Assembly: GCF_014698035.1 (NCBI RefSeq)
Contig: NZ_JACJSF010000041.1
Location: forward strand, 1-64,000
From: Desmonostoc muscorum FACHB-395
GTDB taxonomy: Bacteria > Cyanobacteriota > Cyanobacteriia > Cyanobacteriales > Nostocaceae
Reading direction: 5' to 3'
Length of the DNA stretch: 64,000 nt
This document shows, one piece after another, positions 1 through 64,000 of the stretch. Both the position numbers and the translations under genes were made by a program. Under the pieces are notes generated by a model that worked only from the letters and a program-made list of their open reading frames with translations, was not told the DNA's origin and made no database searches. Within the stretch, counting starts at the first letter, position 1, and the number at the start of each line of letters is the position of its first letter.

Positions 1-148
1 CAATTACTTGCTGATAATTAGATAATACGGCTGCTAAAACAAAGCCGAATGCCAGAGGTCGTAGTCCAGAGATTATACTTACAGGCTTGTTTAATATTTG
101 TTGCTTATAAATAGAGTTCTCAATAATAACTTGTTTCACCAACACCAT
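1..148 (-). CDS. N-terminus of an unidentified protein, cut by the window edge
   Basis: An open frame runs off the left edge: 49 codons without a stop, beginning MVLVKQVIIENSIYKQQILN. A strong AAGGAG lies immediately upstream of the ATG at 148 (1-nt gap), so the real start may be one of the in-frame GTG/TTG codons at 145, 142 or 139, which sit at better spacing. A short hydrophobic stretch (residues about 33-43) is visible. Too little is present to name a family. Confidence 0.45.
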   Translation of the reverse strand, partial: MVLVKQVIIENSIYKQQILNKPVSIISGLRPLAFGFVLAAVLSNYQQVI

Positions 149-1412
149 TCTCCTTAAATTTACAAAAAAGAATTCAGGAATCACGAGCAAAGCCGGAGAC
201 GCTCCGCTAAGGGGTCAGAATTCAGTTGGTTATTCCGACCGAATAAGCGGTGCTTCTTAGCGGTAGTGAGTCAGTAAATATCTGAATAAAGGGGTTTAAC
301 TATCTTGTGTCACTTTAGGAGAATTCAATCAATGAAAGGATTACAAGGTTTTGAATTCTATTTTTTGTCTACAAATCTTAGTTTTTATTAGAAAATAAAG
401 CCTTAGTACTTTACGGAATCAAATTCTCCGAATCTGGCTTCGATTATTATTTTCTGAAAGTGACAAACTAGAGTTAACACTGACACTAAGTAGGATCATT
501 TAGTAGTATTAGTTTTGACTTATGAATTCTAAATCTTGAATTCTTATTCAATGATTATTTATGTTTATCTAGTTAATCCCCGATAGCGTGGTGTACCAAG
601 TAATATCTTGCTAATTAATGATGACTATCTTTTTTACCGCTATCATCAGGGTAAATACTGTTTTTGCCCCAATTTTTAAAGCTAAAAGATTATTTAATTT
701 GAGGGCGGCTATTTTATAGAAGACGGATTTTATTTGGGTATAAAGCCATCTTGTTCTGCCGGAGAACCAGTAAGTATAGTTGCGCTTACAGTGGTAAAGA
801 TAAGCTGTTGCACTCTATAAGATAGTTCAGTCAGGAAATTAACAAGCCAGCCTGACAAAAGCTTCTTAAAAGTGATTTAAGCTATCAATTTACTTAATGA
901 AAAATTTATTTGGTCATATTTTCTAAGATTAACTTTGAATACAAAAAAATCAAATTAGGAAAATCCTTAAATATTGTAAGGATTTTCCTTATTAGCTTTT
1001 TAACTGTATCCTCCAGCGAATCGGAATACACTCGACAGATGCGATCGCTTGAGCATTTGCACTGATTGAAGCAATCATTCTACCGCGTGGCTTATGTGCC
1101 ATCGACTGGTACTGGGAGTGGTGTTGATCGATCTAATGGCTGGGGTTGAGATTAAAGGCGACGAGGGGATGATTCTGGTTTCGGCGGAATTCTCCAAGCA
1201 TAATGTATCTCACATTAAGGGGATTCTCAAACTGACCATCCTACTTGATGAATTTTCTCTGTGGATTTTGGGAAAATATCTCACTCAATTCAGACTGTCT
1301 AATAATTCGCGGCAACCACTGGAGGATAGTCAGAGGGTCAAGTACTATCGATTGAATACTGAGGATATCGCGTTTGCCAACCCGTATCACCAATGATTTC
1401 GGAATCTCTTGT
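149..1412. other. 1.26-kb stretch without a convincing gene
   Basis: AT-rich spacer with short palindromic Nostoc-type repeats (about 185-265, with GGAGACGCTCCGC and GCGGTGCTTCTTAGCGG) and one HIP1 site near 1040. A 19-codon ORF (332-391) follows AGGAG at good spacing but has no other support. A 100-codon frame at 1094-1396 has no recognisable domain and an unlike-protein composition; I do not call it. It could be a decayed gene. Confidence 0.4.
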
Positions 1413-3089
1413 CTAACGTTGAGTTTTTTGTTGATAAATTTGCGGCGCAAGAATCACTTGAATTTGCTTTTCTTGGCATCTTTGAGAAAAAACGCTAATT
1501 TCTTCAGACTCGTCTCCCTCAATTGATAAAGATCGTAAAAATCCTTGAAATCCTAAAAAAGCTAATTCGTAAATGGCTTTTTGAGTAAAATCACCTCCAA
1601 AATAGCCTGTGTGGGTATCAATACCTTGAGGATCTCTATTGTTAATAGACTTCCGAATAAATGCCAAGGTTAGGAGAATATAATTCCCAAAATTTATCGC
1701 TGGCTTTTGGATGGCAGAACTAACAATTCCGATCTTATCCATCCGGTCATCTTTATAATCTGTACAGTCAAAATATGTAAATAAATCTGCGGGTTGTACC
1801 CACTCTTCTGACATTTTAGTTATCTCTTCAAGTTTTCTATGTTCGCTACTAGAAGAACGGATTTCTAAATATTTATAAGGGTTGTCAAGTCTATAACCTT
1901 TGCCATAGTCTTGCTTTTGCAAATTAACAACTCCATATCTGGGTGCGTGACCCACTAAATCATTTTTATTGTTGAAATGCTTAACTGTTATATTACCAAG
2001 CCTGTATCCACTAATACGAGTTCGCGCTGGGAAGCTAAAATAATTTGCAGCAGTAGAGGTAAATCGTAACGCTAAGTCTCCCTCATTACAAAATATATAA
2101 GCTTCTTCGCAGCGACGTAAAGAAGAACGAAGAAAATTAGCACGTCCTGGAAAGATACTTTCTACAGGAATATCAGGTGCAACTAGCACAAGTCTCCCTA
2201 ATCTAAATACATTGCCAATATCCGAATCCGGTTTTTTATTAATAGATTTTACATCAAAAACATCAGAGAGAATACGAATTACATTTGTAACTACAAAACA
2301 TCCCATACTATGACCAATAAAAGATAATTTAATCCGTTTATTTCGAGGCAGCTTTACCGTATAATCAAGCTGTCTAATCAATTCAACTAAATCTGTAACT
2401 CCGTAATTAGTCGCTCTATAAGTATCACGAAAATAAGTAGATAACCTAAGAATAATTAATGTAAAAATAATCGCAGATACAATGCCAGATAAAATTAACA
2501 TTGCTGTGAAAAAATGGACAGCGCCATTACTCAAAATATTTAAGAATAATAAAGCTATAGCAGACCATATACTAATTGTTAGTCCCAGAGCTAAATTAAT
2601 AGCTAGTAAAGTTGGTAGAGAAGAAAGTGCGTTGATTAGCTTTTGCCCAAAAGAACCAGACTCATCCGTTTTTGTGGGATTTTCCGATGGCCATCTATAT
2701 CCAATAAAAATATACTTATTTGGTTGCTGAATAGACGTATTAATATATTCATAAATCTTTTTGCAGCCTGTCTCTGTATCCGATGGTGTAGAACTATATC
2801 CATGAATATTTATAATAATTTCTGGTTCGGGGCTTGATTCCAAAGTTTTAGCAATTTTCTCAATCATGTCTTGGGTTGAAGGTTCAGCTTGTCCATCATT
2901 GATATTAAAAAGCTTTTTATTAGCAACTAATGATAAATATTTATTAGAATTATGTTCTTCTGTTTCAACGTTCAGTTTGGCAGTACTAACTACTAAATAG
3001 CCAGGAATTTTTTCCTGATTAGTTTTTTTAAATTCATAAATTTTATACGGTTGATTGTCTGGCAGATTTTGATTATCACAATAGTTCAT
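1413..3089 (-). CDS. membrane-anchored alpha/beta hydrolase (lipase/esterase-like, DUF900-like)
   Basis: 558 aa. Seen: an IIINIHGYSS strand-loop (about residue 90), IGYRWPSE, then two strongly hydrophobic helices (about 160-215), then the nucleophile elbow SFIGHSMGCFVV with the serine of GHSMG, followed by LVLVAPDIP, which usually precedes the acid residue. This is the fold of serine hydrolases in the DUF900/alpha-beta group. The two membrane helices inserted before the elbow suggest it works at a membrane. It is the last gene of a four-gene leftward unit: its AAAGGA site directly follows the stop of the preceding gene, only 15 nt away. Inference: in a unit with a lipoxygenase it may release fatty acid from membrane lipid; the substrate is not shown by sequence. 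Confidence 0.7.
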   Translation of the reverse strand: MNYCDNQNLPDNQPYKIYEFKKTNQEKIPGYLVVSTAKLNVETEEHNSNKYLSLVANKKLFNINDGQAEPSTQDMIEKIAKTLESSPEPEIIINIHGYSSTPSDTETGCKKIYEYINTSIQQPNKYIFIGYRWPSENPTKTDESGSFGQKLINALSSLPTLLAINLALGLTISIWSAIALLFLNILSNGAVHFFTAMLILSGIVSAIIFTLIILRLSTYFRDTYRATNYGVTDLVELIRQLDYTVKLPRNKRIKLSFIGHSMGCFVVTNVIRILSDVFDVKSINKKPDSDIGNVFRLGRLVLVAPDIPVESIFPGRANFLRSSLRRCEEAYIFCNEGDLALRFTSTAANYFSFPARTRISGYRLGNITVKHFNNKNDLVGHAPRYGVVNLQKQDYGKGYRLDNPYKYLEIRSSSSEHRKLEEITKMSEEWVQPADLFTYFDCTDYKDDRMDKIGIVSSAIQKPAINFGNYILLTLAFIRKSINNRDPQGIDTHTGYFGGDFTQKAIYELAFLGFQGFLRSLSIEGDESEEISVFSQRCQEKQIQVILAPQIYQQKTQR

Positions 3090-3104
3090 CAGGTATATTT
3101 CCTT

Positions 3105-3701
3105 TTACAATTTAGGTTCAGATATCGTAATCGCTTTTTGTTGATTTGAGTGGTGTGCAATCACTAAACACTCATTTTTTACCCTAGAAAGCATATCGTT
3201 AAAAGCAGGAGTATAACAACCATCTTTATCAACAACCTTACGGAGAGTATACTCACCAGCCCTAGAAATTCCACCGAACCAAACGTTTTTCCTGTGCCAA
3301 ATATCTCCATTAAGAGAATTTTTGTCTTGGGACATTGTACAACTTACAATCAATGTTGAAATTGGTATTCCCAGCAAAATAGGGATAATTTGAGCTTGTT
3401 GCAACGTTTCATCTTCAAATTGAATTTTATAAGTTACTTTAAACCATTGAATTAAACGTAGTAATATCCAACCCGCAATCGAGTTATGAAAAGTCCACTG
3501 GAACGGTGAAAAAATTGGTAAAACCAAAGTTCTATTCTGTGTGTTCCATTCCAAATTGTACATAGTAATGCAAGTATCTGGTAGGGGATTACCATCCATA
3601 AAGAACACACCATTCAGGATAGATGGTAAGTTTGTTTCTTTGATTGGAATCATCCAGGTTGCAATATTATCGAGTTGATTTTTTTCAATTAATTCAGCCA
3701 T
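3105..3701 (-). CDS. hypothetical protein in the lipoxygenase-P450 unit
   Basis: 198 aa, no family recognised. The protein has a moderately hydrophobic centre (FHNSIAGWILLRLIQWFKV and IIPILLGIPISTLIVSC), which may be membrane-associated, and a polar C-terminus with an HH pair (VIAHHSNQQ). No signal peptide or known cofactor motif. It lies between the P450 (124 nt upstream) and the hydrolase (15 nt downstream), all on the same strand, so cotranscription and a role in the same pathway are likely but unproven. Confidence 0.65.
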   Translation of the reverse strand: MAELIEKNQLDNIATWMIPIKETNLPSILNGVFFMDGNPLPDTCITMYNLEWNTQNRTLVLPIFSPFQWTFHNSIAGWILLRLIQWFKVTYKIQFEDETLQQAQIIPILLGIPISTLIVSCTMSQDKNSLNGDIWHRKNVWFGGISRAGEYTLRKVVDKDGCYTPAFNDMLSRVKNECLVIAHHSNQQKAITISEPKL

Positions 3702-3825
3702 AGTTATTTTTAATTCATAATGGGCTACGCCCCACTACGCTAACGTAATTCGTAATTAATACACATTCAAAAAACACTTTACAAACATCCCTTAACTCAA
3801 AACTGCCAACTCCTAACTTTATTAC

Positions 3826-5175
3826 TCACAGTAGTTGAGTAAAACCTTGTAGCACTAAATTATTAGGAGTAACGGCAGTCACTTTTTCAAAATCCCATTT
3901 GACTTCTGTAATTGAGTCCCATTGATAGTTCTGGAACAGATGTAAACAGAAAATCTTGATAAAGCCAATTGATAAGGATTTACCAGGACAGGCTCGCTCA
4001 TGCCCTTCACCATTCCAAGATAAAATATCTGAAAAATTCCGTGTTAGGTCAAAATCATCTGGATTTTGGTATCTGTTGGCATCTCGATTAGCCGTAAGAA
4101 TAGAGCCAAGCAAACGAGTACCTTTTTGGAATGGACATTTTTGTTCTCCAATCTCAACTTCACCCCCTTCAGTGGTAAGTTGGCTAACAAACCGCACAGG
4201 TGGATAGAGACGAGCCGTTTCTAGAATCACTTGATTGAGAAGTGTTAACTGTTCTAGAGCGTCTGGGTCTAAAGTTTTCTTACCATTCCAGACTGCATTA
4301 ATTTCTGACACTACATCATTTCTGAGAGTATTATTCAAGCAGAGAACACCAATAACTGATCCTAAAAGCGCACTAGTGCCGGCAGTACCAGCGATATGAA
4401 TCATATCGAAAAGGGTATTAGCAATTTGGTGTTCGTTCAATTGATACTGAGCGCCTGTTTCAAAGTAAGATGCCCATTTAGCTGATTGTTTATATCGCTT
4501 AGTTAAATATTGACGATGCCGAATTTTTGGCGCTGTTAATATTGCCAGCAGATACTTGTTAATAAAATTAGGCAAGGATGCGAGAGCCAAACCTTTAATG
4601 TAACTATCGGATGCTGTGATTTCTTCCTCAGATAAAGATATCTGAAAAACCAGTTGATGCAAAACTGATAGCATAATCTTTGGCAAATCGTTGCCGATGT
4701 GTAATTTGCCTTTTTTAGCAGCTTCTAACAAGCTTTGCTCAACTAGATTCCCTAAAAAGTCTATCTTTTGAGAGGGTTCTGGTAAGGCTTGTAAGATTAC
4801 ACTACGTAGTCCTGTGTGTTCGTTACCGTTCGTTCCCAAGCTCAGAGGATTATCAAGCAGGTAGCTAGGAGCTAATATTCTGATGATGCCTAAATCATTT
4901 CCCCGCAGTTGTGGTTGAGTTTGCATTAGTTCCCTTACCTGGGAGTAAGAGGAATGCATAATTGCTTGGTCTACCGCAAAATATTTGTCTCCAATATTGT
5001 CCTTACGGATGTAGAGAAAGTCCCGCCACGCTTTGAGTATGATTGAGGCATCTGTATAATAGAAAATCAAACGCAGAAACTTGCCGATCGCAGTGTCATA
5101 ACCTACTTTGTCTAGTATAGGTGCAAGCCATAGCTGGCGATCGTGACCTTTGAGAACTTTATCTTTAAGTGTCAT
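3826..5175 (-). CDS. atypical cytochrome P450, possibly a CYP74-like hydroperoxide-transforming enzyme
   Basis: 449 aa. P450 landmarks: HTGLR in the C-helix, ETAR (E319, R322) for ExxR, PPVR, a DFDLTR meander, and heme ligand Cys396 in GHERACPGK. Two sites are not canonical. The I-helix reads AGTAGTS (262-268), with no acid before the Thr, and the heme loop lacks the usual Phe and Gly (Gly at -7, His at -4). In known families, loss of the acid-alcohol pair goes with enzymes that rearrange hydroperoxides without O2/NADPH (CYP74 allene oxide synthase and hydroperoxide lyase, prostacyclin synthase). It lies 54 nt downstream of a lipoxygenase, which would supply such a substrate. P450 identity is firm; the CYP74-like role is inference. 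Confidence 0.85.
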   Translation of the reverse strand: MTLKDKVLKGHDRQLWLAPILDKVGYDTAIGKFLRLIFYYTDASIILKAWRDFLYIRKDNIGDKYFAVDQAIMHSSYSQVRELMQTQPQLRGNDLGIIRILAPSYLLDNPLSLGTNGNEHTGLRSVILQALPEPSQKIDFLGNLVEQSLLEAAKKGKLHIGNDLPKIMLSVLHQLVFQISLSEEEITASDSYIKGLALASLPNFINKYLLAILTAPKIRHRQYLTKRYKQSAKWASYFETGAQYQLNEHQIANTLFDMIHIAGTAGTSALLGSVIGVLCLNNTLRNDVVSEINAVWNGKKTLDPDALEQLTLLNQVILETARLYPPVRFVSQLTTEGGEVEIGEQKCPFQKGTRLLGSILTANRDANRYQNPDDFDLTRNFSDILSWNGEGHERACPGKSLSIGFIKIFCLHLFQNYQWDSITEVKWDFEKVTAVTPNNLVLQGFTQLL

Positions 5176-5188
5176 AATATTTACTGTT

Positions 5189-5222
5189 ATTTGTCATTTG
5201 TCATTGGTCATTTGTTATTTGT
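5189..5222. repeat. degenerate heptamer array (TTTGTCA type) between lipoxygenase and P450 genes
   Basis: Tandem, slightly diverged copies of TTTGTCA fill most of the intercistronic gap. The same unit, or its complement AAATGAC, recurs at 25921-25941, 44430-44450, 57074-57115 and 58704-58738. Confidence 0.7.
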
Positions 5223-5229
5223 CCCTAAT

Positions 5230-7122
5230 TCAGATATTGATGCTCTGAGGAATTTTAGAAGGAAGTAGATACTCATAGGGTGGACGGTGCAAATTACGTT
5301 GCTTGATGGTATCTTCTACCTGCTGAAGATTACTTTGGAATGCCTGCAACAATGGTTTTATTTTTTGGTCTGTAAAATATCCTTGCTGATATTCGCCCAG
5401 CTTGTTGTAATACACAGATCCCAATAAGCTGAGTAGGTTGTATTGCCGTTGCGCTTGATCTAAAGGGGGGAGCAAATTAAGGTAGTCTTGTTCAGTAACT
5501 TCTCTTTTAAGAGTTGAGGCTGGTAAATAACCTGCCATTGGTATAGCTGCGGCGTAGCCCATCAAATCTTTTTGCGGAAAGTTAACGGCTGCATGTTGGG
5601 CACTGGCAGTAAAAATAATCAGTGTAGTGGCATCAATTAGGTAATTTAGGGTTTTTATGCCCCCATCTTCGCCAAAATCGGGGATACGGCCACCATCGTA
5701 AGCTGAGATTTCGGCTGCCCACGCTTGCAGGGCTGTGTCTTGATGAATGTCTTCATCGGTGGTGTAGTAAAGGTTTAGGTAGTCCCAAACCCATTGATGA
5801 ATAGCATCCCATACTAATAATGCGTCATCCCGGTAAGGATAAATAGGTAAGAGATTAGGATCATCCACACCGCGCTGTTGGAATTGCTTAGGTAAGATGG
5901 CACTATTGAAACTATAGCTTTGCAACCCTAGCACCGCTAAAACGCGAGAATTATCGATTGATGCTGAGAGTAATCTATCGACACCACCGCCTGGAGCAAT
6001 GAGAGTACGTTGGGCAGCATCGTTAATTGCTAATGTGCTGTCAAAATGCGGGTGCAGCAGGATTTTGAGGGGATGTGTAAGTGGCAATTGTCGAGCAGTT
6101 GCGATCGCAAAAACACCAATCAAAAGATGAGTTCTTGCTAGGTGAGTAACAGCTTCGTGGATGTTAGCATCTGCTATTTGGACAACTGTTTTGGCAAAAA
6201 GCCAAGCGTATTTACCGGAGTTAGGGGTAACGATCGGATAATCTGGGTCTGGGGTTTGACCGCATTGAATGGCTATTGGACGCAATAGACGGGCGGGGTC
6301 TGAACCTTTGGGTAAGGCAAACAGTGCTAAGGGAGCATAGAGATATTTTTGCTCGTGTGGGAATGTACCGTTGATCGCACCATCTAAAATTTTATAGTCA
6401 GCTAAGTAGAGCCTGCCCTCAAGTCCTGCTGCTGCTAATGAATCGTCAGTTCCCATCACTGCTTGGTAATCTTCGTCTGTGACTGGGAAGCGATCGCTTA
6501 GAGTAGTTACTCGCTCAATCATTACGGGATTGTAGCCAGCCACTCTCATGTACGCAAATACTTGATCTTCCTGGTAAGTTTTAGCGATGGCTGGTAGACT
6601 AATCACCGGAAACAAATTTTCGTAGTCCTTGAGACTAGTTGCATGTCCTGTAGGCTGTCCTTCATATAGAAGGTTAATTATCCTATTTAGAGCATCTCTG
6701 AGGATCACAAGTCCGTTTTCTTTCAGAATAGAATGAAAAAGCTCGTCAAGTTCTCTAAAATCCTTAGATATCCCTTTGAGCAAAAGCTGAGGGATAATTT
6801 GCAGGATTCTTGCCAGAATGCTTATTCGGGCTGGTACTGCTCCCTTAAGCAAGGCTTCTAAAATAAATCTTTCGACATCATCACGAATCGATTTAGAATC
6901 TTGATTGCCTCTGTTGACAATCAAGGTATTGATAAAAAGAACTCGTAACTGCTGGGCTAATAAAAAATACCAGTTAGTGGTGAACTCTTCCGTAATAGAA
7001 AGCTGATCCACCATCGCAATAGATGGAATATGGTTGTAGTTATATTGATACTCTTGCCTAGCTATATCTAAAGTATGAGTACTTGATGAACTGATTGAAT
7101 GATCTGGTGATAAAGCAGTCAT
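5230..7122 (-). CDS. lipoxygenase
   Basis: 630 aa. Non-heme iron dioxygenase that adds O2 to polyunsaturated fatty acids. Iron ligands are visible: His327 and His332 in THLARTH, His510 and Asn514 in HAAVNF, and the C-terminal Ile630 (SINI), the usual carboxylate ligand. The stretch HPLKILLHPHFDSTLAIN matches the plant/cyanobacterial lipoxygenase core. It lacks an N-terminal PLAT/C2 domain, having instead about 120 helical residues, so it is shorter than plant enzymes (about 850-900 aa) but in the usual range for bacterial ones. First gene of the leftward unit, followed by P450, unknown protein and hydrolase. Regio- and stereospecificity cannot be read from sequence with confidence. Confidence 0.93.
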   Translation of the reverse strand: MTALSPDHSISSSSTHTLDIARQEYQYNYNHIPSIAMVDQLSITEEFTTNWYFLLAQQLRVLFINTLIVNRGNQDSKSIRDDVERFILEALLKGAVPARISILARILQIIPQLLLKGISKDFRELDELFHSILKENGLVILRDALNRIINLLYEGQPTGHATSLKDYENLFPVISLPAIAKTYQEDQVFAYMRVAGYNPVMIERVTTLSDRFPVTDEDYQAVMGTDDSLAAAGLEGRLYLADYKILDGAINGTFPHEQKYLYAPLALFALPKGSDPARLLRPIAIQCGQTPDPDYPIVTPNSGKYAWLFAKTVVQIADANIHEAVTHLARTHLLIGVFAIATARQLPLTHPLKILLHPHFDSTLAINDAAQRTLIAPGGGVDRLLSASIDNSRVLAVLGLQSYSFNSAILPKQFQQRGVDDPNLLPIYPYRDDALLVWDAIHQWVWDYLNLYYTTDEDIHQDTALQAWAAEISAYDGGRIPDFGEDGGIKTLNYLIDATTLIIFTASAQHAAVNFPQKDLMGYAAAIPMAGYLPASTLKREVTEQDYLNLLPPLDQAQRQYNLLSLLGSVYYNKLGEYQQGYFTDQKIKPLLQAFQSNLQQVEDTIKQRNLHRPPYEYLLPSKIPQSINI

Positions 7123-7784
7123 TGGCTCTACTCATGTGTAGTACTGAAAAATTTAACACTTGAGGATAAACAGGTTTGAGTTACTAACTTTCGGCCAAAG
7201 GAACAGGCAACAGTGAAGATTTTTGGTTAGATGCGGATCTTGTTCGCTCGACCTTTCATCGGGTCAGAAGCCCCGTCCCAATGACACAATTGTGTTGGAC
7301 GGGTTAACAGTCCCCTTCCAACTCCTGCCCTATTCCCTATTGCCTTTACCTAAACTTATTATCGCAATCAAGTTTGAAATTTTGATTTTTCTAAAGAAAT
7401 TTTCTGGAATTTCTCAACTCCTGAGCCACACGCTAAATGTTTCGAAATTTTGCAAGGAATATTGAGCGCTACAAATGATACTTGCCAAGATTTAGAAACA
7501 ATTCCTCAATAACACTTTTGGACTAAAGTACTGTGTTTAAGTTGACATTTTAACTACTGAAACAACATCAGGAAGACGATTATTAGATTCTTCTGCTTCC
7601 TATGTCTCCAATTTTTCCTTTACTTACACAGTGATGGAATATTCTTTTCTCTTACCCTCTCTTATCAAAAATCTATCTCTACTTGACAGCTTTTCTCCTT
7701 CAACAGTTAGAAGCAGCGAATTTTGCTCCCATGCAAAGCTAGCTATCAGGGCAAGTTCTCATACTGTGGCAAAAGGATTAATTT
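7123..7784. other. divergent promoter spacer, 0.66 kb
   Basis: Separates the leftward lipoxygenase unit from the rightward aldo/keto reductase, so both promoters should be here. It carries a common Nostoc spacer repeat (about 7258-7345, GGTCAGAAGCCCCGTCCCA onward) that creates an accidental 80-codon frame. No regulator site was identified. Confidence 0.5.
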
Positions 7785-8822
7785 GTGGATATTAACAGAC
7801 GAGATTTACTGAAGCTAGTTTCTGCTTCTGGTTTAGGTGGAGCTGGGGTATTTGCTTTACAAGGTTTCACTAAACAGGTTTTAGCGCAAAATCAGCCTAC
7901 CCCACTCCAGATAAAAAAAGGTGAAATGCTCTACAGGCAACTAGGACGCACCGGAGAACAAGTATCTGTAATTGGTCTAGGTGGTCATCATATTGGTAGA
8001 CCAAAAGATGAGCAAGAGGGTATTAATCTGGTCCATACTGCCCTCGATCGCGGGATTAATTTTATGGACAATAGCTGGGATTACCATAACGGAGGTAGCG
8101 AAATTCGCATGGGTAAAGCTCTGCAAAATGGTTATCGTCAAAAAGCTTTTCTGATGACTAAAATTGACGGTCGCACAAAGGCGGCCGCTACTAAACAAAT
8201 TGATGAATCTTTAAAACGTTTGCAAACAGACCGCATTGATTTATTGCAGCATCATGAAGTCATTCGTATGGAAGACCCAGACCGGATTTTTGCCCCTGGT
8301 GGTGCGATGGAAGCAGTTGTGGAAGCACAAAAAGCTGGCAAGATTCGCTACATAGGCTTTACTGGACACAAAGATCCTTTAGTACACCTGAGAATGTTGG
8401 AAGTTGCCAATCAGAACAACTTCCGTTTTGATGCAGTGCAGATGCCGTTAAATGTTATGGATGCCCATTTCCGCAGTTTTGAGAGGCAAGTTTTACCCAA
8501 ACTGGTTAAGGACGGAATTGCTGTATTGGGGATGAAATCAATGGGCGACCAAAACATCCTCAAAAGCAATGTGGTCAAACCTATCGAATGTCTGCATTAC
8601 GCGATGAATCTGCCAACTTCAACGGTGATTACAGGCATTGAAAGTATGCCCATCTTAAACCAGGCTTTCGAGGCAGTACGTACTTTTACACCCATGAGCC
8701 AGGAACAAGTTAAAGCATTACTGAATCGGACTCGCCAAGCTGCTCTTAAAGGTCAGTATGAACTGTTTAAAACCACTAGCCAATTTGATAGTACAGCCAA
8801 AAATCCTGAGTGGTTAGGATGA
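7785..8822 (+). CDS. aldo/keto reductase with Tat signal peptide
   Basis: 345 aa. N-terminus NRRDLLK followed by a hydrophobic stretch and an AQ-type cleavage region (LAQNQ, about residue 35) is a twin-arginine signal, so the enzyme is probably exported folded with its cofactor. The mature part is an aldo/keto reductase: LGRTGEQVSVIGLGG, the active-site Asp/Tyr region NFMDNSWDYHNGGSE, Lys in TKIDGR, and RIDLLQHHEV. NAD(P)H-dependent; substrate unknown. The start is GTG with AAAAGGA about 7 nt upstream. It is transcribed away from the lipoxygenase unit. A Tat-exported aldo/keto reductase is somewhat unusual because nicotinamide cofactors are cytoplasmic. Confidence 0.9.
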   Translation: MDINRRDLLKLVSASGLGGAGVFALQGFTKQVLAQNQPTPLQIKKGEMLYRQLGRTGEQVSVIGLGGHHIGRPKDEQEGINLVHTALDRGINFMDNSWDYHNGGSEIRMGKALQNGYRQKAFLMTKIDGRTKAAATKQIDESLKRLQTDRIDLLQHHEVIRMEDPDRIFAPGGAMEAVVEAQKAGKIRYIGFTGHKDPLVHLRMLEVANQNNFRFDAVQMPLNVMDAHFRSFERQVLPKLVKDGIAVLGMKSMGDQNILKSNVVKPIECLHYAMNLPTSTVITGIESMPILNQAFEAVRTFTPMSQEQVKALLNRTRQAALKGQYELFKTTSQFDSTAKNPEWLG

Positions 8823-9008
8823 GTTTTAACCAAACGGATCTTGGGTTTAAGACCCCGACTCAATCAAACACGGGCTTTGGTAATACGACTATTTAAAAAA
8901 GCCGCAGCAGATTGTTGTACCCAATTGGTTAAGACATGAATGGCACGTTTGTTAATCGCAAAACCCTGATATAACTTGCTTTTTGAGTGTGGGGAGTGTG
9001 GGGAGTGT

Positions 9009-9049
9009 GGGGGTAAGACTTCTTCCCCGTCCTCCCACACCTCCCACAC
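9009..9049. repeat. dispersed imperfect palindrome, copy 1 (GGGGGTAAGACTTCTTCCCC core)
   Basis: 41 bp identical except for one base to 17469-17509. It lies inside a larger imperfect inverted repeat made of GTGTGGGGA units on the left and TCCCACACC units on the right (about 8986-9051). It sits between convergent genes and may fold as a terminator-like hairpin. Confidence 0.75.
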
Positions 9050-9099
9050 CCTGCCCTGACGAGCTTTCAGCTTTTCTTAGTGCCATTCGGTTAAGACAT

Positions 9100-9858
9100 C
9101 TAAGCATTCATACCGCCATCAACATCAAGTGTTGCACCGGTGATGAAAGCCGCATCAGGACTAGCGAGAAAAGCGACCGCAGCTGCAACTTCCTCTGGCT
9201 TACCGTAGCGGTTGAGCGCTGTGGCTGCTTTTTGGATTACCGCAAAATCACTATCAGATGGGTTCATATCAGTTTCAATTGGGCCTGGCTGTACAACGTT
9301 AACTGTGATCGCCCTCGATCCCAGGTCACGTGCCCATCCGCGCGTGTAGCCAGCGATCGCAGATTTAGTTGCTGAATAATCGGAGATTCCTGGCCAAAGC
9401 GAATGGGTTCCAACACAGGAGCCGATGGAGATGATCCGTCCACCTTCAGTCATGAGTGGTGCAGCCGCGCGGACGGCAGCCACTACGCCACCAACATTGA
9501 TCGCAAACTGCCGTTCTAAGGATGCAATATCGCTTGCAGGATCGCCAACTACACCAAGGACAAATACACCAGCGTTGTTCACGAGAATATCGAGACGACC
9601 AAAGCGTTCGGCGACCATCTTAACCAAATTCCCCACCTGGAGAGGATCGGCTTGGTCGGCTTTGAAGGCGGCGGCCCTAACGCCTTTTTCTTCGAGTTCC
9701 CGGACAACGATCGCGGCCGTTTCAGATGAGTTGGCGTAACTGATGGCAATGTCTGCGCCGTCTTCAGCCAAACGTTTAGCGATCGCAGCACCAATACCCC
9801 GTGAACCACCTGTAATGAGGGCAACTTTACCTGTGAGTTTCTTAATATTGCTATTCAT
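9100..9858 (-). CDS. SDR family oxidoreductase (FabG-like)
   Basis: 252 aa, typical classical short-chain dehydrogenase length. Seen: nucleotide-binding TGGSRGIGAAIA (about 14-25), NNAG (about 93-96), catalytic Ser in ISIGSCVG, catalytic YSATK (Tyr/Lys), and PGPIETDMNP after it; C-terminus ITGATLDVDGGMNA is characteristic of the family. An NADP preference is suggested by the SRG turn. The substrate cannot be named; many FabG-like SDRs in Nostoc are stand-alone. AAAGGAG precedes the ATG at good spacing. The gene appears monocistronic. Confidence 0.92.
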   Translation of the reverse strand: MNSNIKKLTGKVALITGGSRGIGAAIAKRLAEDGADIAISYANSSETAAIVVRELEEKGVRAAAFKADQADPLQVGNLVKMVAERFGRLDILVNNAGVFVLGVVGDPASDIASLERQFAINVGGVVAAVRAAAPLMTEGGRIISIGSCVGTHSLWPGISDYSATKSAIAGYTRGWARDLGSRAITVNVVQPGPIETDMNPSDSDFAVIQKAATALNRYGKPEEVAAAVAFLASPDAAFITGATLDVDGGMNA

Positions 9859-10292
9859 GATTTTTGCTCCTTTGTCGTTGAACCTGTCACCTCAGTTATT
9901 TGACAATCGGGTAATTTTGTCAAGATTTTGACAAAGCTATCAATAAATCAGCAATAATAACCAAGCCTGATGTGTTTTACCCAAATTTGAAAAATCGCAA
10001 TGCGTATTTGCTGATGATCGTTCACTTCAGTACAAATCTGTATTTGTAGTTCTTAGATTGATGCAAGTAGGTAAATTCGCCAGTTATTTAGCATAACTAG
10101 ACTTAGACTATTACGTAAATAAACGAACTGTACACACTGTCAGAGAAAGTTTATAGTCATTGCGTGGTGCTAAAGATTAGCGAGGCTAATCTTTATTTAA
10201 TTAGCATTTGAAGAGTTAACTTGACTTGAATTCTGGGAACTATCATAGTAACTACCAAAATTTATTAAAAAACAACATTCAGACAAGTATTA
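9859..10292. other. divergent spacer between SDR and HstK-like gene
   Basis: 434 bp, AT-rich. Near 9898-9935 there are three TTGACA/TTGTCA-like hexamers (TTTGACAATC, TTTTGTCAAG, TTTTGACAAAG) close together upstream of the SDR gene, partly as inverted copies, a possible operator or promoter region. Otherwise no structure seen. Confidence 0.35.
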
Positions 10293-13200
10293 ATGTTTAA
10301 ATTAATTGCTCACATCCCTGACTATAGTATTACAAGTTTAATTTATGAAGCTGCTGCCACAGTAATTTATCGAGCATACTCCAAGGCTAACGGACACTCA
10401 GTTGTTATCAAACTGCTCAAAGCAGAGTATCCCAGTATCAAAGAGATTGCCCAACTCAAGCACGAATACGAAATCATCCAAAATCTGAATATTGCAGGTG
10501 TAATTAGAGCTTATGAATTAATCAGTTATGACAACGGCTACAATAATGGTCTAGCACTGGTTTTAGAAGACTTTGGTGGAGAAACCTTAAAACATCAGAT
10601 ATCTACGACAGGGATTGAACTTACAAAATTTCTTAATATTGCCAATCAAATTACTGAAACATTGGGAGAGTTACATACCCATCACATTATCCATAAGGAT
10701 ATTAAGCCCGAAAACATTCTTTATAACCCCAATACCGAAAAAATAAAACTGATTGATTTCAGCATCGCTTCGCTGTTATCCAAAGAAAGTCCAGAAATTA
10801 CTAGCCTCAACCTTCTAGAAGGAACACTGGCTTATATGTCGCCAGAGCAGACCGGACGTATCAACCGAACCTTAGATTATCGGACAGATTTTTACTCATT
10901 AGGTGTCAGTTTCTACGAAATGCTGACTGGTCAGCTTCCCTTCCCCAATGCTCAAGACTCAATGGAGTTGGTGCATTGTCACATTGCGAAAATTCCTGTA
11001 GCTCCGCACGAGATTAATCCTAATGTACCACTGGCAATCTCTGCGATCGCTATGAAACTTCTAAGCAAAACTGCTGAAGACCGTTACCAGAGTGCTTATG
11101 GGTTAAAGGCTGACCTAGAGCAAGCAGCAATACAACTACAAACAAAAGGCAGCATTGACCTTTTTAGCTTAGGTCAACAGGATTTTTCGCATCAATTCCA
11201 AATAGCTCAAAAACTTTATGGTCGGGAAGTAGAAGTAGCAGCTTTAATGGCTGCCTTTGAAAAAGTTAGTCTTGGTTCCAGCGAAGTTGTGTTGGTAGGA
11301 GGATACTCAGGTATCGGCAAATCCTCACTAGTTAACGAAGTTCACAAACCGATTGTGCGGCAACGAGGTTACTTCATCGGTGGCAAATTTGACCAACTCA
11401 AGCGAGATATTCCTTATGCTTCTTTGATTCAAGCATTTCGAGAATTGATGCGACAACTATTAGCTGAAAGCCAAGCCAGAGTTGAGGTTTGGAAAAATAA
11501 ATTACTACAAGCATTGGGAGCTAATGGTCAAGTTATTATTGATGTCATCCCGGAAGTAGAATTGATTATCGGACAGCAAGCGCCTGTACCGCAGTTAGGC
11601 GTTGCTGAGTCTCAAAACCGTTTTAATCGGGTGTTTAAGCAATTTATCCATGCGTTTACTGCTGCGGAACATCCCTTAGTACTGTTTTTAGATGACCTCC
11701 AATGGGCAGATGCCGCCTCTGTGAACCTGGTCGAGAATATGATGACTGACCCAGAAAGTCAGTATCTTTTGCTGATTGGGGCTTACCGAGATAACGAAGT
11801 TAGTCCCACCCATCCACTGATGCTAATGCTAGAGACAATTCAAGCATTTGGGGCAACCGTTGAAGAGTTACTTTTGAAGCCATTAGCAGCACCTCATATT
11901 ACTCAACTGGTTACTGACACGTTCAATTGCGAATCATCTCAGGCAGAACCTTTAGCTGATTTGCTATTTCAAAAAACCCAAGGTAATCCCTTCTTCTTGA
12001 CTCAGTTACTAAAAGTACTGCATCAAGATAATCTTTTGACATTTGATTATCGTTCGGGTTTCTGGAAGTGGGATCTCAACAAAATTCAGGAACAAGCCAT
12101 TACCGATAATGTGGTCGATTTAATGGTGAATAAAATTCAAAGGCTCTCAGAATCAACGCAGCAAGTTTTACAATTAGCTGCTTGTGTTGGGAACCGTTTT
12201 AATTTAGAAATTCTAGCTGTAGTAAATGAAAAATCTCCATCAGCAACAGCAGTTGATTTATGGGAAGCTTTGCGGGCGGGATTAATTCTACCCTTAAGCG
12301 ATACTTACAAAATTCCTCAATTGTTGAATCAGTCGGAATTGGCAACTTACTGCGATACTGCGATACAAGTTGACTATAAATTCTTGCACGATCGCGTTCA
12401 GCAAGCTGCCTATTCTTTAATTCCAACCGATCAGCAACAAGAAGTGCATCTGAAAATTGGAAAACTACTATTACATAATACTGAAAAAGCCCAGTTAGAA
12501 GAACATCTTTTTGATATCGTCAACCATCTCAATGCTGGTAGTTCATTGATTGTGGAAATAGCAGAAAGATATGAACTGGCAGAATTAAATCTGAAAGCAG
12601 GACAGCGAGCAAAATCATCTTCGGCGTTTGTAACTGCACTCAAATTGCTGAAAATAGGGATGAGTTATCTACCTGATAAAACCTGGCAGGATAATTATTT
12701 ACTCACGTTAAGTTTATATTTACAATCTGGAGAAGCAGAATTTTTAAATGGAAAATATGAGGAAGCTTTGCTGATTTTCGAGCAGACTTTCAGCCAGGTT
12801 AAAACTACTCTTGATATGTGTCGGGTGAATGAATATCGGATTATGTGTTATCGCATGGAGAATGATTTAAACTCCGCATATAAAATTGGGCTAAACACCT
12901 TGGAACTTTTAGGCTTGGAGTTTACAGCTTATCCCGATGATGCATATCTGTTAGAAAAACTTAATCATACCAAAAAAGTTATTGGCGATCGCTCAACCTT
13001 TAGTCTCGCAGAACTACCGCCAATGCAAGACGAAGAGAAGTTAATGGCTCAACGCATCTTAAAAGAAGTCTGGCCTATTGCCTACTTTTTAGGATCTAAA
13101 GCGTTGCATATCACATCAATGAATATAACTCAACTTTCAGTTCAGTATGGCAACTCACCGATTTCTGTATTTGGTTACATGCTGTATTCCTTCAACTTAG

Positions 13201-15755
13201 TATTTGAATATGGTGAGGTAGATTCAGGTTATGAGTTTGGTGAGCTATCTCTGCGTTTGCATGAAATTTTAAGAACGAAAGAATTAGAAGCGAATATTTT
13301 GAATATGTGGGGAGGTTTAATCTGTCACTATAAAGACCATATTAGCCAGGCAAAACCTTATTTATTGAAGGGATTTAATAGTGGTTTAGAAACAGGTTCT
13401 TATCAATGGTCTGGTTATTGTTCAGTTAATTTTTTATGGCAATGCTTATTTGGCAATGAATCTTTAGAAAAAACCGCAGAAGTAGCCAAAGATTTTATTC
13501 CTAGCCTCCGCAAGATTGACAAAAATATGTTGAACTACCATCTGCTGGCTATGGAAGCGATCGCTAACTTGACTAAGCCAGCAGGCAAGATTGACGAACT
13601 TGTTGGCACTTGGGCAGATGAACGGCAAGTGCTAGAGTTTGCGTTAGCATCTTCGGATATGTTGAGTGCATTTGTGGTTTACATCTATAAACTGGCACTC
13701 TGTAACTGGTATGGAGAGTATACCAAAGCTGTTGAGTATGCAGAGAATGCCGAAAAATTTGTTGCGGGAGCGCGAGGAATTTTTATTAATCCTGTTTTCT
13801 ATTTTCACCAAAGTATTGCCTTAGCAGAGGCTTATGCGGAGGTAGATATCGCAACTCAAGTCATTTATCTGCATAAACTAAATACCAACTTAGAAAAATT
13901 CCAGCAATGGGCAATGCACTGCCCAACCAATTATCAACACAAGTTTCTGCTGATTCAAGCTGAAATTGCTCGGATTTCTAAACAAGATTATCAGGCAATG
14001 GAGCTGTACGATCTAGCGATCGCTTCTGCTGCCGAAAACGGTTATTTACAAAATGAAGCCTTAGCAAACGAACTCGCATTTCGATTTTACTTGGACAAGG
14101 ATAGAATAAACTTTGCCAAAGTTTATTTTAAAGAAGCCCGCTATCGCTATCTCAAATGGGAAGCTACGGGTAAAGTTCGGCAACTGGATGAACAATACTC
14201 CCAACTTTTTAGAGATCCAGCCGGGGAGGTAAATGGGCGTAGTACGGCTACAAAGCAGATTCGGGATATTTCTGAAGCTAAAACCCAAACTCTAGATTTA
14301 AGCACAGCAATTAAAGCGTCTCAAGCACTCTCAAGCGAGATGGAGTTAAATCCTCTGCTAGAGAAAATGATGACGATTGCGATCGAGAATGCTGGTGCCC
14401 AAATGGGTTATCTACTTGTAAAACGAGAGAACCAGTGGGTGATTGAAGCCGAAGGAAGCATTGATCGAGATGAGGTGACAGTGCGATCGTCTAGTCTGTT
14501 TCAAGTAAAGCATAAGCTACCAGTTTTGCTGATTAACTATGTTGAAAGAACAAAAGAAAATTTGGTTTTAGACGATGCTAGCCACACAGAGCGTTTTGTA
14601 AGTGACAATTATATTGTTGCCAATCAACCCAAATCAATTTTGTGTTTGCCTTTCTCTCATCAGGGTAAGCTGACTGGAGTTCTTTACCTGGAAAATAACC
14701 TCACTACCGGAGTCTTTACCGCAGATCGATTAGAAGTACTGAACTTATTAACTTCACAAGTTTCCATCTCTATAGAAAATGCTCGGCTCTACACAAATTT
14801 GCACATATACTCCCAGGAGTTAGAAATTTCAGAAACACAAGCGCGTGAGAAAGCAAAGCAGCTAGAACACACGCTCGATGAATTGAAGCTTACCCAGTCT
14901 CAGATGGTGCAAAGCGAAAAAATGTCTAGCCTAGGGCAGTTGGTGGCAGGTGTTGCTCACGAAATTAATAATCCAGTCAGCTTTATCTACGGCAACCTGA
15001 CCTACGTAAATAATTATGTCAAAGACTTGATGAGTGTAGTACAACTTTATCAGCAGCAAAACCAGAATTTACCACCTCAAGTTCAAAATGAAATAGATGA
15101 AATTGACTTAGATTTTTTGATGGAAGACTTACCGAAGCTGTTAGCTTCCATGCAAGTGGGAACCGATCGCATTCGTCAAATTGTATTATCTTTACGAAAC
15201 TTTTCCCGCCTAGACGAAGCTGATGTTAAAGCCGTTAATATCCATGAGGGCATTGATAGTACCCTAATGATTTTGCAAAATCGGCTCAAACCGCAACCAG
15301 ATTCTCCCGGAATTCAGGTAATACAGGAGTATGGCAACCTGCCACCTGTAGAGTGCTACCCTGGACAACTGAATCAGGTATTTATGAACCTGCTCGCAAA
15401 TGCGATCGACTCTTTAGAGGAATTTAACGAACATCGGACTTATGCCGATATCGCACTTCAGCCAAGTATCATTACAATTCGTACTACTGTTGAAGGCGAT
15501 TTCGCCGTCATTCGCATTGCTGACAACGGTTCTGGTATCAGTGAAAATGTGCGATCGCAACTCTTCACACCCTTTTTTACTACCAAAGCTGTTGGTAAAG
15601 GCACTGGTTTAGGGCTATCTATTAGTTACCAAATTGTGACTAAAAAGCATCGAGGACAGTTAGAATGTGTATCCCTTTTAGGACAAGGGGCTGAATTTAT
15701 TGTTTCTATCCCCCTTCAGGCAAGGCTAGTACCGCAAGGCGGAATTAAAAATTAA
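10293..15755 (+). CDS. HstK-like hybrid: Ser/Thr kinase - AAA ATPase - GAF - histidine kinase
   Basis: 1820 aa. N-terminal eukaryotic-type kinase (about 1-275): VVIK lysine, HKDIKPEN catalytic loop at 134-141 (HRD replaced by HKD), IDFS in place of DFG, SPEQTGR activation segment, degenerate Gly loop. Then an AAA_16-type ATPase with P-loop [10 protein letters not shown] (about residue 340) and Walker [14 protein letters not shown] long helical, TPR-like middle follows, then a GAF domain (about 1345-1490), a coiled coil, and a histidine kinase with His1556 in [10 protein letters not shown]-box [14 protein letters not shown] and [10 protein letters not shown]. No response regulator domain is attached. 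This architecture is that of the HstK family of Nostoc/Anabaena. Cytoplasmic (no membrane segment); signal unknown. It stands alone. Confidence 0.93.
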
Positions 15756-15838
15756 AAATGAATACAGCGTAAGCATTTCATTGATTTAGAATGGGTGGTT
15801 TATTTCCGCCGTGTTGTACTTGAAGCAAGAAGGCTTAT

Positions 15839-16915
15839 TTAATCGTTCGATTGAACATCTATTCTAGTTTCAACTCCTACTGGCTCTATCAGGTTTTCTT
15901 CAGGTGTAAACTCATCAATAAGCGTAATTATGACTGCTGCCGCAGGCACTGCAAGCAGCACACCAATAAATCCAAATAGCTTACCCATTACCAAAAATGT
16001 CACAATCACCATTACTGGATGGATATTAACTTGCTGACCCATCACCAAAGGCTGAACAACATGGGCATCTATTTGATTCATTAAAAAGAAAAGTATCAAC
16101 ACAAATACTAGTTTTAGCGGTGAAATACTCAATGCTACTAATGCTGGTAAAAAAGCACCAATGATCGAACCAAAGTAAGGAATTATTTCAAATAATCCTG
16201 CAATAATACCAAATGGTAGAGCTGACGGAATCCCCAAAATAAAAAGTCCAAATGTTGCTCCAGCACCCAGAAATATCATCGCTATTCCTGTCCCAAAAAT
16301 CCAGCCTCGCAATCTTGTCTCGCAAGCCTTAAGGATTCGTTTAAACCGTTGATGATGTCGCCTTGGTACTAATCTTAAAATCCCTTTCACTAAGGAATTA
16401 GGATCGTAAGCCATGTAAAGCGCTAAAATTAACGTCGCTACCAACTCAACGGTTAAATTTAAAGCTTCACCTAAGAAAACGGGTACTCCTCCTAGTAACT
16501 GGTTGGTTAAATTTTGTAATTGTATTAGTGCTTGGGAAATGTCAGGAATAAAAGTGAATTTCTGACGCAGTTGCTCAACATCTCCTGTCAATCTATTGAG
16601 ATAAGTTGGTAATGTTTTGATTAATTTCTGAGATTCAAATGTCACACTAGGTAGAACTACAGTAGCTAATACCACAACAAATCCGATGATTAATCCAATT
16701 AGTAGCAAAACAGCAATATCCTGTGATTTGACTAACTTTTGCAAAAACCTTAATAGCGTTCTTAAAATTAAAGCAATCAATGCTGCAACAACTAAAAGTT
16801 CTAATACTGGTAAAAGTTGATATAAAATGTAGAGTGCTGCTGCTAACATTACTGCCAATGGCGCACCACGAGTTAACTGCGACCATCCATTCTCTGTATC
16901 TCTGAGATTTGTCAT
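15839..16915 (-). CDS. AI-2E family transporter / PerM-type permease (UPF0118)
   Basis: About 358 aa from the ATG at 16915; a GTG three codons further upstream is possible. Hydrophobic pairs of helices near the N-terminus (LAVMLAAALYILYQLLPVLELLVVAALIALILR, read in parts), a soluble middle (KTLPTYLNRLTGDVEQLRQKF), then a membrane cluster with the family signature GxxAxIPxxG-like IPSALPFGIIAGLFEIIPYFGSIIG in parts and the C-terminal LLAVPAAAVI. The family includes AI-2 exporters and Na+/H+ antiporters, so the substrate is not predictable. Convergent with the HstK-like gene. Confidence 0.88.
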   Translation of the reverse strand: MTNLRDTENGWSQLTRGAPLAVMLAAALYILYQLLPVLELLVVAALIALILRTLLRFLQKLVKSQDIAVLLLIGLIIGFVVVLATVVLPSVTFESQKLIKTLPTYLNRLTGDVEQLRQKFTFIPDISQALIQLQNLTNQLLGGVPVFLGEALNLTVELVATLILALYMAYDPNSLVKGILRLVPRRHHQRFKRILKACETRLRGWIFGTGIAMIFLGAGATFGLFILGIPSALPFGIIAGLFEIIPYFGSIIGAFLPALVALSISPLKLVFVLILFFLMNQIDAHVVQPLVMGQQVNIHPVMVIVTFLVMGKLFGFIGVLLAVPAAAVIITLIDEFTPEENLIEPVGVETRIDVQSND

Positions 16916-17468
16916 TACTATCACTTATTCTTCTGTTTTAATTTTCCAAATTTAGTGCCTGGGATAGCACAGAATTTTTCTTTTTAAAGGTAGCTGGAAG
17001 CCTGATCGCCACAAGTATAGTTTTTCTCTCCTGTTTGTGACCATATAGTCAAGTCAGTTTTAATTCGCTCAGATATTTTACTCCCTAGCTTTACTTTTAT
17101 TCTATTTATCCTCAGAGAGGTCTAGACATTCAAGTCATCTTTCTTGAGGAGGAAGTTTAACTATTTTGTGCGTCTGTATGAAAAAGATGATTTCTCAATT
17201 TACCTAATAGTAGTTTGTTCCTTTGACGAATCCAACGGGCTGAATCTCAAAATTATCGCCTCTAGGAAAGGCGACTTTTTAACACAGCAAAATCCGGTGG
17301 CAGATGCGATCGCTTTCATACAACGAGTTAATTGTTGCTTTGTGCCTTTTGCAGCAAACATTGACGCTTCTTCTATTGTCAAGGCAGTGAGTGCGATCGC
17401 TCTTTAGACAACTTGCTTAGGTATCAACCAAGGGTGTTGCATAAATGCAGAGTGAATCAGTTACTTTT

Positions 17469-17509
17469 GGGGGTAAGACTTCTTCCCCATCCTCCCACAC
17501 CTCCCACAC
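17469..17509. repeat. dispersed imperfect palindrome, copy 2
   Basis: One mismatch to 9009-9049 over 41 bp, 8.4 kb away in the same orientation. Confidence 0.75.
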
Positions 17510-17547
17510 TCCTTGGATTTCTCACTTGTGAGAAATCCAGGGTAACG

Positions 17548-17619
17548 GCAATACTTGTCGGGTTTTGGGGAAAAGGGGAAAGAAAAAACCTTTAACCTTT
17601 TTCCCAAACCCAATTCCGA
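17548..17619 (+). repeat. GCAATACTTGTCGGG dispersed repeat, copy 1
   Basis: Begins GCAATACTTGTCGGGTTTTG, then GGGGAAA runs, then AAACCTTTAACC and CCCAAACC. Closely related copies: 24112-24208 (same strand) and 30741-30803 (reverse complement). Confidence 0.75.
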
Positions 17620-17728
17620 AATTTTGGGTTTTTGAGACGCGATAAATCGTCGTCTCTACAAGTGTTTTGGTCTTATCTGAACTGTATTGAGTTAAAATCG
17701 ACTAAAATTGAGCAGTTAATACTTTGTA

Positions 17729-18532
17729 ATGAATCCCTACGCTATCCTTAATCAGACCAAACTTCAGCGTGTTAGTGATGGCATAACCCGACCTCTACTA
17801 GAAAATTGCGAGACTGCCTCACATATCCTTATTTTAGTCTGGCCACAACTTGGGGATTTTGATAGTCTTGAATATGCGTGGTGGTTACAGCGCGAAGCTA
17901 AAAAATTGCCTCCTGAAAAACTCGCTATTCGTGCAGTCGGAATTGGCGATCGCGCTTCTGGAACAAAATTCTGCGAATATACAGGATTTCCACCTGAAAA
18001 TTTATTTGTTGAACCTAATGCAGAACTACATCAACAACTCAAACTTTATTCAGGTCTGAATCTCCCTATCCCTGGAATTTCCCCTACTCAGAAAGCTTGG
18101 CTAAATCTACTGTTCATGTGTGCAGGGTTTGGAAGTCCTGGAACCCTAAGAGAAGTTTTTCGAGGATACAGGGGCGATCGTCAAGCCCCTCAACTCATTG
18201 AAGATGATGAAATTATTCAAGGTACTCCTCTACCTGCGTTTCAAGGCTCGTTTTTCCAATTAGCTGGTGGAATTGGGTTTCAACGTCCCTTTGAATTAGC
18301 TACTCTACGGCTACGGAATATGGTGGAAGTTCTGAGCAATTGGCATACTTATGTACCTAATTCTGCCTACTTAACTCAGCGTGGTGGAACTTTTCTGTTT
18401 GATACCCAAGGTCAGTTAGTTTACGAACATCGAGATCCAGGAATTTTGGGCTTTGCTGCTAATATGAGTCAGCCCCTATCATTTTTATCCCTTATCGAAA
18501 CAGATAGCTTTACCTCAATTCATAATTCATAA
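17729..18532 (+). CDS. peroxiredoxin-like (AhpC/TSA, Prx-like2) protein without the usual active-site Cys pair
   Basis: 267 aa. A thioredoxin-fold pattern is visible: HILILVWPQLGDFDSLEYAWWLQ (strand, loop, helix, given in parts), then VGIGDRASGTKFCEYTGFP and LFVEPNAELHQQLKL, matching the AhpC/TSA antioxidant (PF13911-like) family. Where that family has a CPxC-type motif this protein reads WPQLGDFDS, so the canonical peroxidatic cysteine is absent; the Cys at KFCEYTGF is elsewhere. Function may therefore not be peroxide reduction. Stand-alone gene, ATG start. Confidence 0.7.
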   Translation: MNPYAILNQTKLQRVSDGITRPLLENCETASHILILVWPQLGDFDSLEYAWWLQREAKKLPPEKLAIRAVGIGDRASGTKFCEYTGFPPENLFVEPNAELHQQLKLYSGLNLPIPGISPTQKAWLNLLFMCAGFGSPGTLREVFRGYRGDRQAPQLIEDDEIIQGTPLPAFQGSFFQLAGGIGFQRPFELATLRLRNMVEVLSNWHTYVPNSAYLTQRGGTFLFDTQGQLVYEHRDPGILGFAANMSQPLSFLSLIETDSFTSIHNS

Positions 18533-18775
18533 TTCATAATTGCTATTTCAATAATATCTAACCTAACAAAGTTGTGAAATTGAACGATTTTGTGTGCATT
18601 TGCCCCATAACAGATGTACATCATCTGGTTGCCTGTTGTAGTTAACTATCTTCATATTTAATACCAGTACTTTTATTACTTTTGCTCTCTTCAAGTTTGT
18701 GAAGTATGAACTATATGGTTACTCAATTTAAGTATTAAATAAAATCATTACCAATAGTTTAGGAAAAGCAAAGAC

Positions 18776-19141
18776 GTGAACCGTTTCAAAAAGCTATCCT
18801 CAATTGTGTTCTTGCTATTAGCTTTTATTTATCCACCTGGTTTGGCTGAAGCCAAGGATAACACTCTCAATAATGTTCTCAATGAACAGGCTCTTGACGC
18901 ACAGACAAAATTAGTTGGAGAGCAAAGTGAAGAGCTTTTGTTAGCTCACCGACGGACTCGACGACGTTATCATAGACGGCAACGAACTGGAAAATATTAT
19001 TATCAACGCCAGAGGAATCGACGACATTATTATAGACGACGCTATCGCTCTGTAAATTATCACGGACAGCCATATCGTCATGGAGAATGGGAACTTGTGC
19101 GCGATCGTCATGGACGATTAATATATGATTGGCAGCGTTAA
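18776..19141 (+). CDS. small secreted Arg/Tyr/His-rich protein
   Basis: 121 aa. Sec signal peptide MNRFKKLSSIVFLLLAFIYP with cleavage likely after AEA (about residue 26). The mature C-terminal half is highly basic and aromatic, with RR/YY/HR clusters (RRTRRRYHRRQR, HYYRRRYR), and ends RHGEWELVRDRHGRLIYDW. No family recognised; it could bind polyanions, wall polymers or nucleic acid outside the membrane. Start is GTG, with AGGAAAAG 8-10 nt upstream. Stand-alone. Confidence 0.7.
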   Translation: MNRFKKLSSIVFLLLAFIYPPGLAEAKDNTLNNVLNEQALDAQTKLVGEQSEELLLAHRRTRRRYHRRQRTGKYYYQRQRNRRHYYRRRYRSVNYHGQPYRHGEWELVRDRHGRLIYDWQR

Positions 19142-19244
19142 TAGTAAACTTTACAGCCAATTTTGCCAGAGAATCTTTATGTGTAAATCCTAACTTAAGC
19201 AGACTTGTTCGAGACAAAATAGTGGGTATTGTCCATGTATATTT

Positions 19245-20237
19245 TTAGTCATTAATTGTTCCATCAGGCATGACTGCACCACGCAGATTTGCACCCGTCA
19301 GATTTGTACTACTCATTTCTGCTCTGATCAAATTTGCCTTACTTAAATTAGCACCAGTCAAGTCTGTCCTGGCAAGATAGGCATCAACCAAGTCTGTTTC
19401 TGTGAGGTTAGCCTGACGCAGGTTAGCCCGACTTAAATCAACTCTATTTAGCCTTGCAAAACTTAGGTTTACTCCACTCATCTGACATCTAGTCAGTTTA
19501 GCATCTGCCATAATTGCACCATACAAATTAACACCTGTAAGTTCGGCATCAATGAGATTTGAACGTTCCAATCTAGCGTTCATCAGGTTAGCACCTTTCA
19601 AATTAGCACCCCCGATGTTAGTATCTGCTAGAGATGCATTATGCAAAATTGCTTCACTCAAATTGGCATCACTCAAATCGGCATAACGTAGCGTTGCCTC
19701 ACTCAAGTTAGCACCACTCAAATCAACTTTAGATAAGTCTACACCAGTTAAATCAGCGCCCCGCAGATCAGCCTTATGAAGATTAGCACCCCGTAGACTA
19801 GCAGAGTACATTCTCTTTTCTTCTCGCAGGTTAGCCCCACGCAGGCACGCACCAGTTAAATTTGCACCACTCAAATCTGCACCACGTAAATCGGCATTCA
19901 TCAAGTTAGTATCTAGCATATATGCCAAAGTTAAATTTGCATTACGCAAATCAGCTCCCTGTAAAGTTGCACCATGTAAATTAGCATCATGCAAGTTGGC
20001 GCTGATTAAACTTGCCTGATTTAGGTTCGCACCACTTAGCTTTGTACAAACTAGGTTTGCGTGATTCAGAATTCCCCGACTTAGATAGCTAAAAATTAGG
20101 ATAGCATTACCCAAATCTGCTTTATTCAAAGCTATGCCAATCAAGTCTGCACCAAACAAATTTATTCCATTTAAGTTGGCCTCAATAAATTTTGTTTCTC
20201 CATTTTCATAGCGCTTTAGAAGTTCATTGGCATCCAT
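19245..20237 (-). CDS. pentapeptide-repeat protein
   Basis: About 330 aa, almost wholly A(D/N)Lxx repeats (for example LRGADLSGANLTGACLRGAN), forming a right-handed quadrilateral beta-helix. Start placed at ATG 20237 (MDANELLKRY), preceded by AGGA at 7 nt; a TTG five codons further upstream is less likely. A short N-terminal helix (ANELLKRYENGE) is common in cyanobacterial members. Molecular role unknown: some relatives mimic DNA and bind gyrase, most are uncharacterised. The repeat register is interrupted once by REEKRMYSASL (about residue 142). The preceding gene on the same strand, 71 nt upstream, encodes the duplicated protein described next, so the two may be cotranscribed. Confidence 0.88.
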   Translation of the reverse strand: MDANELLKRYENGETKFIEANLNGINLFGADLIGIALNKADLGNAILIFSYLSRGILNHANLVCTKLSGANLNQASLISANLHDANLHGATLQGADLRNANLTLAYMLDTNLMNADLRGADLSGANLTGACLRGANLREEKRMYSASLRGANLHKADLRGADLTGVDLSKVDLSGANLSEATLRYADLSDANLSEAILHNASLADTNIGGANLKGANLMNARLERSNLIDAELTGVNLYGAIMADAKLTRCQMSGVNLSFARLNRVDLSRANLRQANLTETDLVDAYLARTDLTGANLSKANLIRAEMSSTNLTGANLRGAVMPDGTIND

Positions 20238-20307
20238 ATTTTTTCCTATCAATTACCACAAATATTTAAATTTTGCTTAGATTAGCAATAATCAAAAATC
20301 ACCATTA

Positions 20308-21162
20308 TTATTTGGGAGGAGGTGCTATAAATTGACAGGTATTACCATCATCATTGAGTCCAATTTTCTGATAAGGATTAACTGGTGTTTTCGTTTCTGG
20401 AGATGGATCGTTGTTAAACGGGTTATATCCGGCACTGGGTGATATATCGCCATATAAAGCTCGCATAGATTGGATAATTGCACTAGCTGCTTGAATATTT
20501 TCATCCGGCTTCCCTAGAGAGATAACAGCACTATTTAATTTAGATTCAAGCTCTCTAAGAGTTGGACAGATATTAAATAATTTCAGCAATAAATCATCAA
20601 GTTTTTGAGTCTTGAGTTTCAACCAGTCTTCTTCATTGAAAGTAAATTTTTTGTCAAGTGCGGAAAATAGAACTATTTTAGCCCTAAGTGGGTTAGTATA
20701 TTTCATAATATTTTGTCGTAAATCAAACTGATTATATTGATATTTGATTTGACTGTTTGGAGATTTATCTATAGAATTTAATGATATTGGTTCCTGTTGA
20801 TTTAAAAATATTCCTGTTGATTCTTCTTGATGAGGTTTATTTAAAAATATTCCTGTTGGTTCTTCAGGCGTTATATATAGCTTCTGCATCTGATGAAAAA
20901 TCACATTGGCGATTATGGCGTATTCAGCTTGTTTGTTAAGAGTTTTTACAACTTCAGATAAACTATAATTTAAGTTATTGGTAGTAGGATTTAATCTAAA
21001 TAATTCTTGAATTAATTCTTGTAATTTAAACCTATCTAGCGTCTCTTCATCATTCTCCCAAATATTTTTACAAGCTGAGTATATTAATTTTTTAATCCGT
21101 TTGGAGTTTTCATGCTGTTCTAAATGTTTAGTTACTGCATCGAGACTAGATATAGTTTTCAT
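20308..21162 (-). CDS. hypothetical protein with two related about 75-aa helical modules
   Basis: About 284 aa from ATG 21162 (MKTISSLDAV), chosen because GGAG lies 8 nt upstream; an ATG 12 codons earlier lacks this. Two segments look homologous: IKKLIYSACKNIWENDEETL...LQELIQELFRLNPTT...VVKTLNKQAEYAIIANVIFHQM and AKIVLFSALDKKFTFNEEDW...LDDLLLKLFNICPTL...AVISLGKPDENIQAASAIIQSM. Between them is a linker with a doubled TGIFLN motif (also a DNA-level repeat, about 20805-20865). C-terminus is Pro/Asn-rich. The modules resemble small helical effector-associated adaptor domains in size and composition, but I cannot confirm this. Upstream of the pentapeptide gene. Confidence 0.65.
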   Translation of the reverse strand: MKTISSLDAVTKHLEQHENSKRIKKLIYSACKNIWENDEETLDRFKLQELIQELFRLNPTTNNLNYSLSEVVKTLNKQAEYAIIANVIFHQMQKLYITPEEPTGIFLNKPHQEESTGIFLNQQEPISLNSIDKSPNSQIKYQYNQFDLRQNIMKYTNPLRAKIVLFSALDKKFTFNEEDWLKLKTQKLDDLLLKLFNICPTLRELESKLNSAVISLGKPDENIQAASAIIQSMRALYGDISPSAGYNPFNNDPSPETKTPVNPYQKIGLNDDGNTCQFIAPPPK

Positions 21163-21811
21163 CGGCAAATCTCCAGCACAAGTATTAAATAGGAACAAAT
21201 GATAAAGCTAACCTTTTCAACGTAACTCGTAAAATCTTTTTCTCGGAACATTCTCTGTGTCGAAAGTGGCTTATAAGTTATTTATTTAACCGCAGAGGCA
21301 CAGCAGAAAGCCTGAGACCAGGCATCAGATTTTCTCAAATAGAGAAGTTATAGAAAAGAGGTTTAGAGAGGAATTCACTTTCGATAATTTATACTCGCTT
21401 TGAAAGGGCTGGTCTTATGTTATACCCTTTTTATCTAGCTTGTGTAGTCATGTCGAAGCACTTTGCCTAGAGTTGGCACAAGGTAATGATGCCTACAGTT
21501 TCAAGGTAATCTCAAGTACTACCGCATCCATTGACGACATCCGCAATTGCCGAAAGCCCTGCTGATGTGGGCTATTGGAGTTATGAGTGGCGTGTTGGTG
21601 GTAAATCTGGTGCGAAGTCGCAGAAATTGCCTGAAAAAAAGCGAATCATCTAGCTCAAACTCTAAATTAGCTGTTTTAGTAGGTAGCTGCTGATATTGTC
21701 GCTATTTTAACCACAAGCTCCGGTTGTATAAATATTCTAATTATTTGAGCCAGGTTCCCATCGCTTACACTGACTTGTTATATTACATTTATTAGCTATG
21801 TATTACTTGTA
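21163..21811. other. 0.65-kb spacer, possible gene remnant
   Basis: No intact gene. Around 21500-21660 short coding-like pieces occur in two frames (for example MWAIGVMSGVLVVNLV), perhaps the wreck of a gene or transposase, but no family could be assigned. Confidence 0.3.
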
Positions 21812-22804
21812 TTAGTATTGGTTGACAAGTTGTTGGACATATTGCTTGGACGAGCCATAGCTTACGATCGCTATATCAAGATCAGCATACTTGTAAAGGT
21901 TCAAGGCACGTTCGATTGCTCCAATAATCCAATCGGTTTCGTTGCCAAATGCTCCACCACCGAGAAGCGTAAGAAACAATCTGTTGTTTCCATTTCTGAT
22001 CGAATTCAAGATTGCAGTACAAATAGTTGCCTCATAAGATGCCTCTAAAACGAGGCGTGCAAATTCTGTCCAAAGATTTGAGGAATGACGAGAGTAGCTA
22101 ACTGGCAAGGCAGAGCAATAGGCTTGTGAGACTGTATGCTTGCAATCATTGAGCGTTACTTGCGTACTCCATTGAATGCCGATTCGTAACAACTCTCGCA
22201 ATCCATCAAGTTCACTCTCGCTTGCGGCTCGAAGTCGATTTGAAATCTCAACCAAACCGTTATGTGATGCCAAAGCATAGCCGTTTCTCATTTCCCAAAG
22301 ACGGCTTTTGGAATTTCCCAATGCTACTCCCATATCTGCAAGACAATCGATTTGGCTTGTTGTTGATTGTCCGGTTTGCCCATTTACGGTTGCAAAGTAG
22401 TTTCGATAAATCGTTCCTGCACCAGCCGCGATCGCACAGGCTGGCCCCTGGGTAGGATCATTCTCATAAATCCCCACGCCACCCTCAGGTGTTACATTTG
22501 GAGATACCATTTCAAGCAGATTGAACTGGGAAGCTACTTGAAAAAGCGCATCAGCATTCGATTCATTTATGTGCAAATGCTGGACGTTGGCAACTATTTC
22601 GCGTACCGATATTTTTCCAACCTCATATCCACTCGCATGGACACGTTCTCTGAGTTCGGCTAAAGACGGTGTTTCCAACTGACCGCAAACCATTACTTTC
22701 CCATTCACATGAGATTTCAATACCTTACCGTCAACAGTGATATTCTGCCAAACCTGTTGTGGGGACTCTTCAGGAAAACCGGTCAATGTTTCAAACCACG
22801 TCAT
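21812..22804 (-). CDS. macrodomain-like protein (putative ADP-ribose-binding)
   Basis: 330 aa. C-terminal part carries a macrodomain/PARG-like pattern: FLTLLGGGAFGNETDWI with a Gly-rich phosphate-binding loop, followed by IGAIERAL and DLDIAIVSYG; the N-terminal part has FQVASQFNLLEMVSP and GPACAIAAGAGTIYRNYF, like the first half of such folds. Known macrodomains bind or hydrolyse ADP-ribose on proteins, nucleic acids or metabolites; which of these applies here is unknown. No signal peptide. Stand-alone: the next gene to the right is an aldo/keto reductase on the same strand, 99 bp away. Family assignment is from motif memory only. Confidence 0.6.
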   Translation of the reverse strand: MTWFETLTGFPEESPQQVWQNITVDGKVLKSHVNGKVMVCGQLETPSLAELRERVHASGYEVGKISVREIVANVQHLHINESNADALFQVASQFNLLEMVSPNVTPEGGVGIYENDPTQGPACAIAAGAGTIYRNYFATVNGQTGQSTTSQIDCLADMGVALGNSKSRLWEMRNGYALASHNGLVEISNRLRAASESELDGLRELLRIGIQWSTQVTLNDCKHTVSQAYCSALPVSYSRHSSNLWTEFARLVLEASYEATICTAILNSIRNGNNRLFLTLLGGGAFGNETDWIIGAIERALNLYKYADLDIAIVSYGSSKQYVQQLVNQY

Positions 22805-22903
22805 TGGATAAAATCAAACGACATACATAACTATTTATTGTACGGAAAGTTTTCGTATAATTTTTTTCTTTTTGAAGGACTTGTTGACTTTCGAGTAGCC
22901 GTA

Positions 22904-23869
22904 CTAGGTGTTTGAGGAACTGGCTTGATTAAGAAGGTCAATAGCATCTTGGTCGAGCTTTATATTGACAGCTTTGATGATATCGTTGAGTTGCTCAACC
23001 TTTGTTGCACTAACAATAGGAGCAGTAATGCTGGGATTAGCAATGAGCCATGCCAGAGAAACTTGGGTGGGAGTAGAATTATAAGTCGTTGCCACCCGAT
23101 CAATTGCCTCTAGAATTCGCAAGCCACGAGGGTTTAAATATCTTTTTACAGAATTACCACGAAGACTAATAGACAAATCTTTTTCTGAGCGATATTTACC
23201 AGAGAGAAAACCACTGCACAGAGAGGAATAGTTAATCACGCCAATTTCCTGTTCTTGGCAAATTTTTTGTAAATCCTGCTCATAACCATCTCGATCATAC
23301 AAGTTATAACGGGGCTGAAGGCTTTCGTAGCGAGGATAGCCATGCTGACGGCTAATTTCTAACGCCTGTGCCAAACGCTCTGCACTATAGTTTGAAGCAC
23401 CAATCGCACGTACTTTTCCCTGACGAATCAATTCTGCGTAGGTTTCAAGAGTTTCTTCAAGTGGAGTGTTTTCATCGTCGATATGCGATTGATATAGATC
23501 GATATAATCGGTTTGTAACCTCTGCAACGAGTCTTCAACAGCTTGTTGAATGTGTTTACAAGAAAGCCCTTGGCCTCTAACACCCATATCGTTGCCAACC
23601 TTAGTTGCAATCACCACTTGATCACGATGACCGCGCTGCTTGAGCCATTTTCCTAAAATTGTCTCAGACTCTCCACCTTGATTTCCTGGAACCCACTTGG
23701 AATAGACATCAGCTGTGTCAATAAAATTACCTCCAGCCTCTATGAAACTATCTAAAATCTCAAATGAACTATTTTCATCAATAGTCCAGCCAAACACGTT
23801 GCCACCAAAAGATATTGGTGATACTTCTAGTTCTGAACGTCCAAGTTTACGCCTTTGTGTAATGACCAT
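22904..23869 (-). CDS. aldo/keto reductase (cytoplasmic)
   Basis: 321 aa. LGRSELEVSPISFGGNVFGW at the N-terminus, catalytic region FIDTADVYSKWVPGNQGGESE (Asp and Tyr), Lys in IATKVGNDMG, then YIDLYQSHIDD, and C-terminal ITAPIVSATKVEQL for NADP binding. Matches the YajO/Tas-like group of NADPH-dependent reductases. No signal peptide, unlike the Tat-exported paralogue at 7785. Substrate not predictable. Confidence 0.92.
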   Translation of the reverse strand: MVITQRRKLGRSELEVSPISFGGNVFGWTIDENSSFEILDSFIEAGGNFIDTADVYSKWVPGNQGGESETILGKWLKQRGHRDQVVIATKVGNDMGVRGQGLSCKHIQQAVEDSLQRLQTDYIDLYQSHIDDENTPLEETLETYAELIRQGKVRAIGASNYSAERLAQALEISRQHGYPRYESLQPRYNLYDRDGYEQDLQKICQEQEIGVINYSSLCSGFLSGKYRSEKDLSISLRGNSVKRYLNPRGLRILEAIDRVATTYNSTPTQVSLAWLIANPSITAPIVSATKVEQLNDIIKAVNIKLDQDAIDLLNQASSSNT

Positions 23870-24333
23870 GAGTTTTTTCTTCAGACAGTTTTAGAATTAC
23901 TTGTGCTAACTCAAATTAAAAATACAGTATGCTATTAAAACTACTATAAAACTATTGATAAACCGTATTTTCAAGAGATAGACGTAGGTTATCACGGAAA
24001 ATCATGTCAAATCAAGCCTTTTTATCGTTGAGCGTTCTTAAGCATACTTGTTATGGATGTTACCACCTACTTAGTCTGCGTTAACAGTATTGGCAATATA
24101 GCAATCCTACTCAATACTTGTCGGGTTTTGGGGAAAGGGGAAAAACCTTATATATCAGGTCTTCCACTTCTTTTTCCCTTACGCTTTTCCCTTTAACCGA
24201 GCAGCATTGCAATCCTACTTATTAAACATCTAAGGAATGGGGATTCACTCCAACCCTGGACAGTAGCCCATCGTAGACATCGCTCAATCACGTTACAATA
24301 ACTAATTGTTACTAATTAAACGGTAATTTACTT
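23870..24333. other. divergent spacer holding a small inserted repeat
   Basis: Between divergent aldo/keto reductase and HugZ-like genes. Contains the repeat at 24112-24208. Remaining sequence is AT-rich without recognised sites. Confidence 0.45.
24112..24208 (+). mobile_element. 97-bp MITE-like insert flanked by 11-bp direct repeats
   Basis: The sequence starts CAATACTTGTCGGGTTTTGG, like copies at 17548 and 30803 (inverted). It is flanked on both sides by GCAATCCTACT (24101-24111 and 24209-24219), which looks like a target-site duplication. Inner part is purine-rich on the left (GGGGAAAGGGGAAAAACC) and pyrimidine-rich on the right, so it can fold back. No coding capacity. Confidence 0.6.
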
Positions 24334-24837
24334 ATGAGTCAACTTGAAAAGATTCAAGCTGAGTATGAAAAGTTTACTGAAGAATTTGAGAGTGTAATCA
24401 TTAGCACCGTGAACGCCCAAGCAATACCAAATGCTAGTTATGCTCCCTTTGTAATGGATAATTCCAAAAACATCTATATTTATGTCAGTGGTCTTTCAAC
24501 TCATACCAAAAATATCTATACCAATCCTCATGTAAGTGTCTTATTTATCGAGGATGAAGCCAAGAGTAATCTAATTTTTGCCCGTCGTCGTTTGAGTTTT
24601 GATTGTACGGCAACTTTGATAGAGCGTGAAACTGACAAGTGGAATCAAATTGTTGAGCAATTTCAAGGGCGATTTGGTGAAATTATCGAGGTTTTGCGCG
24701 GCTTGTCTGACTTTCGGATTTTTCAGCTAACTCCTAGTGAAGGGCGTTTTGTAGTTGGTTTTGGGGCAGCCTATCATATTAGTGGCGATAACCTCCATCA
24801 ACTTGTTCAGATCACAGGAGATAGTAATCAAAAATAA
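24334..24837 (+). CDS. HugZ/HutZ-type pyridoxamine 5'-phosphate oxidase-fold protein
   Basis: 167 aa. Split-barrel flavin-binding fold: SVIISTVNAQAIPNASYAPF, IYIYVSGLSTHTKNI, PHVSVLFIEDEA, ARRRLSFDCTA, and FRIFQLTPSEGRFVVGFGAA. The last motif and the overall pattern match HugZ/HutZ heme-utilisation (heme-degrading) proteins rather than true PNPOx. In that family the C-terminal region supplies a heme-ligand His; AAYHISGDNLHQL contains two candidate His residues. Cytoplasmic. Followed 159 nt later by an alpha/beta hydrolase on the same strand. Confidence 0.8.
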   Translation: MSQLEKIQAEYEKFTEEFESVIISTVNAQAIPNASYAPFVMDNSKNIYIYVSGLSTHTKNIYTNPHVSVLFIEDEAKSNLIFARRRLSFDCTATLIERETDKWNQIVEQFQGRFGEIIEVLRGLSDFRIFQLTPSEGRFVVGFGAAYHISGDNLHQLVQITGDSNQK

Positions 24838-24996
24838 AAAATGAATTATGAATTAGTTTGACTGTATAAAAATTAAATATGAAATAGCTTAGGACAGAAA
24901 AATTTTACTTACTCTGATATTTATCGGTAAGCTTAAATTTATACCTTGTGATTTTGCCTTCGGGTAAAGTGCCATTAAACTATACTTTTTAATTTT

Positions 24997-25884
24997 ATGC
25001 TTCAGTTTCAACCTCCTGGCTTTGGACATAAACTTATCCATACATCCTTGGGGGCAATGGTTTACTATACCCAAACTAATACACCTTGGGCGTTCGGTGA
25101 TACTGAAGATTTACCTCCACTACTGTTTCTCCATAACTTTGGTGGTGGGGCATCTGCGTATGAATGGTCTAAAGTTTACCCGGCTTTTGCCTCTAATTAC
25201 CACATTTTAGCTCCCGATCTAATCGGCTGGGGAGAATCGGCTCATCCAGTTCGGGATTATAAAATTAGGGATTATCTCAGCACGATCGCAGAGTTTATCA
25301 TCGAAACTTGTCGTCAGCCAGTGACAGTGGTGGCCTCTTCTCTAACAGCCGCTTTTGCTATCCGCCTAGCTATTGTTCAACCCAATTTATTCAAAGCACT
25401 GTTTTTGGTGTCCCCATCTGGGTTTGATGATTTTGGGCAGGGTGCTGGACGCAGACTTCCGCTTTCGGTAATCAATACGCCTCTATTGGACAATTTTATT
25501 TATATGCTTGGTGCTGAAAATGAAATTGCAGTCAGAAATTTTTTACAAAGTTTTCTGTTCGCTAAGTCAGAACGAGTATCTCAAGAAATAGTGGATGCTT
25601 ATTTAACCTCTGCACAACAACCTAATGCCAAATTTTCCGCCTTGGCATTTTTACGGGGCGATCTTTACTTTGATCTGAGTTTATATATTCAACAACTGAC
25701 AATTCCCACTGTGATGTTTTGGGGAGAGAAGGCACAATTTACCAATATCAAACTAGGACAACGCTTGGCCAATTTAAATCAAAGGGCAATTCAAGATTTT
25801 TATGCGATCGCAGATGCAGGAATATTACCTCATTTAGAAATACCTGAAGTTGTCATTGGTCTATTGCAACGATATCTTCGGTAA
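24997..25884 (+). CDS. alpha/beta hydrolase
   Basis: 295 aa. LLFLHNFGGGASAYEW (oxyanion HxFGGG region), ILAPDLIGWGESAHP, nucleophile elbow VVASSLTAA with Ser in place of the more usual GHSLG, and TIPTVMFWGEKAQFT before the acid. The C-terminal catalytic His is probably in ILPHLEIPE. Similar stand-alone hydrolases are widespread in cyanobacteria; no substrate is known. An internal TAAATTT-rich leader precedes the ATG; no strong RBS. Confidence 0.85.
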   Translation: MLQFQPPGFGHKLIHTSLGAMVYYTQTNTPWAFGDTEDLPPLLFLHNFGGGASAYEWSKVYPAFASNYHILAPDLIGWGESAHPVRDYKIRDYLSTIAEFIIETCRQPVTVVASSLTAAFAIRLAIVQPNLFKALFLVSPSGFDDFGQGAGRRLPLSVINTPLLDNFIYMLGAENEIAVRNFLQSFLFAKSERVSQEIVDAYLTSAQQPNAKFSALAFLRGDLYFDLSLYIQQLTIPTVMFWGEKAQFTNIKLGQRLANLNQRAIQDFYAIADAGILPHLEIPEVVIGLLQRYLR

Positions 25885-25920
25885 CTGGGGATTGGGGAAG
25901 ACGAGGGGGATGAGGGAAAC

Positions 25921-25941
25921 AAATGACAAATGACAAATGAC
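25921..25941. repeat. three AAATGAC heptamers
   Basis: Perfect tandem trimer in the gap between convergent genes; its last base is also the last base of the stop codon of the metalloprotease gene. Confidence 0.8.
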
Positions 25942-28658
25942 TACTTAGAGAGTAAATGTGCATTTAATGCTTTGGTGATGCGATCGCCAGAAGCTTCTAA
26001 ATGGGCTAGGGTGTAAATATCAAGGCTTTCACTCAGTTGTTTGAGTCTGACATCAATGGCTTTTTGCAGTTGGCGCAATTCATACCAAGCCAATGTCCGA
26101 CCATCTTCAGGTGTATCGGTAGTACCCAACATCATCTCTAGCAAAATATTCAGATATTCCCGTTGCAATGAACGACGGATGCTAGAAATTGGCTTTGGTT
26201 CTCCTGGGGTTAAAACTTCTGCCCAGATGCCTGTTTGCAGGGTATCGAACAGTTCCGGGATAGAAAGTGCTTCCCCAGGCAGAGTTTTTAATTCTATATC
26301 TTGTAAACGATTGAGGCGATCGCTGTCTAATAGCGATCGCAGCACCGCACTTTGAAACTTCAAAATATTTTCGTGAATTGGATAATCAAGGCGGTTGTTA
26401 GGTACAGAACTACCCCAATGTTCCCAGCGTGATGGTGCTAGTTGATTGAGTAATTGTGGTGAAAAACTGAAAGCATTTTCGGCAAATACATACTCTTGCA
26501 ATTTTGTCAATGCTTGGCGTTGTTTTAAAAGTGAAACAGGTACAAATGTCCAAGAAGCATTATCACTATTATGGAGACGCAGAAACGATTGTCCACCAAT
26601 ATATTTGGAAAGCAAGGTGGCGTTCCGAAAATAATATTTAAGCACTCTATTGAATGAGACGCGCAGGTTACTATAGCTTTCTCCTTTTGATAGATAACCC
26701 TTATCAAGGCGCTGCCACATAACGCGGGCATTATCCATTTGCCACTGCGAATAAAGTAGCACATCACTACTCATATCCCAGACATTCGCCAAAGGATTAA
26801 TGTCCCAAATATCCTCATCAGTTGCATAAGACAATTCTGGTTGAGGCGACGCTAGTGCAATCTGCTCTAAAAAACTTTTTTCTGATTCTGGAATTATCCC
26901 CTCAAGCGTTGCTGATGGGCTTGTTTTATAACCATACTCAATTGCCCATTCGTCATAAGGCCCAACAACTCCTGGAAAATAGTCACCTTGCTGTACTCCC
27001 TGCGGTGCTATATTCACCGGTAGATAGTCCATCACCGAACCCACTAAGCCTTTAGTATGAGTGATTTCAGTATTATTTAATTCTTCAGGTGCTAACATTG
27101 TGCTGCCATGAAAGTTGTGGCGCAAACCGAGAGTATGCCCAACTTCGTGAGCTATGAGAGAACGCAAATATTGATGCACATACTCCTTCATCGTTTCACT
27201 ACTGGCTGTAGTATTTGGCAAAATTGACAACGCCAGCGCTCCCATCGCGGCTTGATTTGAAGACTCCATACCATAGCAAGACTCAGAGTCCGGTAGAAGA
27301 GAATTATTAACTCCTGGCTTTTGGCTTCCCCAAAGGGCTTGACATGGATTTTTGCCCACTAAAGATGGATTTACTTCCATCAATGCGTGATATTCTTGCT
27401 GAATTGATAGCACCATATTGGCATCTACCATAATGTCTGCATCCAATATTTCCCCAGTGAATGGGTTGACGCGCATTGGCCCTCTAGCAAAACCTGCATC
27501 TAAAGAGTTGAACCAGCGAATAGTATTGTAATGTACATCTGCGGGTTGCCAATCAGCATCATCTGGCATTTGCTGTACTTCAATAGCATTTTGAAATCCA
27601 GCTTTTTCAAATGCTTTGTTCCACATCAAAACGCCTTCACGAATCGCATCGCGGTACTCTAGTGGCACAGCATTTTCAATCCAATACACAATTGGCTTTT
27701 TAGGCGGAGATAAGGGAGAATTCGGATCGGATGGCTCTAAATGCCAACGATTGATATAACGTACAAATGATTCATGAGGATTCTTATTAGATAAATCTTG
27801 AAAAGCAGTAATAAAATATCCCACTCTATCATCAGCAAGTCTGGGAATATAATCATTATTTTCTCTAAGTTGAGAAAAACTGTAGTGTACTTTAAGAGTG
27901 AGTGCCCTACTATCAGGTACGGTAACTAAATTTGCTCCTTCTAATGATGAAAAACCGTAAATAGAATCAATCTCTATATTTTCTGAGAAGCTGTTAACAT
28001 CAGCAAAATATGACTTGTGTGCATCCAAGTGGTAATCAGCCTGCAAAGAGTATTTCAAAATGGTAGTTAATCCAGGTAAATCCTGCATTAGCAGTTCATT
28101 CAGGTTGATCAGAATATTTTCATTCTGTGGATCGATATTAGCTATTTCGAGTGAATAAAGAACGGAGTCGCTAAATGAACGAGCAAGCGATCGCTGTTCT
28201 GGTCTACTTTCTGCACGAAATTTCACATTACGCACCACAAAGTGCAATCTATTATTTACTCGTTGGAAGTAAAAGATAAAATCAGAAAGAGGTAATCCAC
28301 TATAAATTCCACTTTCCCCAACACCAGATTCTAATGTCACTATAGCTAGATAGTTTTTATTTAGCTGTTCTGGTTTAATTTCTAAGTAAATTTTTCCCGA
28401 ATTATCAGTGCAATAAAGTGTGAAGAGTCCTTCTACTTTATTTATCCCTTTGACAACCTCATTAAATCGGCAAAAATTTTCCTTTCTATTCTTAGCAAGA
28501 TCGTTGTCAGTATTTGCTAAGTTTTCAACTGCTGGGAGTGCATTTACTTGCTGTGCATCAATATTTGAAAGTTGATTTGCTCCTGCATAATCACTACAGA
28601 TGAACAAGTTATACAGTAATACTATAAAGATTGCTAATTTCCTGATCCAGTATTTCAT
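25941..28658 (-). CDS. secreted zinc metalloprotease-like protein (DUF5117/DUF4953 type)
   Basis: 905 aa. N-terminal hydrophobic signal (KLAIFIVLLYNLFICSDYA). Around residue 505 is the extended metzincin zinc site IAHEVGHTLGLRHNF (HExxHxxGxxH), followed by a candidate Met-turn VGSVMDYLPVN. Upstream, VYWIENAVPLEYRDAIREGV and MWNKAFEKAGFQNAIEV match the conserved core of the DUF5117-DUF4953 zinc-dependent family. Likely secreted or periplasmic; substrates unknown. It is monocistronic, convergent with the alpha/beta hydrolase at 24997. Confidence 0.88.
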   Translation of the reverse strand: MKYWIRKLAIFIVLLYNLFICSDYAGANQLSNIDAQQVNALPAVENLANTDNDLAKNRKENFCRFNEVVKGINKVEGLFTLYCTDNSGKIYLEIKPEQLNKNYLAIVTLESGVGESGIYSGLPLSDFIFYFQRVNNRLHFVVRNVKFRAESRPEQRSLARSFSDSVLYSLEIANIDPQNENILINLNELLMQDLPGLTTILKYSLQADYHLDAHKSYFADVNSFSENIEIDSIYGFSSLEGANLVTVPDSRALTLKVHYSFSQLRENNDYIPRLADDRVGYFITAFQDLSNKNPHESFVRYINRWHLEPSDPNSPLSPPKKPIVYWIENAVPLEYRDAIREGVLMWNKAFEKAGFQNAIEVQQMPDDADWQPADVHYNTIRWFNSLDAGFARGPMRVNPFTGEILDADIMVDANMVLSIQQEYHALMEVNPSLVGKNPCQALWGSQKPGVNNSLLPDSESCYGMESSNQAAMGALALSILPNTTASSETMKEYVHQYLRSLIAHEVGHTLGLRHNFHGSTMLAPEELNNTEITHTKGLVGSVMDYLPVNIAPQGVQQGDYFPGVVGPYDEWAIEYGYKTSPSATLEGIIPESEKSFLEQIALASPQPELSYATDEDIWDINPLANVWDMSSDVLLYSQWQMDNARVMWQRLDKGYLSKGESYSNLRVSFNRVLKYYFRNATLLSKYIGGQSFLRLHNSDNASWTFVPVSLLKQRQALTKLQEYVFAENAFSFSPQLLNQLAPSRWEHWGSSVPNNRLDYPIHENILKFQSAVLRSLLDSDRLNRLQDIELKTLPGEALSIPELFDTLQTGIWAEVLTPGEPKPISSIRRSLQREYLNILLEMMLGTTDTPEDGRTLAWYELRQLQKAIDVRLKQLSESLDIYTLAHLEASGDRITKALNAHLLSK

Positions 28659-30071
28659 CCTTTGGCTTTCCAGGTGAAGCAGTTCTTGTATTGAGGAAAA
28701 AATGTGGATTAATTTGTCCTCTGTAAGCCCTGCAAATATCTAGGGATTACGGTATAAATCCACTCAGTCAGACAATATCTCTAACCTAAAAGTCCTGTGA
28801 CTATTGATTGTTATTGGTAGCTATTTAGGAATTTTCCGTCAATTATCTGTATCTTTAGATAGATAATTTTTATAACTACAGATATATGTTTTTTTAAACT
28901 ATATCTGTATTAAAAACCAAATGTAGCATTAAAAATGTATTTAGTGCTACATTTGGCAGCCGAAGGAATCTTAAGCATGATTTATAAACAAAGAGTAAGA
29001 ATCCTAAAAAAGCTGTTATTGAGCATTTAAATACTTTTTTAGGATGAATTATGGAGATTTATGGTAATCCCAACTGTTTTCTCACGCAGTCAATTGCTTC
29101 TTCCCAATGGTCTTCAAAACGTTAGCCCAAAAAAATCAGCTTTGTTACCTAGTTCTCACCCTTTCGCCAGGTTGACGAAAATCGCTTTGGTTTGTTGAGG
29201 AGCCAGGATGGGATAGAGCAATCTAGCCAACCACAAACCGATTTGGAGTGATTTGCCGTAATTTTGTGTAGCAGCAAAAGAAAGTACGCCAATCTCTCCC
29301 GCATAACTAGTGTCAAAATCGAGCAAATAGATTAGTTTAGCAATGTCTTCTAGTTCAGGGCTGATATTTAAAGGTTTTAGTTGATTTTCACCATATAAAC
29401 CTCGTCTACCTTGAGAACCGTAGTTTTGTAAGTTGGGTGCAGCGATCGCGTAACTCAACATAAATAAGGTGGTAATGTTGGGTTGCATTTCACTCCACCC
29501 AACCTACATAAATATATCTTTTAAAAAACTCTATATTTCAACATGGATGAGGTTTGATTGACATATTATCCTCCGAATTAGCCTTGAGGATATTGGCTTA
29601 ATTGGTTCAAACAATATCCCACTATTAGTTGTAATTTTGAGGTAATTTTCAATAAAATTAAATACCAAAATAATCAGATTCCAGAATGGCAATATCAACC
29701 AACTTCACTGAGTTTCTGTAAGCTGTAATCACTTGGAATTGTGGGAGTTTTTTAGCATCATGATTTTACTGAGTAGATTGATAAGACTTGATAATAGTGA
29801 AGTGTAGCCCTTTATCTTATTTCTCATAAAAATTTAATTTATTCAGCAGTGGCTCTCTCTTGCTTATTATGTAAACTATCTAGGGAAAGGCAGCATTGCT
29901 CGTTGCTCTTGCACATAAATGAATGCAAATATCTATTTATCTCGCAAACCACCTCCTCCCCAAGGTTTAAAAAGTATTTCTTTTTTATAACTGAGATATG
30001 CCTTTTGTTAGAAGGATAATTACCCTTTTATAGTTAATGTTTATTTGTACTCAAAAAACAAGCTAATTGGC
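28659..30071. other. 1.4-kb stretch with only gene fragments
   Basis: AT-rich. Holds a doubtful 110-codon frame (29156-29488) and, just left of it, the tail of another minus-strand frame reading RFEDHWEEAIDCVRKQLGLP then stop (29056-29118), both looking like decayed coding sequence. A common Nostoc repeat (GTTGGGTTGCATTTCACTCC, about 29477-29510) overlaps the 5' end of the first fragment. Confidence 0.45.
29156..29488 (-). pseudogene. 110-codon frame, probable gene fragment
   Basis: Translates to a protein-like sequence (LEDIAKLIYLLDFDTSYAGE, LQIGLWLARLLYP) but no family was recognised. Its first codons lie inside a dispersed GTTGGGTT repeat, so the apparent ATG is accidental and the true 5' part seems lost. 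Could also be a short real gene. Confidence 0.3.
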
Positions 30072-30473
30072 ATGATAAATTTGATTTCTAGAAAAATTGG
30101 TCACATCAGTTCCGTGCTTAAAGGACTTCAGGTAACACGTTTTTTGGCTGTTGTCCTAGTTGGTTTTCTAGTGCTGACAACCAATGTTAATTATGAGCAG
30201 GGGCAGAATGATAAAGGCTTAAAGGAGAGAGTCCGCGAACAGGTAGAGCAAAATGATGCTGAAAGACCGAAAACAGTAGGGCAGTGGTTTAAGGATGCTC
30301 GTGAAACCGAAGATTCTCCTGGTGAACGACTTCAGAAGATTGGGCAACAGTCAGGAGAAGCCTTTAAAGAGTTTGGAGGTGGATACGTAAAGGGCGCTAA
30401 AGACACTGCTAATGATGTAGGAAACAGTGCAGCACAGACAGGCAAAAATATCTCTAACCAAGTTCGACGCTAA
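30072..30473 (+). CDS. low-temperature-induced-like (lti/LEA-like) membrane-anchored protein
   Basis: About 133 aa from ATG 30072; a TTG nine codons earlier is the only in-frame alternative and neither has a strong RBS. One hydrophobic helix (VTRFLAVVLVGFLVLTTNV) near the N-terminus, then a very hydrophilic tail rich in Glu/Lys/Gly/Gln (RPKTVGQWFKDARETEDSPG, GERLQKIGQQSGEAFKEFGG) with LEA-like helical repeats GAKDTANDVGNSAAQTGKN. This pattern matches cyanobacterial low-temperature-induced protein homologues, thought to be stress-related. No neighbours in an operon. Confidence 0.6.
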   Translation: MINLISRKIGHISSVLKGLQVTRFLAVVLVGFLVLTTNVNYEQGQNDKGLKERVREQVEQNDAERPKTVGQWFKDARETEDSPGERLQKIGQQSGEAFKEFGGGYVKGAKDTANDVGNSAAQTGKNISNQVRR

Positions 30474-30626
30474 GAAGTTGTTTTAAAAGTGTTTCACTGT
30501 AACTTTAGGCACTTCTAATTCTCCCTAATGCCCTTAAATAACGAATTCTAATACTTGGATAACGCCTTTACCCTTGCTGGTAAAAGATTGTAGCGTTTTA
30601 TCAGGTACATAAAATATAGGCCTTTG

Positions 30627-30658
30627 GTAGGGGCGTACAGCTAGCTGTACGCCCCTAC
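30627..30658. repeat. perfect 32-bp palindrome (GTAGGGGCGTACAGCT and its complement)
   Basis: Each 16-nt arm is exactly complementary with no loop. No T-tract follows, so it is not a standard intrinsic terminator. GTAGGGGCG-type arms resemble palindromic repeats scattered in Nostocales genomes. Confidence 0.8.
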
Positions 30659-30709
30659 TGTGTGTTACATCTAAAAAAATTGCTAATTTTGAGAAGCGTA
30701 GGTGGCGTA

Positions 30710-30803
30710 GCAATACTTCTCGCTTTGTGCATTTTTAACTCGGAATCGGGTTTGGGTTAAAGGTTTTTTCTTTCCCTTTTCCCCAAAACCCGAGAAGTAT
30801 TGC
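30710..30803. mobile_element. 94-bp MITE-like element with 13-bp terminal inverted repeats
   Basis: Left end GCAATACTTCTCG (30710-30722) and right end CGAGAAGTATTGC (30791-30803) are perfect inverted copies. The right part (30741-30803) is the reverse complement of the repeat at 17548. No coding capacity. Confidence 0.6.
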
Positions 30804-31131
30804 ACTCCAAAATCCAGATCAATACCAGATAAGAAATAACTTTAAGTAATATTTAGGCACTTTGCATAAATAAAGTGAACTATTAAGGCAAGTCATTTAT
30901 TATTTGCAACTAGTAAAAAACACTTGATGTGTAAGCATCGCAGCTTACCGTAGTGGAAAGAAAAGAGTTATGTTTGTTTATACCCACTTATCTAAATCTT
31001 ATAAGATAATTAAGTATCTTTTTTTACCAAGAATTGAACATTTTAATAACAGTTAAGTAACTGTTGAATAACTGTTTTAAAACATGAAACAATGGGGAGA
31101 TAGTTAAGGCAGTAAAGAAAAAAACAGATAG

Positions 31132-32592
31132 ATGATTAGCAATATGAAGCAATCTAAGAGTACGCGAAAGCGAGGAATTGTCCTAACGATCGCTGGATTG
31201 AAGCGTTTACAAGCTGCGATTCTGGCTATGGAAAAGGTTCAAAACAATGGCAATCACTTCACTCTAGAAGATTTAGGCGATCGCATGAATGTTTCAACCA
31301 AAACTCTGAACCGATTATGGTCGTTGAATACAGGCGTGGATCAAAAAACCTTAAAATTGTGCTTTACCGCCTTTAACCTAGAATTACACAGGGAAGACTA
31401 CACAATTTTGAGTGAACCGAATACTACTGTAGTCTCTCCAACTCGATTGTTGAGTTTAGATACAGGAGAAAAGAAATTATCTACGCCTTTCTCCTTAGAA
31501 TCCTTTGTTCCTCAGCACCATAACCAACTCGAAAATCTTTGGTCATACCCAGATGGCCCTGTAGCTCTAGATTCCCCCTTCTATGTCGAACGTCCTCCCA
31601 TTGAAGAACTAGTTTATCGAGAAATAATTCAACCAGGCTGTGTGATCCGAATTCGAGCGCCAAGAGAGATGGGAAAAACTTCTCTTGTGTTGCGGCTATT
31701 GGCTTTTGCCCAGATGCAAGGTTATCGCGCTGTGAACCTGAATTGCAAGCAAATGGATGCAACCTGTCTGACAGACTTAAACAAGTTTTTGCGTTCTTTT
31801 TGCTGGCAAATTGCAACAGAATTAGGCATAGACCCCAAGCTAGATGAAAACTGGGATGAGGAAATAGGCTGTAAGTTAAGTTGCAGTTTATACTTACAAT
31901 CCTACTTACTGAAGCAGAGTAAAAGTCCAGTAGTTTTAGTGTTAAATGAGGTTGACCACTTTTTTGAATATCCTCAAATTGCTCAGGAGTTCTTTGGTTT
32001 GTTACGCTCTTGGTATGAAGAAGCGCGACAAGATGCTAACTTGCAGAAGCTTAGGCTACTGGTGGTTTATTCCACAGAAGTTTACGTCTCTCTAGATATC
32101 AACCGTTCCCCATTTAATATTGGACTACCGATCCGTCTGCCAGAATTTACTAAGCATCAAGTAGAGTATTTGGCCCAACGGCATGGGCTAGACTGGACTT
32201 CTCAGAACGAGGTTACGCAACTGATGTCTCTAGTGGGGGGACATCCAGCGCTAATTCGGATTGCTCTGTATTATATATGCTGTCAAGGAATCACCTTAGA
32301 GGAAGTAATACATGAGGCGATCACTAACGGCGGTATCTACCGTTATCATTTATGGCGACACTGGGCAATTCTGCAAGAAAATTCCAGTTTGGTAAAGGCA
32401 TATATTGAAGTTGTTAGCTCAAAGCAAAGCGTTTCTTTGAATCCCATTGATGCTCATAAACTCGAAAGCTTGGGATTAATCACTTATGAAGGCGATAGCA
32501 TCCTACCGCGTTGCCAACTCTACCGCGCTTACTTTAAAAAACAACTAGGTGTTGCTGAATTTGAATATAACTCATTGCAAAAACGTGCTTGA
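31132..32592 (+). CDS. AAA-like ATPase with N-terminal HTH (vWA-MoxR-associated type)
   Basis: 486 aa. N-terminus (about 10-90) is a winged/HTH-like module, LKRLQAAILAMEKVQNNGNH with LGDRMNVSTKTLNRLW, found at the front of many cyanobacterial conflict/signalling proteins. Then the AAA_35-like domain: SPFYVERPPIEELVYREI, Walker A APREMGKTSLVLR (about 179-191), Walker B VVLVLNEVDHFFE, sensor-like LLVVYSTEVYV, and LVGGHPALIRIAL. The C-terminus ends with a short winged region. These STAND-like ATPases often carry a WD40 or FGE effector, absent here, so this is the short form. Signal and target unknown; monocistronic. Confidence 0.85.
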   Translation: MISNMKQSKSTRKRGIVLTIAGLKRLQAAILAMEKVQNNGNHFTLEDLGDRMNVSTKTLNRLWSLNTGVDQKTLKLCFTAFNLELHREDYTILSEPNTTVVSPTRLLSLDTGEKKLSTPFSLESFVPQHHNQLENLWSYPDGPVALDSPFYVERPPIEELVYREIIQPGCVIRIRAPREMGKTSLVLRLLAFAQMQGYRAVNLNCKQMDATCLTDLNKFLRSFCWQIATELGIDPKLDENWDEEIGCKLSCSLYLQSYLLKQSKSPVVLVLNEVDHFFEYPQIAQEFFGLLRSWYEEARQDANLQKLRLLVVYSTEVYVSLDINRSPFNIGLPIRLPEFTKHQVEYLAQRHGLDWTSQNEVTQLMSLVGGHPALIRIALYYICCQGITLEEVIHEAITNGGIYRYHLWRHWAILQENSSLVKAYIEVVSSKQSVSLNPIDAHKLESLGLITYEGDSILPRCQLYRAYFKKQLGVAEFEYNSLQKRA

Positions 32593-32761
32593 AAAACTAT
32601 CAGGTACATTTTCTCTCACGCTTCGATGCTTACCGAAATTATGGGCGGAGTTCTTCTTTGCTCAAATTTATCTGAAGCGTGAGTTTTTTTATCTTGAAAT
32701 AGCAACACCAAGAACTATCTACATTTTTAAATGATGGTGGCTGGAAAAGATTTTAAACTAA

Positions 32762-33139
32762 TTAACTAGCTGACCAATAAAGTTGATAATCCTCGATAAA
32801 AAATATTCCATTATTAGAAGACATTTTGAAAAAGAAGTAATAATCTCCTGGCTCCCAAATACCAAATTCTTGTTCTTGTTCTTGAACAGTAGCTGTCGAG
32901 CCACCGTTGGGAATAGTCATGCTAGCAGTTTGTGTTCTGTTCTGTGCTTTGAGCAGAAAAACTTCCAGTAGGCAAAAACCCTGTAGTTCGGCAGAATAAC
33001 GAATTTTGAAGCGGATTTTCCCTCCATCTCGGAGAGTATTTTGAATAAAAAATTTTTCAGTTTGAATAGGATTACCAGACAGTTTAATATCTTTATCTTG
33101 TGTTAAGATATAGGTATATTTTTGCTCTAACGAACTCAC
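32762..33139 (-). CDS. hypothetical beta-rich small protein
   Basis: 125 aa, GTG start with AAGGAG 8 nt upstream, so translation is likely. Alternating hydrophobic residues suggest a beta-sandwich (KIRFKIRYSAELQGFCLLEVF, given in part, and WEPGDYYFFFKMSSNNGIFF). No signal peptide or recognised family. It lies downstream of the CHAT-TPR gene on the same strand. Confidence 0.6.
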   Translation of the reverse strand: MSSLEQKYTYILTQDKDIKLSGNPIQTEKFFIQNTLRDGGKIRFKIRYSAELQGFCLLEVFLLKAQNRTQTASMTIPNGGSTATVQEQEQEFGIWEPGDYYFFFKMSSNNGIFFIEDYQLYWSAS

Positions 33140-33225
33140 TAATTTTTCTCCTTAAAAAGAATCAACTCTATTGGGATAATTGCATTTTTGACAAATAATT
33201 TTTGCTGTCACGTTGTATTCTGCCG

Positions 33226-33507
33226 TCATCGCCAACAAAATGCAATGACAGATAAGACAGTTAAGAAAATAGTTAAAAAATTGATTGCAACAAACAAAAA
33301 TAATTGAAATTGGCAACAAATTTTAAATGTATAGACTACATCTAGGGCAAGGAGCAAGGTGTGGTATAGTCTCTTAATTTGAAAACTACTGTAAGTGTGA
33401 ACTAAATAGTTGCGATCTGACCAAGATTGCCAAAACTCCATGTTGCCAGTCCTACCACTTGCGGTATCGACAGATTTGGCATTTTCTCTGACACTATTCT
33501 TGTCCAC
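33226..33507 (-). CDS. doubtful 93-aa ORF with hydrophobic C-terminus
   Basis: GTG start without RBS, 50 nt after the CHAT-TPR gene. C-terminal half is hydrophobic (LFLFVAINFLTIFLTVLSVI). The N-terminal half resembles no family. May be spurious; kept because of strand and position. Confidence 0.25.
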   Translation of the reverse strand: MDKNSVRENAKSVDTASGRTGNMEFWQSWSDRNYLVHTYSSFQIKRLYHTLLLALDVVYTFKICCQFQLFLFVAINFLTIFLTVLSVIAFCWR

Positions 33508-33557
33508 TGCTTGAGGTACTCATTTTTTACCATTTGAGCCTCTGCTCCCTTGCCTCT

Positions 33558-36317
33558 TTATTTCCATTCGCCTTGTAGAGTGAAAGATGCCCAGTAATAG
33601 GGTGCGGCATATTTTGGAGTGCGCCATATTTCTATTTGTGCTGTCCGCAAAGCTGCTGCTGGCTTTAATCCTTCTTGCAGCATCTTTTTGTAAAATACCT
33701 TCATAAGTTCGGATGTTGCCTGGTCATCTACACTCCACAGGCTAACTACGACTCGCGGACTGCCTGCATACATAAACCCTCTGGTTAACCCTACTAATCC
33801 TTCTCCCTTAACTTCTTCTCCCAGTCCGGTTTTACAGGCGCTGAGTACTACCAGTTCTGCTTGCAGGTTGAGGTTGAAGATATCGTGCAAGCGCAAAAAG
33901 CCATTTTGTGGCATTCCCTTGTCGTCAAATAGCGATAACACCACTCCTGATAATTCTGGATGCTTGCTGTTGAGAATGCCATGCGTGGCGAAATGGATGA
34001 TGCGATATTGACTCAAATTTTCGCTGCTAGCAGTGGTACGACTGGCAGTAAAATCAAAGGCTTGTTTGCGATCGCTAACAGGTACAAGAGAAAGAATTTG
34101 CTCGGCTTCTTGACGTGTAAAGCGCAGACGTTCAAATCTAATGTCTGAGTCTTGGGCGGATCTGGTTAAAGCCAGGTTGTCTAAATTGCTCTCTGGCGCA
34201 GGTAGGCGAGATACTTGTGCTTTATTTTGGAGACGCTCATCATCACTATTAAAAATCGGATCTGCCAATACAACTAGGGTTTTAGGAGCAGATTTACGTC
34301 CTTTGTGTTCGCTTCTGAGGATAGCTAATGTAGACGCTGAAGGGAGAGTAATGATTTCGTGGTTGAGCAGTAATGGTTCATAATTGCGACTGCTACCTGT
34401 TGTGAGGGCGGCAAATGGCACATATTGCAAAGCACCATCGCTGGCGATCGCTAAACGTTTCTTTTGCAGTTGCTGGGCTACTGGTGCAAGTATTTGTTGA
34501 GATAGAGCATCTAGAGACGGACTATGCTTTAGATACGGGGTAGTGATTTCTTGACGGAACTTTTGCACTGTAGCTTCAATATCTGCACGCTTGGGTAGTT
34601 CGTAACTGGTAATACTCTTATTAGTAACTGCCCAAAGATAACTGCGCTTTTCCCCCAAAGAATATTCTAAAAGCAGAGTGTTTTCATCAAGTACTTGCTG
34701 TTGAATTTGCACAAGTGAGAGAGGCTGAGGTTGAGTCAGCGCTGCATAACGCGGACTAGTGGCACGGATTTGTGTCTGGACTTGTTTATACTGTTCTAGA
34801 AGTACCTCGGTGTCTTCTTCTAAAGCTTGCACCTGCGCTTCGGTATGCTTACCGCCTAATACTTGTATCCGACGTTTTTCTAAAACATCGAGTTGTTGCT
34901 GCAAGTTACGTTCTTGAGCAAGTAACTTTGGCTCTACACCTTGGCGAATATCAGCGTTGGCTTCTGCAAGTAGTTCCAAAAGACTGCGGGCGCGGGCGCG
35001 TTCGCTGGCTTGCAGTGCCAAAGCATCATATCCTTGAGATGGTTGCTGTTTGTGTAACTGCATCAGCAAATCGACATAAAACTCATAATAATTCTGCACT
35101 GTGGCAAAATAGGAAGTGCGGAGTTCCTGAGAGTCAATTTTGATACGAAGGTCTTCAACAATTTTGATGACTCTCTCTATCTGAGTCAGGGCAGACTGAA
35201 AATTGCCTGCGTCGTGTTGAACAAAAGCGATGTTATAGAGTGTACGTGCTTCCCTTGCTTTGTTCCCTGTCTGTTGATATAGCAGCAAAGATTGGCTGTA
35301 ATAATCTAGCGCCTTTTGGTGTTCTCCTAAATTTGAGTAAGCTTTGCCAATATTGTTTAGAGCAGTTGCTATCCCTCCTTTGTCTCCCGCCTGTCGGTAT
35401 AAAATCAGGGCTTGGCTAAAGTATGAAAGTGCTTTTTGCTGTTCTGCTAACTCTAAATAAACTGTGCCAATATTGCTCAGAGCAGTTGGTATTCCTTCTT
35501 TCTCTGCGTCTTTAGCCTGTTGGTATAAAGACAGGGCTTGGCTAAAGTATGAGAGTGCTTTTTGCTTCTCTCCTAAATCTAAATAGACTTTGCCAATGTT
35601 GTTCAGAGTAGTCGCTATCCCTGCCTTGTTTCCCACCTGTCGTTTGAGAGACAGCGATTGGTTATAGTAATCCAACGCCTTTTGCTTTTCTCCGAGGAAA
35701 TGGTAGACAGAGCCGATATTATTGAGACTAATAGCTTCACCATTTTTGTCTCCCACTTGTCGCCTTAAGGATATGGATTGGTTGTAGTAATCCAGCGCCT
35801 TTTGCTTTTCTGCTAACTCTGAGTAGATTTTGCCAATGTTATTCAGCGTAGTACCTTGGGCTTGTTTGTCCCCCACTTGTTCAAATAGAGGTAAGGATTG
35901 CTTGTAATAATCCAGTGCCTTCTGCTTTTCTCCTAAATTTGAGTAGATTTTGCCAATATAAACGAGGGTGTCAGCTTCTAAAGAGCGTAGGTTTTGCCCA
36001 TTGGAGCGATCGCTCGCTTGACGATATAGTAAAAGTGCTTGCTCAAATTTTGCGATCGCTTTTAACAGAGATTCTGCTGTTCCTTGCTGATATAGTTGCT
36101 TCCCTTCTTGATATGCAAGTTTAGCAACAGCCAGAGTCGCATCTGGCGAACTTGTCTGCGTCATCTGTGCAACATTTATCGGCTGCTGTCTAGCAATCGC
36201 CACATTTGATTCTGAAAATAACAAAATGCTGCTAAAAATAACAATAGTGCGACCCATTACCAAGGGCAGAAATTGCCATTGTCTTGAGTCATGTATATTA
36301 AATTGAGTCATATACAT
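33558..36317 (-). CDS. TPR-CHAT domain protein (caspase-like)
   Basis: 919 aa. Hydrophobic N-terminal helix ([18 protein letters not shown]), probably a signal or anchor. About eight tetratricopeptide repeats (for example [40 protein letters not shown]) to about residue 400, a helical linker, then a C-terminal CHAT domain with the catalytic dyad His in IIHFATHG (about 777) and Cys in [11 protein letters not shown] (about 827). CHAT proteases of this clan include Csx29 and separase-like enzymes, but most cyanobacterial TPR-CHAT proteins are uncharacterised. Both catalytic residues are present. The TPR DNA is repetitive (35270-35950) and may recombine. Confidence 0.92.
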
Positions 36318-36440
36318 CTGCGGTTTCTATAGCTGATTAGATTTAGAATTCCCAAAATCAAGCAAAAAAACCGTAGATTAACTAATTGTATGTAATAGGC
36401 TTATACACGGCGAGCTGGCAGAGGTTTTCCATATAATTAT

Positions 36441-36743
36441 CTAATCAACCCGCTTAACTTCAAATCCTCGTAACCCTTCCGGTACTTCATACTCAACCAC
36501 AACATCTTTAACTACAGCAGCAGGCGGCCCAGAGTGACACCAGCGAACCATATCATCTACAACCTCTCGCGCTCCCTCAAAAACTGCCTCTACTCGATTA
36601 TCAGGGAGATTTCGCACCCAACCGGTTAATCCCAACTGCCTAGCTGTATCGACAGTGGAATAGCGATAACCCACTCCTTGGACTCGGCCAGAAATGAATA
36701 CATGGGCGCGGATGATCTTTGGCAGTGCTGTAGAATTCTGCAT
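36441..36743 (-). CDS. acyP: acylphosphatase
   Basis: 100 aa, full length for the family. Hydrolyses acyl-phosphates. Active-site loop GRVQGVGYRYS with the catalytic Arg, then LTGWVRNLPDNRVEAVFEG with the catalytic Asn, and the C-terminal beta strand. Cytoplasmic. Upstream of the CHAT-TPR gene on the other side of its promoter spacer; no operon. Confidence 0.95.
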   Translation of the reverse strand: MQNSTALPKIIRAHVFISGRVQGVGYRYSTVDTARQLGLTGWVRNLPDNRVEAVFEGAREVVDDMVRWCHSGPPAAVVKDVVVEYEVPEGLRGFEVKRVD

Positions 36744-36958
36744 AAACTGGTCTAATCTTTACGATTCCAGTTTACCTAGTTTGTGTATACACAATCTGTT
36801 TTTACCTCTAAGCGTTATGCCCTGAAGGTGCGATCGCAATTATCCCTATCTTTGGGAGTGTAGCAGAGTAATGATAAAGTATTTTTCACTACTCTGCTAA
36901 TTGTTGTGAATTTAATTAATTAGTAGTCCGTTTTTCAACCTGGAATTTTGAATTGCTT

Positions 36959-37336
36959 ATGTCTAACCTGCCACCACTCAATACAGCAACAATTTGGGCA
37001 ATTCTTGACGATAAACTTGATGATGCCACAGTCAATCAGTTGCTATGGCATTATTTAGGCTATCGCTATGATTCTTCAACTGCACAATGGGACATTAGCC
37101 AAGTTGCACCAGAATGGCAAGATGAGTACCCACAACCACCAAATTTTATAGAATCTCGCCCTGCAACAGTGAAGTTAACTCGTTCCATCCCTGCTGAAAA
37201 CAAACAAATGCTAAAAGAAAAGCTGGGTTTCAAAGGGTACAAAATTGGTGAATTTGGGCCACGGCAAACTCGCAGAGCAACGGCAGCTAATTGGTTTTTA
37301 AGTTATCTACAACAAACTAACGGCAAAATTGAATAA
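36959..37336 (+). CDS. DUF1823 family protein
   Basis: 125 aa from ATG 36959 (an upstream TTG two codons earlier is less likely). LWHYLGYRYDSSTAQWD, APEWQDEYPQPPNFIESRPA, TVKLTRSIPAENKQMLKE and KLGFKGYKIGEFGPRQTRRA match the cyanobacterial DUF1823 family, conserved through the phylum and of unknown function. Soluble; stand-alone. Confidence 0.8.
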   Translation: MSNLPPLNTATIWAILDDKLDDATVNQLLWHYLGYRYDSSTAQWDISQVAPEWQDEYPQPPNFIESRPATVKLTRSIPAENKQMLKEKLGFKGYKIGEFGPRQTRRATAANWFLSYLQQTNGKIE

Positions 37337-37661
37337 TCTGATGCAGCAGATATTTAGACAAAAACATATTATTTTTACTAAATATCTGCTATTTTAAAAA
37401 AATCATAAGAAAGTCATTAACTTATTTATATAAATTTTGTAACTTGATTAATAGCATTTTAGCTTTAGTAGTTTTATCGGTAAAAAGTAAATGCGATAAA
37501 CAGTCAAAAATTGCCAAAAAATAGTAATTTTTACGAAATATTTATAAATTCATCCTCAAGAGAGAAGCGCTGGTTAAATAATTATTTCTCTAGACCGATT
37601 TGTAAATTCAATTAAGCATCAGAGAATACGTCTATCAACCCTTGATATTACAAACACTTCT
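37337..37661. other. 325-bp AT-rich promoter spacer
   Basis: Upstream of the GH13 gene. Very AT-rich; no recognised motif or repeat. Confidence 0.4.
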
Positions 37662-39320
37662 ATGGCAAAGCCAATTGAATTTAATTTATTTGCACCATAC
37701 AATAAGGGAGCCGCATTAATTGGTTCTTTTTCTGATTGGCAAGAAATACCAATGGAAAAAGGTGATGATGGTTATTTTCGCACAAGTGTTGAATTAGAAG
37801 ACGGCGCTTATCAATATAAATTTCGCATCCAGTCAAATTCATGGTTTTTTGAACCAGAACAATGGGTTGATGTTACAGACCCTTATGCAACTGATATAGA
37901 TGAACTGAGTGGAAAAGATGATAGTGTTATCCATGTAAAAGATGGTGAAAGAATTACTGATACTTATGTCTGGCAACATGATAATAAACCTTTACCTGCT
38001 GACCACGAATTAGTAATTTATGAATTGCACGTTGGTGACTTTTCTGGCGGCGAGGATGATCCTTATGCACGAGGCAAGTATAAACACGTCATTGAAAAGT
38101 TAGATTATTTGTGTGAACTAGGAGTCAATGCTATTGAGTTGATGCCACTTAAAGAATATCCTGGTGATTATAGTTGGGGTTATAATCCTCGCCACTTCTT
38201 TGCAACAGAATCAAGCTATGGTTCTACTGCTGAGTTAAAAAAATTGATTGATGAGTGTCATGCCAGAGGAATTCGTGTAATTCTTGACGGTATTTATAAC
38301 CACTCAGAAGCATCTGCTCCTCTAACACAAATTGACCACGATTATTGGTATCATCACGAACCTCGTGACCCTGATAATAACTGGGGTCCTGAGTTTAATT
38401 ATGAACATTATGACGAAAAATTAGATATTAAGCCAGCCTGGAAATTTACTGGTGAGGCAATCCGTTTTTGGATATCAGAATATCATCTTGATGGTATTCG
38501 CTATGATGCAGCACGGCAAATTGCAAATTATGACTTCATGCACTGGATTGTTCAAGAAGCCAAAAAAACTGCTGGTGCAAAGCCTTTTTACAACGTTGCT
38601 GAACACATTCCTGAAACTACCAGCATTACCAATGTAGATGGGCCAATGGATGGTTGCTGGCATGATAGTTTCTATCACTGCATTCTAGAACATATCTGCG
38701 GTGATACATTTGATTTAGAGCGCCTCAAAGATGTTATTGACTGCAAACGCCAAGGCTTCTTGGGTGCTACGAATGTAGTAAATTACCTCACCAACCATGA
38801 CCATAACCACATTATGGTTGAATTGGGGAACCGTGAGATTTTTGACGAAGAAGCCTTTAGACGGGCTAAATTAGGAGTAGCCATCCTAATGACTGCTGTT
38901 GGCGTACCTTTGATTTGGATGGGAGAGGAATTTGGTGAGTACAAACCCAAACAACCTGAATCATCAAAAATTGATTGGACTCTATTAGGTAACGATCTCA
39001 ATCGTAGTTTATTTGAATCATACAAAGGTTTAACTAACCTGCGTAAAAGTAATCACGCTCTCTACACAGAAAATATTGACTTTATCCACGAAAATCCAGA
39101 GGCAAAAGTATTAGCTTATACTCGTTGGAATGATGAAGGTTCTCGTGTAGTCGTAATCGCAAATTTCTCAGAAAACTTCCTAGCTGGATATCATGTTCCT
39201 AACTTTCCTAGTGCTGGTACATGGCACGAATGGACAGGCAATTATGATGTCGAATCTGGTGATGATGGTATACTAACTGACTTAGGGCCATACGAAGCCA
39301 AAGTGTTTGTATGGCAGTAA
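37662..39320 (+). CDS. GH13 alpha-amylase-family enzyme with N-terminal CBM48
   Basis: 552 aa. Residues about 1-95 form an isoamylase-type N-terminal/CBM48 domain (ALIGSFSDWQEIPME, GAYQYKFRI). The (beta/alpha)8 barrel follows: VNAIELMPLKEYPGDYSWGY, RVILDGIYNHS, nucleophile Asp282 in DGIRYDAARQ, acid/base Glu314 in YNVAEHIPE, and Asp380 in TNHDHNHI. Acts on alpha-glucans; closest in layout to branching enzyme / trehalohydrolase-like GH13 groups, but exact specificity is not clear. No signal peptide, so cytoplasmic, perhaps in glycogen turnover. Followed by a clear terminator. Confidence 0.9.
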   Translation: MAKPIEFNLFAPYNKGAALIGSFSDWQEIPMEKGDDGYFRTSVELEDGAYQYKFRIQSNSWFFEPEQWVDVTDPYATDIDELSGKDDSVIHVKDGERITDTYVWQHDNKPLPADHELVIYELHVGDFSGGEDDPYARGKYKHVIEKLDYLCELGVNAIELMPLKEYPGDYSWGYNPRHFFATESSYGSTAELKKLIDECHARGIRVILDGIYNHSEASAPLTQIDHDYWYHHEPRDPDNNWGPEFNYEHYDEKLDIKPAWKFTGEAIRFWISEYHLDGIRYDAARQIANYDFMHWIVQEAKKTAGAKPFYNVAEHIPETTSITNVDGPMDGCWHDSFYHCILEHICGDTFDLERLKDVIDCKRQGFLGATNVVNYLTNHDHNHIMVELGNREIFDEEAFRRAKLGVAILMTAVGVPLIWMGEEFGEYKPKQPESSKIDWTLLGNDLNRSLFESYKGLTNLRKSNHALYTENIDFIHENPEAKVLAYTRWNDEGSRVVVIANFSENFLAGYHVPNFPSAGTWHEWTGNYDVESGDDGILTDLGPYEAKVFVWQ

Positions 39321-39360
39321 TTATATACACTAAAACTGAGTCAGTAATCCAATAGCAAAA

Positions 39361-39390
39361 AGAAAGGGGGGAAATATTCTCCCCTTTTTA
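39361..39390 (+). terminator. intrinsic terminator of the GH13 gene
   Basis: AAAGGGG ... CCCCTTT stem (39363-39387) followed by T-rich tail, 40 nt after the stop codon. Confidence 0.85.
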
Positions 39391-39520
39391 AGTTATTACA
39401 TTTCCCGAATACAGTGTAATTAGAAATTTGTCAAGCACAAAATAAGCTATTTTAAAATTTCATTGGTTTGTGTTACACTTTTGAGTTGAAGTGCGTATAT
39501 AAAATTGCCAAAGCATCCCC

Positions 39521-40576
39521 ATGCACAACAAATTATTTAATACTAATATCGACAACGCTAACATTGAGAACGATCGCATTTTATTAACTCCCAATGAAAT
39601 AAAATCAAAATTACCTTTAACACAATTAGCCGAACAAAGAGTTTTAGCATACAGACAGGAAATAGAAGATATCCTGGATTTTCAGGATCGGAGAAAGTTT
39701 ATAGTAGTTGGCCCATGCTCAATCCACGATCCAAAAGCAGCGCTCGAATATTCTGAAAGGTTGAAAGCGTTGTCTGAGCAAGTTAAGGATAAGCTGCTAC
39801 TAATAATGCGTGTATACTTTGAAAAGCCAAGAACAACCGTCGGTTGGAAAGGATTAATTAACGATCCAGATATGGATGATTCTTTCCATGTAGAGAATGG
39901 TTTATTAATTGCACGCGATCTGTTATTAAAAATTACAGAATTGGGATTACCTGCGGGTACAGAAGCATTAGATCCAATCATACCTCAATACATTAGTGAA
40001 CTGATTACATGGTCTGCTATTGGGGCACGCACGACCGAATCACAAACTCACCGTGAAATGGCAAGTGGACTTTCGATGCCTGTGGGTTTTAAAAACGGAA
40101 CTGATGGCAATATTCAAGTAGCTTTGAATGCCCTACAATCAGCTAGAAACCCGCATAATTTTCTGGGAATTAATCAAAACGGACAAGTCAGCGTCTTTCA
40201 AACTAAAGGGAATGGCTATGGTCACGTAATTTTAAGAGGTGGTAGTCAACCCAACTTTGATGCAGCAAATGTCAAATTAGTAGAAGATAAATTAAAACAG
40301 GCGAATTTACCACCAAGAATTGTTATCGACTGTAGCCACGGAAATACTAATAAAGATTACAAATTACAAGGTGCTGTTTTAGAAAATATTATTCAGCAAA
40401 TAGTAGATGGCAATACATCAATAGTTGGCATGATGCTGGAATCACATTTGTATGAAGGTAGTCAACCAATTACTGGTAAAGAAGAATTAAAATATGGAGT
40501 TTCTGTAACTGATAAATGTATTAGTTGGGAAGAAACCGAAAAAATTATTTTGGCTGCTTACGAAAAACTTAAGTAA
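39521..40576 (+). CDS. aroF: 3-deoxy-7-phosphoheptulonate (DAHP) synthase, class I
   Basis: 351 aa. First step of the shikimate pathway, joining PEP and erythrose 4-phosphate. Conserved: VVGPCSIHDPKAALEY, MRVYFEKPRTTVGWKGLIND, LPAGTEALDPIIPQY, WSAIGARTTESQTHREMASG, VGFKNGTDG, ILRGG, VIDCSHGNTNKD, and MLESHL near the end. These metal and substrate residues (Cys, His, Glu, Asp) are all present and the length equals the AroF/AroG/AroH group. Which feedback type it is cannot be assigned. Stand-alone. Confidence 0.96.
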   Translation: MHNKLFNTNIDNANIENDRILLTPNEIKSKLPLTQLAEQRVLAYRQEIEDILDFQDRRKFIVVGPCSIHDPKAALEYSERLKALSEQVKDKLLLIMRVYFEKPRTTVGWKGLINDPDMDDSFHVENGLLIARDLLLKITELGLPAGTEALDPIIPQYISELITWSAIGARTTESQTHREMASGLSMPVGFKNGTDGNIQVALNALQSARNPHNFLGINQNGQVSVFQTKGNGYGHVILRGGSQPNFDAANVKLVEDKLKQANLPPRIVIDCSHGNTNKDYKLQGAVLENIIQQIVDGNTSIVGMMLESHLYEGSQPITGKEELKYGVSVTDKCISWEETEKIILAAYEKLK

Positions 40577-40631
40577 ATACCATAATTGGGATTTCCAGAG
40601 GGTTTGAATCTTAATCACCAACGCTTGTAGT

Positions 40632-40659
40632 AATAACGTGTAAAATTTTACACGTTATT
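40632..40659. terminator. 28-bp perfect palindrome after the DAHP synthase gene
   Basis: AATAACGTGTAAAA and its exact complement, beginning 55 nt past the stop. It ends in ATTT on both strands, so it may work as a weak, two-way terminator or mRNA stabiliser. Confidence 0.5.
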
Positions 40660-41158
40660 TAGTATTTATCAGAAACGACTATGAACACAATAACTTTTTT
40701 GCTTTCCTCTTTTTTCCTATAGATGCTGTTTCATATCTATTGGTATTGTGATATCAGTCTATTATTATTTGCTGTAAGAATAAATCTCGGTTTTCCAGCC
40801 AGGTATAACCCAATACGGTTCAGTTAATAAAAATAGTAGGTTGCCTTGAGGAATAGCGAAACCCAAGCTACACCACTTTTGGTTTTTACCCTTAACTAAA
40901 CCGTATTTAGGTATAATCTGGCTTATCTAATCTTTTAGAACTCAAAAATATTGCTAACTGCTTCACCTACTATTATCTGAAAACTACTTGTAGATAAAAT
41001 CATTTTTCAGACTATTGATAGACCCTCATATCAGTATAAAGATAGAAAGAATACTTTCAGTCAATCAGGTAATATCAATTTTAATCCTAATAATTGCTGT
41101 GTTTCTTAAAATTTTATTTAAGTGATGTTACACAACAAATGTAGGTAGCGGTAAATAT

Positions 41159-41188
41159 TACCCCGTTTCTCCTGCGGGGTTTTTCTTT
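41159..41188 (+). terminator. orphan intrinsic terminator
   Basis: ACCCCG TTTCTCCTG CGGGGT followed by TTTTC on the plus strand. The only gene on the right is leftward and the nearest plus-strand gene ended 580 nt earlier, so it may end a small RNA. Confidence 0.65.
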
Positions 41189-41233
41189 GAGTTACCGATG
41201 TCTACAGAGAGTTACCTTAGCCAAGCAAATCTA

Positions 41234-41737
41234 CTAAGCCTGTAATACCTTAAACCACTTATTCAAAACTGTGCTGATGGTTTTCTTAATCTGATGATTA
41301 CGGCTCCACTTCTGGAATGCTATTTCATACTCTTCGCCTTTGATTTGAAAAGTATTCCATACATCCAGTCCTACAGGTAATCCGCAGAATAGCAAAATGT
41401 ACAGCGACCAAGAAATTCCGCCACCAGTTAGTAAATTTAGCAGTATAAAAAAGCCATTAAAAATTGCATAATTCCCTAGGCGCTTCTGAAATCTTCTAAT
41501 CCGGTAAGCGTCAAAAGCTTTTCGCTGTTGGACTTGACCTTGTTGTACTAACCAGTCGCGCTCGGCTAATTTTAAAGAATCAGGTGAAATTTCTAACTCA
41601 GCAGCAATTTCTAATATCTGCTCATAAGAAAATTCTGTATTTTTGTCATTAGCTTGACGAGCGATCGCTAAGTGTAGAATTTGTTGGACATCTTCTTGGC
41701 TATAAGAGCGGATGCTGTGAGGTTCAAACGCCGTCAT
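41234..41737 (-). CDS. 2TM domain-containing protein
   Basis: 167 aa. N-terminal soluble helical region resembling an SHOCT/UvrD-like motif (YSYEQILEIAAELEISPDSL in part) and then a 2TM module, RIRRFQKRLGNYAIFNGFFI with helices NYAIFNGFFILLNLLTG and LYILLFCGLPVGLDVWNTF, characteristic of the 2TM (PF13239-like) family. Likely a small inner-membrane protein, function unknown. A 5' AGAGAAAG precedes the ATG. Confidence 0.75.
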   Translation of the reverse strand: MTAFEPHSIRSYSQEDVQQILHLAIARQANDKNTEFSYEQILEIAAELEISPDSLKLAERDWLVQQGQVQQRKAFDAYRIRRFQKRLGNYAIFNGFFILLNLLTGGGISWSLYILLFCGLPVGLDVWNTFQIKGEEYEIAFQKWSRNHQIKKTISTVLNKWFKVLQA

Positions 41738-42261
41738 AATTCTTTCTCTTATTATTACTTTTAATAGAAATTTGCTGCCCGATAGATTGTAAGTAGCTAT
41801 GCCAGTACTATTTACATTATCTCTACATTAGCAAATCTAGATGTTGTCGTGCGTCTAATGTGTTGATATACTACTCAGGACTCATGACTAGTAGTCTGCC
41901 AACCCAAAAATGCGCTTGTGAGGTCTGGGGAAAGGGGAAAGGGTAAGGGATTTAAAACCTTTCCCCCTTCCCCCTTACCCTTTACCCCGCTTTCGTCACG
42001 AAAGCGAACTACTAGTAGACTGTGATTGTCGATAGGCTTGGCACTCTCCAGGCTGGAGCGTCTTTGTGAGGAGCAGGGTAGCCACGAACGATTCTTTAAT
42101 CTTAAGACATAAGTTGCTCAAATCTTGCTGGCGCTAAGTTGAGTAGATGACTCATCTCCTCCACTTTCCCCTCAATATAAAGACTCTCCAAATATCCGAA
42201 TCCGATCGGATGCAGCAGAGCATAATATCGAAAGAACAAGCACTAACAAGGATGTAACTCA
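41738..42261. other. 0.52-kb spacer with insertion-like repeat
   Basis: Divergent spacer. At 41899-42010 lies a G-rich/C-rich inverted sequence (GGGGAAAGGGGAAAGGG and CCCTTACCCTTTACCCC) with a CGCTTTCGTCACGAAAGCG hairpin, flanked by near-identical ACTAGTAGTCTG (41887-41898) and ACTAGTAGACTG (42011-42022). Confidence 0.5.
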
Positions 42262-42978
42262 ATGGTTGAAGAAAATGGATCGATTCGTACCCTATCGGTT
42301 GATATTGGTGGTAGTGGCGTTAAGGCTATGGTTTTAGATATTACGGGAAGTCCTGTAACAGAAAGAGCGCGTTTAGATACACCTCAACCTGCTACACCAG
42401 ATGTTGTAATTAATGCAATTGTTGTGTTAGCTGCGGCTCAAGGTGAATTTCATCGTGTTTCGGTGGGTTTTCCTGGCGTGGTTCGATGCGGAGTCACGGA
42501 AACGGCGGTAAACTTACATCCAGATTGGATTGGATTTGATTTGGAAACAGCGTTATTAAAACACTTAAACAAGCCTGTACGGGTGATTAATGATGCAGAT
42601 ATGCAGGGGTTTGGTGCGATCGCAGGTAAAGGTGTAGAACTGGTGATTACTCTCGGTACAGGGTTTGGTTCAGCTTTATTTGTAGACGGTAAGCTAGTAC
42701 CAAATATGGAAATGGGACATCATCCGTTTCGCAAAGGAGAGACTTTTGAGCAGCAGTTAGGGCGTGCAGAGTTAGAAAAAATTGGTGAGAAAAGATGGAA
42801 TAGGCGTTTAGAAAAGGCGATCGCATCCTTACAACATCTGTTCAATTATGATTACCTTTACATTGGCGGTGGTGAAGCTGTAAGAGTGAATTTCCAGCTA
42901 CCTTTAAATGTAAAACTCATCCCTAATATTACTGGTTTATTAGGTGGTATTGCTTTGTGGCGAGATGAAAAAAGGTAA
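42262..42978 (+). CDS. ppgK: ROK-family kinase, probably polyphosphate glucokinase
   Basis: 238 aa. Phosphorylates glucose with polyphosphate (and possibly ATP). Phosphate-1 loop LSVDIGGSGVKAMVLD at the N-terminus, VSVGFPGVVR, RVINDADMQGFGA with the catalytic Asp, VITLGTGFGSALF, and EMGHHPFRKGETFEQ, the last resembling polyphosphate glucokinases. Shorter than typical ROK repressors because it lacks an HTH. AAGGAT precedes the ATG. Cytoplasmic, feeding glycolysis or sucrose/glycogen cycling. Confidence 0.85.
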   Translation: MVEENGSIRTLSVDIGGSGVKAMVLDITGSPVTERARLDTPQPATPDVVINAIVVLAAAQGEFHRVSVGFPGVVRCGVTETAVNLHPDWIGFDLETALLKHLNKPVRVINDADMQGFGAIAGKGVELVITLGTGFGSALFVDGKLVPNMEMGHHPFRKGETFEQQLGRAELEKIGEKRWNRRLEKAIASLQHLFNYDYLYIGGGEAVRVNFQLPLNVKLIPNITGLLGGIALWRDEKR

Positions 42979-43856
42979 AAAGTTTTTCAACATCCACAAC
43001 TAAGCGTACTAAGCAATGTCTAAGGGCGAGCTACACCTACGCGCTCATAAGGTGCATCCTTTCTTAACATTTAAAAATGTTATAAAAATTAACACAGGTT
43101 AAGCAGAGAATTGTATACACATTATTTACATTGCTACCATCTAACTTTGTCATGCAGTAGTCTCAACTCTAGTTTAAATTCAAGACCGTACAACAACGTT
43201 GTGCGGTTTCATCTTCTTGAGGTCGAAGTATGTGTTTTCTGAGAATAGGGCGAAGGAGCCATATAAATTCAATTACAAAGCAAATATTTAGGAAACATAG
43301 CTGAATATTTCCAGATTAAAGTTGACAAAATTAGATAATGGTGTGACGACCAGCATGTATCCTGCGATATAAAAGTGAATGATAAAAAGTTGATAACCCC
43401 CTCTAAAGGAGGACAAATTGTTTAAAATCAAGAGTTTATCATTATTGTCAAATCTTGCATTGATAAATGCTTAAAAAACAGACTCAGAGAATTCACAGGA
43501 TTTTTGCTGGTAGTATCAAATATGCTAAAAGTAGCATCAGCATATCAAGCATAAGCCAAAGGTAACGAGAAAAATTTCTTTGATGGCATTCCCAGAGAAT
43601 CATATAGTATGTTATTGTCTAAACCGTTGATTTAAATAGCATATCTTAGAAGTTAGTGGCTTGATTGAAGATAAAAAAGGCACAAAACTAATAATATTAG
43701 TCTCATTAGATGGAATCGGAGGTGAGCAAATATGAGCATGATAATATTATCTGAAAAATTAGTACATGACTTTTTTATTTAGTCAGTATGTATTATCCTG
43801 AACAGCAGCAATGTTGTTAGTTAAAAGAAATATTGGTTAAAGTAAAATGAACTACA
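42979..43856. other. 0.88-kb AT-rich spacer, one micro-ORF
   Basis: No gene of ordinary size. A 16-codon ORF with strong Shine-Dalgarno sits at 43732. CGTACAACAACGTTGTGCGG (about 43186) is a small hairpin. Confidence 0.45.
43732..43782 (+). CDS. 16-aa micro-ORF, possible leader peptide
   Basis: MSMIILSEKLVHDFFI, then TAG. Preceded by GGAGGT, the best ribosome site in the spacer, at 8 nt. It ends 74 nt before the peptidoglycan-binding gene on the same strand, so it could be a leader or a true micropeptide. Length alone makes chance likely. Confidence 0.3.
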   Translation: MSMIILSEKLVHDFFI

Positions 43857-44411
43857 ATGACTGAAATTGGCCTGATGATGACGGGCGTATTAACAATAAG
43901 ACAAGCATTTGGAACCAATTTGCCACAACAGCAATTAGTTCAGATGGAAAATGACGAAAAGCAGTCAAAACAGAATGAGTCGGAGATAACTGCTCAAGTC
44001 ACACCACCTGAATTTATGCAGACAAATGAGATTTCCCAAGCTTCTCCCTCAGCGATCGCACTAGAGAAAGGACACATACTTCAGAAAATCAGCAAAAATA
44101 ATCAGTTCCTAGCTTCTTCTAACTTAGGTAAGTCTAAAAAGCATTCTCAGTCTGTAGGTAAAGTCCGCATAAAGGTTACAGGACGTTTCCAGAGGTTTAG
44201 TAGCCAACCTATGCCGACTCTTTATTTCGGTAGCTCTGGTCTTGCTGTCAGAGTCTTACAACGGCTGTTAGTGGCTAATGGCTATGCCGTAAGAGTGGAT
44301 GGGATTTATGGCGCACTGACAGAAACTGCTGTCAAAGCCTTTCAAAACCAGCAGAATTTAGGAACGGATGGAATAGTTGGTCAGCGAACTTGGCGGGCGT
44401 TGACAACTTAG
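43857..44411 (+). CDS. peptidoglycan-binding domain protein (PG_binding_1)
   Basis: 184 aa. The C-terminal about 60 residues form a single PG_binding_1 domain: LYFGSSGLAVRVLQRLLVAN, DGIYGALTETAVKAFQ, LGTDGIVGQRTWRAL. The N-terminal 110 residues are low-complexity, Gln/Ser-rich, with no clear signal peptide, though MTGVLTIRQAFG may be the tail of one if the start is further upstream. Probably envelope-associated. Stand-alone. Confidence 0.8.
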   Translation: MTEIGLMMTGVLTIRQAFGTNLPQQQLVQMENDEKQSKQNESEITAQVTPPEFMQTNEISQASPSAIALEKGHILQKISKNNQFLASSNLGKSKKHSQSVGKVRIKVTGRFQRFSSQPMPTLYFGSSGLAVRVLQRLLVANGYAVRVDGIYGALTETAVKAFQNQQNLGTDGIVGQRTWRALTT

Positions 44412-44456
44412 TCATTTGTCCTTGGCCATAACAAATGACTAATGACAAATGGCAAA

Positions 44457-46877
44457 TTACCGATATTTATGCTGCTCTAATAGTTGTTGCGCTCTTGGCT
44501 TATAAATTAAATAGAACAAAGCCTCAAGATAACGTAACAAATCTTCCCGATTCTCCTTCGAGGTAAAGTTCCAGAAGCCATAAATTCGTGCTAATGATAA
44601 CAACTTGCTAGTGTGAATTTTCCAAGTATAGGTGCTATAAACTCGGTCAATGCCTCGCTGCGAAATTTCATTCCAATAGTTAGGATTCTGTTCGCATTTA
44701 GTAATGAAGTCCACAATTTTTGTGGCTGTCTCATCTAAATTTGTTGGGTTAATCAAAAAGCCATTAACCTTATCTTGAATAATCTCTAGTGGCCCACCAA
44801 ACTGTGTGGCAAAAGTCGGTAATCCTGAAACCATCGACTCTAAAATTGTCAAACCAAAAGCTTCAAATAAAGCTGGTTGTACAAAAATTCCCTGATGATC
44901 GGCAATGACTCGGTAAATTTCACCAGAATCGGTTTTAGTTAGGCGCACACCCAGCCAACGAATCTTTCCGTGGAGATTGTACTCCTCAATGATTTGATAG
45001 AGTTTGATAATTTCGTCACGTTCTTCGTTGTCGCCTGATTCCTCTACACGTAACTTACCCGCTACCAAAATTAAGTTGTAATGCTCCTGTAATTCTTTAC
45101 TTTGACCATAACATTCAGCTAAACCTGTGAGGTTTTTGATGTGGTCAAGTCGCGCCATTGAGAAGAGAGGGCGCTTGTTAGGATCATCGAGTTTGCCAAA
45201 TATTTGCGCGGGGTCTTCCAGAGTAAAGAGTGTTTCTGCAAGGCGTTGGCGATCGCTCTCGACTCTATCTTTAGTCCGGGTGTAGGGGAAGTAATTATTT
45301 TCGTTTACTCCAGGCGGTACGACATTAAATTTGGGACTAAATAATTCAATGCCATTGGTAACATGGTACAACTCCGGCATGGTGAAGCACTTATAAGACT
45401 CGTACTGTCCGACACTATCCGGTGTTCCCACAATTTCTTGATAAGTGCTGCTGACAACAAAATTGGCAGCATTCATCGCAATCAAGTCAGCTGTGAATTG
45501 CAATGAAAAATGATATTTCTCCTCTAATTCTTGCCAGTAGAGGTTACTGAATAAGTATTTAGATTTTTCCAAAGCATGGGCAACATTGCATTGGGTAACT
45601 TTCAGCCGTCGCGCCAGCAAGAATGCTATTAAATTCCCATCAGTATAGTTTCCAACTATTAAATCAGGTGTGCCGTGGAATTCTGCCCGTAGTTCTCTTT
45701 CTGAGTCAATGGCGAAAGTTTCTAAATAAGGCCAAAACTCAAACCGGGAAATCCAGTTTTGAGTCATGTTAGGATTAAATTCCCGCAAAGGCACTCGCAA
45801 AATCCAGGCATTTTCGGTACCGTGGACTTTTTCTAGCCGTTGATTACAAAGAGTGCCATCACTATTGGGAATCAAGCGGGTGAGAATAATTACCTTTGGC
45901 TCGACATTCAATTTCTCTAAACCAGCTAGCAGGACATCTTCTTGTAGCTGCTTCTCTAGGCTCTTAGCCTGGTCAAGGACGTAAACAACCTGACCGCCAG
46001 TATCGGGACGACCCAACACTCCCTCTTGCCCAAACCAGCCGTGAGCCGACACTAAGACGATTCTAAAAATCATCGGGATACGAGAAATGAAGGCTTCTAG
46101 GGTCTGGGGATCGGCAGAATCAATCAATTCATCGAGAATATTTAAAGTTTCCCGCACGCGTGCTGCGGTGTTACCCCAACCCGGCTCAAAACCCATTGAC
46201 TGCAATTGGAACCGGAATTGTTCGTAGGGTTCATCTTCGGGGCGATTATTAACAAAGCCGATCGCTTTCTTAACTTGCTCTGAAAGTTGCTGCTGCGATT
46301 GAATGCGATCGTTGACTAGCAGTTGGACACCGTTGTAATGGTGCAGGCGCAAGAAATTCAATAAGCTGTCCAGCAATTGCTTGGAGTCTTGAAAGATTTT
46401 GCTGGATAGATAGCGGTTGAGAAATTGTACCCCTTTACCAATATTTTTGGGGTCGCGGATGATTGGGGTGTAGTCGTAAAATGGTCCGAAGTCCAATTCT
46501 AGCAGGTCGCCGTCGTTGGGATGAAATTTGTTCACCAAGCGATCGCGCAAATCCAGCAAATCCTGTACGGTCATCGGCTCAATGCTCAAGTCTGATGTCA
46601 ACCAATAAACTTCTTGGCTAGCAATCTTCGAACGGATGATGAAACAGAAGTTGGAATCTTCCTGAATAATTTCCTGAGTATAGTAAATCAGTTTGCCTAA
46701 CTCAGAGGTAGTGTAATAAGCCTCTGGTTTCTGGGACTTTGAGCAATACTCACTATATACATTGAGTATATCGTTCCGCAGCAAGTACTTCTTTTCTTGT
46801 TGGCGTAATTCACTAAGAAAGGAACGCAAATCACTTCTTTCTTCACTATCTAAGACTGCTTGAAGCAATTCAGACAT
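44457..46877 (-). CDS. susA: sucrose synthase
   Basis: 806 aa from ATG 46877, preceded by GGAG at 5 nt; this length equals Anabaena SusA, so a start ten codons further upstream is not used. Reversibly converts sucrose plus UDP/ADP to fructose and NDP-glucose. GT-B fold: VLVSAHGWFGQEGVLGRPDTGGQ (in part) for fructose/nucleotide binding, GNYTDGNLIAFLLARRL, FSMARLDHIKNLTGL, and the EFGLTxLE-type loop EAFGLTILESMVSGLPTFAT with GGPLEII. In heterocystous cyanobacteria it cleaves sucrose and affects glycogen and diazotrophic growth. Downstream gap to the PG-binding gene carries heptamer-like repeats. Confidence 0.97.
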   Translation of the reverse strand: MSELLQAVLDSEERSDLRSFLSELRQQEKKYLLRNDILNVYSEYCSKSQKPEAYYTTSELGKLIYYTQEIIQEDSNFCFIIRSKIASQEVYWLTSDLSIEPMTVQDLLDLRDRLVNKFHPNDGDLLELDFGPFYDYTPIIRDPKNIGKGVQFLNRYLSSKIFQDSKQLLDSLLNFLRLHHYNGVQLLVNDRIQSQQQLSEQVKKAIGFVNNRPEDEPYEQFRFQLQSMGFEPGWGNTAARVRETLNILDELIDSADPQTLEAFISRIPMIFRIVLVSAHGWFGQEGVLGRPDTGGQVVYVLDQAKSLEKQLQEDVLLAGLEKLNVEPKVIILTRLIPNSDGTLCNQRLEKVHGTENAWILRVPLREFNPNMTQNWISRFEFWPYLETFAIDSERELRAEFHGTPDLIVGNYTDGNLIAFLLARRLKVTQCNVAHALEKSKYLFSNLYWQELEEKYHFSLQFTADLIAMNAANFVVSSTYQEIVGTPDSVGQYESYKCFTMPELYHVTNGIELFSPKFNVVPPGVNENNYFPYTRTKDRVESDRQRLAETLFTLEDPAQIFGKLDDPNKRPLFSMARLDHIKNLTGLAECYGQSKELQEHYNLILVAGKLRVEESGDNEERDEIIKLYQIIEEYNLHGKIRWLGVRLTKTDSGEIYRVIADHQGIFVQPALFEAFGLTILESMVSGLPTFATQFGGPLEIIQDKVNGFLINPTNLDETATKIVDFITKCEQNPNYWNEISQRGIDRVYSTYTWKIHTSKLLSLARIYGFWNFTSKENREDLLRYLEALFYLIYKPRAQQLLEQHKYR

Positions 46878-47552
46878 GGCAACTCCACTAGATGACGATG
46901 TTTGCATTGTTGATTTTCAAGGCGAGACGAAATAAGCCTCTACCTTTTGTTAGACCAGATATAAACATGAAATAATAGAGATAAATATGATTTATCTGTG
47001 TACCTAAAAGTATCAATTTTTCAATAGGTACTTAAATCATGTTCTACTTTACTTAAAGTATCTATGACTCAGTATTTTTGGCTCTAACTAAAGGAATACA
47101 ATTTTTATTTCTTTTGACAGATGTTATTAAAAAAGCTCATAGTAATTTAGGCGCGATCTATTGTGCCTTAAAATTATTGATTTAATCTTTACTATATAAT
47201 TTATTCGCGTATATCGGATGATTATCATACCGAGATATCAAGATTTAGCTAAAAACTTCTGTAATGCTTGTAAGTCAATACTTTTTTCGGTTTCCCCAGG
47301 ATGCTAATATTCATTTTTTTAGTGGTGTAGATGATATATTATGCAATTTTGATCGTTGCCAACATTCTGAGAATTCAGATATAGATTATTCTATTGCTAT
47401 TATCTATATCTAAATACATGAAACAAAAGTTAATAATTTATTTTTAACATAAACTATAATAAATTAAAATCAATTTTTGTTTAAATATAGACTAATCATT
47501 ATTTGCATTAGTTATAGTTTAAGCAAAAGTTGTTTAAGTAGGGTCTGTTTAT

Positions 47553-47669
47553 ATGGCTACTAATACACCTAAGTTAATAGCTTCTGACCACAGTATAGGC
47601 AACATTTTGATTATCTCCTTGCTGGCCTTTTGTGGGCTGACTTTTATCATCCTTCTAGGAATTTTCTAA
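47553..47669 (+). CDS. 38-aa single-span membrane micro-protein
   Basis: ATG to TAA, 38 codons: a polar N-terminus (MATNTPKLIASDHSIGN), then one hydrophobic helix (ILIISLLAFCGLTFIILLGI) and F at the end. Followed at 47704 by a strong intrinsic terminator on the same strand. This layout (short leader, one helix, own terminator) is typical of small photosynthetic or NDH complex subunits, but I do not recognise it as one. A poor GTAGGG lies upstream of the ATG. Confidence 0.6.
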   Translation: MATNTPKLIASDHSIGNILIISLLAFCGLTFIILLGIF

Positions 47670-47703
47670 CGGCTAAATGTGCGTTCAAAAACTTCTGAGG
47701 CTT

Positions 47704-47740
47704 AGATTCCTGATTTTTCTAAAAAGTCAGGAATCTTATT
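47704..47740 (+). terminator. intrinsic terminator after the 38-aa ORF
   Basis: AGATTCCTGA (47704-47713) pairs with TCAGGAATCT (47727-47736), with inner TTTTT/AAAAA pairing, followed by TATT. It is 35 nt after the micro-ORF stop. Confidence 0.8.
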
Positions 47741-48070
47741 AATATAAATAGTTAATTTATCCGAGATTGACGAAAAAGGATTATCAAGCTTTCTGCACTA
47801 TCGAGGTTGCTTAGATATGTACTTCTGCAAAAAAACAACATTTTGTAAAAGAGAAGTGAACATTGCACACTTAATTTTCTTTTAGCAAGTAGATTTGCTT
47901 ATATACATTAAAACCTTTATAATATATTCTTATGAATTATGGCAGATTTGCGATCCTTCCAAGTTCATTAACTTGTAGGTGACAGTTACTTGCTAAAGTA
48001 ATGGTTATGAATTATCACAACCGCAACCCATCTTTTATAAGAACTTATGGATCATTATGAAATTATATAG

Positions 48071-48144
48071 GGCGAACGACGGGACTCGAACCCGCGAATG
48101 GTGGTACCACAAACCACTGCCTTAACCACTTGGCTACGCTCGCC
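48071..48144 (-). tRNA. trnH-GUG: tRNA-His (GUG)
   Basis: The reverse complement folds as a cloverleaf: acceptor GCGAGCG with CGTTCGC, D-arm GCC...GGC, anticodon stem GTGGT/ACCAC with 7-nt loop TTGTGGT (anticodon GTG), and T-arm GCGGG TTCGAGT CCCGT. The extra G-1 opposite C73, the histidine identity pair, is gene-encoded. CCA is not encoded. Confidence 0.96.
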
Positions 48145-48267
48145 ATTCAACAATTTGAATTATAGCAATAATTTGGCAAACGATCAAGAGTTTATGTTCA
48201 AGGAACGGACTCAGCTGATTTAGAGTCTCTGAAATCTAACGATTACAATGTATTTTACTTGGCAAAC

Positions 48268-48651
48268 ATGAAACCCCTAACCATCATTGCATATACTGGA
48301 GCAGCAGCAGGACTCGCCGCCTTGGGTGTGACAATGGCAAAGACTAATCCCAGTCAGGTTGAATATGAAGAATATGCAGTGCAACGGTTGACAGAATACT
48401 TAAAAACCGATGTATGCAAAAAAACTACGAATATTATAGAAAATTTAATCCATTTTAATTGTGATAAGTTGGTTGACTCAGCTAACCCACAAATCCAAGG
48501 AATTATTGCCAGGACTACAGAAAGACAAAATTTTATGATTTTTAGCATTTACCGTACAGATTTAAAAATAAATTCTTGGATACCTTCATACAAATTTGAA
48601 ACGGTGGGAGCTTTTGATCAATTTTATACATACACTGCCGAAGAACAATAG
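48268..48651 (+). CDS. DUF4359 family protein
   Basis: 127 aa from ATG 48268; a TTG three codons upstream is possible. N-terminal hydrophobic helix ITIAYTGAAAGLAALGVTMA-like (signal/anchor, with MKPLTIIAYTGAAAGLAALG), then YEEYAVQRLTEYLKTDVCKK, CDKLVDSANPQIQGIIARTT and RQNFMIFSIYRTDL. These match the cyanobacterial DUF4359 family; function unknown. One Cys in each half could form a disulfide in the periplasm. Confidence 0.75.
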   Translation: MKPLTIIAYTGAAAGLAALGVTMAKTNPSQVEYEEYAVQRLTEYLKTDVCKKTTNIIENLIHFNCDKLVDSANPQIQGIIARTTERQNFMIFSIYRTDLKINSWIPSYKFETVGAFDQFYTYTAEEQ

Positions 48652-48802
48652 CGCAATCAGAAGTGGAAGAATATAACAGTGATTTAGAATACTTGTATTT
48701 AGTAATTTATAATAGTTTCAATAATCACCAGAGTAATTATTACCACCAGCTTAATATTAAGTAAAATATGAACATTAGTCACTGAGAGTTCAAGCTTTGC
48801 CG

Positions 48803-49564
48803 ATGTCATCTGCCTATTTGCTAGTATCTCACGGAAGTCGCGATCCGCGCCCAGAAGTTGCTATGCAGCAATTAGCAAAGCTGGTATGCAACAAATTACC
48901 AAACAACTACAACCCATCAAGTAGTGAACATTTGGTTGGCATAGCTGCTTTAGAAATGAGTCCTCAGCCTTTACATGAGCAGATTCAAAAATTTGCCAAG
49001 AGTGCTTTTGGTGATGCCGGGGTTGGGCTACACCAACTATCTCAAAACGAGAATCGCCTCAAAATTGTACCGCTATTTCTGTTGCCGGGAGTCCATGTGA
49101 TGACAGATATTCCCGCCGAAGTAGCACTAGCACAACAGGCTATTGGTCAAGATATCATCATTGAGTTGCAGCCACATTTAGGCTCTCACCCCAATTTAGA
49201 GAAATTACTGGCCAAGCAAATATCTACTATAAAAGCAGAAGCATGGATTCTCTTAGCTCATGGTAGCCGTCGCCCAGGTTCCAAAGAAACTGTGGAAGCA
49301 ATGGCGGCGAGTTTGTCAGCAGTTGCTGCTTATTGGGCTGGACCTCCTAGTTTAGAATCACGGGTGAAAGAGTTAGTAGCCGCTGGTTATAGCGAAATTG
49401 CAATTTTGCCATACTTTTTATTCACGGGTGGAATAACTGATGCGATCGCGGCCTCCATAGAGGAGCTAAAATTACAATTTTCTGCGGTGAATTTCCGGTT
49501 GGCGCAGCCACTGGGAGCAAGTGCAGAATTAGCCGAGCTAATTTGGGATTTAACGGATAGATGA
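48803..49564 (+). CDS. cbiX: sirohydrochlorin chelatase (CbiX/SirB-like)
   Basis: About 253 aa from ATG 48803 (a TTG two codons upstream is possible). Two-lobe chelatase inserting Co or Fe into sirohydrochlorin: LLVSHGSRDPRPE in the first half (His) and LLAHGSRRPGSKE in the second, with PLFLLPGVHVMTDIP and LPYFLFTGGITD. The double HGSR indicates the long (CbiXL-like) form. Its TGA overlaps the next gene (ATGA), so it is translationally coupled to cobA, which makes the precursor's methylated substrate. Which metal it prefers cannot be read. Confidence 0.9.
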   Translation: MSSAYLLVSHGSRDPRPEVAMQQLAKLVCNKLPNNYNPSSSEHLVGIAALEMSPQPLHEQIQKFAKSAFGDAGVGLHQLSQNENRLKIVPLFLLPGVHVMTDIPAEVALAQQAIGQDIIIELQPHLGSHPNLEKLLAKQISTIKAEAWILLAHGSRRPGSKETVEAMAASLSAVAAYWAGPPSLESRVKELVAAGYSEIAILPYFLFTGGITDAIAASIEELKLQFSAVNFRLAQPLGASAELAELIWDLTDR

Positions 49565-50340
49565 ACCGCACAGAAAAACAGGAGAACGAGTATTTGGGAA
49601 AGGTTTATTTAGTAGGTGCGGGGCCAGGAGATCCAGGATTAATAACCCTGAAGGCGAAAGGTTTGTTGGAATGTGCAGATGTAGTTATCTATGATGCCTT
49701 AGTGAGTCCGGCAATTCTGGCAATGATTAATCCCCAAGCTGAACAAATTAACGCTGGTAAGCGCCGGGGGAAACATTCGCTGTTCCAGGAAGAAACAACT
49801 CAATTAATGATTGAGAAAGCGCAGGATCATGCAATTGTAGTGCGGTTAAAGGGTGGCGATCCGTTTATCTTTGGTCGCGGTGGCGAAGAGATGGAAGAAT
49901 TAGTCAACGCTGGTATATCAACTGAAGTTGTGCCCGGTATCACATCGGGGATTGCTGCGGCGGCTTATGCCGGTATTCCATTGACTCATCGGCTGTATAG
50001 CTCATCAGTGACATTTGTAACTGGTCATGAAGCGGCGGGTAAGTATAGACCGAAAGTGAATTGGAATGCGATCGCGAACGGTTCCGAAACCATTGTAATT
50101 TATATGGGAATTCACAATCTCCCTTATATTGTGGAACAGTTAAGTGTAGCTGGGTTGGATGTAGAAACGCCCATTGCCTTAGTGCGCTGGGGTACGCGCC
50201 CAGAACAAGAAGAATTGATTGGAACCTTAAAGACAATTGTAGAACAGGTAGAGCAAACTGGATTTGGTGCGCCTGCGATCGCAGTTATTGGACAAGTAGT
50301 AAATATGCACAGCATTTTGTCTAGTTGTCGTCCAGTTTGA
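49561..50340 (+). CDS. cobA: uroporphyrinogen-III C-methyltransferase (SUMT)
   Basis: 259 aa. Makes precorrin-2 from uroporphyrinogen III with two SAM. VYLVGAGPGDPGLITLKA at the N-terminus (SAM site), DVVIYDALVSPAI, VRLKGGDPFIFGRGGEEME, VVPGITSGIAAAAYAGIPLTHR (in part), and VTFVTGHEAAG are the family's hallmark blocks. Monofunctional, unlike CysG. Overlaps the cbiX stop by 4 nt (ATGA). Feeds siroheme (for nitrite and sulfite reductase) and cobalamin. A second SUMT is present in the fused gene at 57110. Confidence 0.96.
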   Translation: MNRTEKQENEYLGKVYLVGAGPGDPGLITLKAKGLLECADVVIYDALVSPAILAMINPQAEQINAGKRRGKHSLFQEETTQLMIEKAQDHAIVVRLKGGDPFIFGRGGEEMEELVNAGISTEVVPGITSGIAAAAYAGIPLTHRLYSSSVTFVTGHEAAGKYRPKVNWNAIANGSETIVIYMGIHNLPYIVEQLSVAGLDVETPIALVRWGTRPEQEELIGTLKTIVEQVEQTGFGAPAIAVIGQVVNMHSILSSCRPV

Positions 50341-50370
50341 TGGCTGGCGCAAATGTGAAATGAAGTGTTT

Positions 50371-50991
50371 TTAAGTTTCTCGAATCCAAAATGCCAATCC
50401 TCCTCCACGGCCACGAGCTGCAATGAAATCTTCTGTCACTAAAAAGAAGGCAAAGAAGGGTAATTGAGCTATGGGCTGGTTGTAGAAATCTTCTGTTTGA
50501 ACTTTACCAGAACGAATTGGTCTGTTATAAACAACACGACCAAACAGACTGATAAGCATCTGGTTAAAATCAAACGCCAATAAATTTTTCTTACCTGTAT
50601 ATTTCACTGGCCCCGTGAGCTTCAATAAAAGTTGCCCCAATTCAACCTGATTACAAATTTCGCCTCTATGTGAATCCTGTTCTAAAGTGGCATCAAAGGA
50701 AACATGGATTTTTATAAACTTGGGTACATACAAACCCTTGCCTAATACAATTCCTCCATGTTCTCTGGCTTTCTTAGTGCCAGTGGCAAAGCAAAGTTGC
50801 CATTTACCTAGAAGAGACTCAAAGGGGTAAGTTAACCGTTCCTGCTTGGCAGATTTTTCTGCTTGTAGCAACGCATTTACTAATATTTCAGTATTAGGGC
50901 GTATATTTTTCTGTTGTCGATATGCAACCGCAGCCTGTGATAGCACGGTAACAAAGTCAAATTTGGCTACAGGTGTCAAATTAGCTGTCAT
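50371..50991 (-). CDS. conserved cyanobacterial protein, possibly PAP/fibrillin-like
   Basis: 206 aa. LLGKWQLCFATGTKKAREHG resembles the lipocalin-like start of plastid-lipid-associated (PAP/fibrillin) proteins (GxWxLxYTT); LTGPVKYTGKKNLLAFDFNQ and FFLVTEDFIAARGRGGGLAFW are further conserved-looking strands. If correct it would be a thylakoid/plastoglobule-type lipid-binding protein. The resemblance is moderate. Convergent with cobA; the C-terminal 30 nt gap is short. Confidence 0.6.
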   Translation of the reverse strand: MTANLTPVAKFDFVTVLSQAAVAYRQQKNIRPNTEILVNALLQAEKSAKQERLTYPFESLLGKWQLCFATGTKKAREHGGIVLGKGLYVPKFIKIHVSFDATLEQDSHRGEICNQVELGQLLLKLTGPVKYTGKKNLLAFDFNQMLISLFGRVVYNRPIRSGKVQTEDFYNQPIAQLPFFAFFLVTEDFIAARGRGGGLAFWIRET

Positions 50992-51351
50992 AATTTAACT
51001 ATTTCTTTGCTTTTTTGATAAATTGTAACCTTATGAAGAGTAGAGAGTGCAGAATCGAGAAGGGGTATTTTTATAATCGGTTGTTAGATTTTTCGCGATT
51101 GAGAGTCTTCCATAGGGTAGGTTAATTATTAGTCTCCTAGGTGTAACTGGTTTTTGAGTAGGGTTACGGCCAAATGTGCCTACCGCTACCTTCCTTACGA
51201 AAGCTCTTGTTAATGACCAAATTCTGTGACAATGGTTAACAATCTGACAATTCATGCAATATGGAAAAGTTAATGCGGAACCTAAGGCCCCAACTTTTGT
51301 AGGGAATGGGGAAAATTCAAAGTCTCTCAAAATGAGGAGAGAGGAATGAAA

Positions 51352-51388
51352 TTCAGAAGGCAGAAGTACGAAGGCAGAGGGCAGAAGG
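51352..51388. repeat. GGCAGA-type repeat, complementary to the array at 51512
   Basis: Units AGAAGGCAGAAG, GAAGGCAGAGGGCAGAAGG, on the same strand as the C/T-rich array 125 nt away. Confidence 0.7.
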
Positions 51389-51389
51389 A

Positions 51390-51470
51390 ACCCACGTTTA
51401 AAAACGTGGGATTGAAGCAAGGACGCTTTGTATCTCGCGCTATGCGTCTCGATACAATTCTTTTTTTAAA
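51390..51470 (+). ncRNA. two-hairpin segment with T-tract, possible small RNA or repeat
   Basis: CCCACG TTTAAAAA CGTGGG hairpin, then TGTATC...GATACA hairpin (51430-51457), then ATTCTTTTTTTAAA. Looks like structured RNA with an intrinsic end, enclosed by complementary heptamer repeats. Confidence 0.35.
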
Positions 51471-51511
51471 CTGGGCTTTATACCAGAACTAAAGTTTTTA
51501 TTAATACTTCT

Positions 51512-51551
51512 TTCCTTCTGCCTTCTGCCCTCTGCCCTCTGCCCTCTGCCT
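51512..51551. repeat. CTGCCCT heptamer array (STRR)
   Basis: CTTCTGC CTTCTGC CCTCTGC CCTCTGC CCTCTGC, typical short tandemly repeated repetitive sequence of Nostocales. Confidence 0.85.
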
Positions 51552-51625
51552 TTCTTTGTAAGGTTTTCCAAATTTTGTGAAAAGTCAGAGTTAACAATAA
51601 GCCGGAATCTGAATCTAAGGTACTC

Positions 51626-52594
51626 ATGAGCCAGAGTTCTCAAAACAGCCCTTTGCCACGCAAACCTGTTCAATCATATTTCCATTGGTTATACGCTTTC
51701 TGGAAATTCTCTCGCCCTCACACGATTATTGGTACAAGTCTGAGTGTGTTGAGTTTGTATTTAATTGCTATTGCCATTAGTAATAATACTGCTTCTTTAT
51801 TCACTACTCCCGGCTCCCTAAGCCCTGTCTTCGGCGCATGGATTGCTTGTCTATGTGGCAATGTTTACATTGTAGGGTTGAATCAATTAGAAGATGTTGA
51901 TATTGACAAGATTAATAAACCTCATTTACCGTTGGCATCAGGTGAGTTTTCTCAACAGATGGGGCAATTAATTGTCGCGTCTACTGGGATTTTGGCGCTA
52001 GTTGTGGCGTGGCTAAATGGGCCATTCTTGTTTGGCATGGTAGCAATTAGTTTGGCCATTGGTACTGCTTACTCTTTACCACCAATTCGTTTAAAACAGT
52101 TTCCCTTTTGGGCAGCGCTGTGTATTTTTTCGGTACGGGGTACGATTGTTAATTTAGGATTGTATCTGCACTATAGTTGGGCACTCAAACAAAGCCAAAC
52201 AATTCCGCCTGTGGTGTGGGTGCTGACATTGTTTATTTTGGTGTTTACCTTTGCGATCGCAATCTTTAAAGATATCCCAGATATAGAAGGCGATCGCCTC
52301 TACAATATTACTACTTTCACGATTAAACTAGGACCCCAAGCTGTGTTTAATCTAGCTCTTTGGGTGATAACAGTCTGTTATCTAGGGATGATTCTGGTTG
52401 GGGTGCTACACGTGGCCTCAATTAACCCCATCTTTCTGGTAATTGCCCATTTCGGGCTGTTAGTTTGGATGTGGTGGCGGAGTTTGGCGGTAGACTTACA
52501 AGATAAAAGTGCGATCGCTCAATTCTACCAATTTATCTGGAAACTCTTTTTTATGGAATATCTGATTTTTCCTATCGCCTGCTTTTTGGCTTAG
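51626..52594 (+). CDS. hpt: homogentisate phytyltransferase (tocopherol biosynthesis)
   Basis: 322 aa, UbiA superfamily. Joins phytyl diphosphate to homogentisate, the committed step to vitamin E. Prenyl-diphosphate/Mg2+ motifs NQLEDVDIDKINKP and KDIPDIEGDR; HLPLASGEFS follows the first; about eight or nine membrane helices. Matches Synechocystis Slr1736-type enzymes in length and in the SRPHTIIGTSLSVLSLYL start of the helix bundle. AAGG lies 5 nt before the ATG. The TPR gene starts 3 nt after its stop, so both are likely cotranscribed. Confidence 0.93.
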   Translation: MSQSSQNSPLPRKPVQSYFHWLYAFWKFSRPHTIIGTSLSVLSLYLIAIAISNNTASLFTTPGSLSPVFGAWIACLCGNVYIVGLNQLEDVDIDKINKPHLPLASGEFSQQMGQLIVASTGILALVVAWLNGPFLFGMVAISLAIGTAYSLPPIRLKQFPFWAALCIFSVRGTIVNLGLYLHYSWALKQSQTIPPVVWVLTLFILVFTFAIAIFKDIPDIEGDRLYNITTFTIKLGPQAVFNLALWVITVCYLGMILVGVLHVASINPIFLVIAHFGLLVWMWWRSLAVDLQDKSAIAQFYQFIWKLFFMEYLIFPIACFLA

Positions 52595-52597
52595 ACA

Positions 52598-53071
52598 ATG
52601 CTAGAAACCTTTCCTACCAGTTCTATTATCGCTGCGATCGCAGTTATTTTGAGTTTGTCGATCTTAGGCTATTTCGCTTGGAAAACTTTGATTACTTCAG
52701 ACTTGTTTCAAAAAGGAATCAATCTTGCTCAAGCAAAAGATTACCAAGGTGCAGAAGCAGCCTTTCGCAAAGTGATTTCCCTCAACTCTACTAATGATGT
52801 AGTGCGCTTGTTTTTGGGAGATGTTTTAAACCAGCAAGGCCAAGTAGAGGAAGCAACAGAATTATTCCGGGAAGTGATTCGCCGCAGTCCAAAAAATCCC
52901 GATGCTTACTTGCGTCTGGCCAATATTCTTATGCAGCAAGAGCGAGAAGAAGAAGCTAAAACTAACCTGCTACAAGCTAAAGATTTATTGCAAAAACAAC
53001 GCCAACCCGAAAAAGCTAACAAAATCACTCAAGTGTTAGATAAAATGAGTATTAAGTCAAGTCAATCTTAA
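52598..53071 (+). CDS. membrane-anchored TPR protein
   Basis: 157 aa. N-terminal membrane helix (IIAAIAVILSLSILGYFAW) followed by about three tetratricopeptide units (GINLAQAKDYQGAEAAFRKV, RLFLGDVLNQQGQVEEATEL, AYLRLANILMQQEREEEAKT). Probably a membrane-tethered scaffold. Only 3 nt after the hpt stop, so translational coupling is likely; whether it helps phytyltransferase is unknown. Confidence 0.85.
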   Translation: MLETFPTSSIIAAIAVILSLSILGYFAWKTLITSDLFQKGINLAQAKDYQGAEAAFRKVISLNSTNDVVRLFLGDVLNQQGQVEEATELFREVIRRSPKNPDAYLRLANILMQQEREEEAKTNLLQAKDLLQKQRQPEKANKITQVLDKMSIKSSQS

Positions 53072-53473
53072 GTTGAGTGAGAATTGCAGAAATTCATTTT
53101 TCCTGTTGCGTCTCCTAATTTTTTTACCATTCCCATCATTATTATGGTGAGAATGGTTTTATTTTGGAATTATCAGTGTTTACTGTAATTATGTCCACAA
53201 CTTTCGTAAGTTTGATTGATGCAAAAACCCTTTGCAACTCTCTTATCTTTGCACTCTTCTCTACGAGACGCTACGCGAATGTGTCCTACCCTGCGGGTAC
53301 TCCTTCGGAGAACTCGTAGAGTAGCCGCTCCGCGTCTATGCGGTTCGTTTACTCATTCTCTTATTCCTATCTTCACGCAAGATAAAAGTAAATTTCAAAC
53401 GACGTGCAAAAAACTTGTGCTAATTAAAGGCATTTAGTAGTAGATTTTATAGATTAAAAATAATCCAGTATTT
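53072..53473. other. 0.4-kb spacer with Nostoc palindromic repeat
   Basis: Around 53255-53345 is a repeat of the type CTACGAGACGCTACGCGAA, with CTGCGGGTACTCCTTCGGAG and related hairpins, common in Nostocales. It creates a spurious 73-codon frame. Confidence 0.6.
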
Positions 53474-55615
53474 ATGCCAGACATCATATCAGAATTGTGG
53501 GCTATTTTTTTTACATCAGGATCGTTTATTCCACATGGACATTGTTATCTATGGCAAACTAATTTAGTTTGGTTACATATATTATCTGACGCGTTCATTG
53601 CACTAGCTTATTACTCGATTCCAGCTACCCTATTTTACTTTGTCCGTAAACGGCAAGATTTACCCTTTGATTGGATATTTTTGCTATTTAGTGGATTTAT
53701 TGTGGCTTGCGGGACTACTCATTTAATAGAGATTTGGACACTTTGGCATCCCACTTATTGGGTATCAGGGTTTGTCAAAGCATTAACTGCCATGATATCT
53801 GTAATTACGGCAGTACAACTTGTGTCTTTAGTTCCGCAAGCATTAGCACTTCCTAGCCCTGCTCAAATAGAACAAGCAAATCAAGAACTTCAAACACAAA
53901 TAGCCGAACGCTTACGGGTAGAAAAGGAACTACGAAAATACCAGAATCATCTCGAAGAAATGGTTGCTATTCGCACCAATGAAATTACCAAAGCCAACGA
54001 GCAATTACAACAAGAAATCCTTGAACGCCAACGAATTTTAGAAGTTCTCCGACAAAGTGAAGAGCGTTATCGTTATCTAGCTGAGGCAATTCCTCAACTT
54101 GTATGGACAACCAAGCCTAACGGCGAATGTGATTTTTTTAATCAAAATTGGTGCGAATATACTGGGCTAACATTAGAGCAGTCCTTGGGTTCTGGTTGGT
54201 TAGCTGCATTGCATCCAGATGATATCCAAAATGCAGATAAAGTATGGTCTAATGCCGTAAAAAATGGCACCATATATAACAATGAATATCGCTTTAAACG
54301 AGCTTTTGATGGTTCCTATCGTTGGCAGCTAGCGCGAGCTTTACCGCTTAAAGATGAGCAAGGTATTGTAGTTAAGTGGTTTGGGACATGTACAGATATC
54401 CACGAACAAAAACAAATACTTGAAGAACGGGCGCACTTGCTGGAATTAGAACAAATAGCACGAGCTAAAGCAGAAACAGCCAATCGAATTAAAGATGAAT
54501 TTCTAGCTGTCCTATCTCACGAACTACGCACTCCACTAAACGCAATTCTCGGTTGGTCAAAATTATTGCAAAGTCGTAGGTTAGACCAAGCAAAGACATC
54601 GCACGCACTAGCCACAATTGAGCGGAATGCCACTTTACAAGTTCAACTCATCGAAGACTTGCTGGATATCTCTAGAATTTTACAAGGCAAACTGACGCTA
54701 GATATTACGAAAATTAACCTGGAGTCTACGATATTGTCCGCACTAGAAACAATGCGTTTAGCGGCAGAAACAAAGTTGATTCAGGTAAGTACAGTATTTG
54801 AACCGGATGTGGGAGAAGTTATGGGCGACTCGACTCGTTTGCAGCAGGTCGTCTGGAATCTCCTTTCTAACGCTCTCAAATTTACACCCAAGGGAGGAAA
54901 AATAGAAGTGCGATTAGAGCAAGCCGATGGTTATGCTCAAATTATAGTTAGCGATACAGGTAAGGGAATCAGTCCTGAGTTTTTGCCATTCGTCTTTGAT
55001 TACTTCCGCCAAGCAGATAGCACGTCTACGAGAAATTTTGGTGGATTAGGATTGGGGTTGGCAATTGTGCGTAATATCGTCGAAATACATGGCGGTATTG
55101 TCAAAGCGAAGAGTGAAGGTGAGGATAAAGGGTCAATATTTACTGTTAGTTTGCCGCTTCTGCCAGATGAAAGCCGAAGCCTAACGGATAAACAAAACTC
55201 TGCTGTATTATTAACTTCTAACTTCTTAGCGCTCAATGGCATCCGCATTTTAGTTGTAGATGATGATACTGATTCACGAGATTTTATTGCTTTTGTACTA
55301 GAGCAAGATGGGGCTTTTGTGATTGCGGTATCTTCCGCTTATGAAGCATTACAAACCCTAGCAGAGATAAAGCCAGATGTGTTGGTTAGCGATATTGGTA
55401 TGCCTGAGATGGATGGCTATATGTTAATACATCAAGTGAGAACTTTGATACCAGAACAAGGTGGACAAATTCCAGCAATTGCCTTGACTGCTTTTGCTAG
55501 AAACGATGACCAGCAAGAAGCGCTAAAAGCTGGGTTTCAAATGCATTTATCCAAGCCTGTTAACCCAGAAGAATTAATTGCAGCCATTACTCGAATTGTC
55601 GAAATAAAAGTGTAA
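53474..55615 (+). CDS. ethylene-receptor-like hybrid histidine kinase
   Basis: 713 aa. N-terminus holds three membrane helices with LSDAFIALAYYSIP and FIVACGTTHLIEIW. Asp39, Cys79 and His83 sit at exactly the spacing of Asp25, Cys65 and His69 in plant ETR1, where Cys/His bind the copper that binds ethylene. Then a coiled coil, a PAS domain (about 200-310), HisKA with His349 in LSHELRTPLN, HATPase (NLLSNALKF, DTGKGI, GGLGLGLAI), and a receiver domain with Asp640 in VSDIGMPEMDGY. So it is a hybrid kinase that may sense ethylene, like Synechocystis SynEtr1 (Slr1212). The output regulator is not in this window. Stand-alone. Confidence 0.94.
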   Translation: MPDIISELWAIFFTSGSFIPHGHCYLWQTNLVWLHILSDAFIALAYYSIPATLFYFVRKRQDLPFDWIFLLFSGFIVACGTTHLIEIWTLWHPTYWVSGFVKALTAMISVITAVQLVSLVPQALALPSPAQIEQANQELQTQIAERLRVEKELRKYQNHLEEMVAIRTNEITKANEQLQQEILERQRILEVLRQSEERYRYLAEAIPQLVWTTKPNGECDFFNQNWCEYTGLTLEQSLGSGWLAALHPDDIQNADKVWSNAVKNGTIYNNEYRFKRAFDGSYRWQLARALPLKDEQGIVVKWFGTCTDIHEQKQILEERAHLLELEQIARAKAETANRIKDEFLAVLSHELRTPLNAILGWSKLLQSRRLDQAKTSHALATIERNATLQVQLIEDLLDISRILQGKLTLDITKINLESTILSALETMRLAAETKLIQVSTVFEPDVGEVMGDSTRLQQVVWNLLSNALKFTPKGGKIEVRLEQADGYAQIIVSDTGKGISPEFLPFVFDYFRQADSTSTRNFGGLGLGLAIVRNIVEIHGGIVKAKSEGEDKGSIFTVSLPLLPDESRSLTDKQNSAVLLTSNFLALNGIRILVVDDDTDSRDFIAFVLEQDGAFVIAVSSAYEALQTLAEIKPDVLVSDIGMPEMDGYMLIHQVRTLIPEQGGQIPAIALTAFARNDDQQEALKAGFQMHLSKPVNPEELIAAITRIVEIKV

Positions 55616-55796
55616 ATAATTACTTAGTAAACAACTTTTTACTCGTAATAAAGCCTCATGTTTTGTATGTAAATGGGCAATTGGATGAGAATCCACTTGT
55701 ATCAAGTTAGGCTAATAACTTATAATTCCTGCTATAACTACGCCAAAGCTATACAAGTCAATATTATATATAAACCAAGCAAGTAAGGTAATAAAA

Positions 55797-57026
55797 ATGC
55801 TGAAAAACAAGAATGTACTGGTAGCAGCTATTATCTGCTTGTGTTTGAGTAATGCCAATACTGCTTTTGGTAAAGATGTTGGCGTTGTTTTATCAAAAAT
55901 TCCAGACTCAAATAGAGCAGCACTTCCTGGCAACAAAAACGCAGTTGCTAACTTTGAGCAAGGAACCAATCTATACAAACGAGGAGATTTCAAAGGAGCA
56001 GAGGCGGCTTTTCGAAAAGCGATTGAACTTGAACCCAATTTTGTACAAGCTTATATTGCTTTGGCAAATACTCTCGACGATCAAGGCAAACCCCAAGAAG
56101 CGATCGCACATTACAAAAAAGCCATCAGCCTCGATCCTCATGACTCTGGGGCCTACTTTAATTTGGGTTTGACTTTAGCAAGGCTAAATCAGTTAGAACC
56201 TGCGATCGCGCAATACAAAAAAGCCCTCAGCCTTGAACCCAACTATGCAGACGCTCACTATAACTTAGGAAATGCTCTCTACGCTCAAGGTAAGCTAACC
56301 GAAGCAGTCTCCGAATATACAGCAGCTATTCGCCTCAAACCCAGTTATGCGCCAACTTACACGCGTCTGGGAAATGCTCTGTACGATCAAGGTGAGCTAG
56401 CAGAAGCAGTGACTCAGTACAAAAAATCCATTAGCTTTGATCCCAACTATGCAGACGCTCACTATTACTTAGGCAATGCTTTGTACGCTCAAGGAAAGTC
56501 AGCTGAAGCGATCGCCGAATATACAGCAGCCATTCGCCTCTCTCCAAAAAATCCCGCAGGTTATAATGCCTTGGGAAATACTCTCTATGCTCAAGGCAAA
56601 CTAGAAGAAGCGATCGCACAATACAAACAAGCCCTCAACCTTGAACCCAACTATGCAGACGCTCACTATAATTTAGCAAGCGCTTTTTACGCTCAAGGCA
56701 AGCTAACTGAAGCAATCGCCGACTATACCGAAGCGATTCGCATTGATCCGAAACACGCACAAGCTTACACAGGTTTAGCAAATGCGATGGACGATCAAGG
56801 TAAACCCCAAGAAGCGATTGCACATTACAAAAAAGCCATTAGCCTTGTACCCAACGATGCCTTCACTTACTATAATTTGGGCATCACTTTAGGAAGAGAA
56901 CAACAGCTAGAAGAAGCGATCGTTAATCTCAAAAAAGCCAAAGAGTTATTCCAAGCTGAAGACAACAAGGAAATGGTTGAGCAAGTCGATCAGCTAATCC
57001 AAAAAATTAATATCCGAACGAATTGA
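55797..57026 (+). CDS. secreted or periplasmic TPR-repeat protein
   Basis: 409 aa. Signal peptide (NVLVAAIICLCLSNANTAFG) then about ten TPR units of 34 residues (for example YADAHYNLGNALYAQGKLTE, AVSEYTAAIRLKPSYAPTYT). Some units are nearly identical at DNA level (YADAHYNLG and ALYAQGKL recur), a sign of recent duplication. A protein-protein scaffold, perhaps periplasmic; partner unknown. 83 nt before the CobA-HemD gene on the same strand. Confidence 0.88.
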   Translation: MLKNKNVLVAAIICLCLSNANTAFGKDVGVVLSKIPDSNRAALPGNKNAVANFEQGTNLYKRGDFKGAEAAFRKAIELEPNFVQAYIALANTLDDQGKPQEAIAHYKKAISLDPHDSGAYFNLGLTLARLNQLEPAIAQYKKALSLEPNYADAHYNLGNALYAQGKLTEAVSEYTAAIRLKPSYAPTYTRLGNALYDQGELAEAVTQYKKSISFDPNYADAHYYLGNALYAQGKSAEAIAEYTAAIRLSPKNPAGYNALGNTLYAQGKLEEAIAQYKQALNLEPNYADAHYNLASAFYAQGKLTEAIADYTEAIRIDPKHAQAYTGLANAMDDQGKPQEAIAHYKKAISLVPNDAFTYYNLGITLGREQQLEEAIVNLKKAKELFQAEDNKEMVEQVDQLIQKINIRTN

Positions 57027-57073
57027 ATTTAGGGAATTGGGCATGGGGCATGGGGCATTGGGAAGTAATAACC

Positions 57074-58699
<1,626 letters not shown>

Positions 58700-58703
58700 T
58701 CTT

Positions 58704-58738
58704 AAATGACAAATGACAAATGACAAATGACAAATGAC
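58704..58738. repeat. five AAATGAC heptamers, last one giving the coaE start codon
   Basis: Perfect tandem units at 58704, 58711, 58718, 58725 and 58732; the ATG of coaE (58734) lies in the last. Confidence 0.9.
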
Positions 58739-59330
58739 AAAACGTATAATCGGCTTAACCGGAGGTATTGCCACAGGCAAAACCACTGTCACCAATTATT
58801 TAGCTAGCGCTTATAACCTGCCGATTCTGGATGCAGATATTTATGCAAGAGAGGCAGTATCTTTAGGTTCGCCTATTCTTGGTGCGATCGCCGGGCGTTA
58901 CGGGGAACAAATTTTATTACCAGATGGCAGCCTCAACCGCCAAAAGCTAGGCGAAATTATCTTTAATTGTCAAGATGAACGCAACTGGATAGACAATTTG
59001 ATTCATCCTGATGTGCGCGATCGCTTCCTCAAAGCAATTGACCAATCTTCCTTACAAACACTGGTGTTAGTAGTGCCTCTATTATTTGAAGCGGGAATGA
59101 CTGATTTGGTTACAGAAATTTGGGTAGTGTGTTGTTCTCAAGAGCAACAACTAGAAAGATTGATACAACGAAACCATTTAAATAGAGAACAGGCGCAAGC
59201 CAGGATCAACAGCCAGTTATCTATCGAAGAAAAAGTGGCTCGTGCAGATATAGTTTTAGATAACTCTTCTACCCTCGAAAGACTACTGAAGCAGATAGAT
59301 GTCGCTCTAAAAACTACAAGTAGGGACTAG
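58734..59330 (+). CDS. coaE: dephospho-CoA kinase
   Basis: 198 aa, normal length. Last step of CoA synthesis: phosphorylates dephospho-CoA. P-loop GLTGGIATGKTT (6-17), LDADIYAREAV, LIHPDVRDRF, VVPLLFEAGM and the DNSST end region match the family. 34 nt after the CobA-HemD stop, the gap being almost wholly the heptamer array, so they may be one transcript. Confidence 0.96.
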   Translation: MTKRIIGLTGGIATGKTTVTNYLASAYNLPILDADIYAREAVSLGSPILGAIAGRYGEQILLPDGSLNRQKLGEIIFNCQDERNWIDNLIHPDVRDRFLKAIDQSSLQTLVLVVPLLFEAGMTDLVTEIWVVCCSQEQQLERLIQRNHLNREQAQARINSQLSIEEKVARADIVLDNSSTLERLLKQIDVALKTTSRD

Positions 59331-59964
59331 AAGCTATCTATATTAAAAAATATACATAGATTGCATTCTCAAGACATAAAATCTTTATCATTTTAGATGA
59401 TCTAGTCCAGCAAAAAATCTTATATTTGACAAGCTTTATGTAACAATTCGGTGATTTTACAGTTGAATCTGCGATTGATGGTAATGTAAATTTAAATGAT
59501 TGTTGATAAAAAGATATCTTAAATAAAATTAAAGACTAATAATTAAGAATTAAGAAAAATTAATTTTAAATTATTGATCTTATTTTAAAATTATTTTGTG
59601 AGTCTTTTTTCGACGAATTGCTTGTAATTTAGTTTTGCTAGCTATAGGGTACAGGCACTTAATTGGACATTGGGTGATAAATTCCTTTACTAGCTAAGCT
59701 GTTACGCATTTAAGTTGCACATCAACTGGTGAGGTTGTCCTTTGTTAATTTTCCTTTGTCCTTGGTAAACACAAGTGACTAATGACTAATGACGGTCTAC
59801 ACGGAAAATATTGCAGTATGTAGGCGCGTTAGCTTATCAATGCGGTTGATTCCTAACTAGAGTGTCCACCTGTTCGATTCTGGATTGGTGATTTAAAAAT
59901 GATTGAGATTCACCTAGAGTCCAAAACTCTTCGTTATAGATTTCTTCTTTGGGAGAACTCATTT
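59331..59964. other. 0.63-kb AT-rich spacer
   Basis: Rich in A/T, with short AATTAAGA repeats and an ACTAATGAC heptamer pair near 59776-59791. No gene seen. Confidence 0.4.
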
Positions 59965-60291
59965 ATGTCTTTGATCAGGACAGGTATGAACTTAAGTTTT
60001 AGTTTTTTAAGCAAGTTAGCTTTAGTGAGATTTCCAGGAATTGAATTAAAGAATAAAAATAAAATACACGATTATAGCCAACTATCCTGGGGAAGTGACT
60101 ACGTATTTGAGCGCCTCAACCAAGGAATGATCGGATATCTGACTGGAGTAGGGAAAGGCGTTAAACCCTGCGATCGCATTATTTTACGAGAAGGTTGTGA
60201 ATCTTATCAATATCAAGTAGAAGAAGTTGATTATTATTCCGATCCATCTGATATGTGGATAGCTTTGCTTAAGCAAGTACCGATTGACTAA
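59965..60291 (+). CDS. hypothetical cyanobacterial protein
   Basis: 108 aa from ATG 59965, preceded by GGGAGA 8 nt away. An ATG 22 codons upstream (59899), with GGTGA at 7 nt, is also possible; the added residues do not look conserved. Sequence features VRFPGIELKNKNKIHDYSQL, VFERLNQGMIGYLTGVGKGV and DRIILREGCESYQYQVEEVD. The GYLTGVGKG(V)KPCDRI patch looks like a small beta-barrel turn. Function unknown; stand-alone. Confidence 0.6.
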   Translation: MSLIRTGMNLSFSFLSKLALVRFPGIELKNKNKIHDYSQLSWGSDYVFERLNQGMIGYLTGVGKGVKPCDRIILREGCESYQYQVEEVDYYSDPSDMWIALLKQVPID

Positions 60292-60372
60292 ATATTAAAG
60301 TCAACCAGTTACTTCAATTCTATCTGTCAAGATTTTCCCTATCTTACTAGACGAATAAGAGAAAGGATATAT

Positions 60373-61776
60373 CTATTTTAAATCGATCAAAAAATGAGCT
60401 ATTAAAGTATTCCTTTCGTAGGATAGCAAGTAAAGATGCAAAAGATTTGGGTTATCTTTATCAAGGTGCATCACTGAACCATCAACAGCTAAATGGTGAT
60501 GATCTATCCATCGCTCCTGCGAATCTAGTAAAAAACTGAAGTATGGGCTGACATCTGGATGATTTTTCGTTAATTCATCGTAGCTTTGATAAAAAGGAGG
60601 TATGCCAATTCCCATAGGCATATATAAACCTTTAGGATACTCTTCTATAGGCAATTGAGGAAGCTTTTTAAGATTAATGCCACTGATGAGTAATCTATTT
60701 TGTTCACTAGTCTTAATATCTGTGAATACTAACTCAATTTCTTGTAAATTTTGTTCAATGCCAATCGGTTTAATGTTCCTTAAAATAGTTTTGTCAAATT
60801 TGCCTATTCTCCAGTATTGATTTCCCCAAGGCTTATTTTGATCGTAAAATCCTGGTGGTCGAAAACTGGCAAATTTAATTTCATTTTTAGTGTCGTAAAA
60901 GTCTCTCCATGTTGTAATATTTTTCGCTAGTGTAGTTCTAACTTTTCTACTCTGCTCTCCCGACACAATTATCTTTTCATCAAGAGGGAATTGAGTAGCA
61001 ACTTCTTTTTGATCGATTACCTTTCTCAGAAGATTACTCTTGACTATTGTGCTACTTGGATCTTGCCAGTGTTCTAATTTCCACCAATGCTTCCAATAAG
61101 AAATATTATTAATTTTTTCAAAAATATTTTTGTAATGTCCCATCGGGAAGGTAAACCAACTTTGATAATAAAGGGATTTATTACCATCTTCTTTAGTGAA
61201 AAGTAAAATTTCCCAAAATCCTGCATTTAAACAATTATTAGCCAAAGCGACTTCTACCAAATTTTGCTTTTCAAAACCGTCTCCGCCGCTAATTTCTATA
61301 TTTGGTGAGTTAGCAGGAAAACTAACCTGTTGTCTGTTCCACTCCCGGTCGGTAAAAGCGATTATTTCTAAACCTTGATCTTTTTTAACCCATTCTGGTG
61401 CTTTAGGGACTAATAGCTCTAAATCAACATTTTTTATAATGATTTGCGCCGTTTTGTTGTCTGTTGGCTCAATCACAAAATCGAAATGTGTATCATCTCT
61501 CTTAATAATTGTTAATTTTCGCTGAGAATATCTTTGAAAATTTTTACCCAAGGGTGCGGGATTGACTGGATAATCGACATTAGATAATTCTTGCAGATTT
61601 ACACTCATCTTATTATCAAATTTATATCTGGATTTAAACCAGAAGCCAGCCAATCCGAGCAAACCAAGACATAGAATAAGGGTGCTAAATAAAATCTGTT
61701 TATTCGTGACTCTAAAATTAAGCTTGCCAAATCGTAAAATGCCTGCATTCTTTTCCTTTGCAGAAGTGTTTTTCAT
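60373..61776 (-). CDS. hypothetical membrane-anchored cyanobacterial protein
   Basis: 467 aa. One membrane helix near the N-terminus (ILFSTLILCLGLLGLAGFWF, after a basic tail), the rest probably periplasmic and beta-rich with many aromatic residues (YQSWFTFPMGHYKNIF, SYWKHWWKLEHWQD). C-terminus contains WIDHHHLAVDGSVMHL. I do not recognise the family. Long single-copy gene, monocistronic. Confidence 0.7.
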   Translation of the reverse strand: MKNTSAKEKNAGILRFGKLNFRVTNKQILFSTLILCLGLLGLAGFWFKSRYKFDNKMSVNLQELSNVDYPVNPAPLGKNFQRYSQRKLTIIKRDDTHFDFVIEPTDNKTAQIIIKNVDLELLVPKAPEWVKKDQGLEIIAFTDREWNRQQVSFPANSPNIEISGGDGFEKQNLVEVALANNCLNAGFWEILLFTKEDGNKSLYYQSWFTFPMGHYKNIFEKINNISYWKHWWKLEHWQDPSSTIVKSNLLRKVIDQKEVATQFPLDEKIIVSGEQSRKVRTTLAKNITTWRDFYDTKNEIKFASFRPPGFYDQNKPWGNQYWRIGKFDKTILRNIKPIGIEQNLQEIELVFTDIKTSEQNRLLISGINLKKLPQLPIEEYPKGLYMPMGIGIPPFYQSYDELTKNHPDVSPYFSFLLDSQERWIDHHHLAVDGSVMHLDKDNPNLLHLYLLSYERNTLIAHFLIDLK

Positions 61777-62173
61777 GGGATAGATTAATTGTTATGAGAA
61801 TGGTACTTTACAGCATACCGTTATGTGAAACTGATTTTTAATTCCCATTATCAAAGGTCACATTAATAAACAATTATCTGAAATTAAGGGGTTTAATATC
61901 CATTTACTGCTGACTTTTCACGGGTTCTGGAAAACCTCTCTCTAAATCTCTTTCTTTCTAGGCTACGGTATACACATAAGTCTTTTAAAGTTGTCCTACA
62001 ACCTTTTGATCCACTCCACCCAGTCCTGCGATAAATTGGTGGCAAAAACCTCTCAAAGTCCCCCAATTTATCGGAGGATTTAGGAGGAATTACAACATTT
62101 TGGTTTTGTAAAGAGATGTGTATACGCCTTGCCTAGAAGAAGAGAGACTTTGAATTTCCTCCCAGTCAGGATT
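61777..62173. other. 0.4-kb spacer between two leftward genes
   Basis: Contains GGTATACACATAAG (61966) and its inverted relative TGTGTATACGCC (62107), which may be a repeat boundary. The sequence between them includes AAACCTCTC and AAAGTCCCCCAATTTATCGG, typical Nostoc repeat text. Confidence 0.45.
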
Positions 62174-63529
62174 TTAGTGACGAGTGTAGGAACGCTCAAA
62201 GTGAGTTTTGAGTGTCTGAGCCATAGCGGATATTATAATTGCTGTTATAGAAACCGATATTGCTGCTATTCTGATTCTAGAATCATCTGCAAGTATCCCT
62301 ACAGCAGCTAAAGCGATCGCTACACCGATACAACTTTGTCTGACTTTATTTGTCACTTGATAAGCTTGATTGCAGGAATGACAAATAATTGTATGTTGCG
62401 AAAATCGGTCTAATGTTATCAACTTCTCATCGGACTCGCTATTACCGACATTTTTTGAGGTGGAATAACCTTGATAAAAGGGTAAAGATGATCCAAATTT
62501 ATCTAGCCACTTGCGATACTCAACCACCAAAGTATCAGATGTCTTTAGAGGTAAATACACTTCTTTGAGATTTTTTTTCAAACGCTCAATTTGTGCTTTT
62601 TGTTCAACAACTAATTGCAAATCACCTTCCAAGATTTTGTTTCTTATCAAAATGTGATCTAACCAGGGAGGTATCAGCTTGGTTTTTTGGGGAAAAGAGT
62701 TACTATAATTTCTGATGAGAATCCGACATCTATTCTTGCCTAGTGGAATTGAATACAAGGCTGTGCCCCCAAATTTCCCTTGCTGTCCATTACTAAATTT
62801 GTAGAGAATCAAATTAGGAGCAATGAAATCTAATGAAATCCAAGGCAGATTGGGTTTCCGTGTTCGTCGCCACCTTCCCTTAATTCCCTGAACGTTGCTT
62901 TCAATGACTTCTATTTCCAAAGCTTGGGCATCTTCTCGACTGCCCATTATGCCATCATGACTGATTGGAACATGAGCTGGGTCAATAATATTTTCAATAA
63001 AATAGCTTTGGTCGTAAGGTAGGTCACGTACATAGTCTAGGTTGAAGCATTCCGGGTTGTTCCAATCTGGTAGTGATGGAATTAGCTCATCAATAGCTGT
63101 TTCAGCTTCACCTGCCCACATCCAAATGATACCTTGACGTTCCAAGACCTTAAAGGATGGGACGCAAGCATTTACCGGAATTTTTGCATCGCTTGGTAAC
63201 TGGGGAATGTGTAGACATTGACCATTATTGCCAAACTGCCAACCGTGGTACGAACATTCTATTTTGCCGTCAATAATTTGTCCATCAGAAAGTCTAGCTG
63301 CACGGTGAGAACAACGATCTGTTAAACAGACAAGCTGTCCATTTTGGTCTTTGAACAAAACGAAGGGTTCTTCATATAGCGAAAAAGTATAAGGACGATT
63401 TGTAGGCAAATCTTGCAGAAAACAGACAGGATACCAAGATTGTCTCCAGTTAAATTCCTGCTGATTCTCAGGTGTTTCAAAGGTAGAATTTAATGATGTC
63501 GCCTGTAGTATCTCTGTTTCTAATGTCAT
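62174..63529 (-). CDS. Rieske non-heme iron oxygenase (PaO/Tic55-like)
   Basis: 451 aa. Rieske [2Fe-2S] site: C73-x-H75 in DRCSHRAARL and C92-x2-H95 in ECSYHGWQFG. Mononuclear Fe site ENIIDPAHVPISHDG (His, His, with the acid further on). C-terminal CxxC in ICHSCNQAYQ (about residue 385) and then a hydrophobic pair of helices, as in plant pheophorbide a oxygenase, Tic55 and PTC52. Such enzymes act on chlorophyll catabolites or related tetrapyrroles at membranes. Substrate uncertain. No adjacent partner ferredoxin. Confidence 0.9.
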   Translation of the reverse strand: MTLETEILQATSLNSTFETPENQQEFNWRQSWYPVCFLQDLPTNRPYTFSLYEEPFVLFKDQNGQLVCLTDRCSHRAARLSDGQIIDGKIECSYHGWQFGNNGQCLHIPQLPSDAKIPVNACVPSFKVLERQGIIWMWAGEAETAIDELIPSLPDWNNPECFNLDYVRDLPYDQSYFIENIIDPAHVPISHDGIMGSREDAQALEIEVIESNVQGIKGRWRRTRKPNLPWISLDFIAPNLILYKFSNGQQGKFGGTALYSIPLGKNRCRILIRNYSNSFPQKTKLIPPWLDHILIRNKILEGDLQLVVEQKAQIERLKKNLKEVYLPLKTSDTLVVEYRKWLDKFGSSLPFYQGYSTSKNVGNSESDEKLITLDRFSQHTIICHSCNQAYQVTNKVRQSCIGVAIALAAVGILADDSRIRIAAISVSITAIIISAMAQTLKTHFERSYTRH

Positions 63530-63644
63530 CGTTTTCTCCAGGTTTCTGCCATTCTAACTTTTATAGAAAACTCCTATTTAATTTTTGAACATAAAATTAC
63601 ACATAACGCCTAATTTTTACCCAACAAACGATAATTCTGACTTC

Positions 63645-64000
63645 TTAATTATTCTTCAACAAAAGCTGCTCATAATCATCTGGAGTATCTAAGTCGAATA
63701 CACCTTCTGGGAAAGGAATGGCTAAAGCTTCTTGAAAATATTTTTTAATTATATGCTTTGCACCATCTGTACCACTTATTGTAGTTAGTTTTGCAAATAA
63801 AGTGCGGTTAAATAATGCAGGAACACCTAGAGTGTCTGCATATTGTGACGCAACGATTGGATTAAGAGTAGTTTCGTGAACTTCAACAAGTTGATTGATG
63901 AGTTGAGGTGAAATAAAAGGTTGATCACATACCATCAAAACAACAGCTTTTGCTTCTTTACTGATTATATTCAGAGCTTCTATGCCGACACGAATAGAGG
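63645..64000 (-). CDS. MobA/MocA-like nucleotidyltransferase, 5' part beyond window
   Basis: The frame is open to the right edge (118 codons here), so it is partial. SIRVGIEALNIISKE, AVVLMVCDQPFIS, VGVPALF-like GVPALFNRTLFAKL and GAKHIIKKYF, ending FDLDTPDDYEQLLL, match the molybdenum cofactor cytidylyl/guanylyltransferase family. Likely in Mo-cofactor maturation, though relatives act on other nucleotide sugars. An internal ATG at 63935 is not the start. Confidence 0.85.
   Translation of the reverse strand, partial: SIRVGIEALNIISKEAKAVVLMVCDQPFISPQLINQLVEVHETTLNPIVASQYADTLGVPALFNRTLFAKLTTISGTDGAKHIIKKYFQEALAIPFPEGVFDLDTPDDYEQLLLKNN

Follow-up and report, generated by a model that had tools for sequence, protein, structure and literature searches.

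What would a cyanobacterium make with a lipoxygenase (LOX) gene that is followed on the same strand by an atypical P450, a small protein of unassigned function and a membrane hydrolase? Such a row lies in the window, the whole stretch of 64,000 nt that we analyzed from Desmonostoc muscorum FACHB-395 (GCF_014698035.1, NZ_JACJSF010000041.1, positions 1–64,000, forward strand). An earlier note had described four leftward genes with gaps of 54, 124 and 15 nt, and the open reading frames were indeed found in this arrangement, with the gaps computed from their coordinates (Table 1). We infer a single transcript for the row; neither promoter-like matches (23 versus 20.6 in shuffles) nor terminator-like matches (5 versus 4.7) were in excess there. 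Two neighboring genes, at 7785–8822 and 9100–9858, which we take to encode an aldo-keto reductase and an SDR, were considered as further members and set aside, as clustered relatives were found in only 7 and 6 of 52 neighborhoods, respectively, the window counted.

Table 1. Genes of the row, beginning with the first
Gene	Product	Length (aa)	Position	Strand	Basis
1	Lipoxygenase (LOX)	630	5230..7122	-	PF00305 and five iron ligands
2	Atypical P450 (type 1)	449	3826..5175	-	PF00067, ExxR, Cys heme motif
3	ORF3, function-unknown family tied to the P450	198	3105..3701	-	Position behind the P450
4	Membrane alpha/beta hydrolase (DUF900)	558	1413..3089	-	PF05990, GHSMG

To see which of the genes belong together, we compared gene order across genomes. 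The type 1 P450 subfamily was present in 13 of 388 sampled genomes, and 12 of these showed the order LOX–P450–ORF3, the remaining one (G282) being broken by contig ends. In a second scan, covering 51 loci with the cassette P450, ORF3 stood behind the P450 at every locus (at L061 a contig end cuts it) and the cassette LOX ahead of it at 46. Two of the loci lacking a LOX neighbor show no visible technical cause; in one of them, L077, a LOX of 75% identity is found elsewhere in the same genome. ORF3 was matched in 19 genomes, in one case by just a fragment, and every one of these also contains a LOX, compared with a background of 107 in 388. The three-gene order is far beyond chance, and LOX, P450 and ORF3 form a conserved three-gene cassette, which supports the proposal that they act as a functional unit. 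LOX genes also occur outside this context: many among the neighborhoods read have no P450 neighbor, and G129 has a 72% identical LOX yet neither P450 nor ORF3. While the LOX is an already known kind of enzyme, we found no description of the cassette in the literature searched.

The earlier note had proposed an operon of four genes, and for the hydrolase this did not hold, as it was found at only 5 of the 51 loci. Counting copies of at least 80% identity in 53 genomes of the window's genus, we found the hydrolase in 10 and next to the P450 in 8, the P450 itself being present in 22. We therefore rejected it as a core member and consider it a lineage-specific accessory. Its predicted features agree with the original description of a serine hydrolase elbow with membrane helices: it matches PF05990 (E 1e-10, 42 bits against a cut-off of 20.5), has the GxSxG elbow at residues 259–263 and contains two hydrophobic stretches at about residues 154–190 and 189–221. 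Judged from these, it is possibly an acyl hydrolase, and a role in fatty acid supply gains indirect support from two other genomes, where an unrelated patatin phospholipase comes after the LOX and P450 genes.

The LOX matches PF00305 with E 1.3e-59, and among solved structures it is best matched, with E 1.4e-118, by chains that carry the name Arachidonate 15-lipoxygenase. The iron ligands reported earlier (H327, H332, H510, N514 and the C-terminal I630) are all present and invariant across 12 aligned cassette LOXs. The earlier note names a lipoxygenase of Anabaena 7120 that is fused to a catalase-like domain; the cassette LOX is not of this type, since PF00305 is the sole Pfam domain within its 630 residues. 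It is comparable in length to NpLOX1 of Nostoc punctiforme PCC 73102, which also has 630 residues (PMC10177866). The cited passages call NpLOX1 a linoleic acid 13-LOX, give alpha-linolenic acid as its preferred substrate and report that injured N. punctiforme cells contain raised levels of 13-LOX-derived hydroperoxides, mostly non-esterified (PMC10487465); they mention no P450 or ORF3 neighbors (PMC10177866, PMC10487465).

The P450 is an unusual heme enzyme. Its match to PF00067 (E 1.5e-20) is limited to residues 244–428, and its heme stretch, SWNGxxHERxCPG, departs from the usual FxxGxRxCxG. The ExxR motif (E319, R322) and the heme ligand Cys396, which confirm the heme motif claimed before, belong to a set of residues (with S386–N388, R394 and G398 at its end, C396–G398 being kept as a whole) invariant in all 38 aligned P450s, while H392 and E393 are kept in 37 and G389 in 35. 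The I-helix reads HIAGTAGTSA and lacks the acid/threonine pair: the pattern AGT(A/L)GTS is found in all 38, with Ala at residue 265 in 35 and Leu in 3, and the signature of O2-activating monooxygenases, (A/G)Gx(D/E)T, in none. A motif search of the fetched loci yielded five other P450s, two of them not far from related genes, and all five retain the pair; the threonine is also missing from some O2-using P450s. The absence of O2-activating residues fits an enzyme rearranging hydroperoxides, and to this extent the suggestion that the P450 rearranges the LOX product gained ground. Searched against plasmids, the P450 gave 12 records, every one below 36% identity.

Two more very divergent P450 or P450-like families, types 2 and 3, adjoin cyanobacterial LOX genes. 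Type 2 does so in 5 genomes among the neighborhoods read, and type 3, by coordinates, in 8 of the 13 genomes containing it; all 13 also hold a LOX (background 107/388), and two of the type-3 genes (in G131 and G057) adjoin neither LOX nor ORF3. The acid/threonine pair is missing from the aligned rows of all three families (38 of type 1, 4 of type 2 and 7 of type 3). The link of type 3 to P450s is weak, consisting of blastp matches with E 1e-3 to 3e-6 and the ExxR and Cys motifs. None of four type-3 genes tested matched the Pfam P450 model, and the type-3 profile found no P450 in the PDB but only CCR4-NOT subunit chains (E 5e-4 to 8e-4), which we took as chance; since the Pfam model misses these four, annotation may conceal part of this biology. 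In the 12 type-3 neighborhoods read (all but that of G366), the next gene encodes an HDWG hydrolase in three cases, resembling solved epoxide hydrolases with E 2e-77, 9e-36 and 2e-35, and a patatin phospholipase in two.

ORF3 belongs to no described family that our sequence searches could find. Among 13 members compared with Pfam there were just three one-member matches (best E 0.035), the best PDB match of the profile had E 0.78, no NCBIfam family matched and the plasmid search was unproductive. The earlier idea that the protein assists the pathway was too vague: ORF3 tracks the P450 at all 51 loci and adjoins a second P450-like family in three genomes, its company being the P450 rather than the LOX. 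No P450 was found beside ORF3 in G188 and G057 or beside the ORF3 fragment in G141.

Taken as a pathway, we consider it fairly probable that lipase, 13-lipoxygenase, O2-independent P450, epoxide and ORF3 follow one another in a three-gene cyanobacterial oxylipin cassette. The LOX would convert free linoleic or linolenic acid, released in some Nostoc by the membrane hydrolase encoded last in the row, to a hydroperoxide, most likely the 13-hydroperoxide. The P450 would not activate O2 but use the hydroperoxide as both substrate and oxygen donor, giving an epoxide in the form of an epoxy alcohol or allene oxide, and ORF3 may shelter this reactive product or convert it by cyclization, hydrolysis or lactonization. 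If so, many cyanobacteria have a clustered lipoxygenase–P450 pathway whose P450 families do not belong to CYP74 and in which a small function-unknown protein family probably handles the unstable epoxide; the fate of cyanobacterial 13-hydroperoxides would become directly testable, and the finding would bear on how often O2-independent P450s arose beside lipoxygenases. A bolder version, which we hold as tentative and rather doubtful, is that the P450s recruited by cyanobacteria as LOX partners come from three or more widely diverged lineages, none with the O2-activating pair, and that ORF3 founds a new enzyme family turning the epoxide into a cyclic oxylipin, either as a bacterial counterpart of the allene oxide synthase (AOS)/allene oxide cyclase step or as a maker of epoxy-lactones such as gloeolactone, an epoxy-lactone from a cyanobacterium.

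The P450 could instead be a conventional O2- and ferredoxin-dependent monooxygenase, hydroxylating or epoxidizing LOX products such as hydroxy or keto fatty acids. Cyanobacteria possess ferredoxin, and the top PDB profile matches are P450s outside CYP74: CYP74A2 comes only fifth (E 2.6e-6), and with a larger P450 profile no CYP74 appears at E 1e-5 or better. The clan mark of CYP74 is an I-helix Asn of the hydroperoxide-binding groove; in the HMMER alignment Ala262 stands opposite this Asn of CYP74A2, and with the low rank this led us to reject CYP74 membership. CYP110A1 of Nostoc 7120 is, in the part of the source cited, predicted to be a fatty acid omega-hydroxylase (PMC7014017). Nevertheless, we consider a monooxygenase unlikely, as the acid/threonine pair is missing from the cassette P450s and from both other LOX-linked families but present in the five other P450s, and the four genes include no reductase or ferredoxin.

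The same O2-independent active-site logic would serve a hydroperoxide lyase forming aldehydes or a peroxygenase-type enzyme in which the hydroperoxide oxidizes a second molecule, ORF3 then disposing of the products. CYP152-type peroxygenases are among the PDB matches (E 2e-5, and 4e-6 with the larger profile). CYP152 fatty acid peroxygenases have an Arg-Pro in the I-helix, which was not seen at residues 258–269 in the 38 aligned rows, and we rejected this membership too. For a lyase, the product of the N. punctiforme 10S-dioxygenase can, as described in part of PMC13049297, enter a catalase-related lyase. An epoxide is rather what the epoxide hydrolases found next to type-3 genes suggest, albeit for a different P450-like family, and both variants appear distinctly improbable. 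Least credible, and in our view very improbable, is that the cassette clears lipid hydroperoxides arising from light or oxidative stress and makes no signal or defense compound. The photosynthetic hosts have polyunsaturated membranes and the distribution is patchy (13/388 genomes), but a LOX makes hydroperoxides, so a dedicated one in front fits poorly with removal alone, and the hydrolases and lipases ending some rows suggest substrate supply.

Among known systems, LOXs with catalase-related hemoproteins in Anabaena 7120 and Acaryochloris similarly join a bacterial fatty acid dioxygenase to a heme partner using the hydroperoxide, as does the 10S-DOX of N. punctiforme (PMC13049297, in part); their heme partner is a catalase relative, whereas that of the cassette is a P450. 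The plant LOX cascade, with CYP74 enzymes as AOS, hydroperoxide lyase and epoxyalcohol synthase, likewise has, after a LOX, a P450 that lacks the usual O2-activating residues. The cited passages state that CYP74 enzymes require neither O2 nor a redox partner and have an altered I-helix groove (PMC10813956), and mention the I-helix Asn for plant AOS (PMC13049297). By analogy, ORF3 may correspond to allene oxide cyclase as a small protein after the P450, and the cassette, carried by many filamentous cyanobacteria, looks like a bacterial counterpart of plant wound-signal lipid pathways. Unlike the plant enzymes, the cassette P450 is not a CYP74, ORF3 has no detected relative and the genes form a bacterial operon-like row. 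Fungal linoleate diol, allene oxide and epoxy alcohol synthases also couple a dioxygenase to a P450 isomerizing its hydroperoxide, but as a heme dioxygenase fused to the P450 rather than a lipoxygenase encoded separately; their P450 is self-sufficient and, according to the passages cited, apparently does not need the Asn of plant AOS (PMC13049297). In Myxococcus xanthus, LOX products become epoxides that are hydrolyzed to hepoxilins and trioxilins, and although the abstract mentions no P450 (PMC5760719), this resembles the rows in which a LOX and a type-3 gene stand with an epoxide hydrolase.

The four minus-strand genes that the earlier note had read as an oxylipin operon lie where it placed them, with intergenic gaps of 54, 124 and 15 nt, and its observation of the row is right. 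The five iron ligands claimed for the lipoxygenase (LOX) are all present, and its closest solved structures are chains named Arachidonate 15-lipoxygenase; the elbow and membrane helices described for the hydrolase were found as well, the latter as hydrophobic stretches. ORF3 gave no convincing match in sequence searches of Pfam, NCBIfam and PDB, and promoter-like and terminator-like signals at the row were no more frequent than in shuffles.

Genes of the four-gene row in the window
Gene	Position	Strand	Remarks
LOX, gene 1	5230..7122	minus	630 aa; PF00305 E 1.3e-59
P450, gene 2	3826..5175	minus	Pfam recognition only at residues 244-428
ORF3, gene 3	3105..3701	minus	198 aa
DUF900 alpha/beta hydrolase, gene 4	1413..3089	minus	GHSMG elbow and hydrophobic stretches

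A class-wide search found the P450 subfamily of the window (type 1) in 13 of 388 genomes, its own included, and the 12 other P450s were 63-95% identical to it. The order LOX-P450-ORF3 recurs on one strand in 11 of these 12 neighbourhoods; in the exception, G282, P450 and ORF3 begin at a contig end, and a LOX match ends 5 nt short of the end of another contig. Named genomes were scanned separately, and 51 loci turned up in Nostoc, Calothrix, Rivularia, Leptolyngbya, Adonisia, Leptothoe and others, the closest of them in Nostoc strains. ORF3 followed the P450 in all 51 (in L061 the contig end falls inside ORF3) and the cassette LOX preceded it in 46. The remaining loci comprise two contig ends (L068, L099), two with what we take to be an isoleucyl-tRNA-synthetase-like gene upstream (L077, L078; a 75% identical LOX lies elsewhere in the L077 genome), and L106, where a 39% LOX stands farther upstream with one other gene intervening. 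Over 45 loci, median gaps within the cassette were 59 and 106 nt, median pairwise identities of the three proteins were 0.63-0.68, and these identities correlated at 0.82-0.92, as shared ancestry alone could bring about. The core of the proposed interpretation is well supported by comparative genomics.

Variants of the cassette were also seen. One Trichormus assembly carries the P450 as a tandem duplicate, with LOX on one side and ORF3 on the other (L083:10001-12770 and L019, G107). In L106 (Mastigocoleus testarum), whose P450-ORF3 pair diverges most, the gene separating that pair from the LOX (7172-9763) encodes 863 aa, with an FAD oxidoreductase (DAO) domain and weak similarity of the D-Ala-D-Ala-ligase type. 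Within the window's genus, LOX, P450 and ORF3 of the cassette were all not found in G191, and L176:9518-9837 (G391) holds the remnant of a lost cassette, in which P450 residues 356-401 pass straight into ORF3 residues 128-188.

The unit of four genes stood for LOX, P450 and ORF3 but not for the hydrolase, which adjoins the cassette at five of the 51 loci, each from a record titled Nostoc. The window's genus was represented by 53 genomes: 22 carry the full P450 (a 50-residue remnant in G391 being additional) and 16 a hydrolase match at E 1e-20. Ten of the 16 have a hydrolase copy of at least 80% identity; the P450 is present in all ten and, judged by coordinates, adjoins that copy in eight. The hydrolase is located away from the P450 in G412, and is fragmented and on another contig in G407. 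Being seldom beside the cassette and patchy within the genus, the hydrolase is a lineage-specific accessory outside the core cassette.

Inspection of 20 further regions around LOX genes revealed two other families behind LOX: a type-2 P450 (492-511 aa) in five genomes, with Pfam E of 1e-44 or better in the four tested, and a type-3 protein (448-499 aa) in four others. Type 3 shows 20-22% identity to the window P450 (blastp E 1e-3 to 3e-6); its ECAR aligns as the ExxR, and HAGRICPGK resembles a heme motif. The assignment of type 3 as P450 rests on weak similarity, since four members tested gave no Pfam match at 0.001, PF00067 being missed, and no P450 was among its PDB profile matches. In a class-wide profile search, 13 of the 388 genomes carried type 3; loci with a member include L117, L119, L120, L128, L151, L152, L154 and L178-L182. 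By coordinates it adjoins LOX in eight (lying upstream in G357 and G366), ORF3 in three, and one or the other in 11; in G131 and G057 neither stands beside it. LOX was present in 13/13 type-3 genomes and in 19/19 genomes with an ORF3 match (a fragment in G141), versus 107/388 overall; no P450 stands beside ORF3 in G188, G057 and G141. A P450 adjoins LOX in at least 25 of the 107 genomes that have LOX (type 1 in 12, type 2 in 5, type 3 in 8); the figure is a minimum, since only part of the LOX loci were inspected. In a LOX tree of 47 rows, from which L180 was omitted for its split LOX, the five type-2 partners form one group (100/100), and the six type-3 partners are scattered over separate places, some long branches being unsure.

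The acid/threonine pair that marks O2-activating P450s was found in none of the aligned rows of the three types. The I-helix reads AGT(A/L)GTS in type 1 (38 rows, the window and 37 of the 52 P450s from the 51 loci), AGVYPGGA in type 2 (four aligned of five) and A(G/A)LQGPLHLG in type 3 (seven of 13). As a control, we searched the fetched loci for reading frames that combine ExxR with the usual heme motif, which detects standard-heme-motif P450s only. Twelve frames came up. Seven were type 2, some genes being represented more than once because fetched loci overlapped, and the five other P450s all carried the pair, in a control that is small and not wholly independent. None of the five lies directly beside LOX; one is some 1 kb away from the remnant of the cassette (L176), and another shares its row with a type-3 gene and an epoxide hydrolase (L181). 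Aligned by HMMER with CYP74A2, the window P450 has 'WNG' in the heme stretch near 'WsNG', and its Ala262 stands opposite the I-helix Asn. According to two reviews, CYP74 enzymes work without O2 or redox partners and differ in the I-helix groove (PMC10813956), and the Asn of plant AOS is apparently dispensable in fungal allene oxide synthases (PMC13049297).

NpLOX1 of Nostoc punctiforme has 630 residues (PMC10177866) and is reported to have linoleic acid 13-LOX activity with alpha-linolenic acid preferred, injured cells holding more 13-LOX-derived hydroperoxides, mostly non-esterified (PMC10487465). The LOX of the window likewise counts 630 residues. From this chemistry and the equal length we propose a pathway in which a lipase would release free fatty acid, LOX would form the 13-hydroperoxide, the P450 would convert it to an epoxide, and ORF3 would take the following step. 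ORF3 keeps to the P450 without an adjacent LOX (L077, L078) and has members of two P450 families as partners; its target is therefore more likely the P450 product, or the P450 itself, than LOX. Gloeolactone, a cyanobacterial epoxy-lactone, is on record (PMC5450532), and linking it to the cassette would be speculation.

ORFs were catalogued in 12 of the 13 type-3 neighbourhoods, all but that of G366. LOX, type-3 gene and an HDWG alpha/beta hydrolase form a row in L128:8679-13438 (G141) and L179:4762-9002 (G236), where the hydrolases match epoxide hydrolases of solved structure (E 2e-77 and 2e-35); a similar one (E 9e-36) stands directly behind the type-3 gene in L181:7217-9602 (G131), with no LOX adjoining. 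A patatin-like phospholipase follows LOX and the type-3 gene in G109 and G125, and both enzymes are absent from the other seven neighbourhoods. These neighbours hint at pathways that begin with lipid release and yield an epoxide, a hint that bears on type 3 and not directly on the window P450. The very large patatin/DUF3376 proteins after LOX and the type-3 gene in L119:3229-7356 and L120:3950-7756 are candidate pathway-feeding lipases.

The cassette was not met in the literature among the titles and abstract openings of the matches listed; most subscription papers lay outside this scope, which makes the silence weak evidence of novelty. The words 'lipoxygenase' and 'oxylipin' do not occur in a survey of cyanobacterial P450s (PMC7014017).

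Other LOX neighbourhoods held further proteins. In L114:6387-10535 (G131) a LOX is preceded on the same strand, 144 nt upstream, by a protein of the animal-haem-peroxidase type (Pfam E 1e-112). A protein of 416-420 aa comes after LOX in L121:9069-12261, L122 and L124, and its L121 member weakly matches an adenylate/guanylate cyclase domain (E 5e-5). The window's own genome has a second LOX (L029:8832-10550, contig C228; 572 aa, 40% identical) without a P450 neighbour; a type-3 gene lies directly upstream of a relative in G357. The large, presumably kinase-like protein at 10293-15755 (+) of the window has look-alikes flanking the type-2 LOX loci L113, L116 and L118, which may be chance because such kinases are common in these genomes.
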